From positions 1-28,366 of the IMG/VR virus record IMGVR_UViG_3300024431_000024: DNA of 28,366 nucleotides; one strand, 5' to 3'. Of this stretch, positions 1-28,366 are shown one piece after another. A program made the translations under genes and the position numbers. The first letter of the stretch is position 1. Each line of letters opens with the position of its first letter. Below the pieces are notes generated by a model, which had not been told where the DNA came from, made no database searches, and saw only the letters and a list, made by a program, of their open reading frames with translations. Source of the DNA: a virus.

Positions 1-1
1 C

Positions 2-1000
2 AGCAATGTGCAAAGTGGCTCATTGACGGTTGGTAGCACTACCGAGAATGTCACGATCGCGGCTGCTGTACTGGCAAACTCATTGCTGTTTTTCACGGTG
101 GCTGCTGGCTCAAATCGCCCCGATGAGACTGCGATCAGAGGCGAACTTCAGGCCACAACCAACATCCGGTTCACATCGAACTCTGCCGGCGGCATCCAGC
201 GGGTCATCAATTGGTTCGTGGTGGAGTGGACATCTGGCGTTGATGTACAGCGTGGCAGCCTGGCGTTAAGTACCATTTCACAGACCGCCAGCATCTCAGC
301 AGTCATCTTAGATGACACTTTCCTGCTCCCCGGAGGCGAGAACAGGGCTGGCTCGACATGGGGCAATGACGACTGTTATGCGGCTGACATCAACACCACG
401 ACCACGGTGCGGTTTCGCAAGTATAACGGGTCCAGTGGAACGGTCGCGTGGCAGGTCTGCGAGTTCACTACCGGCGCTGACATTAGTGTGCAGCGCGGAG
501 AGGAGGATACGGCCGACGCCAGCCTCACAGAGATCCCGGTCACGATCACCGCCGTCGATCAAGCGAAGAGCTTCCTCACGTCACAGTGGTCGCTGAATGG
601 TAACTGGCTTCCAAACGCGGCGCCCCTCCTCTTAAAGTTTAACAGTGACACCGAGTTCGAGTTCCAGAAAGGCGTTGCCAATAACGATGAACAGCGGGCC
701 ACTTGGGAAGTCGTTGAGTTGGCCGACAATACGCAGGTTCAGACCGGCCTGGCGGCGTTTGCTAATGCCGATACATCGAACTCCCCTACAATAACTTCGG
801 TTGATACCAGCAAGACGTGTGTGTTCAACGGCGGCGACCAGTCGTTGTCGAATGGCGGCGGCAAGACCGCGTTCGGCGGCGACGATGCAGTCGGCTATTG
901 CAACGCGCGAGATGAGCTGACCGATTCGACTACAATTACTTTGCGTCGAATTGAGACTGGTGCTACCAGTGATTTCCAGTGGCAGGTCATCGAGTGGGAT
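2..1000 (+). repeat. Four ~80-residue protein repeats
   Basis: Repeat units begin at the motifs VQSG, VQRG, VQRG and VQTG and close with a tryptophan-valine-glutamate-like core. They are seen at protein level; the DNA has diverged, so the duplication is old. Confidence 0.6.
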
Positions 1001-2305
1001 GCGGCGCCGGGCGGCGCAATTGCCGCCGCCCCGGCGCTGGCGTTCGCGGTAGTCCCCGACCTCACGGGCGACGGCCAGCTCTCCGCGGCCGCCGCGATGC
1101 TCTTCAACCTGGCGCCCGACTTGAACGCCCAGGGCCAGCTCGACGGGGCTCCGGCCCTGGCGCTCAACCTTGCCGCGGATCTCCAGGCTCGAGGCGAACT
1201 CGAAGCCGCCGCCGCCCTGGCCTTCACGGTCGCGGCGAACCTCCAGGGCCGCGGACTCATCGACGCCGCGGCCTCGATCGTCTTCACCGTTGCGGCGGAC
1301 CTCCAGGCGGAAGGCCAGCTCGACGCGGCCGCCGTGATGGCGCTCACCGTGGCGGCGGATCTACGCGCGACCGGAGCCCTCGACGCGGCGGCGACCCTGG
1401 TCTTCGCCCTGGTTGCGGATCTCCAGGACGCGGCCGAGGGAGCGATCAGAGCGAACGCCCAGCTCGCGTTCACCGTTGCCGCGGATCTCGAAGCCGAAGG
1501 CGCGCTCGACGCGGCCGCGGCGATGGCCTTCTCCCTGGTTGCGGACCTCCAGGCTCGCGGCCAGCTCCAGGCCTCGGCCCAGCTCGCGTTCGCCCTGGCG
1601 GCGGACCTCAAGGCCCAGGGACAACTCACCGCGGCGGCGGCTTTGCTCTTCAACGTCGCGGCGGATCTCGACGCCCAGGGACAACTCACCGCGGCCCCGG
1701 CCCTGGTCTTCTCGGCCGTGGCGAACCTGGCGGCCGGCGGCCAGCTCGACGCGGCGGTCGCCCTGGCGTTCACGGTATCGGCGGACCTACAAGATCAACC
1801 AGCCGACGGCGCGATCGACGCCTCGGCCTCCCTGGTCCTCACGCTCGTCGCGGATCTCCAGGCGCTCGGCCAGCTCGACGCGGCGGCCGACATGGTCTTC
1901 GATGTCGCGGCCGACTTGCTCGGCGAGGGCGCGATCACCGCGGCGCCGGCGATGTCGTTCGCCGTGACGGCCGACGGTCGCCTGGTCGGCGGCATGGACG
2001 CCCAGGCCGCGCTCCAGTTCGGAGTCGTTGCGGATTTACAGGACGCGGCGGGCGGGCAGATCGCCGCGGCCGCCCAGATCACCCTCACCGCGGCGGCGGA
2101 TCTACTGGCGCGGGGATCGCTTTCCGCTCTCGCGCCTTTATCCTTCGCCGTGGTCGCGTTATTGTTCGACTCGGGCGCGCGCATCATCCCGAACTCGCTC
2201 CAGACCTTGCTCCGCTTTTTGGACAATAGCCGGCAAGACATCAACGAGGGGACCGACAACGTCACCCAGACACTCGAGGCGGGCCGCTCGAACTCGACCC
2301 AGTAG
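2..2305 (+). CDS. Repeat-built phage structural protein (5' end outside window)
   Basis: The reading frame is open to the left edge, so the true start lies upstream; the first possible internal start is a GTG at 8. About 767 residues are visible. The first ~333 are four imperfect ~80-residue repeats, each beginning VQ-S/R/T-G and ending in a W-x-V-x-E core (WFVVEW, WQVCEF, WEVVEL, WQVIEW). From about position 1013 come nineteen ~20-residue repeats of the type G-x-L-x-A-x-A-x-L-x-F-x-V-x-A-D-L, in which every second residue is small or hydrophobic, as expected for stacked beta strands. A short non-repeat tail follows. The gene sits just before the head-tail connector genes, so a capsid-associated fibre, decoration or spike protein is plausible. 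I do not recognise a named family, and the role is inferred from position and repeat structure only. Confidence 0.8.
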   Translation, partial: SNVQSGSLTVGSTTENVTIAAAVLANSLLFFTVAAGSNRPDETAIRGELQATTNIRFTSNSAGGIQRVINWFVVEWTSGVDVQRGSLALSTISQTASISAVILDDTFLLPGGENRAGSTWGNDDCYAADINTTTTVRFRKYNGSSGTVAWQVCEFTTGADISVQRGEEDTADASLTEIPVTITAVDQAKSFLTSQWSLNGNWLPNAAPLLLKFNSDTEFEFQKGVANNDEQRATWEVVELADNTQVQTGLAAFANADTSNSPTITSVDTSKTCVFNGGDQSLSNGGGKTAFGGDDAVGYCNARDELTDSTTITLRRIETGATSDFQWQVIEWDAAPGGAIAAAPALAFAVVPDLTGDGQLSAAAAMLFNLAPDLNAQGQLDGAPALALNLAADLQARGELEAAAALAFTVAANLQGRGLIDAAASIVFTVAADLQAEGQLDAAAVMALTVAADLRATGALDAAATLVFALVADLQDAAEGAIRANAQLAFTVAADLEAEGALDAAAAMAFSLVADLQARGQLQASAQLAFALAADLKAQGQLTAAAALLFNVAADLDAQGQLTAAPALVFSAVANLAAGGQLDAAVALAFTVSADLQDQPADGAIDASASLVLTLVADLQALGQLDAAADMVFDVAADLLGEGAITAAPAMSFAVTADGRLVGGMDAQAALQFGVVADLQDAAGGQIAAAAQITLTAAADLLARGSLSALAPLSFAVVALLFDSGARIIPNSLQTLLRFLDNSRQDINEGTDNVTQTLEAGRSNSTQ
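1013..2173 (+). repeat. Nineteen 60-bp coding repeats (20-residue units)
   Basis: The period is 20 residues (60 bp), with three units of 22-23 residues that carry short insertions (QDAAE, QDQPAD, QDAAG). Most units are degenerate, but 1613-1635 and 1673-1695 are identical over 23 bp exactly one period apart, which suggests a recent duplication or repair between neighbouring units. Confidence 0.85.
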
Positions 2306-2317
2306 GAGGAGACACCG

Positions 2318-2698
2318 ATGGCATCATGCGACAACGACTTCTCGGGGATCTGTATCGCCCGGAAAAGAGGCGACACCGCGCCCGACAAGATCTTCGTCAC
2401 GGATCCGGAGAACGACGGCGCGCCCCTGGACGTGAGCGGCTTCGGCTTCCTCATGACGGTCAACACGGAACAAGATCCGGAGCCCGTAGGCCCGCCGATC
2501 ATCGGCGTCGAGATCGCCCAGCTCACCGGCGCGATCATCGACGGCCCAGGCGGCGAGGTCGACTTCCCCTGGCTTGTCGCCGACGCCGACCAGCTCCCGG
2601 AGACGTACTTCTACGACATCCAGCAAACAGACGGCGCCGGGCGGATCCTCACGATCGCGAAGAACGAGTACATCTTCCAGCAAGACGTCACGAAGTAG
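2318..2698 (+). CDS. Small Ig-like (BppU-type) virion protein
   Basis: A 126-residue protein with an AGGAGGA ribosome site directly after the previous stop. The pattern RGDTAPDKIFVTDPENDGAP, then D-x-S-G, a central acidic region and YFYDIQQTDGAGR near the end resembles the N-terminal Ig-like domain of BppU/DUF2479 phage proteins (charge-and-glycine start, 'YDIQ-TD-G' end). It lies between the long repeat protein and the connector genes. It may act as an adaptor or decoration protein on the capsid or neck. The family assignment is by pattern memory and is moderate; an exact role cannot be read from the sequence. Confidence 0.7.
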   Translation: MASCDNDFSGICIARKRGDTAPDKIFVTDPENDGAPLDVSGFGFLMTVNTEQDPEPVGPPIIGVEIAQLTGAIIDGPGGEVDFPWLVADADQLPETYFYDIQQTDGAGRILTIAKNEYIFQQDVTK

Positions 2699-2707
2699 GA
2701 GACCGAC

Positions 2708-3262
2708 ATGGCGATCCAGTTCATCATCGAAGACGGGACCGGGCTCGACGACGCGACGGCCTACGTTGACCTCACGGTCGCGGACCAGTATCTCGAGAAC
2801 ACCGACCGGAAGACGGCCTGGAGGGCGTTCTCCTCGAAGGAGCGCCAGGCGGCGCTCATCCAGGGCGCGGACTACATCGACCAGACCTTCCGCCGGCGCT
2901 ACAAGGGCCAGCGATTCAGCTCCGACCAGAGACTCGAGTGGCCGCGGATCCAGGTCTTCGACGAGCTCGGCGTCCTCACGACACCGCCCGCCGGCGACGC
3001 CGGGAGCATCCCCGAGGAGATCGGCAACGCCTCGATCGAGTACGCCTTCGAGGCCGCGAGCTCGCCGCTCGCCCCGACCCCAGTCATCGACGACACCGGC
3101 CGCGAGCTCATCCAGTCGCGCGACAAGGTCGACGTCCTCGAGACCTCCCGAACCTATCGCAACGTCTCGACGCCGAAGTTCCGCAAGTATCCGCGGGCCG
3201 AGCTCGTCCTTCGTCGCTGGCTCCGCCGCGCGACGGCTGGCCTCACGCTCCGGGCCGGATGA
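2708..3262 (+). CDS. Head-tail adaptor, DnaT_2-like
   Basis: A 184-residue protein with AGGAG-type spacing upstream. It opens with FIIEDGTGLDDATAYVDLTVADQYL, then has a helical AALIQGADYIDQTFRRRYKGQR segment and LEWPRIQVFDELG. These are hallmarks of the phage 'DnaT-like ssDNA-binding' (DnaT_2) family, which in tailed phages occupies the head-tail connector (adaptor) slot. Despite the family name it is most likely the ring that binds the portal. It starts the connector series; the next gene begins 1 nt after its stop. A basic C-terminus (LVLRRWLRRATAG) may contact DNA or the portal. Confidence 0.75.
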   Translation: MAIQFIIEDGTGLDDATAYVDLTVADQYLENTDRKTAWRAFSSKERQAALIQGADYIDQTFRRRYKGQRFSSDQRLEWPRIQVFDELGVLTTPPAGDAGSIPEEIGNASIEYAFEAASSPLAPTPVIDDTGRELIQSRDKVDVLETSRTYRNVSTPKFRKYPRAELVLRRWLRRATAGLTLRAG

Positions 3263-3263
3263 C

Positions 3264-3632
3264 ATGGCGCTCGAAGACACCGCCCTCGCCTTGATCCGCC
3301 GCTTCGGAGAGGACCGCCAGGTCGAGCTCCGGATCCCGGCCACGGCGCCAGCGGATCCGACGAAGCCCTGGCAAGTCGACCCGACCTCGACCGAGACGAT
3401 CGTCACCGCGCCCGCGGTAGTCGTGCCGATCCGCCGCTCGATGATCGACGGCCAGAGCGTCCGCCAGGGCGACGAGACCGTTCTCATCGCGGCGCTCTCC
3501 CTGGGGACGACGATCCCGACGACCGCCGACAAGATCTTCGACGAGGGCATCGAGAAGAACATCATCTCGCTCGATCGTATTCACCCAGGCAAGACCGACT
3601 TCCTCTACAAGCTGCAAGTGAGGGCTCCCTGA
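3264..3632 (+). CDS. Head closure protein
   Basis: A 122-residue protein starting at ATG 3264, one base after the previous stop; an upstream extension in the same frame is rejected because it would overlap the adaptor gene entirely. The start (EDTALALIRRFGEDRQVELRI), the central VPIRRSMIDGQSVRQGDETVLIAAL and the end DFLYKLQVRAP match the small beta-barrel head-closure proteins of siphoviruses (gp16/gpFII-like slot), which plug the channel after packaging. The order adaptor, closure, neck, terminator supports this. Its stop overlaps the next ATG by one base, so translation is probably coupled. Confidence 0.65.
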   Translation: MALEDTALALIRRFGEDRQVELRIPATAPADPTKPWQVDPTSTETIVTAPAVVVPIRRSMIDGQSVRQGDETVLIAALSLGTTIPTTADKIFDEGIEKNIISLDRIHPGKTDFLYKLQVRAP

Positions 3633-4084
3633 TGGCGATCGGGAAGCCCTTCAACCCGAACGAGATCTTCATCGCCCTCGAGGGCGAGCTCGCCGAGGAC
3701 ATCGGCGAGACCGCCTTCGCCATCTTGCGCAACCTCGTCATCCGCTCGCCCGTCGGCAATCCGACGCTCTGGCAGAACCCCGACGGCGCGGCTCCAGGTT
3801 ACGTCGGCGGCCACTTCCGGCGGAACTGGCTCATCTCGGTCCGCGCGGCGGACTCCTCGACGACCGAAGGCGCCGGCGCTTCCGCCGCGGTTCCCCTGGC
3901 CGAAGGTCGGGCGAAGATCATCGCGGCGAAGGCGAGCCGGGCCTTGCGGATCATCATCCAGAATAACGTCCCCTACGCGAACCGACTCGCGCTCGGACAC
4001 TCGACCCAGGCCGCGTTCGGCTGGATCGACGAGAGCATCAACGCCGCGCTCGGGACACCTGGCGGCGTGAGGGATCTCCGCTAG
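3632..4084 (+). CDS. HK97 gp10-like neck protein
   Basis: A 150-residue protein. The centre reads SPVGNPTLWQNP, then GYVGGHFRRNWLIS, followed by IIIQNNVPYANRLALGHSTQA and GWIDESI. The 'SPVG...G-hydrophilic-R-x-N/S-W' and 'NNVPYA..L..GHS.QA..GW' motifs are typical of the HK97 gp10-like putative tail-component family, which sits between head closure and tail terminator and is needed for joining or completing the tail. Start and stop overlap its neighbours by a single base on both sides, so it is embedded in a coupled connector operon. Confidence 0.8.
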   Translation: MAIGKPFNPNEIFIALEGELAEDIGETAFAILRNLVIRSPVGNPTLWQNPDGAAPGYVGGHFRRNWLISVRAADSSTTEGAGASAAVPLAEGRAKIIAAKASRALRIIIQNNVPYANRLALGHSTQAAFGWIDESINAALGTPGGVRDLR

Positions 4085-4518
4085 TGGGCGCAACAACACG
4101 AACCGCGGCCCAGTTCCGCGACACGATCCGGACGGCCTTCGGGACTCACTGGACCGACGCCGGCGAGGACCTCGCGACCGTGGCCTGGGATAATCTCGAC
4201 TTTGACGTGGCGGGCCTTGACGACTATGTTCACCTGGGACTCGCTCACTCGACCGGAGAGCTCGCGAGCCTGGGCGCCGGCAATACAATCCAGACGAGGA
4301 AGGGCGTGATATTCGCGGCCCAGGCTTTCGTCCGGCATAATACCGGCCAGGAGCGGGCGGACGCCCTGGCGGAGATCCTTCTCGACTTTGTCGAGGCGAC
4401 TCACCTCACCGGGATCCGCTTCCGCGACCCGACGATGATCGACAACGGCCGGATCCAGCAATGGTTCCAGGTTACGATCACCGCCTTGATCGAATACGAT
4501 GCTTTTCGGACCGTGTGA
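4084..4518 (+). CDS. Tail terminator protein (DUF4128-like)
   Basis: A 144-residue protein from a GTG start overlapping the previous TAG. The N-terminal half carries a helix and strands around the tryptophan WDNLDFDVAGLDDYVHLGLAHS; the C-terminal part reads DNGRIQQWFQVTITALIEYDAF. Size, position right before the tail tube gene, and the overall pattern fit the tail terminator family (gpU-like/DUF4128), which caps the tube at the head-proximal end. The family call rests on synteny plus pattern and is moderate. Confidence 0.65.
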   Translation: MGATTRTAAQFRDTIRTAFGTHWTDAGEDLATVAWDNLDFDVAGLDDYVHLGLAHSTGELASLGAGNTIQTRKGVIFAAQAFVRHNTGQERADALAEILLDFVEATHLTGIRFRDPTMIDNGRIQQWFQVTITALIEYDAFRTV

Positions 4519-4544
4519 GACGGCCTAACCTTTAGGAGACCGCC

Positions 4545-6059
4545 ATGTCTGACACTAATCGAGTCGGGCTTCGTTTTTTCAGAAGCTCACAACGGACGGC
4601 CCCGATCCCTGGCGGCCCGTTCAACCTCAACCAGCTCCGCTTCACGGGGACGCCGAACCTCGCGTTCGAGCCGAACACGATCGTCTCGAATGAGATCCGG
4701 CCCGACCGCCAGATCTCGGACCTCATCCTGGTCGGCGCCGAAGCCGGCGGCGACACGGGGATCGAGCTCTCGTTCGAGGCCTTCGACGCCCTCATCGAGG
4801 ACGGCCTCTTCTCGACCTTCGTCGCGACGATCCAGAAGCTCGGGACCGGCGAGATCACCGGCTTCGCGGCCGGCGACATCATCGTCGACGACGGCGCCGA
4901 CTTCATCGTCGGCCAGGTCCTCCGCCTCCAGAAGCTCCTCACCGGCGACGTCGGCGACGGCATCTTCGAGATCACCGCGATCGCGACGAACAACCTCGCG
5001 GTCAACCCGCTCGCGGGAACCGCGACGACGGCCATCCAGGGAACCGAGACGGCGGACGCCGACACCCGGCTCAACGTCTCCGGCTTCGCGGCCCAGGCGA
5101 ACGGCGACATCTCGGTCGTCGTCACCGGATCCGACGCGGTCTTCTCCTTCCCGACTGGCGCCCTCGACGACGCCTTCGGCCCAGGCCTTCCGATCCAGAT
5201 CGGCCAGTGGTTCAAGTTCGCCGACTTCTCGACCCCGTTGAACAACGTCTGGACCCGCGCGCGTGAGGTCGACCTCACGGCCGACACGATCACCGTCGAC
5301 GCACAGACCGGCATGGCGACCGACGCGGCCGCGACCGAACAGGTCCAGGCCTTCTACGGCTCGCGAGTCGAGAACGGCGCGGAGGCGATCGGCGACCACC
5401 AGAACGCGGTCGAGCGGCGCTTCGAGGATCACTCTCCGATCACGCGCGAGCTCTTCCTCGGCATGGCGCTCAACAACTTCAACATCACCCTCGCACCCCA
5501 GGCGATCGCGGTCGGCTCCTTGACCTGGTTCGGCTTCAACTCCGCCGTCTCGGACAACTCGCCGACCTATCCGGAGCTCTACGCGGCGCTCCCGGTCGAC
5601 GTGCCCGCCGAACAGTTCGACGTCTACAACACATCGAACGACATCGGCCGGCTCGGCCGAGGAGTGGATCCGATCGACGCCGCCGGCGTCAACTTCGTCC
5701 TCGAGGCGACGATCGAGATCAACAACAACCTCCGCCGCCAGCCAGCGGTCGGGGTCTTCGGCGCGAGCGGGATCGGCGTCGGCGAGCTCTCCGTGACGGG
5801 GACGCTCTCGACCTACTTCGACAACGACGAGATCCTCCAGATCATCCTCAACAACACGGAGACCTCGCTCGATCTCATCATGCAGGGAGCCGACGGCCGG
5901 ACAATGGTCTTCGACCTTCCTCGGATCAAGTTCTCCGGAGGAGCGCCAGACGTGCCAGGCAAGAACGCCGACGTCACGATCCCCGGAACCTACCAGGCAA
6001 TTCTCGACAAGGCGCTCGGCTACACGATCAGCGTCCAGCGCGTGAACTTCGCCCGGTAG
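4545..6059 (+). CDS. Major tail tube protein
   Basis: A 504-residue protein with ribosome site AGGAG at about 4534. The N-terminus (NRVGLRFFRSSQRTAPIPGG, then LRFTGTPNLAFEPNTIVSNEIRPDRQISDLILVGAEAGGD) matches the phage tail tube family start, where 'E-I-R-x-D-R-Q' and 'G-x-x-x-G-G' follow a short strand. It is about twice the length of a minimal tube protein. Residues ~95-260 carry an inserted beta-rich region, and a second tube-like part follows (SPITRELFLGMALNNF to the end). The insert could be a surface-exposed domain. The next two genes are chaperones and tape measure, which fits the standard order. Confidence 0.8.
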   Translation: MSDTNRVGLRFFRSSQRTAPIPGGPFNLNQLRFTGTPNLAFEPNTIVSNEIRPDRQISDLILVGAEAGGDTGIELSFEAFDALIEDGLFSTFVATIQKLGTGEITGFAAGDIIVDDGADFIVGQVLRLQKLLTGDVGDGIFEITAIATNNLAVNPLAGTATTAIQGTETADADTRLNVSGFAAQANGDISVVVTGSDAVFSFPTGALDDAFGPGLPIQIGQWFKFADFSTPLNNVWTRAREVDLTADTITVDAQTGMATDAAATEQVQAFYGSRVENGAEAIGDHQNAVERRFEDHSPITRELFLGMALNNFNITLAPQAIAVGSLTWFGFNSAVSDNSPTYPELYAALPVDVPAEQFDVYNTSNDIGRLGRGVDPIDAAGVNFVLEATIEINNNLRRQPAVGVFGASGIGVGELSVTGTLSTYFDNDEILQIILNNTETSLDLIMQGADGRTMVFDLPRIKFSGGAPDVPGKNADVTIPGTYQAILDKALGYTISVQRVNFAR

Positions 6060-6101
6060 CCATCAACGACAACCGGGTCGACGAGGCCCAGGAGGAAGAC
6101 C

Positions 6102-6551
6102 GTGAGAGTTTTCGAGGCCTTTGAAACCAGTGAACGGCTAACAAGTGAGGGGCGAGAGTGCGAGATCGAGTTCGGCGGGAGAGTCATCTGCAAGATCTGG
6201 GTCCGCCCCGCGGATCCGGTTCTCAATGCCGACTATCGTCGAGAGCTTTCCGAGCTCTCGGTCGGGCTTCTCAAGGACGGCAACGTCAACGAGATCGACG
6301 AGGACACGGACCGGCTCCTTCTCTGGAAGGTCTACGCCCGGAGCGTCATCTTGAAGATCACCTGGACGGATCCCGCGGACCAGAAGGACGCGAAGCTCAA
6401 GTTCAACCAGGCCATGACGCCAGCGAACCGCGAGAAGAACGCGATCGCATTGTTCAAGCGCGTCCCGAAGTTCTTCCAGGGCATCCAGGAGGTCGCCCGC
6501 CAGTGGTCGCAATACCGGGCCGCTCACGAAGAAGAAGCCGCGGGAAACTAG
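6102..6551 (+). CDS. Tail assembly chaperone G
   Basis: A 149-residue protein from GTG 6102, with GGAGGA 6 nt upstream. It is acidic and helical (RRELSELSVGLLKDGNVNEIDEDTDRLLLWKVYARSVI), of the size and position of lambda gpG-like chaperones that coat the tape measure during tail assembly. The last codons are GCG GGA AAC TAG; the heptamer G GGA AAC at 6542-6548 is a classic -1 slippery site, so a fraction of ribosomes should make the longer GT product. No similarity beyond position, size and the frameshift signal is claimed. Confidence 0.8.
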   Translation: MRVFEAFETSERLTSEGRECEIEFGGRVICKIWVRPADPVLNADYRRELSELSVGLLKDGNVNEIDEDTDRLLLWKVYARSVILKITWTDPADQKDAKLKFNQAMTPANREKNAIALFKRVPKFFQGIQEVARQWSQYRAAHEEEAAGN

Positions 6552-6937
6552 CCGCGGTCCTCGATCACACGCTCCGGCTCGGGGACTCGGAGGCCCAGGG
6601 GAAGGTCATCGCCGCGCACAAGGAGCGGGGCCTCACGCCGCCCGATCACCTGGTCAACCCGCCGAAGATCGAGCTCCGCTTCCTGGTCTACTGGGAGGCC
6701 TTCCAGGATCTCCAGACCGAGCGCGTGAGCTCGCGCCAGACGATCCCGATCGTGAAGATCCTCGACTATGCGGACCGCTACGGGCTCGACCCGGACACCT
6801 TGAAGCGGATCGTCTGGAAGACCGACCAGGTCCTCCTCGATCACTGGAAGGGCGTCGAGAAGTCGCTCGCCGACCAGGCCGAGGCCGAGAAGAACAAGGA
6901 CAAGAAGCCGACGCTCGGCGCGGGAGCTAAGACATGA
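6102..6937 (+). CDS. Tail assembly chaperone GT (-1 frameshift fusion)
   Basis: The predicted product joins 6102-6548 to 6548-6937 by a -1 shift, giving about 278 residues. The extension (LAAVLDHTLRLGDSEAQGK onward) has no start codon of its own with a ribosome site, lies exactly in the -1 frame and ends overlapping the tape measure ATG (ATGA). Its core (IELRFLVYWEAFQDLQTER ... TIPIVKILDYADRYGLDP) resembles T-type extensions of other siphoviruses, with a charged lysine-rich C-terminus. In lambda, GT bridges the tape measure and tube subunits. The signal and both frames are seen directly; the function is from the family. Confidence 0.8.
6542..6586 (+). promoter_or_regulatory. -1 ribosomal frameshift signal (GGGAAAC plus stem-loop)
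   Basis: Slippery heptamer GGGAAAC at 6542-6548 in the phase G GGA AAC, followed at once by the zero-frame TAG. After an 8-nt spacer, 6557-6564 (GTCCTCGA) can pair with 6579-6586 (TCGGGGAC): 8 bp with one G-U and a 14-nt loop. Spacer length and stem are within the usual range for -1 stimulators. Confidence 0.85.
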
Positions 6938-9174
6938 CCGATCGCGTCATCCGAGTCGTCCTCGATGGTTCCGGCGTTCGCCGTGGCGCGATCAGGGCGA
7001 AGAAGGACCTCCAGGGGATCCAGCAAAAGACGAAGGCCGTCACCGGACAATTCAAGGCGGCCGCCGCCGCCGCGGCCACGTTCGCCGCCGCCCTGGCGAT
7101 CCGCGAGATCGTCCAGCTCACGAACACCTACCAGTCACTCACGAACCGCCTCCGGGTCGTCACGGGCTCCACCGAGGAGCTCACCACGGCCTCCGAGCGT
7201 CTCTTCCAGATCGCCCAGGACACGCGCGCGCCCTTCGAGGCGACCGTCGGGCTCTTCTCCCGAGCCGCCATCGCGGCGGACGAGCTCGGGGCCAGCCAGG
7301 AGGAGCTCTTCCGGCTCACCGAACTCTCGGGCAAGGCCCTGGCCGTGTCCGGATCCAGCGCGGCCGAGGCGTCCGGCGCGCTTCGCCAGCTCTCCCAGTC
7401 GTTCTCGTCCGGTATCGTCCGCGGCGAGGAGTTCAACTCGATCCTCGAGGGCGCGTTCCCTCTCGCTCAAGCGGCGGCCCGTGGCCTGGACGCGGCGGGC
7501 GGATCCGTCGGTCGTCTTCGGACTCTGGTCATCGAGGGGAAGGTCTCGTCCCAGGAGTTCTTCCGCGCGATCCTCAAGGGCGGCGGGGAGCTCGACGAGC
7601 AGTTCGCGGCGACCGAGGTCACGATCTCCCAGGCCATCATCACGATCAACAACTCGCTCATCTCCTTCGTCGGGCGGATGGCCGACGCCTCCGGGGCCGG
7701 CCAGACGCTCACGACCGTCCTCGCCGACACCGCCGGCGTCATCGACGACCTCTCGGACGCCTTCACGGCGAACCTCTCCCCGACCGAAGAAGTGAACGGC
7801 GCGCTCCAGGTCTTCGTCACCGCGGCCCTCGTTGCGATCCGGGTCGTCGACAGTCTCTTCTCCTCGCTGTTTAATCTCGCCACGATCGGCTTCACGATAG
7901 TCGGCGAGAGAATCGGCGGGACGACCGCGGCCCTGGTCCAGTTTGCGAAGGGGAACGTCGACGAGTCCGTCGCGATCCTCAACGACCTCAACGAGCGCAA
8001 CCTCGAGACGATCACCGGCGGGATGCGGACCCTCCGCGACACCTTGATCTCCGACACTTCGTTCACGATCGAGGCATTGATCGAGCTCTGGGACGCCGGC
8101 TCGAGGAAGATCAGGGAGACCGCCCGCTCGGGATTAGAAGACGACGGAGGCGGCGGCGGAGGCGGCGGTCCTAGCGTGTCGGCCGAGGACTTCCAGGACG
8201 CCCAGGACGCGGTCCTCGAGTTCATCACGGCCCTCGAGAACCAGGAACAGATCCTCGCGCTCACGGCGGACCTCGGCGATGAAGCCGGCGCGGCGATCGC
8301 CATCTTCAAGGACGAGCTCGCTCTCGCCAGCGCGGAGGCGGACATCTTCGCCGACCTGGCTCCGACGGCGGCGGTCATGGAACTCCGGGAGGCCTTCCTG
8401 CAACTCGGCGCCGACGCCCAGGAGTCGATCCGGCTCTTCACCGAAGAGCTCGAGGCCGCGGATCTCGAGGCGAGCTTCGAGGACATCATCACCGCCCTCG
8501 AGACCGAGATCGAGCTCCTCAACGCGGACAACGAGGCGCTCGCCGCGAACGCCCAGCTCCGAGCCCTGGCGGCCGGCGCAACGGCCGAACAAGCGGCGAA
8601 GATCGGCGAGCTCACCGAGATCCTACTGGACGAGACCGACCGCCTCCGCGAACAGGAGGACGTCCTCACGGGCTTCTTCGAGGCCATCGGAGCAAGCGCC
8701 CAGCGCGAGCTCTCCGGCCTCCTGGCGGATCCCCTGGCCGAGGGCCTGGACGAGCTCCCGGCCCGCTTCGCGCGCGTCCTGCAACAACTGGCAGCCGACG
8801 CCCTGGCGGCCGAGATCTTCACCATCCTCCGGAACTTCGGCTCGAACGCCCCAGGCGGCGGCGCCGGCGGCTTCGCCCAGTTCGTCGGCGGACTCTTCGG
8901 CGGCGGCTTCCAGGCCGGCGGCCAGGTCTCCGCCGGCCGGTCGATCCTGGTCGGCGAACGCGGTCCCGAGTTTTTCAGTCCTCCGGGCGCCGGCTCGATC
9001 ACGCCGAACGTCAACATCTCCCAGGCGGCCCAGGCTCCGCCGGTCATCCAGATCGTCAACACGATCGACACGGCGGAGATCACGGCGGCCTTCAATTCCG
9101 GCGAGGGCGACACGGTCCTCCTCAATCGAATCGGCGCCAGGCGGACCGCCTTCCGCCAGGCGTTAGGAGTCTAA
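6934..9174 (+). CDS. Tape measure protein
   Basis: A 746-residue protein overlapping the previous stop as ATGA. Residues ~60-250 (LTNRLRVVTGSTEELTTASERL, FQIAQDTRAPFEATVGLFSRAA, then SGALRQLSQSFSSGIVRGEEFNSILEGAFP) are the tape-measure N-terminal domain found in many proteobacterial phages. A hydrophobic stretch follows around 290-330 (AALVAIRVVDSLFSSLFNLATIG), then a glycine run near residue 405 (eight glycines), long acidic helices at ~410-610, and a glycine-rich C-terminus with GERGPEFFSPPG, a motif common at tape-measure ends. If about 1.5 Å per residue applies, the tail would be roughly 110 nm. Confidence 0.92.
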   Translation: MTDRVIRVVLDGSGVRRGAIRAKKDLQGIQQKTKAVTGQFKAAAAAAATFAAALAIREIVQLTNTYQSLTNRLRVVTGSTEELTTASERLFQIAQDTRAPFEATVGLFSRAAIAADELGASQEELFRLTELSGKALAVSGSSAAEASGALRQLSQSFSSGIVRGEEFNSILEGAFPLAQAAARGLDAAGGSVGRLRTLVIEGKVSSQEFFRAILKGGGELDEQFAATEVTISQAIITINNSLISFVGRMADASGAGQTLTTVLADTAGVIDDLSDAFTANLSPTEEVNGALQVFVTAALVAIRVVDSLFSSLFNLATIGFTIVGERIGGTTAALVQFAKGNVDESVAILNDLNERNLETITGGMRTLRDTLISDTSFTIEALIELWDAGSRKIRETARSGLEDDGGGGGGGGPSVSAEDFQDAQDAVLEFITALENQEQILALTADLGDEAGAAIAIFKDELALASAEADIFADLAPTAAVMELREAFLQLGADAQESIRLFTEELEAADLEASFEDIITALETEIELLNADNEALAANAQLRALAAGATAEQAAKIGELTEILLDETDRLREQEDVLTGFFEAIGASAQRELSGLLADPLAEGLDELPARFARVLQQLAADALAAEIFTILRNFGSNAPGGGAGGFAQFVGGLFGGGFQAGGQVSAGRSILVGERGPEFFSPPGAGSITPNVNISQAAQAPPVIQIVNTIDTAEITAAFNSGEGDTVLLNRIGARRTAFRQALGV

Positions 9175-9175
9175 G

Positions 9176-10519
9176 ATGTCCTACCTCGAACAAGCTCTTC
9201 TCGCGGACGGCGTCCTCGCGGACGGCCGGATCGTCGCCTCGCTGGCGATGATCGAGCACTTGAAGAACCCGAACGTCTTGAGCCTCGACGCCATCGGCGG
9301 CAACAACGGCTCGGGCTATGTCGTCGGCGAGACCTTCGACATCGTCGGCGGGACCGCGGTCTCGATCAACGGCGTCACCCTGGTCGCCCGCGGGGTCGTC
9401 GTTGCGATCTCCGGCGATGACGTCACCGAGGTCAAGATCACGAGCTCGGGGATCTACACGTCGCTCCCAGGCGTGACGAACGTCGTCACGACGAACGCCT
9501 CGGGGATCGGCGACGATCTCCTCACGGTCGACCTCACGACCCAGGCGGCCCAGTGGACCGAAGACCGGAACACCTTCACGGATCTCCTCACCGACTTCGA
9601 GTGGATCGCGACCTCGGTCAAGGCGACGAACGCGCCGACGGTCGGCGTCGACGCCCAGCTCTCCGGAGCGAACGACGGCTTCCAGTTCATGACCGCCTCG
9701 AGCTTCAATTCGGGCGCGACCTTCCTCACCCAGCCAGGCGCGCCGCCTGATAACGAGATGTTCGCCGCGTGTCCGAACCAGGACCCGGACATCTTCATCT
9801 CGACGACCGAGCGGCGGATGAATTGCCTCGTCTCGGATGGCACGAATAAGCAGTATTTCGGGATCGGGCTCTTCATCCCGTTCACGAACTCCGACCTCAA
9901 CTACCCCTTCCCAGGCTTCGTTCACGCCCAGAGCCGCTCGATCCAGGCGATCAACGCGGCCAGGTCGAGCACGAACTCGGGGATCGTCAACCTCAACTCG
10001 TACACGCTCGCCGGCCAGCTCGGGCCGGTCCAGTATCGGGACAACGTGAGCCCGGCCTGGCTCGGGATCGCGCTCGACAACAACGACGGCGCGGAGGACC
10101 AGGACTCCCAGCTCTGGCCGATCTCGGCCTCCGGCGCCGGCTTCCAGTTCGCCTTCACCGACGCGCCGGTCCCGTCCGGATCCTCGGCCACGGCCGCGAA
10201 CATGATCCCGTTCGTCGTCAGCGCCGGCACGATGTCCGACCCGGAGTGGTTCCAGAACGCCGCCTCGTCGAAGATGCCCCAGGGCGTCGCGCCGCTCGGG
10301 CCTGGCGCTCGCCTCGCGCTCACCGGCCAGCTCCACATCATCAAGAACCAGCCCGGCGACGTGCAAGTGATCGGGGTCGTCGACGGCTGGGAGCAAGTTC
10401 ACGGCCGCGGCCTGGACGCCTTCGACGAGATCATCTCGTTCGACGGCCGCCGCTTCCTGGTATTCAACGACACCAACACGGCGGACATCTTCCGCTTCGT
10501 CGCAATGGAGAAGCTCTAG
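9176..10519 (+). CDS. Conserved tail-tip protein with GSGY/FDI domain
   Basis: A 447-residue protein starting 1 nt after the tape measure stop. Residues ~40-120 form a beta-rich domain with the signature GSGYVVGETFDIVGGT ... ARGVVVAISGDDVTEVKI ... SSGIYT, also present in the gene at 19424. The later part (FTDLLTDFEWIATS ... ERRMNCLVSDGTNKQYFGIGLFIPFTNSDLNYPFPGFVHAQS) resembles a conserved phage virion protein whose relatives carry a 'GFI-P-x-x-YPYP' core. Its position between tape measure and hub suggests a distal tail or baseplate component. No catalytic motif is seen and the exact function is unknown. Confidence 0.65.
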   Translation: MSYLEQALLADGVLADGRIVASLAMIEHLKNPNVLSLDAIGGNNGSGYVVGETFDIVGGTAVSINGVTLVARGVVVAISGDDVTEVKITSSGIYTSLPGVTNVVTTNASGIGDDLLTVDLTTQAAQWTEDRNTFTDLLTDFEWIATSVKATNAPTVGVDAQLSGANDGFQFMTASSFNSGATFLTQPGAPPDNEMFAACPNQDPDIFISTTERRMNCLVSDGTNKQYFGIGLFIPFTNSDLNYPFPGFVHAQSRSIQAINAARSSTNSGIVNLNSYTLAGQLGPVQYRDNVSPAWLGIALDNNDGAEDQDSQLWPISASGAGFQFAFTDAPVPSGSSATAANMIPFVVSAGTMSDPEWFQNAASSKMPQGVAPLGPGARLALTGQLHIIKNQPGDVQVIGVVDGWEQVHGRGLDAFDEIISFDGRRFLVFNDTNTADIFRFVAMEKL

Positions 10520-10521
10520 TC

Positions 10522-11766
10522 ATGCCATTCAGAACAGACACCGGAGGCTTCGAGCCAGGCGATGACGACATGGCCGACTTCCTCCAGGACATCGTCCTCC
10601 CCTTCGTCACCGACTCCTTCGTCGCCGGCGGCCTCGCCTGGATCCGCCAGACGCCGACCGAGGGCAACGGCTCACACCCGAATTTTAACTATATGTTCTC
10701 GCGCGGGGTCGTCGGGACCGAGCTCCCGCCGTTCTGGATGGCCGGGACGACGCTCAAGTCGCTCTTCATCTTCACCGGCTTCGGCAGTATCAACACGGGC
10801 CAGCAAATCTACGACCAGCCAGGGAACCCGATGAACTACCCGCCGAACGCCTCCCAGCCCTACAACGACCCCGGCTCGGAGTTCCACTCGCTCGGCTGCC
10901 AGTTCCTCAACACGGTCGTCGGGCCCTACGACTCCTTCTGGCTCTTCGGCGGCGCGGGCGCCGAGTATCTTCACATCGTCCTCAAGGTCAACTCGCGCCA
11001 GTATCGCCACTTTCACGTCGGGATGTTGACGCCGCTCCACACCGATCTCGACCCCGACTCGTTCTACATCACGGCCCATTGTGTCTCGAACCTGGACCCG
11101 GACGACCTGGACGGCGCGCAACGCTTCGGCGGCTCGAACACGGCGAGCACCGAGCACCAGCCGTACTCGGACTTTCATCGGTATCCGTTCGCCTTCCGCA
11201 ACCGGAACAACCTCCAGTTCTCCGGCGAGAACCTCCGCAACCGCGGCCTCCTCCTGTATATGCCGAACATCGGCGCGCTCGGCTTCGACTGGTATCACAA
11301 CCTGAGCATCGAGGGCAACGCCGACTCGGGCGCTCGCAACGCAACGACCCAGGGCAACATGAGCACCGTGACGACGACCGAGAAGCCTATCGGCGACGTC
11401 AACGCGAACTCGGACGACGTGCTCTTCGGCGTCGCGAATTGCTCCGGCTACAACGACGGCCTCGGGACGACGATGTTCTACTCCGACCCGACCTTCACGG
11501 CGAACTCCCAGGCGCTCGTCCCGATCCTGGTCGGCGCGGTCGTCGACTTCGAGAGCGATCGACGCATGGCGCCGGTCGCCCAGATCCCCGACATCTTCCG
11601 GATCAACATGAACAACCTCGACCCGGAACAGGAGATTCTCATCGGCTCGGACACCTACGTCGTCTTCCCGATGACGAACAAGGACAGCCAGAACACCCTC
11701 GCCAATGAGGGATACACCGGCTTCGAGGGCCTGGCTTACAAGAAAATCACGGCCGACGCGAGCTAG
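10522..11766 (+). CDS. Conserved tail-tip protein
   Basis: A 414-residue protein; ATG 10522 follows the upstream TAG by 2 nt. In-frame sequence upstream overlaps the previous gene and is rejected. Notable stretches are ELPPFWMAGTTLKSLFIFTGFG, VVGPYDSFWLFGGAGAEYLHIVLKV and QYRHFHVGMLTPL. I recall the combination 'FWLFGG... hydrophobic-H-x-V... YRHFHFG' from syntenic phage tail genes that lie between tape measure and the hub. It is rich in aromatic residues and asparagine, consistent with a beta-sandwich virion protein. Function is not established; a distal-tail or carbohydrate-contacting role is only an inference. Confidence 0.65.
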   Translation: MPFRTDTGGFEPGDDDMADFLQDIVLPFVTDSFVAGGLAWIRQTPTEGNGSHPNFNYMFSRGVVGTELPPFWMAGTTLKSLFIFTGFGSINTGQQIYDQPGNPMNYPPNASQPYNDPGSEFHSLGCQFLNTVVGPYDSFWLFGGAGAEYLHIVLKVNSRQYRHFHVGMLTPLHTDLDPDSFYITAHCVSNLDPDDLDGAQRFGGSNTASTEHQPYSDFHRYPFAFRNRNNLQFSGENLRNRGLLLYMPNIGALGFDWYHNLSIEGNADSGARNATTQGNMSTVTTTEKPIGDVNANSDDVLFGVANCSGYNDGLGTTMFYSDPTFTANSQALVPILVGAVVDFESDRRMAPVAQIPDIFRINMNNLDPEQEILIGSDTYVVFPMTNKDSQNTLANEGYTGFEGLAYKKITADAS

Positions 11767-11768
11767 TC

Positions 11769-13448
11769 ATGGCGGACAAGGGCGCCTTCTCGTTCGGGGT
11801 CCTGGAGTTCGCTCCAGGCAACCCGGAGTTCCCGGTCCTCCCGACCGGGCCGCCCCAGGGGACGCTCGACATCTTCTACCATGCGGCCTCGCTCACCTTC
11901 GAGCGGGCCGTCGTCCTCACCCTGGCCGAGCGGAGCGCCACGCCGGCGGATCTCTTCGCCGACTGGTTCCTGGGGACGACCTGGGTCTCGCCGGTCCCGG
12001 TCACGTTCGGCAACATCACGGCGACGAAGACGCGCGACGTCATCCTCCACAACACGAGGCGGAGCTCGGTCCAGCTCACCGCGATCGACGTCTCCGCGAT
12101 CGCCGGCTTGTCGGTCATCTCGCCGGCGCCGCCGATCGAGATCCCGTCGTTCTCCTCGATCACCGTGGTCTTCGAGGTCACGACCGAGGGCGAGGCGACG
12201 ATCGACGACGAGGTCATCTTCACGGTCGACGGCGGCGACATCGCGGTCCGCTTCACCGGCCGCCGGCTCATCATCTACAACACGATCCCCCAGAAGCCGA
12301 TCAAGGAGACGATCGCCTTCCTCACCGAGCGGATGTTCGCGATCAACGGGATCGAGCAAGTCATGGAACTCCGCCAGCTCCCGCGCTCGACGATCCAGAT
12401 CACCGAACGATTCACCGACAACGTCCGCCGCTCGAGCCAGCTCAACGTCATCAACGCCGCCGGCTTCTTGCGCGTCGGGATCCAGCTCTGGTACGAGGCC
12501 CGCGAGCTCACCCAGGCCGCGGTCGCGATCGACACGCTCGTCCAGATCTCGACGCTCGACATGGAGATCGCGGTCAACCAGGAGGTCTCCTTCGTCACGC
12601 CGGCCGGCATAGCCTCGAACGCGCTCACGGTCCTCTCGTTCACGCCGACCGAGATCCAGCTCGAGAGCCCGGTCGGGATCGTCCTCCCGCTCGGGACCGT
12701 CGGGATGCCGGTCAAGTACGGCTTCCTGCGACCGAAGGGCAAGATCCAGACCTGGCCGATCACCGCCGAGGACCTCACGCTCACCTTCGTCATCATCGAG
12801 TTCCGCGACATCGCGGCGCTCAATCTGGCCTATTTCGACACGCATCCGATCGACGGCCTCCCGCTCATGATCCAGCCGCTCTTCATCTCCGGGAGATCCC
12901 GCCGCGGCGAGATCATCCAGGCGCTCGACATCCTCGACTCGAGGACCGGCGACATCGCCAGCCGCCGGCAAGAACCGCTCGCGCGCCCCGGCCTGGACGT
13001 CCTGGTTCATCTCGAGAGCCTCGCGGATCAGTACGCCTGGCGCCAGTTCCTCTACTTCATCCGCGGCTCCTGGCTGCCGTTCTACGTTCCCAGCGGGACC
13101 GACGACTTGCCCCTGGGCGTCGACTTCTCCCTCGGCGGGAACACGCTCCAGATCGTCAACCAGGGCCTCCAGGAAGTCGACACGAGCCTCGCCCCGCGGC
13201 GCGACCTCAAGCTCACGGTCGAGGGCGTCGACTTCATCCGCCGCATCACGAGCGTCGCCGACGCCGGTCCGAACGAGACCGTCACGCTCGACTCGGTCAT
13301 CCCTGGGACCGGGACCGTCCCGATCGCCGATGTTAAGATCTCCTGGCTCTACCTGGTCCGGATCGAGAACGACACCGCGACCTTCAACCACTTGCGGACC
13401 GGCAACGCCGAGCTCCGCTTCCGAGTTCAAGGAGTGATCGCGACATGA
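11769..13448 (+). CDS. Distal tail / hub-associated protein
   Basis: A 559-residue protein, 2 nt after the previous stop, overlapping the next gene by 4 nt (ATGA). Residues ~80-175 look Ig-like (VILHNTRRSSVQLTAI ... PSFSSITVVFEVTTEGEATI ... GDIAVRFTGRRLIIY). The C-terminal third contains YAWRQFLYFIRGSWLPFYVPSGTDDLPLG, then a beta region ending DTATFNHLRTGNAELRFRVQ. The 'W-x-F...R-G-x-x-x-x-F-x-P-x...D-L' pattern is typical of tail proteins that sit next to the BR0599-type hub. I infer that it forms part of the tail-tip ring; this is not a firm family assignment. Confidence 0.65.
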   Translation: MADKGAFSFGVLEFAPGNPEFPVLPTGPPQGTLDIFYHAASLTFERAVVLTLAERSATPADLFADWFLGTTWVSPVPVTFGNITATKTRDVILHNTRRSSVQLTAIDVSAIAGLSVISPAPPIEIPSFSSITVVFEVTTEGEATIDDEVIFTVDGGDIAVRFTGRRLIIYNTIPQKPIKETIAFLTERMFAINGIEQVMELRQLPRSTIQITERFTDNVRRSSQLNVINAAGFLRVGIQLWYEARELTQAAVAIDTLVQISTLDMEIAVNQEVSFVTPAGIASNALTVLSFTPTEIQLESPVGIVLPLGTVGMPVKYGFLRPKGKIQTWPITAEDLTLTFVIIEFRDIAALNLAYFDTHPIDGLPLMIQPLFISGRSRRGEIIQALDILDSRTGDIASRRQEPLARPGLDVLVHLESLADQYAWRQFLYFIRGSWLPFYVPSGTDDLPLGVDFSLGGNTLQIVNQGLQEVDTSLAPRRDLKLTVEGVDFIRRITSVADAGPNETVTLDSVIPGTGTVPIADVKISWLYLVRIENDTATFNHLRTGNAELRFRVQGVIAT

Positions 13449-14362
13449 CGTTCGACGCCTTCGAGACTGGAGACGGCTCCCCCGTCGAGCTCCTCACGTT
13501 CGCGAACGGTCTCGAGATCTTCCGCTTCTCGAACCAGCTCGAGCCGATCACGGTCGGCTCGTTCGTCTTCGAGCCGCTCGCCTATGTCCGGAGCGCCTGG
13601 TCTCAATCGAAGGACCAGGACGACAACAACGTCCGCATGACCGCGCCGAAGGACTTCGTCGTCGCCCAGCTCTACCAGGGAACCCTCACGTCGAACGTCA
13701 CGACCGTCACGATCCAGCGGTTCCACGCCGACGACACGCCGACGCCCGAGATCCAGGTCGCCTGGAAGGGCCAGATCGTCTCGCTCCAGTATTCCGGCGA
13801 CAACGTCGAGTTCCTCATGGAGCCGATCACGAAGGGGACGGAGATCACGCCGCCCGACACCTTCTCGAGCCAGTGCAACGTGTTTCTCTTCCAGTCGCCC
13901 GGCTGCCTCCTCTCCGCGGACGACTTCAAGTTCGTCGCCACGGCGACCTCGATCACGCCGGACGGTCTCGAGCTCACGTTCAACGGCCTCCGCGTCCAGG
14001 CCGAGGCTCTGGATCTCATCCACGGCGGCCCGCCCGGATCCCTCTCCTCGGCCGAGCTCGACAATTACTGGCAAGGCGGACACATCCGAACCGGCGCCGG
14101 CGAGATCCGCGACATCATCGAGGGCGACGTCTCCGGAGATCCCGACACGATCCGGATCCCGCTCAAGTTCCGGAGCTTCATCGCCGGCGAGGGCGCGAGT
14201 GTCTTCGCCGGCTGCCGACTCACCCTGGACATCTGCCAGCGCAAGTTCGACAACGCGATCAACTTCCAGGGTTACGCCTACATTCCAGAGATCGACCCAG
14301 CGAACACCGAGCTCCCGCCGGGATCCAGGACGTCGCCCTCGAAGTTCTCGGGGCCGCAATGA
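13445..14362 (+). CDS. Tail-tip hub, BR0599/DUF2163-like, likely gpL analogue
   Basis: A 305-residue protein. It has exactly four cysteines: C144 and C154 (CNVFLFQSPGC) and C257 and C264 (GCRLTLDICQRKFDNAINFQGYAYIPEIDP). The last stretch is the hallmark of the phage BR0599 family ('G-C...C...F-x-N-x-x-N-F-x-G...P'). Lambda gpL and the matching hub proteins of related particles use four cysteines to hold an iron-sulfur cluster, so this protein may do the same. It overlaps both neighbours by 3-4 nt and lies directly before the J-like tip gene, the expected place for a hub. Confidence 0.8.
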   Translation: MTFDAFETGDGSPVELLTFANGLEIFRFSNQLEPITVGSFVFEPLAYVRSAWSQSKDQDDNNVRMTAPKDFVVAQLYQGTLTSNVTTVTIQRFHADDTPTPEIQVAWKGQIVSLQYSGDNVEFLMEPITKGTEITPPDTFSSQCNVFLFQSPGCLLSADDFKFVATATSITPDGLELTFNGLRVQAEALDLIHGGPPGSLSSAELDNYWQGGHIRTGAGEIRDIIEGDVSGDPDTIRIPLKFRSFIAGEGASVFAGCRLTLDICQRKFDNAINFQGYAYIPEIDPANTELPPGSRTSPSKFSGPQ

Positions 14363-17300
14363 TCTGGGCCCAGCTTTTTCTCTGGGTCGTGTCCTTCATC
14401 TTGACGGACTACTTCCGCGAGCGACTCCCCAGCCAGACCGCGTCGGGCCTGGGCGACTTCAACATCCCGACCGCGACCGAGGGCCGGCCCGTTCCGATCT
14501 GCATCGGCGGGACCGTCCGCTTCGAGGCGCCGAACTGCATCTGGTACGGCGACTTCGCCGCGGTCGAGCGGACCGTCGAGACCGGCGTCATCTTCAAGCG
14601 CGACGAGACGATCGGCTTCGTGTATCTCCTGGCGCTTCAATACGCGCTTTACAAGGGCCCGAGCGCCGGCATTACCGGCGTCTGGATCGGCGACGACCGC
14701 GTCTTCGACTTCGCCGTCGACGCCGGCGGGATCCCCCAGGAGGTCGTCGACATCGACCGGAACGATCTCTTCGGCGGCGAGGACCAGGGCGGCGGCTTCG
14801 TCGGCCGGATCCGGCTCTTCGATGGCGCCGAGAACCAGCCGGTCTCGGGCTTCCTCTCGACCAGGCTCGACCCGCTCCCGGCCTACACCGGGCTCTCCTA
14901 CATCATCGTCTCGGACATCGCGGAGGTCGCCGGCGCGAACATCGGCGAGACGAATCAGCTCCGATATATTCGCGTCGAGCTCCAGACCTTCGACGACCTG
15001 GCCGGCTCCGCCGGACACCCAGGCCTCGGCGACTCCTTGAGCCTCGGCAACGATCACCACTTCATCGGCCCGGATCTCAACCCGATCGTCGCCGCCTGGG
15101 ACGTCTGGACGAACACGCGCTGGGGCCGAGGCTTCGGTCTCTCCGACGTCGACATCGCGAGCTTCCAGGCCGCGGCGGAGACGGTCTTCGCCGAGGGCCT
15201 CGGCTGGACGAACGTCCAGGACGAACAGACCACGACCGGCGCGATCCAGGACCTCATCGAGCAACACGTCGACGGCTACATCGGACCGAACCCGCTCACC
15301 GGACTCATCGAGGTCACGCTGGCGCGGCCCGACTATGTCGTCCTCGACTTGCCGCTCGTGATCGACGTCGGCATGAGCGCGAACCTCCTCGAGGTCAAGG
15401 CCTGGGATCAGGGCGACTGGAGCAACACGAAGAACCGGATCCGGATCCGCTACACGGCCCGCGAGAAGGACTGGAAGGAGACCCACGCGATCGAGACCGC
15501 CGCCGGCAACCGCATCATCCAGGGCCGGATCCAGACCGAGGAGATCCGCTTCCCAGGATGTCACACGAGGGCCGTCGCCCAGATCATCGCCGCCAGGGAG
15601 AAGCGCGGCCTCTCGATCCCGCTCCAGAAGGGGACGATCATCGTCAACCGGACCGCCTACGAGCTCCGGCCCGGCCAGGTCTTCCGCCTCACGTCCAGCC
15701 AGGCCCAGACGACCGACCTCCCGGTCCGCGTGACGAAGATGTCGCTCGGGAACACGGTCAACCAGGAGCTCTCGCTCTCCGTCGTCGAGGACATCTTCGG
15801 CAACGAGCCGGCAACCGTCGAGCCGACACCGGCGTCCGACTTCGTCCCGCCGATCCAGGTCGTCTCGCCGTTCCTGGTCGCGGACCAGGCGGCCTTCGAG
15901 GCGCCCTTTATCCTCATGCGAGGCGACGATCTGCCGAACACCGTCCCGAGGATCTCGACGATCGCCCGACGCATCCCTGGCAACGCCGCGATCGAGTACG
16001 AGGTCATCCGCCGGACTGGCAACCCGCCGGCGGGCGCCTACACGTCGACCGACTTCGTCCGCGCGTCGTTCGCGAGCGTCGGCGAGCTCCGCGACAACGA
16101 GCCCGGAGCGATCTCCGGCCAGGGCGGCTTCTCCATGCAGATCGACCCGATCGGCGCCGAGAGTCTCGACGGGCTCATTGACGTCTACGGGCCGGCGGCC
16201 GGCAACTTCGCCGGCGTCGCCGTGATCTCGCCAGGCCTGGCGAACGAGGAGTTCATCATCTTCGACGAGATCGTCGACGACCTCGGCGGGATCCGGCTCG
16301 AGAACGTCTTCCGGGCTTGCATGGACACATTTTGGAAGGTTCACAACGCGGGCGAGCGGATCTGGTTCATCTGGACCGGCGGCCTCGGCATGGGGACGGA
16401 GACCTACGCGCTCGGCCTGGGCGTCGAGATGAAGTTCCTCCCGCGCTCACCGAACGACGCCATCCTGGAGCCGGCCGCGGTCCCGCTCCCGGTCGTCACG
16501 ATCGACTCGAACACCGGCAACCGCCAGAACAAGCCGCTCCTCCCGGCGAACATCGCCTTCCTCGAGGGCCAGTGGCCGGCGACGGCGGACTGGGAAGCGA
16601 CCGTCGTCCCCCAGTCGGGCGGGAACTACATCGGCCAGCAACTCGTCCCGAATCACCGGCTCTGGAGGACCCAGGACATCAAGAACTCGGTCCTCGGTCT
16701 CGACATCGGCGGCGCCGGCATCAACCCAGGCGAGCTCGACTCGATGGTCGTCTCGATCTGGATCCACGACCTCGACGCGGATCCAGGCGCGAGCCGCTCG
16801 AACGCGGTCTTCGAGATCATCGACGACGTCGTCGTCGACGCGAACCAGGAGCTCAAGGTCCCGAAGGCCGACATGATCGCCGGCGGCGCGGTCGGGCTCT
16901 CGTTCAACGCGCGCCTCGAGATCGAGACGAAACACTCGCCGACCGCCCAGCCATCCTCGAACGTCTCCCACTTGCCCGGCTTCTTCGACTTCCTGGCGAC
17001 CGGGATCTTCTCGCTCGAGCCCGACCAGGTCATCCTCGGGGCTCAATTCAACGGCCAGGACGGCGACACGTTCGGGGTCGACGAGCTCGCTCGCGAGATC
17101 CTCTTCATCGGCAACGCCGAGATCGACACCGCCTCGAGCGAGTTCGGCGACGCCTCGGTCATCTTCGACGGGACCGGCGACGCCGTTCACCTGGCGAGCC
17201 CGGTCGACTTCGACTGGTACGACGGCGAGTGGACGATCGACTTCCGCCTCCGCTTCGACCAGATCGCCTCGCTCCAGGTCATCATCGGCCAGACCTGGAT

Positions 17301-19206
17301 CGCTCCGGGCCGGACCTGGTACTTGCAATGGACGCCGAACTCCTTCCAGCTCTCGTTCTCCAGGAGCGGCTCCGACGGACCCTTCACGAACATCCAGCTC
17401 GGCGCCTTCACGCCGACCGTCGGCGTCTGGCTCACGATGAGGATCGTCCAGGCGAAGGAGCCGAGCTCGCCGCGCTTCTCGCTCTACATCGACGGGACCA
17501 GGATCGGGACGACCTTCACGGCGCAAAGTCACACGACGAGCGGCCTCGACTGGATCCTCGGCGCCCGTTACGACGGCGGGACAACCTACACGAACCCGCT
17601 CACGGGCCAGATCGACGAGCTCCAGGTCCGGCCGTTCGCCGCAATAGATCCGAACGCGACGTCCTACGTCGTCGACACCGAGGTCGCGAACGGCCCGGTC
17701 TCGATCGCCGACCCGCTCATCGCGAACTTCGAGGACGCGGACGCCTCGACCAGTGACCGATCGGACGACTCGAGTCGCTGGCCCCTCACCTTCGGCGCGA
17801 CGACCGAGATCGACACGGCCCAGGCGATGTTCGGCTCGAGCTCGCTCCGTTGCGATGGCGTCCCCAGTCTCACGCCGGCATCCTGCGACGGCGTCTGGCT
17901 CCCCGAGACGCTCTTCCCGGCGGCGCCCCTCAAGTCCTGGGACCTGGAGCGCCTCGACTGGACGATGGAGGCCTTCGCCCGCTTCATCACGCTCCCGAGC
18001 TCGAAGGCCGACGGGATGGCCCTCATCTCAAAATACAACCGGCCCTCGGGGAATACGCTCGACTGGTTCATGAGCCTCTCCGTCAACGACGACCTCGAGT
18101 TCTTCTACTCGCCGACCGGCAACGTCTCCGCCGGCGTCACCCGGAACATCGACATCGGGACGCTCCTCACGGGCGTCTGGTATCACTTCGCGATCCAGCG
18201 CCGCGGGGATAACATCGAGTTCCTCTTCGACGGCGACCGCGTCCTGGAGGACGTCGACTACTTCGACGGGAACAAGGTCTTCAACGACGTCTCGAACCCG
18301 GTCGCGATCGGGCGGATCTACGACGCGAACGTCGTCACCAGGACCCGCGCGCTCGACGGCTGGATCGACGCGGCCCGAGTTCGCGTCGGCTCGACGATTT
18401 ACCCGGACGCCTCGACCTACACGGTCCCGACCTCGCCGCCGGCGCCTGGCGACCAGGGCGACCAGGATCTCCTCCTCCTTCATCACTTCGACGGCGCCGA
18501 CTTCTTCGCGACCGACCGGATCCAGGAGACGGACGACGGGCTACGCGGGACGCGGATCACGTTCCTCTCGGGCGGCCGCTACCTGGACGCGGCTCCGAAG
18601 TTCGGCGTGACTCACGGCGACGCCGGCGACGACGACGGCTTCCGCTTCTCCGAGTCGCTCATGTGGTGGGACCTGGCCGACGGCGACTTCACGATCGACA
18701 TCTGGTTCCGCAACAACGACACCGAGGCCGAACAGCCGAACAACGGGGTCGCCTTCTTCAATCACTGGCTCGAGGCTGGCGACGAGCGCGGCTGGAGGTT
18801 CTCGTTCGACAAGACGACCGACCGCCTCGAGTTCATCTGGACGACCGACGGCACAACCGGCGACGAGCGGACCGCCTTCGTGAGCTCCTTCAACTTCGAC
18901 GCGACCTTCCAGGACGACGCGACCTTCGTCCACGTCGCGGTCGAGCGGGACGGGACGGCGCTCAACATCTACCTCGACGGCGTCATCCAGACGATCGACG
19001 GCGCGAGCGACGTCATCGGGACCGACGTGATCTTCAACCCAGGGAACCGAGGGATCCAGGTCGGGATCGAGGACGAGTCGACGGGCAACAAGACGGCGAA
19101 CGGATACTGGGACGAGTTCCGGATCACGAAGCGCGCGGTCTACGGGAGCTCGAGCTTCACGCCGGAGACGTCGGCCTACACGGCCCCGCCCTCGCCGAAC
19201 GTCTAA
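14359..19206 (+). CDS. J-like tail tip protein with three C-terminal LamG domains
   Basis: A 1615-residue protein; ATG 14359 overlaps the hub stop as ATGA, and longer upstream frames overlap the hub gene. The N-terminus is a hydrophobic helix (IWAQLFLWVVSFIL). The J-like core includes GITGVWIGDDRVFDF, NPIVAAWDVWTNTRWGRGFG, VDGYIGPNPLTGLIEVTLAR and a phage-tail_3-like part (AQIIAAREKRGLSIPL ... ELRPGQVFRL ... VVEDIFG) up to about residue 490. A beta-rich linker follows. Residues ~890-1110, 1119-1357 and 1370-1611 are three LamG/concanavalin-like repeats, each with a W-T-I/M-E/D-F/I strand, a 'GVW/V-H-x-x-x-x-R' strand, an 'L-Y/F-I/L-x-D/G' strand and a closing 'G-x-I/W-D-E/A' motif. The J core joins to the hub; the LamG part should bind a surface glycan or protein on the host. 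Confidence 0.85.
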   Translation: MIWAQLFLWVVSFILTDYFRERLPSQTASGLGDFNIPTATEGRPVPICIGGTVRFEAPNCIWYGDFAAVERTVETGVIFKRDETIGFVYLLALQYALYKGPSAGITGVWIGDDRVFDFAVDAGGIPQEVVDIDRNDLFGGEDQGGGFVGRIRLFDGAENQPVSGFLSTRLDPLPAYTGLSYIIVSDIAEVAGANIGETNQLRYIRVELQTFDDLAGSAGHPGLGDSLSLGNDHHFIGPDLNPIVAAWDVWTNTRWGRGFGLSDVDIASFQAAAETVFAEGLGWTNVQDEQTTTGAIQDLIEQHVDGYIGPNPLTGLIEVTLARPDYVVLDLPLVIDVGMSANLLEVKAWDQGDWSNTKNRIRIRYTAREKDWKETHAIETAAGNRIIQGRIQTEEIRFPGCHTRAVAQIIAAREKRGLSIPLQKGTIIVNRTAYELRPGQVFRLTSSQAQTTDLPVRVTKMSLGNTVNQELSLSVVEDIFGNEPATVEPTPASDFVPPIQVVSPFLVADQAAFEAPFILMRGDDLPNTVPRISTIARRIPGNAAIEYEVIRRTGNPPAGAYTSTDFVRASFASVGELRDNEPGAISGQGGFSMQIDPIGAESLDGLIDVYGPAAGNFAGVAVISPGLANEEFIIFDEIVDDLGGIRLENVFRACMDTFWKVHNAGERIWFIWTGGLGMGTETYALGLGVEMKFLPRSPNDAILEPAAVPLPVVTIDSNTGNRQNKPLLPANIAFLEGQWPATADWEATVVPQSGGNYIGQQLVPNHRLWRTQDIKNSVLGLDIGGAGINPGELDSMVVSIWIHDLDADPGASRSNAVFEIIDDVVVDANQELKVPKADMIAGGAVGLSFNARLEIETKHSPTAQPSSNVSHLPGFFDFLATGIFSLEPDQVILGAQFNGQDGDTFGVDELAREILFIGNAEIDTASSEFGDASVIFDGTGDAVHLASPVDFDWYDGEWTIDFRLRFDQIASLQVIIGQTWIAPGRTWYLQWTPNSFQLSFSRSGSDGPFTNIQLGAFTPTVGVWLTMRIVQAKEPSSPRFSLYIDGTRIGTTFTAQSHTTSGLDWILGARYDGGTTYTNPLTGQIDELQVRPFAAIDPNATSYVVDTEVANGPVSIADPLIANFEDADASTSDRSDDSSRWPLTFGATTEIDTAQAMFGSSSLRCDGVPSLTPASCDGVWLPETLFPAAPLKSWDLERLDWTMEAFARFITLPSSKADGMALISKYNRPSGNTLDWFMSLSVNDDLEFFYSPTGNVSAGVTRNIDIGTLLTGVWYHFAIQRRGDNIEFLFDGDRVLEDVDYFDGNKVFNDVSNPVAIGRIYDANVVTRTRALDGWIDAARVRVGSTIYPDASTYTVPTSPPAPGDQGDQDLLLLHHFDGADFFATDRIQETDDGLRGTRITFLSGGRYLDAAPKFGVTHGDAGDDDGFRFSESLMWWDLADGDFTIDIWFRNNDTEAEQPNNGVAFFNHWLEAGDERGWRFSFDKTTDRLEFIWTTDGTTGDERTAFVSSFNFDATFQDDATFVHVAVERDGTALNIYLDGVIQTIDGASDVIGTDVIFNPGNRGIQVGIEDESTGNKTANGYWDEFRITKRAVYGSSSFTPETSAYTAPPSPNV

Positions 19207-19358
19207 CGCCGGCGCGTCCTCATCGGGTTCCAGGAGCGCCAGGCGACGAACGCGACGAAGCCGTCGATCGAGAGCGCCGTCCAGGATCCGGTCGTGACGT
19301 GCCAGACCGCGAGCCCGGCCATCGCGAGGAGGATCCCGATGAAGATGAAGTCGCGCAT
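19203..19358 (-). CDS. Small membrane protein (51 residues)
   Basis: Reads leftward from ATG 19358, sharing its last bases with the end of the J-like gene. It encodes MRDFIFIGILLAMAGLAVWHV, one clear membrane helix, then a second moderately hydrophobic stretch (ALSIDGFVAFVAWRSW) and a basic end (MRTRRR). Codon choice after this ATG is the same strong G/C-ending pattern as in the sure genes, whereas a longer version from GTG 19409 has unbiased codons, so the short start is preferred. No convincing ribosome site is present (GAGAG abuts the ATG). A holin-like or membrane-anchoring role is possible but unproven. Confidence 0.5.
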   Translation of the reverse strand: MRDFIFIGILLAMAGLAVWHVTTGSWTALSIDGFVAFVAWRSWNPMRTRRR

Positions 19359-19367
19359 CTCTCGGAC

Positions 19368-19373
19368 TATACT
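19368..19373 (+). promoter_or_regulatory. Possible promoter (-10 TATACT) before the 19424 gene
   Basis: TATACT stands out in the GC-rich 218-nt gap after the long J-like gene, about 50 nt before ATG 19424. No good -35 box is at 16-18 nt upstream. The complementary strand reads TATAGT about 7 nt before the leftward ATG at 19358, so the box could serve either direction. Confidence 0.35.
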
Positions 19374-19423
19374 CTCCGCAACGCCGAAGCCGTGAGGGCT
19401 CCGATCCACTCAAGGAGACCTTG

Positions 19424-20008
19424 ATGTCCCAGAACCTCCAGCTCCAGAAGACCGTCAACATCCACGCGCGGAGGATCCGACACCGCCGCCGACTCCTCAC
19501 GACCGACCCGCGCTTCACGTCCCGCCATCCAGGCTTCGACAACTTCCTCGACCGCGAGGCGACCCGCGCGAACGCGAGCCCGCTCCGCCTGGTCGGCGAG
19601 GCGATCGCGGCCGCCGGTTCCGGCTACGCCGTCCAGGACCAGTTCGACATCACGGGCGGGACCTTCACGGTCCCCGCGGTCGGCATGGTCGCGGCCATCG
19701 GCGGATCCGGAGACGTGACCGGGGCGAAGCTCATCGAGCGCGGGACCTACACGGTCGTCACGCCGCCGGCATCGGCGACGTCTGTGATCCGAAGGAAGAA
19801 CGGCGCGCCAGCGGCCGGGACGGGCTTGACGATCAACGACTCGATCACGGTCGCGGTCTCGGGCGTCACCGCCGCCGAGCTCATGGCGGGACTCCGTTCG
19901 CGCTTCGACATCGGCGGCTCGATCCCGACCAGGAAGGCCGCGCGAGACTATCGCAACCGCGAGAACTCCTCGGACACCTATCAGGACGCCGGCGTTCCGA
20001 TCTCTTAG
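19424..20008 (+). CDS. Putative structural protein sharing the GSGY/FDI domain
   Basis: A 194-residue protein, ATG 19424 with AAGGAG 6 nt upstream (an in-frame TTG at 19421 is less likely). The first ~40 residues are very basic (HARRIRHRRRLL). Residues ~60-150 carry GSGYAVQDQFDITGGT, then VVAA/MVAAIGGSGDVTGAKLIERGTYTVV and a further beta region, the same domain order as in the tail gene at 9176. The C-terminus is charged and polar (SIPTRKAARDYRNRENSSDTYQDAG). It lies beyond the tail tip gene, convergent with the leftward early genes and overlapping the next one by 3 nt at the stop codons. Probably a virion accessory protein; function unknown. Confidence 0.7.
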   Translation: MSQNLQLQKTVNIHARRIRHRRRLLTTDPRFTSRHPGFDNFLDREATRANASPLRLVGEAIAAAGSGYAVQDQFDITGGTFTVPAVGMVAAIGGSGDVTGAKLIERGTYTVVTPPASATSVIRRKNGAPAAGTGLTINDSITVAVSGVTAAELMAGLRSRFDIGGSIPTRKAARDYRNRENSSDTYQDAGVPIS

Positions 20009-20448
20009 TCCGGACGCTCCCGAAGGAGCGAGACGTCGCGAGCTCGGAGGGCCTTGTTCATCCTCCAGGGCTCCGGCGCCTGGCCGGCTTGCTTACAGGC
20101 CCGACACAACCAGGCGAAGCCGTCCGGCGTAGATCCCGAGAGGTCGACGAGAATGTGCCCGACCGTGACGTCCTCGTGGACCTCGAACTCCTGGTCGTTC
20201 AACCAGGCGATCAACTTCACCGCCTCCGGCCGACCGATTGTTCCCGAGGCCATGTTGACGCGCTTCGCGGCGCGCTCCTCTCCGCCTGGCGGCTGGCTCC
20301 GCCTCCCGTAGGATCCGCCACGCGGCGGACCGAGTCCCAGGTCCTCGGGCGAGTTCGACTTCGGCTCGTCGTCGTCGGGGATCACCGGCTTCGGCGCGTC
20401 GAAGAGGCCGCCCTGGTCGCGCTTAGAAGGGGACATCGGCGTCGTCAT
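20005..20448 (-). CDS. Unknown early protein with QGGLF motif
   Basis: A 147-residue protein from ATG 20448 (an alternative ATG at 20436 is possible). The start region reads MSPSKRDQGGLFDAPKPVIPDDDEPKS: residues 12-16 (QGGLF) fit the loose beta-clamp-binding consensus QxxLF. A disordered, proline- and charge-rich part follows to about residue 65. The C-terminal half is folded-looking (AVKLIAWLNDQEFEVHEDVTVGHILVDLSG ... FAWLCRACKQAG) with a CxxC pair. The 5' end overlaps the upstream cysteine-rich gene by 26 nt, so the two are surely co-transcribed. No family recognised. Confidence 0.7.
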   Translation of the reverse strand: MTTPMSPSKRDQGGLFDAPKPVIPDDDEPKSNSPEDLGLGPPRGGSYGRRSQPPGGEERAAKRVNMASGTIGRPEAVKLIAWLNDQEFEVHEDVTVGHILVDLSGSTPDGFAWLCRACKQAGQAPEPWRMNKALRARDVSLLRERPD

Positions 20449-20728
20449 CTAACGGGGCCGGCTTGAGGTCTTCCTTCGTCCTGGGCGGACTGGCGTCGTC
20501 CTGGGCCCGCTTCCGGCCTCCTCCCTGGACGCGGAAGCAATCCGGGCAGAGCTTCATCCAGCTCGCGCCCTTGAACGCCTTCCCGCACCCTGGGCCCTCA
20601 CACGTTCGCTCGGTCTGGCATCTGTGCGGCTGGCGACTGATCGGATGAACGGGAGCCCAGCGGTCGTTCTTGTTGCGGTCGAAGGCGATGTCCTCGCCGC
20701 AACCTCTACAGATCGTCGTGTTCGTCAT
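20423..20728 (-). CDS. Cysteine-rich zinc-ribbon protein with SSB-like acidic tip
   Basis: A 101-residue protein; ATG 20728 has AGGAG 6 nt upstream and is chosen over a far longer frame without a ribosome site. Cysteines fall at residues 7, 10, 37, 43, 48, 61 and 64 (CRGC, CQTERTC, CGK, CPDC), suggesting two zinc-binding knuckles. After a disordered linker (GGGRKRAQDDASPPRTKEDLKP) it ends PLDDDADVPF. An acidic tail closing in D-x-P-F is the signature by which bacterial SSB recruits partner proteins. The neighbour below overlaps it. I infer a DNA-metabolism or decoy role. The first 28 residues may also form a nucleic-acid-binding ribbon. Confidence 0.75.
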   Translation of the reverse strand: MTNTTICRGCGEDIAFDRNKNDRWAPVHPISRQPHRCQTERTCEGPGCGKAFKGASWMKLCPDCFRVQGGGRKRAQDDASPPRTKEDLKPAPLDDDADVPF

Positions 20729-21048
20729 GTCTCGCTCCTGGTCTTCTAGTGGTTGAAGTTTATCGTGTCGCTTCGATCTCAGGACGCCCGAGGCCTCCCG
20801 ACCAGGTCGAGATCCTCGGACGCCCGTCTCTTCATCGCTTACGCTTTCGAGAGCTCGTGGACTCCGGGCGCTTCGATCACGCCGTCCCGGTACGCCTGGC
20901 GCGCGGCTTGTGATCGTCCCCGAGTAGCCGCTCGACACCCAGGCGCTCGCGTTATCCGCTCACCTGGGCGGCTCGTAGTTCTTGCGGGGAGGGATCGGTC
21001 GCGGTAGGATCCGCGGGCCGCTCGACTTCCTGCAAAGTCTTCCGAGCG
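20729..21048. other. Intergenic stretch without a convincing gene
   Basis: About 320 nt between the leftward terminator and the next leftward start. No frame shows both a ribosome site and the usual codon bias. Reading leftward there is an AT-rich box (ACGATAAACTT, near 20755-20765) about 30 nt before ATG 20728; it could be a -10 region for the two-gene unit below, but no -35 is clear. No tRNA is seen. Confidence 0.5.
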
Positions 21049-21084
21049 AAAAAAGGCCCCGCCGGATGAGAGTCCGACGGGGCC
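21049..21084 (-). terminator. Intrinsic terminator of the leftward operon
   Basis: Read leftward: GGCCCCG, one mismatch, CGGA, a 6-nt loop, TCCG, mismatch, CGGGGCC, then six T. It lies about 47 nt after the stop at 21131 and has all parts of a Rho-independent terminator. The seven-gene operon above should end here. Confidence 0.9.
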
Positions 21085-21130
21085 GTCTGTTATACGCCGA
21101 CATCGCCGTCGACTCAAGCGGCGAGACAAT

Positions 21131-21454
21131 TCACACGCCGGGCTTCCACCAGTCCGGCTTCTTCATCCGCTCCGTCGTCGCCTCGACGATCGCCCTCCGC
21201 TCGATCCCGATCTTCGAGAGCCGCTCGAGCATGAGCTCGACCGCCGTGTCGAACGACTCGCCGGCGTCACCGTCGACGCCCTGGGTCCAGACCGTGTCCT
21301 TCTTCTCGTGACCGTATCGGACCGAGCCGCCGTCGTAGTTCGCGATGAGGATCGCGGCGTCGGTCGCGTCGTGTAGGCTTCCCATGTAGACGCCGGCCGC
21401 CGTGAAGATCTTCCACTGGGGCGTCCGGTTCCGGCCAGGCCTTCGCGCGTTCAT
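21131..21454 (-). CDS. Conserved small phage protein
   Basis: A 107-residue protein; ATG 21454 overlaps the preceding stop (ATGA) and has GGGAG upstream. Core: WKIFTAAGVYMGSLHDATDAAILIANYDGGSVRYGHEKKDTVWTQGVDGDAGESFDTAVELML. I have seen the same pattern ('Y-V/M-G...A-E/T-D-A-A...G...I/V-R-Y-G-H...K...W-T-x-G...D-G-x-A-G-E-S-x-D') in other phages as a small protein of unknown function. It is the last gene before the terminator. The C-terminus is helical and basic (MKKPDWWKPGV). Role unknown; accessory early gene. Confidence 0.8.
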   Translation of the reverse strand: MNARRPGRNRTPQWKIFTAAGVYMGSLHDATDAAILIANYDGGSVRYGHEKKDTVWTQGVDGDAGESFDTAVELMLERLSKIGIERRAIVEATTERMKKPDWWKPGV

Positions 21455-21816
21455 GCTCCCGCCCTCCGCTCGGCGGCTTCCTCGGCCTCGATGTCCCGAA
21501 GCTCTCGGACCCGGTCGTCGTAGATCTTGAGGTCCGCCGCGCTCGCGCGCTCCCGGTCGACGATCTTGATGACCTTCTCGCCGGCGCAACGATAACAGGC
21601 GACATCGTAGTCTCCGCGGAAGTAGGCCTCCTCGAAGTCGGGGTCCTCGCGGAACTGGTCCGGCGAGATCCCGTTCCCGTCGATCGCGGGATTGACGTGA
21701 GAGCCGACACCGCGACACCGCGGACACAAGGAGAACTTCGCCGGCAACTCCAGGACAAGTTCGTCACCGAGCTCGTCCCAGGTCGTGACCTCGATCGTCG
21801 TCGGGCCGCCGGTCAT
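21451..21816 (-). CDS. Zinc-binding small phage protein (CxxCxGxG)
   Basis: A 121-residue protein. Two knuckles, CPRCRGVGSH (C31, C34) and CYRCAGEK (C74, C77), flank a conserved-looking segment DGNGISPDQFREDPDFEEAYFRGDYDV. This DnaJ-like CxxC spacing with an intervening loop is a known pattern in small phage proteins of unknown role. The C-terminal third is an acidic/basic helix (DRVRELRDIEAEEAAERR). Both ends overlap neighbours by 4 nt (ATGA), so it is translated in tight coupling with the rest of the leftward operon. Confidence 0.8.
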   Translation of the reverse strand: MTGGPTTIEVTTWDELGDELVLELPAKFSLCPRCRGVGSHVNPAIDGNGISPDQFREDPDFEEAYFRGDYDVACYRCAGEKVIKIVDRERASAADLKIYDDRVRELRDIEAEEAAERRAGA

Positions 21817-22097
21817 GACCGTCTCCGATCGACTTCGACCGAGAGCGTCTTCGTCCGACGGTCGCCGGCGATGAGGGCCATCTTCTCCAGGAGGGCGCGG
21901 CCGGCCTGGGGACCTTCGTCCGCCAGGCGCCGCTCGAGTAGATCCTCCAGGCGCTCGACCGCGCGCTTGAATTGCGAGCGGACCAGGAGCGGCTCGAGGG
22001 CGGCGATCTTCTCGTCGATCGTCGCCTCGTGGATCTCCAGCTCCTCCGCGTTCATCACCCGGACCGGATAGCCTGGGAAGGTCGTCTTCGTCTTCAT
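21813..22097 (-). CDS. Small helical protein, unknown
   Basis: A 94-residue protein; ATG 22097 has AGGAG 7 nt upstream. Almost the whole chain after residue 15 is predicted helical by eye (NAEELEIHEATIDEKIAALEPLLVRSQFKRAVERLEDLLERRLADEG, then GRALLEKMALIAG), with heptad-like leucines that suggest a coiled coil or helical bundle. No cysteine and no catalytic signature. It overlaps both neighbours by 4 nt. I do not recognise the family. Confidence 0.75.
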   Translation of the reverse strand: MKTKTTFPGYPVRVMNAEELEIHEATIDEKIAALEPLLVRSQFKRAVERLEDLLERRLADEGPQAGRALLEKMALIAGDRRTKTLSVEVDRRRS

Positions 22098-22465
22098 GTC
22101 GTTCTCCTCGGTTCGTTGATCCCGCTCCAGTTCTTCTCCTGGCGCTTCCTTGCGCCGTCGCGTCTCTTCCGGGCCTTCGCCATGACCTCGGCCAGGGAGT
22201 CGCCCCAGATCGGCGCGACCGTCGGACCGTAGTGACTCCCGTCGCGCGTGTTGTGCGTGAACGCGACGAACGTCGGCGGCTCATCGGCGACCCGCGAGTC
22301 GTCCCAGTCATCGAACCAGATCTTCGCGTCGGGATCCTCCTCCCAGGAACACTCCCGGACGTCGATCTCGTAGCCGACCCAGCGGCCCCAGCGATCCAGG
22401 AGATCGAAGCCCGTGACCTCGCGGTCGAGCTTCGTGCTCCCGGTCGACTTCCACTTCTTGCTCAT
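22094..22465 (-). CDS. Conserved small phage protein, unknown
   Basis: A 123-residue protein starting at ATG 22465, overlapping its upstream neighbour by 4 nt. It is rich in tryptophan and acid residues (WGRWVGYEIDVRECSWEEDPDAKIWFDDWDD), followed by PPTFVAFTHNTRDGSHYGP and a basic C-terminal helix (EVMAKARKRRDGARKRQEKNW). The layout 'R-G..V-G-Y...F...H/T-R-D/N-G...Y/F-G' plus a basic alanine-rich helix resembles short proteins common in phage early regions whose role is not known. No enzyme motif seen. Confidence 0.75.
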   Translation of the reverse strand: MSKKWKSTGSTKLDREVTGFDLLDRWGRWVGYEIDVRECSWEEDPDAKIWFDDWDDSRVADEPPTFVAFTHNTRDGSHYGPTVAPIWGDSLAEVMAKARKRRDGARKRQEKNWSGINEPRRTT

Positions 22466-22668
22466 GTCGTGCCTCCTTCGCGGATCACCCGCGCGGCATG
22501 GACGAGGGCCCGGAACGGCGACGGCCGTCTCCTTCCCTCGATCCGGTTCAAGTGGACCCAGACGCCGGCCCAGTATCCGAACATCACGAACTTATACCGG
22601 GCGAGCGAGGCGAGCGCCTTGTCCGCCGCCTCCTGGATCTCGTGGTCGAGCTTGTCTTCCTTCTTCAT
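22462..22668 (-). CDS. Small phage protein with hydrophobic centre
   Basis: A 68-residue protein; ATG 22668 has AGGAGGA upstream. An acidic helix (KKEDKLDHEIQEAADKALASL) leads into ARYKFVMFGYWAGVWVHLNRIEG and then a basic region (RRRPSPFRALVHAARVIREGG). The centre is hydrophobic and aromatic but short for a clean membrane helix. The motif 'F-G-Y-W-A-x-x-W-V-H-L-N' is one I associate with small early phage proteins of unknown role. It starts an 18-nt gap after the TGT-like gene. Confidence 0.75.
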   Translation of the reverse strand: MKKEDKLDHEIQEAADKALASLARYKFVMFGYWAGVWVHLNRIEGRRRPSPFRALVHAARVIREGGTT

Positions 22669-22686
22669 CGTCGTCCTCCTACTGGT

Positions 22687-23484
22687 TCACAATTTCGGGC
22701 GCCTGGTCGGCGCGTCGTTGAAGTTCGTGATCGAGCTCGTGATCGTCTCGATGTCCATGTCGGCCAGGCCGGCGTCGACCTGGGCCTGGATCCGGCGCTT
22801 CATGAAGGCCGCCCGATCGTCGCCGTGTTCGGCCTTGTAGCGGCTATGGTTGACCGCGATGTTCGTCGAGTCGGCGCTCTCGAAGCGCGTGAGGCCGGCG
22901 AATACTCCGAGCCCTCGCATCAAGTGGATCCACGGCCGGCGATCATGATCGGCCTCGACCTGGTCGACGACGTCCGACGCCTCCTGGATCCGCGCCAGGT
23001 AGTCGCCGCGCTTCCGTTGAACGTCGAACTCGGCGCAAGATCCGAAGCCGACGAAGTTCATGATCCGGCACAACTTCGCGAGCTGGTCGAGCGACTCGTT
23101 CAGATGCCAGATTGCCATCGTCCGCTCGGGGAAGTCGGCGACCTCCTCGCGAAGCGCCCAGGAGATCTCGAGAAGGTTCTCGCGCTCGGATCCCTCGATG
23201 ACGTCCGGGATCACGGCGACCGCCTGGGAGCTCCGCGCCTGGGCTTCGTTCGCCCAGGTCCAGAACTCGTTCCGGTCGATCGCGCCGTTGCCCTGGCGCC
23301 AGTGAGTGAAGGCTCCGTTGTCGAGGACCAGGATCTCGTCGTCGCCGACGAACTCGATCGCCCGATCCAGGTCTCGAGGATCCGCGTGAGAGACGCAAAA
23401 CGACGAGCCGGCCAGGGACGGGAAGAGGGACTTCGGCGTCACCGGAGTCCCGACCACGATCCGCGGCTTGAAGATCTCGTTCAT
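22687..23484 (-). CDS. TGT/DpdA-like base-exchange enzyme (candidate DNA modification)
   Basis: A 265-residue protein overlapping its upstream neighbour by 4 nt. Its order of motifs follows the TIM barrel of tRNA-guanine transglycosylases: LVLDNGAF (D55; compare DSGGFQ with the general acid/base Asp), IPDVIEG (D94), IWHLNES (126-131), FVGFGSCAEF (146-153, substrate-binding glycine loop position), HLMRGLGV (187-194; compare LMGVG) and SADSTN (D205; compare the nucleophile Asp). Phage DpdA proteins of this fold insert 7-deazaguanines into DNA to resist restriction. It is shorter than typical TGT (about 370 residues) and lacks the usual zinc-binding cysteines at the C-terminus. No queuosine-pathway genes are in the window. 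A nucleosidase or other base-binding role is possible. Confidence 0.55.
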   Translation of the reverse strand: MNEIFKPRIVVGTPVTPKSLFPSLAGSSFCVSHADPRDLDRAIEFVGDDEILVLDNGAFTHWRQGNGAIDRNEFWTWANEAQARSSQAVAVIPDVIEGSERENLLEISWALREEVADFPERTMAIWHLNESLDQLAKLCRIMNFVGFGSCAEFDVQRKRGDYLARIQEASDVVDQVEADHDRRPWIHLMRGLGVFAGLTRFESADSTNIAVNHSRYKAEHGDDRAAFMKRRIQAQVDAGLADMDIETITSSITNFNDAPTRRPKL

Positions 23485-23672
23485 GCTCCGACGGCCTCGA
23501 AGATCAACGACGTCAACTCGACGCGAGTGTTGAAGATCTCGGCCTTGCGACGAGCTTCGTCGAGCGTGACGGCGAAGGCCTGGTCGCGATCGGTCGAGAT
23601 CCAGTCCTGGCCCGAGCGTCCGGTCCAGAAGAAGGTCTCGCCGTTCTTGTTTGCTGTGAGGATGAAGGTCAT
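23481..23672 (-). CDS. Small conserved phage protein, first gene of leftward operon
   Basis: A 63-residue protein; ATG 23672 has AGGAG 6 nt upstream. Sequence reads TFILTANKNGETFFWTGRSGQDWISTDRDQAFAVTLDEARRKAEIFN: a beta hairpin with 'F-F-W-T-G' followed by an alanine-rich helix, a layout common in very short phage early proteins. It overlaps the TGT-like gene by 4 nt and is the first gene downstream of the leftward promoter region. Function unknown. Confidence 0.75.
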   Translation of the reverse strand: MTFILTANKNGETFFWTGRSGQDWISTDRDQAFAVTLDEARRKAEIFNTRVELTSLIFEAVGA

Positions 23673-23700
23673 GTCGTGCTCCTGGTTGCCGCGGTAGATC

Positions 23701-23736
23701 CCCGCGTTGAAAAAGTTAAGCGTAACACAACGCGGG
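23701..23736. promoter_or_regulatory. Perfect 9-bp inverted repeat, candidate operator
   Basis: Arms CCCGCGTTG (23701-23709) and CAACGCGGG (23728-23736), separated by an 18-nt AT-rich spacer. It lies in the divergent region, overlapping the leftward promoter candidate, which is where a Cro/CI-like repressor would bind. Confidence 0.6.
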
Positions 23737-23744
23737 ACAGTCAA
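23716..23744 (-). promoter_or_regulatory. Leftward promoter candidate
   Basis: Reading leftward, TTGACT (23744-23739) is a near-consensus -35 box; at 17-19 nt lies the AT-rich GCTTAACT as a weak -10 region. It is about 45 nt before the first leftward ribosome site and is overlapped by the inverted repeat. Confidence 0.5.
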
Positions 23745-23866
23745 CGTGAACCCCGTCACAGATCTCGACACTCGTCTCAACAAGATCAAGGACTTGCGAG
23801 GAAAGCCCGCGATTATGTCGCCGGCGCCCTGGGCGATGCCCTGGGCTCGTTGCGCGTGTGACCGTT

Positions 23867-23885
23867 CTCGTGTCGTGTTACAGTG
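23867..23885 (+). promoter_or_regulatory. Rightward extended -10 promoter
   Basis: TGTTACAGT (23876-23884) is an extended -10 of the form TGnTACAGT; -35 is poor. A start about 7 nt later leaves a ~25-nt leader with CAGGAG before GTG 23916. A 19-nt stretch here shares 15 bases, with the same spacing, with the element at 26246. Confidence 0.5.
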
Positions 23886-23915
23886 AGCGAACGACAACCC
23901 CAGGAGATGTTCCCC

Positions 23916-24146
23916 GTGAAACACCCGCACCTTCTCCGCCGAGCTCGAGCCGAGTCCGGCAAGACCGCCGAGGAGATCTGCCACTTGTCCGGATGCACTC
24001 GGCCGACGCTCTACCGTGTCGAGGCCGGCCAGGTCACGCCGAAGAGACAACTCGCCCGCTCGCTCTTCCGCGTTTACAACGGCCAGGTCCCGCTCGCTCA
24101 CATCTACGACCCGGAGTTCGCCGGCGAAGTGAGGGCCGCCTCGTGA
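23916..24146 (+). CDS. Cro/CI-like helix-turn-helix regulator
   Basis: A 76-residue protein from GTG 23916 with AGGAG 9 nt upstream; an ATG at 23907 abuts the ribosome site and a GTG at 23883 lies inside the promoter, so both are rejected. Residues ~4-55 fit the XRE/Cro helix-turn-helix fold: HLLRRARAESGKTAEEICHLSGCTRPTLYRVEAGQVTPKRQLARSL, with recognition helix near 28-36. Its size is right for Cro. It is the first rightward gene of a divergent control region with operator-like repeats, so it probably represses one or both early promoters. No larger CI partner is in the window. Confidence 0.8.
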   Translation: MKHPHLLRRARAESGKTAEEICHLSGCTRPTLYRVEAGQVTPKRQLARSLFRVYNGQVPLAHIYDPEFAGEVRAAS

Positions 24147-24445
24147 ACCGCTCGCTCACGATCCAGGAGAAGGTCGGCTCGTTGCCGTGGCGCGCTTGTC
24201 CGTCCGCGGACACGACGGTCGGCGAGCTCGAGGCCGCGGTCTCGATGTTCAAGATCACGATCGCCCGGACGACCGCCGACGAGATCCTCCTGGTCCAGAC
24301 CGACGAGGCGATCCGCGACGGCGATCCGCCGCCGGACATGGAAGAGCTCGGGACGGCGATGTTCGGCGAGGACCACAACGCGATCCTCGTGACCGAGTCG
24401 GGGATCTACAAGACACTCGACGGCGAAGATCTCGCCGCCGGCTAG
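24143..24445 (+). CDS. Small unknown protein downstream of the Cro-like gene
   Basis: A 100-residue protein from GTG 24143, overlapping the HTH gene stop as GTGA. Sequence: RSLTIQEKVGSLPWRACPSADTTVGELEAAVSMFKITIARTTADEILLVQTDE, then an acidic DGDPPPDMEELG and ILVTESGIYKTLDGEDL. It looks like a small mixed alpha/beta protein with an acidic second half. The strong terminator begins 7 nt after its stop, so it is the last gene of the short rightward transcript. By position it could act in early control (for example as an antiterminator or co-regulator), but nothing in the sequence shows this. Confidence 0.65.
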   Translation: MNRSLTIQEKVGSLPWRACPSADTTVGELEAAVSMFKITIARTTADEILLVQTDEAIRDGDPPPDMEELGTAMFGEDHNAILVTESGIYKTLDGEDLAAG

Positions 24446-24451
24446 TTGACG

Positions 24452-24514
24452 CCGGAGTTCGTTCCGATGGCGCGGATCCGTGAGGGATCCCTGGGGCGGG
24501 CTCCGGTTTTTTTT
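24452..24514 (+). terminator. Strong two-tier intrinsic terminator after the Cro-like unit
   Basis: 24452-24466 pairs with 24492-24506 over 15 consecutive positions (five G-U), and eight T follow directly (24507-24514). Inside the loop GGATCC (24474-24479) pairs with GGATCC (24485-24490). No promoter is visible between it and ATG 24536. Confidence 0.8.
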
Positions 24515-24535
24515 CGTTCTCGTGAGGAGAGGAAG

Positions 24536-24865
24536 ATGATGAGCTCGAGCGACTTGCCGGCGTGTCCGGCGTGTGGATCCCGTGAGGTCCGAAGGGTCAC
24601 GGATCCCCCCCAGACGTTCTTCAAGTGCGCGCAATGCGGACGCGACCGGACCGCGGCCTGGGAGGCCATCCAGCCGCCGAAGCCCGACATCGACACGAGC
24701 GGCGCCGAGTTCGAGGCCGGCGAGCTCAAGCTCGAGGCCGTGGATCCGAAGGCCGAGTCCTTCGACCAGGAGGCCAGGGACCGCCACTTCGAGGAAGACC
24801 AGGAGACGATCGAAGCGGCTTGTATGAGGCTCGGGATCGCCGCGACCTTGAAGGTCGTCTCGTGA
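24536..24865 (+). CDS. Zinc-ribbon early protein
   Basis: A 109-residue protein from ATG 24536 (or 24539) behind AGGAGAGGAAG; a longer frame from TTG 24446 would run through the terminator and is rejected. The N-terminus is a four-cysteine ribbon: CPACGSREVRR ... FFKCAQCGRD (C10, C13, C31, C34), the transposase/TFIIS-like spacing of small DNA-binding ribbons. The rest is acidic and helical (GAEFEAGELKLEAVDPKAESFDQEARDRHFEEDQETIEAACMRLG). First gene after the terminator, so it depends on read-through. Possibly a nucleic-acid-binding or anti-termination factor; role unknown. Confidence 0.75.
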   Translation: MMSSSDLPACPACGSREVRRVTDPPQTFFKCAQCGRDRTAAWEAIQPPKPDIDTSGAEFEAGELKLEAVDPKAESFDQEARDRHFEEDQETIEAACMRLGIAATLKVVS

Positions 24866-25197
24866 GCGCGCCGCCGCCGACTGTCTTCATGGACGAGCGC
24901 GTCGCCGCCAGGCTCCCGGAGACCACGGCCGAGGCCCAGGAGGGGATCGGCCAGAACGTCAAGGTCATCGCCTACGTCCGCGAGGACGTGCATCTCGCGG
25001 CCGTTCGCGCCGCCGGGAGCCAGGACCGGGAGATCCTCGTCACGATCCAGGCCGTCGGCTCGATCCTCTACGGGCTCACGAGCCAGGGCCGCCTTTTTGT
25101 CTTCGACACTGGCGTCAGTATGCTCGAGGAAGACGACCCAGATCTCCAGCGCGAGCGCGGCTGGCATCTCGCCGCCGACCAGGAGCTCGAACCGTGA
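24862..25197 (+). CDS. Unknown early protein with one propeller-like strand pair
   Basis: A 111-residue protein from GTG 24862 overlapping the previous stop (GTGA). The centre is beta-rich (KVIAYVREDVHLAAVRAAGSQDREILVTIQAVGSILYGLTSQGRLFVFDTG), where ILYGLTSQGRLFVFD looks like one blade of a propeller or a small beta barrel. The C-terminus is acidic (SMLEEDDPDLQRERGWHLAADQELEP). No enzyme motif. It overlaps the next gene (GTGA). I do not recognise the family. Confidence 0.65.
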   Translation: MSAPPPTVFMDERVAARLPETTAEAQEGIGQNVKVIAYVREDVHLAAVRAAGSQDREILVTIQAVGSILYGLTSQGRLFVFDTGVSMLEEDDPDLQRERGWHLAADQELEP

Positions 25198-25502
25198 GGG
25201 CCTGGAAGGGCGCCGAGACGGATCCCGAGAAGGTCTTCCTCTACTTCCGCGAACACGCCGACAAGTTCTTCACCGAGGACCACGTCGCCGCCCAGATCAA
25301 GGTCGGCCGCCGGCGGACCCGGAGGATCGTCGCCTGGCTCGTCATCGAGGCGAAGCTCGAGTCGATCGAGACCGTGAGCTCGTTCGCCTGGGGCCGGCCG
25401 AAGAAGATGTTCCGCGCACACCGGAACGACAACACGCTCAACCAGGTCGAGCTCTTCCGTGACGCGATCGCCGCCGCCGGCTTCGGGGATCCCTACGGAT
25501 GA
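25194..25502 (+). CDS. Winged-helix-like protein with QVELF motif
   Basis: A 102-residue protein from GTG 25194. Residues ~13-80 read as a winged helix: PEKVFLYFREHADKFFTEDHVAAQIKVGRRRTRRIVAWLVIEAKLESIETVSSFAWGRPKKMFR, with a basic recognition helix (GRRRTRRIVAWL) and a wing (SSFAWGRPKKMFR). Residues 84-88 (QVELF) match the loose clamp-binding consensus QxxLF. It is followed by a second winged-helix-like gene overlapping by ATGA. A role in early transcription or replication is inferred only from fold and context. Confidence 0.7.
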   Translation: MRAWKGAETDPEKVFLYFREHADKFFTEDHVAAQIKVGRRRTRRIVAWLVIEAKLESIETVSSFAWGRPKKMFRAHRNDNTLNQVELFRDAIAAAGFGDPYG

Positions 25503-25822
25503 AGGACTGGGACGACGGCCACTACTTCAACTCGACGAGCGTCGTCGGCCAGTCGCTCGCGATCTACACCGCGAAGGCGACCGCCCAGGACGACAAGGTC
25601 CTCGAGTTCCTCCGGCACAATCCGCGCCTCGAGGTCACGGCCGAGGACATCAACGACCTCGTCCTGGCCGGAGCTCCCGAGACCTCACCGCGGCGGGCGC
25701 TCTCGACGCTCTTCCGCGATGGCCTGGTCGAGAAGCGCGGGAAGACCGCGGGGAAGTATGGGCGGCCGATCTACGTCTGGCGCTTGAAGCCCGTCGAGCC
25801 GACCCAGGAGTCGCTCTTCTAA
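25499..25822 (+). CDS. Winged-helix protein ending in QESLF
   Basis: A 107-residue protein. Residues ~30-97 form a winged helix: DDKVLEFLRHNPRLEVTAEDINDLVLAGAPETSPRRALSTLFRDGLVEKRGKTAGKYGRPIYVWRL, in which 'SPRRALSTLFRDGLVEKRG' is the recognition helix plus wing and 'YGRPIYVWRL' the closing strand; this layout occurs in small phage regulators. The extreme C-terminus is QESLF (103-107), a good match to the sliding-clamp motif. The stop overlaps the next ATG by one base. Likely a DNA-binding early protein, exact role unknown. Confidence 0.75.
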   Translation: MKDWDDGHYFNSTSVVGQSLAIYTAKATAQDDKVLEFLRHNPRLEVTAEDINDLVLAGAPETSPRRALSTLFRDGLVEKRGKTAGKYGRPIYVWRLKPVEPTQESLF

Positions 25823-25995
25823 TGTCGGGCCGTTGCCGAGATTGCGGCGCCATCTTCGACGAGCCGAGCTTCTCCGAGGGCCCGAAGATCTGGGACTCGA
25901 AGCTCGAGAAGGTCGTCCGCTTCGCCCGGATGCTCTTCATGTGTCCCGAGTGTCTCTCGACCAACATCCGCGAAGACCCAGGCCCGGCCGCGTGA
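25822..25995 (+). CDS. Small zinc-ribbon protein
   Basis: A 57-residue protein from ATG 25822, overlapping the previous TAA. It carries CRDC (C5, C8) and CPEC (C41, C44), a 32-residue loop between, with FDEPSFSEGPKIWDSKLEKVVRFARMLFM. This rubredoxin-like pairing makes a zinc ribbon. It overlaps the next GTG as GTGA. Short, but codon bias matches its neighbours and it keeps the tight coupling of the operon, so I believe it is real. Function unknown. Confidence 0.7.
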   Translation: MSGRCRDCGAIFDEPSFSEGPKIWDSKLEKVVRFARMLFMCPECLSTNIREDPGPAA

Positions 25996-26252
25996 GGACG
26001 ACCAGGTTCGAGCCGGCCCCGTGTCCGTCTTGCGGGAAGTCGCTCGACGCGGCGACGCATCCGACCGAAGACCTCACGCCCGAGCCTGGCGACTTCACGA
26101 TCTGCCTCGGCTGCCAGGACCTCTTCGTCTTCACCGACGAGCTCGAACTTCGGGCGCCGACGACCGAGGAGCTCGGCCAGGTCCCGCTCCTCGAGACCTC
26201 GCGATTCCAGGCCCTCATCACAGAAGCAAAAAGGAAGACGCCCGTCTCGTGA
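25992..26252 (+). CDS. Small zinc-ribbon protein
   Basis: An 86-residue protein from GTG 25992. Two cysteine pairs, CPSC (C11, C14) and CLGC (C38, C41), with 'SLDAATHPTEDLTPEPGDFTICLGCQDLFVF' between; the 'P-x-P-G-D-x-T-I/V-C-x-x-C' part is familiar from small phage proteins of unknown role. The C-terminus is helical (TEELGQVPLLETSRFQALITEAKRK). Last gene of the read-through unit; its stop codon TGA lies inside the second copy of the promoter motif. Confidence 0.75.
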   Translation: MRTTRFEPAPCPSCGKSLDAATHPTEDLTPEPGDFTICLGCQDLFVFTDELELRAPTTEELGQVPLLETSRFQALITEAKRKTPVS

Positions 26253-26264
26253 GCTGATACAGTG
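26246..26264 (+). promoter_or_regulatory. Second copy of the extended -10 promoter motif
   Basis: TGATACAGT (26255-26263) plus CTCGTG 12 nt upstream, matching 15 of 19 bases with 23867-23885. It is followed after about 13 nt by the CAGGAG ribosome site of the 26289 gene. The CTCGTG part is also the end of the preceding gene, so only the -10 half is independent evidence. Confidence 0.5.
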
Positions 26265-26288
26265 GCCGGACCTTTGCAGGAGAAAACC

Positions 26289-27293
26289 ATGAACGAAAAA
26301 ACGGACCAGGCGGTCGTCCTGGTCGAGACTCCAGTCTCGGAAAACGGCCACGCCCTCGAGGTCCGATCGGCCCTCGACATCAAGCCCTCGCTCTTCAAGG
26401 CGGGCCTCGATCGCCGCAAGAAGAACCGCGACACCCTCATCGACCACATCCGCGCCTCGCTCGTCGAGGGGACCGACTTCGGTCGGATTCACGTCGTAAA
26501 GCGCGACAAGTGCGATAAGGGAAAATGGTGCGACAACGACTACCACTTCTCGAAGCCGTCGCTCTGGAAAGCCGGCGCCGAGAAGATCTCGGGGATCCTC
26601 GGCCTCCGTGTCTCCTGGCCGACGCTCCGCGACTACGAGGAGCGCGTCATCCGCGGCGAGACGATCACCGAGATCATGATCCGTTGCGAGCTCCTCAACT
26701 CCGACGGCGTCATCATCGCCGAGGGCATCGGCGCGCGCTCGGTCGGCGAGGACGGCAACCTCAACAAGGCCTTCAAGATGGCGAAGAAGTCCGGCCAGAT
26801 CGACGCGGTTCTCAACGTCGGCGGCCTCTCCGAGGTCTTCACCCAGGACCTCGAGGACATGGACATCGACGAGCTCGGCGAGCGGGATCCCTATCAACCA
26901 GGCGAGGACCGCGTCGAGTCCGCGATCCCGCGCAACCAGAAGCCGCTCGAGTCTCATTGTCCGATCGGCAAGGACTGGAAGGGCGTCCCCTGGGGCGAGG
27001 TCGACGACGGCTTCCTCTCCTGGATCATCCAGAAGATCGACGACAAGCCCGACCTCATCGAACGAGTCCAGCGCGAGATCGTCGCCCGCTATCCGGAGGA
27101 CGACGACGCGAAGGATCGGCGCCAGGATGCTAGGATGACGACGGGGAAGAAGGTCTCCGACTACGCCCGCGAACTCACCCTGGCGGAGAACATCGACACG
27201 ATCACCGCCATCAAGGACGAGCTCCCCGCGGAGTTCGAGCCATCTCTCCGGACTTTCATCGCGACCCGCGAACGAGAGCTCGGTCCCCAGTAA
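26289..27293 (+). CDS. Putative ssDNA-annealing (Rad52-like) protein
   Basis: A 334-residue protein; ATG 26289 has CAGGAG 7 nt upstream. Core motifs: GTDFGRIHVV, KPSLWKAGAEKISGILGL (89-106), GVIIAEGIGARSVGE, NKAFKMAKKSGQIDAVLNVGG (159-179) and FTQDLED (184-190). The order 'G-x-D-F/Y-G, K-P-x-L-x-K-x-G-A-E-K, A-E-G-x-G, N-x-x-x-K-M-A-K, F-T-Q-D' occurs in phage proteins that I associate with Rad52/Sak-type annealases, though this is from memory. A cysteine-rich insert CDKGKWCDNDYH (75-86) interrupts the first half. Residues ~222-270 (CPIGKDWKGVPWGEVDDGFLSWIIQK) look like a DUF3820-type domain. It leads the DNA-metabolism unit. Confidence 0.55.
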   Translation: MNEKTDQAVVLVETPVSENGHALEVRSALDIKPSLFKAGLDRRKKNRDTLIDHIRASLVEGTDFGRIHVVKRDKCDKGKWCDNDYHFSKPSLWKAGAEKISGILGLRVSWPTLRDYEERVIRGETITEIMIRCELLNSDGVIIAEGIGARSVGEDGNLNKAFKMAKKSGQIDAVLNVGGLSEVFTQDLEDMDIDELGERDPYQPGEDRVESAIPRNQKPLESHCPIGKDWKGVPWGEVDDGFLSWIIQKIDDKPDLIERVQREIVARYPEDDDAKDRRQDARMTTGKKVSDYARELTLAENIDTITAIKDELPAEFEPSLRTFIATRERELGPQ

Positions 27294-27326
27294 CACAACG
27301 GGCCCGTGAGGGGCCAGGAGGACATC

Positions 27327-28049
27327 ATGGAAATATCAACACAGAAGTCGCTCGCGATCGCCGAGCTCAACCCTATCGTCACCGACATCGCGGCCTTCGC
27401 CGGCACGATCGAGGGCCTCGACGTCACCGACGAAGAGACCCAGGGCCAGGTCGGCGACCTCGTGAAAATGATGGCACACCGCCGCCGCAAGCTCGAGGAC
27501 AAGCGGATCTCGCTCGTGAAGCCGCTCTCGGGCGTCGTCAACGAGATCAACGCGCTCTTCAAGCCGCCACGCGATCGGATCGACGAGATCGTCACGATCG
27601 CGAAGGGCAAGATGAAGCGGTTCGCCCAGGCCCAGGCCGCCCTCGCGAATGAGAAGGCCCGCCAGGAACGCGAGACCGCCGAGCGCGAACGCCGGGAGGC
27701 CGCGGATCTCGCCGAAGTTCTCCGCAAGAAGGCGGGCATCGAGGCCGAACCGATCGCCCAGGCCGTCGTCGCCGAGGCCCAGAAGAAGGTCGAGAAGGCG
27801 TTCAAGCCGGAGGCCTCGAAGGTCGCCGTCACCCGCGGCCAGGAGTCCTCGGTCATCGTGACGAAGACCTGGAAGGGGAAGGTCGTCGACATGATGGCGA
27901 TCGCGAAGGGCGTCGCCGAGGGGCGTCTCCCGCTCTCGGTCATCGAGCCGAACATGAGCGCGATCCAGGGCCTCGCCCGTGAGACGAAGCGCGCCCAGGT
28001 CGTCGACGGGATCGAGATCTGGGAGGACATCGGGACGCTCGTCCGATGA
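27327..28049 (+). CDS. Coiled-coil phage protein (DUF1351-like)
   Basis: A 240-residue protein; ATG 27327 behind AGGAGG. Residues ~30-135 form a long helix: KMMAHRRRKLEDKRISLVKPLSGVVNEINALFKPPRDRIDEIV, then KGKMKRFAQAQ and an EKARQERETAERERREAAD stretch, typical of coiled-coil proteins encoded next to annealases in many phages (the 'R-x-x-L-E-x-x-R...P...I-N-x-x-F-K' pattern). The C-terminus is mixed beta/helical (VIVTKTWKGKVVDMMAIAKGVAEGRLPLSVIEPNMSAIQGLA). A short hairpin GGCCC/GGGCC (27301-27315) sits just before the ribosome site. Likely a recombination partner; role inferred from neighbours. Confidence 0.65.
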   Translation: MEISTQKSLAIAELNPIVTDIAAFAGTIEGLDVTDEETQGQVGDLVKMMAHRRRKLEDKRISLVKPLSGVVNEINALFKPPRDRIDEIVTIAKGKMKRFAQAQAALANEKARQERETAERERREAADLAEVLRKKAGIEAEPIAQAVVAEAQKKVEKAFKPEASKVAVTRGQESSVIVTKTWKGKVVDMMAIAKGVAEGRLPLSVIEPNMSAIQGLARETKRAQVVDGIEIWEDIGTLVR

Positions 28050-28366
28050 AGGGCCAGTTCGAGAACGAGAGCCGGAAGCCGGTCTCCGCCGACTTCCAGC
28101 TCCAGGTCGACGAGCCGGCGAAGCGGATCCAGATCATCGACGAGGACCTCGGCAACATGAGCGTCACGAACGACATGGAGGCGGTCCTCCGCGAGGTCTC
28201 GCTCAACGTCGACAACCCGCTCTCGGACTATGCGATCGTCTACCGCGACTCGACCGGGACCTGGGACCGGATCCTGGTCGAGCCTCACGACGTTCTCGCT
28301 CACACCTGGACCTTCATCATCCTCCCAGGGCCGGGCGACGCGCCAGAGAGCCGCGACATGATGACG
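28046..28366 (+). CDS. Unknown protein, cut by window end
   Basis: ATG 28046 overlaps the previous stop as ATGA; 107 codons are open to the right edge, so the C-terminus is missing. Visible sequence: an N-terminal basic part, then IQIIDEDLGNMSVTNDMEAVLREVSLNVDNPLSDYAIVYRDSTGTWDRILVEPHDVLAHTWTFIILPG. 'SVTND-x-E-x-V' and 'I-V-Y-R-D-S-x-G-x-W-D-x-I' look like a conserved small phage early protein, but I cannot name it. Codon bias and coupling argue that it is a real gene of the annealase operon. Confidence 0.7.
   Translation, partial: MKGQFENESRKPVSADFQLQVDEPAKRIQIIDEDLGNMSVTNDMEAVLREVSLNVDNPLSDYAIVYRDSTGTWDRILVEPHDVLAHTWTFIILPGPGDAPESRDMMT

Follow-up and report, generated by a model that had tools for sequence, protein, structure and literature searches.

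A singleton-type DpdA-like protein in a phage genome fragment, and base-supply genes adjoining dpdA in its relatives

The protein encoded on the minus strand at positions 22687 to 23484 of the window (i.e., the whole 28.4-kb viral record analyzed, 66% GC) is, judging by its sequence, a DpdA of the "singleton DpdA" group of Hutinet 2019. It probably swaps selected DNA guanines for a 7-deazaguanine, with the base drawn from the host pathway or from uptake. What is new here is that the dpdA gene of many relatives directly adjoins a transporter gene or queD, in some cases with queE. Elsewhere, the window carries tape-measure and tail assembly genes (6934-14362), host prediction from the tail proteins giving distant matches only, to phages of mixed Proteobacteria. 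The C-terminal part (979-2305, plus strand) of window ORF 8-2305 contains many degenerate alanine-rich repeats of the approximate form A-L-x-F-x-V-A-A-D-L-Q-A-x-G-x-L. The dpdA gene and its conserved sites are listed below.

22687..23484, minus strand: singleton DpdA-like DNA-guanine transglycosylase, 265 aa (PHROG 887, hhalign, TIM barrel, and TGT structural match)
23308..23322, minus strand: DNGAF motif, residues 55-59; D55 ends barrel strand 3 (52-55)
23203..23205, minus strand: D94 (IPDVI motif), just past strand 4; kept in 153/153 members
23104..23106, minus strand: H127 (WH motif), at the end of strand 5; kept in 153/153; aligns with the H of CFHAGEP in 9g DpdA
22924..22926, minus strand: H187 (IH..R motif), at the end of strand 7; kept in 152/153; aligns with the H of KVHGFG in 9g DpdA
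22861..22878, minus strand: SADSTN motif, residues 203-208; D205 at strand 8; aligns with SCDSSS in 9g DpdA

The ORF starts with the ATG at 23484 and its stop codon ends at 22687. The earlier note had picked out DNGAF and SADSTN as motifs standing in tRNA-guanine transglycosylase (TGT) order, and this is not a chance resemblance: the protein matches PHROG 887, "queuine tRNA-ribosyltransferase" (E 1.7e-24), and tblastn with it retrieved 104 phage records (E<=1e-3). A scan with the family profile extended the count to at least 569 viral loci plus 72 loci in bacterial genomes. No Pfam or NCBIfam model matched the window protein, and neither the protein alone nor its profile retrieved anything useful from Pfam, NCBIfam, or the PDB sequences. 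The gene is also covered by a longer ORF on the plus strand (22498-23697, 399 aa), which was taken as a high-GC shadow frame because every relative found matches the minus-strand frame. Pairwise dN/dS values for dpdA (~0.3-0.47) indicate a gene under selection, though not extreme. The window gene is 85% identical to that of relative L001, many neighboring genes being at 35-60%, which places dpdA among the best conserved of the nearby genes and above nearly all of its neighbors in the leftward region.

Assignment to DpdA comes from profile alignment. In hhalign comparisons with Enterobacteria phage 9g DpdA, a profile built from 14 relatives gave an E value of 9.7e-7 and one built from 65 relatives 8.8e-10 (probability 96.5); against the DpdA of Pantoea phage MED16, the 65-relative profile reached 2.5e-52. 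The MED16 protein was also matched by direct BLAST (35% identity over 168 aa). Window and 9g stretches pair as LDNGAF/LDSGAF, IWHLNES/CFHAGEP, IHLMRGLG/KVHGFGI, and SADSTN/SCDSSS, so that D55, H127, H187, and D205 of the window protein align with 9g residues in a common D/H/H/D barrel core. MED16 and Salmonella phage 7-11 (DpdA/TGT_1 cluster, group 3) belong to the same family and a similar length class (~235-261 aa), share with the window the motifs LDNGAF, IPDVI, WH..E, IH.LR, and ADST/ADSS, and lack preQ0 genes, none of which was found in the 28.4-kb window either. The 9g protein (group 1) is longer, 317 aa with a C-terminal extension that the window protein does not have, and its gene is clustered with those for FolE, QueD, and Gat-QueC, none of which is found in the window.

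The AlphaFold model (pLDDT 90.5, pTM 0.89) is an eight-stranded TIM barrel with strands at residues 8-12, 27-32, 52-55, 88-91, 122-127, 144-148, 185-188, and 203-206, and the conserved residues sit at the strand ends. D55, closing strand 3, and D205, at strand 8, occupy the places of the two catalytic aspartates of TGT, D205 being the expected nucleophile. Among the aligned members, D55 and S203 are each kept in 153 of 153 and D205 in 152 of 153; the N-terminal motif is typically HG in relatives and VG in the window protein. The description of the protein as short and C-terminally reduced was accurate, since the model consists of the barrel alone, with no domain beyond it.

Among the solved structures compared by VIA-align, the top match was archaeosine TGT (Z 16.0, 225 residues, 3.3 Å), followed by bacterial TGTs. 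The common fold extends over ~225 residues at Z 15-16, with both aspartates in order. In a Foldseek search of the PDB, generic TIM barrels (DapA, tryptophan synthase alpha) ranked level with or ahead of TGT, and the result was not decisive. The fold by itself is not proof of TGT kinship because PdxJ (Z 15.1) comes within one Z unit of archaeosine TGT; it is the sequence link to DpdA that we take as proof. Neither the TGT profile PF01702 nor a sequence comparison with Escherichia coli TGT gave a match, and the TGT connection of the window protein rests on the fold and on DpdA. TGTs also carry a zinc cluster and a PUA or other C-terminal part, both missing from the window protein. The zinc site (CxCxxC...H after the barrel) is indeed absent from the 265-aa sequence, as claimed earlier, but its absence is usual for phage DpdA and is not a mark of divergence because 9g DpdA, a working enzyme, also lacks the CxCxxC cluster. 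The Cap10 protein of type IV CBASS has a TGT-family fold as well (Cap10-CdnD, 9ntn; Z 15.4 against the window protein), and its target is a protein terminus (PMC11996544). However, of the genes that accompany Cap10, i.e., those for a QueC-like protein, a CD-NTase, and an effector, none was noted near the window gene; for the QueC-like neighbor, Cap9, no QueC family member was detected in 49 relatives including L001 or among ten neighboring ORFs.

The protein had been thought a perhaps undescribed branch. This does not hold for the group, as phages with dpdA and no preQ0 genes were already described by Hutinet 2019 as a third, "singleton" group and the largest, with 76 phages (PMC6884629); their singleton example, 7-11, is matched by the window query. 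The DNA of 7-11 contained 50 dADG per million nucleotides, ~0.02% of G, and that of the dpdA-only Mycobacterium phage Orion no modification (PMC6884629). MED16, a member carrying dpdA alone, has dADG at ~0.13% of G, gene dependence not having been tested; the modification had minimal effect on the restriction enzymes tried (PMC8306585). Dependence of 7-deazaguanine in DNA on dpdA was established by deletion in phage CAjan (PMC6884629). The proposal that the enzyme blocks restriction is not supported, given that MED16 DNA was still cut (PMC8306585), and restriction protection in the singleton group is accordingly doubtful.

In the phylogeny, MED16, SW9, HK106, and 7-11 cluster together (SH-aLRT 99), and the window falls outside them in a clade of 18 rows (SH-aLRT 100). 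When 9g DpdA served as the outgroup, its very long branch attached to HK106/7-11; the resulting root was not used, and the later tree omits 9g. In terms of sequence, the window is a new clade within the known singleton group. In the temperate, P22-like or lambdoid phages BTP1 (L014:7986-8741) and HK106 (L018:7917-8717), a dpdA-like gene annotated as queuine tRNA-ribosyltransferase shares the left early region with kil, erf, abc2, and similar genes. In L040 (82-9426, plus strand), a DpdA-like domain is embedded in a 3,114-aa ORF with SNF2 helicase domains, resembling a phage polyvalent protein. One viral contig, L048, has two dpdA-like paralogues in near tandem (4535-5224 and 5965-6663).

Sister branches do have partner genes. 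Across 166 distinct loci, dpdA lies beside a gene for Vut_1 (PF02592, DUF165, queuosine-precursor transporter family) in 24 and beside a QueD-like gene in 15, with QueE too in 7 of these 15. All share the strand of dpdA and may lie on either side of it, in most cases with overlapping or abutting ends. Rhizobium phage RHph_N3_2 is one phage in which a DUF165 transporter gene accompanies dpdA.

Vut_1 adjoining dpdA, dpdA strand: L015:8615-9190, L044:6651-7166, L047:6600-7169, L049:6663-7172, L055:6669-7202, L068:6600-7178, L088:6663-7211, L108:6663-7196, and others
QueE plus QueD beside dpdA: L042:5076-5986, L043:2364-3271, L052:2749-3662, L063:5681-7286, L067:5369-7066, L074:1256-2307, L150:6610-7598

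The family identities are based on representatives: Vut_1 scored above the Pfam cutoff in 7 of 7 tested, a QueE representative matched PDB 4njg (E 1.1e-20), TIGR00697 and QueD equivalog matches fell under the NCBIfam cutoffs, and the short QueD-like proteins of L077 and L085 were slightly under the Pfam cutoff. The loci were fetched around dpdA, which may bias the adjacency counts; when 50 whole records were searched, each of the 7 Vut_1 matches and, the 9g control excepted, each of the 5 QueD-family (PTPS) matches adjoined dpdA. QueC was found in 0 of those 49 relatives and FolE in 0 of 48, with 9g scoring as the positive control in both searches, so that phages with QueE and QueD may supply the pathway part-way only. 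On the tree, the transporter label requires 13 changes and the QueD label 10, i.e., the links have been gained or lost many times. Transporter and QueD together were observed at 0 loci against 2.2 expected (P 0.09), an exclusion that is not significant by itself. Hutinet 2019 reported YhhQ homologues in some phages, uncorrelated with group (PMC6884629); no earlier report of dpdA-transporter or dpdA-QueD adjacency was found in the literature searched.

The adjacency supports, at the level of gene content, the use of a host-made or imported base. The window itself has no QueD or QueE among its ORFs, the record being a 28.4-kb fragment, and neither a gene for QueC, QueD, QueE, or FolE nor a transporter gene was found in the 40.4-kb relative L001, in agreement with the earlier statement that 7-deazaguanine synthesis genes are lacking nearby. 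Because supply genes (transporter or QueD/QueE) are also lacking in the window's own 18-row clade, we infer its base source and product by homology; on our analysis, a host-derived base, in line with the salvaged base considered in the earlier note, is the best reading for the window phage.

The gene was also described as part of an early leftward operon, and its surroundings are as follows.

23481..23672, minus strand: small ORF, 63 aa; its stop overlaps the dpdA start codon, suggesting translational coupling
22462..22668, minus strand: 68-aa ORF just downstream of dpdA; 79% identity in L001, present with dpdA in the closest relatives L001, L003, and L024; no family
21055..21084, minus strand: terminator-like stem-loop with a T6 tail (12-pair stem, 10 GC pairs), which may end the leftward operon
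23883..24146, plus strand: HTH transcriptional regulator (PHROG 2439, E 5.6e-6), divergent from the leftward operon

A leftward operon appears plausible from the overlap with the preceding ORF, the further small ORFs that follow dpdA in the same orientation, the terminator-like stem, and the divergent regulator. "Early" is supposition, as no sigma-70 promoter match was found in the operon. Rfam models picked out no RNA family, the preQ1 riboswitch included, when run on the window and on 13 relatives that have supply genes.

We propose that the TIM-barrel transglycosylase would act on selected guanines of the phage DNA, breaking the glycosidic bond with D205 as the nucleophile and D55 as general acid/base, and would join a 7-deazaguanine (preQ0 or one of its derivatives; ADG is what was measured in relatives) in place of the guanine. 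The base would not be phage-made but would come from the host queuosine pathway or uptake. The expected outcome would be sparse modification, at a density like that in 7-11 and MED16, and not a wholesale exchange of guanine, presumably with some benefit to the phage.

The same barrel could instead act on RNA, exchanging guanine in host or phage tRNA and altering decoding during infection with the DNA untouched. TGTs are the best solved structural matches, and the transporter and QueD/QueE genes of relatives would be equally useful for tRNA; nevertheless, the window protein has no post-barrel tRNA-binding domain, the closest characterized relatives have the base in their phage DNA, and a host equipped with a queuosine pathway has a TGT of its own, which makes an RNA substrate unlikely. 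Base exchange is in principle also reversible, and an enzyme that removes 7-deazaguanine from DNA, or disturbs Cap10/CBASS-type protein conjugates, could serve as counter-defense. The gene does lie among small accessory genes, near ral, abc2, and erf in BTP1, and Cap10-CdnD is among the best solved matches. However, Cap10 ties with all TGT-fold proteins, a removal enzyme would need neither a base importer nor QueD/QueE as a neighbor, and dADG is present in MED16 DNA; we consider such a role improbable.

Loss of catalysis, leaving a relic with a binding or regulatory role, would accommodate the unmodified DNA of Orion despite its dpdA (PMC6884629) and a dN/dS that is not very low. The essentially invariant active-site residues over 153 members and a conservation relative to L001 that exceeds nearly all leftward-region neighbors argue against it, and we regard it as very improbable. 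Returning to DNA modification by a singleton-type DpdA, the window's 18-row clade might conceivably have abandoned bulk camouflage and instead mark phage or host DNA at specific sequences, or interfere with 7-deazaguanine conjugates of host defense (e.g., type IV CBASS), although we hold this to be rather unlikely.

Of the phage DpdA groups in Hutinet 2019, the singletons were both the most numerous and the least understood, their activity without synthesis genes having been doubtful. The repeated gain or loss of a precursor transporter or QueD/QueE beside dpdA turns this into a testable case for active enzymes fed with a base supplied by the host or the environment. Singleton DpdAs also occur in temperate lambdoid and P22-like phages such as HK106 and BTP1, which are amenable to laboratory study.
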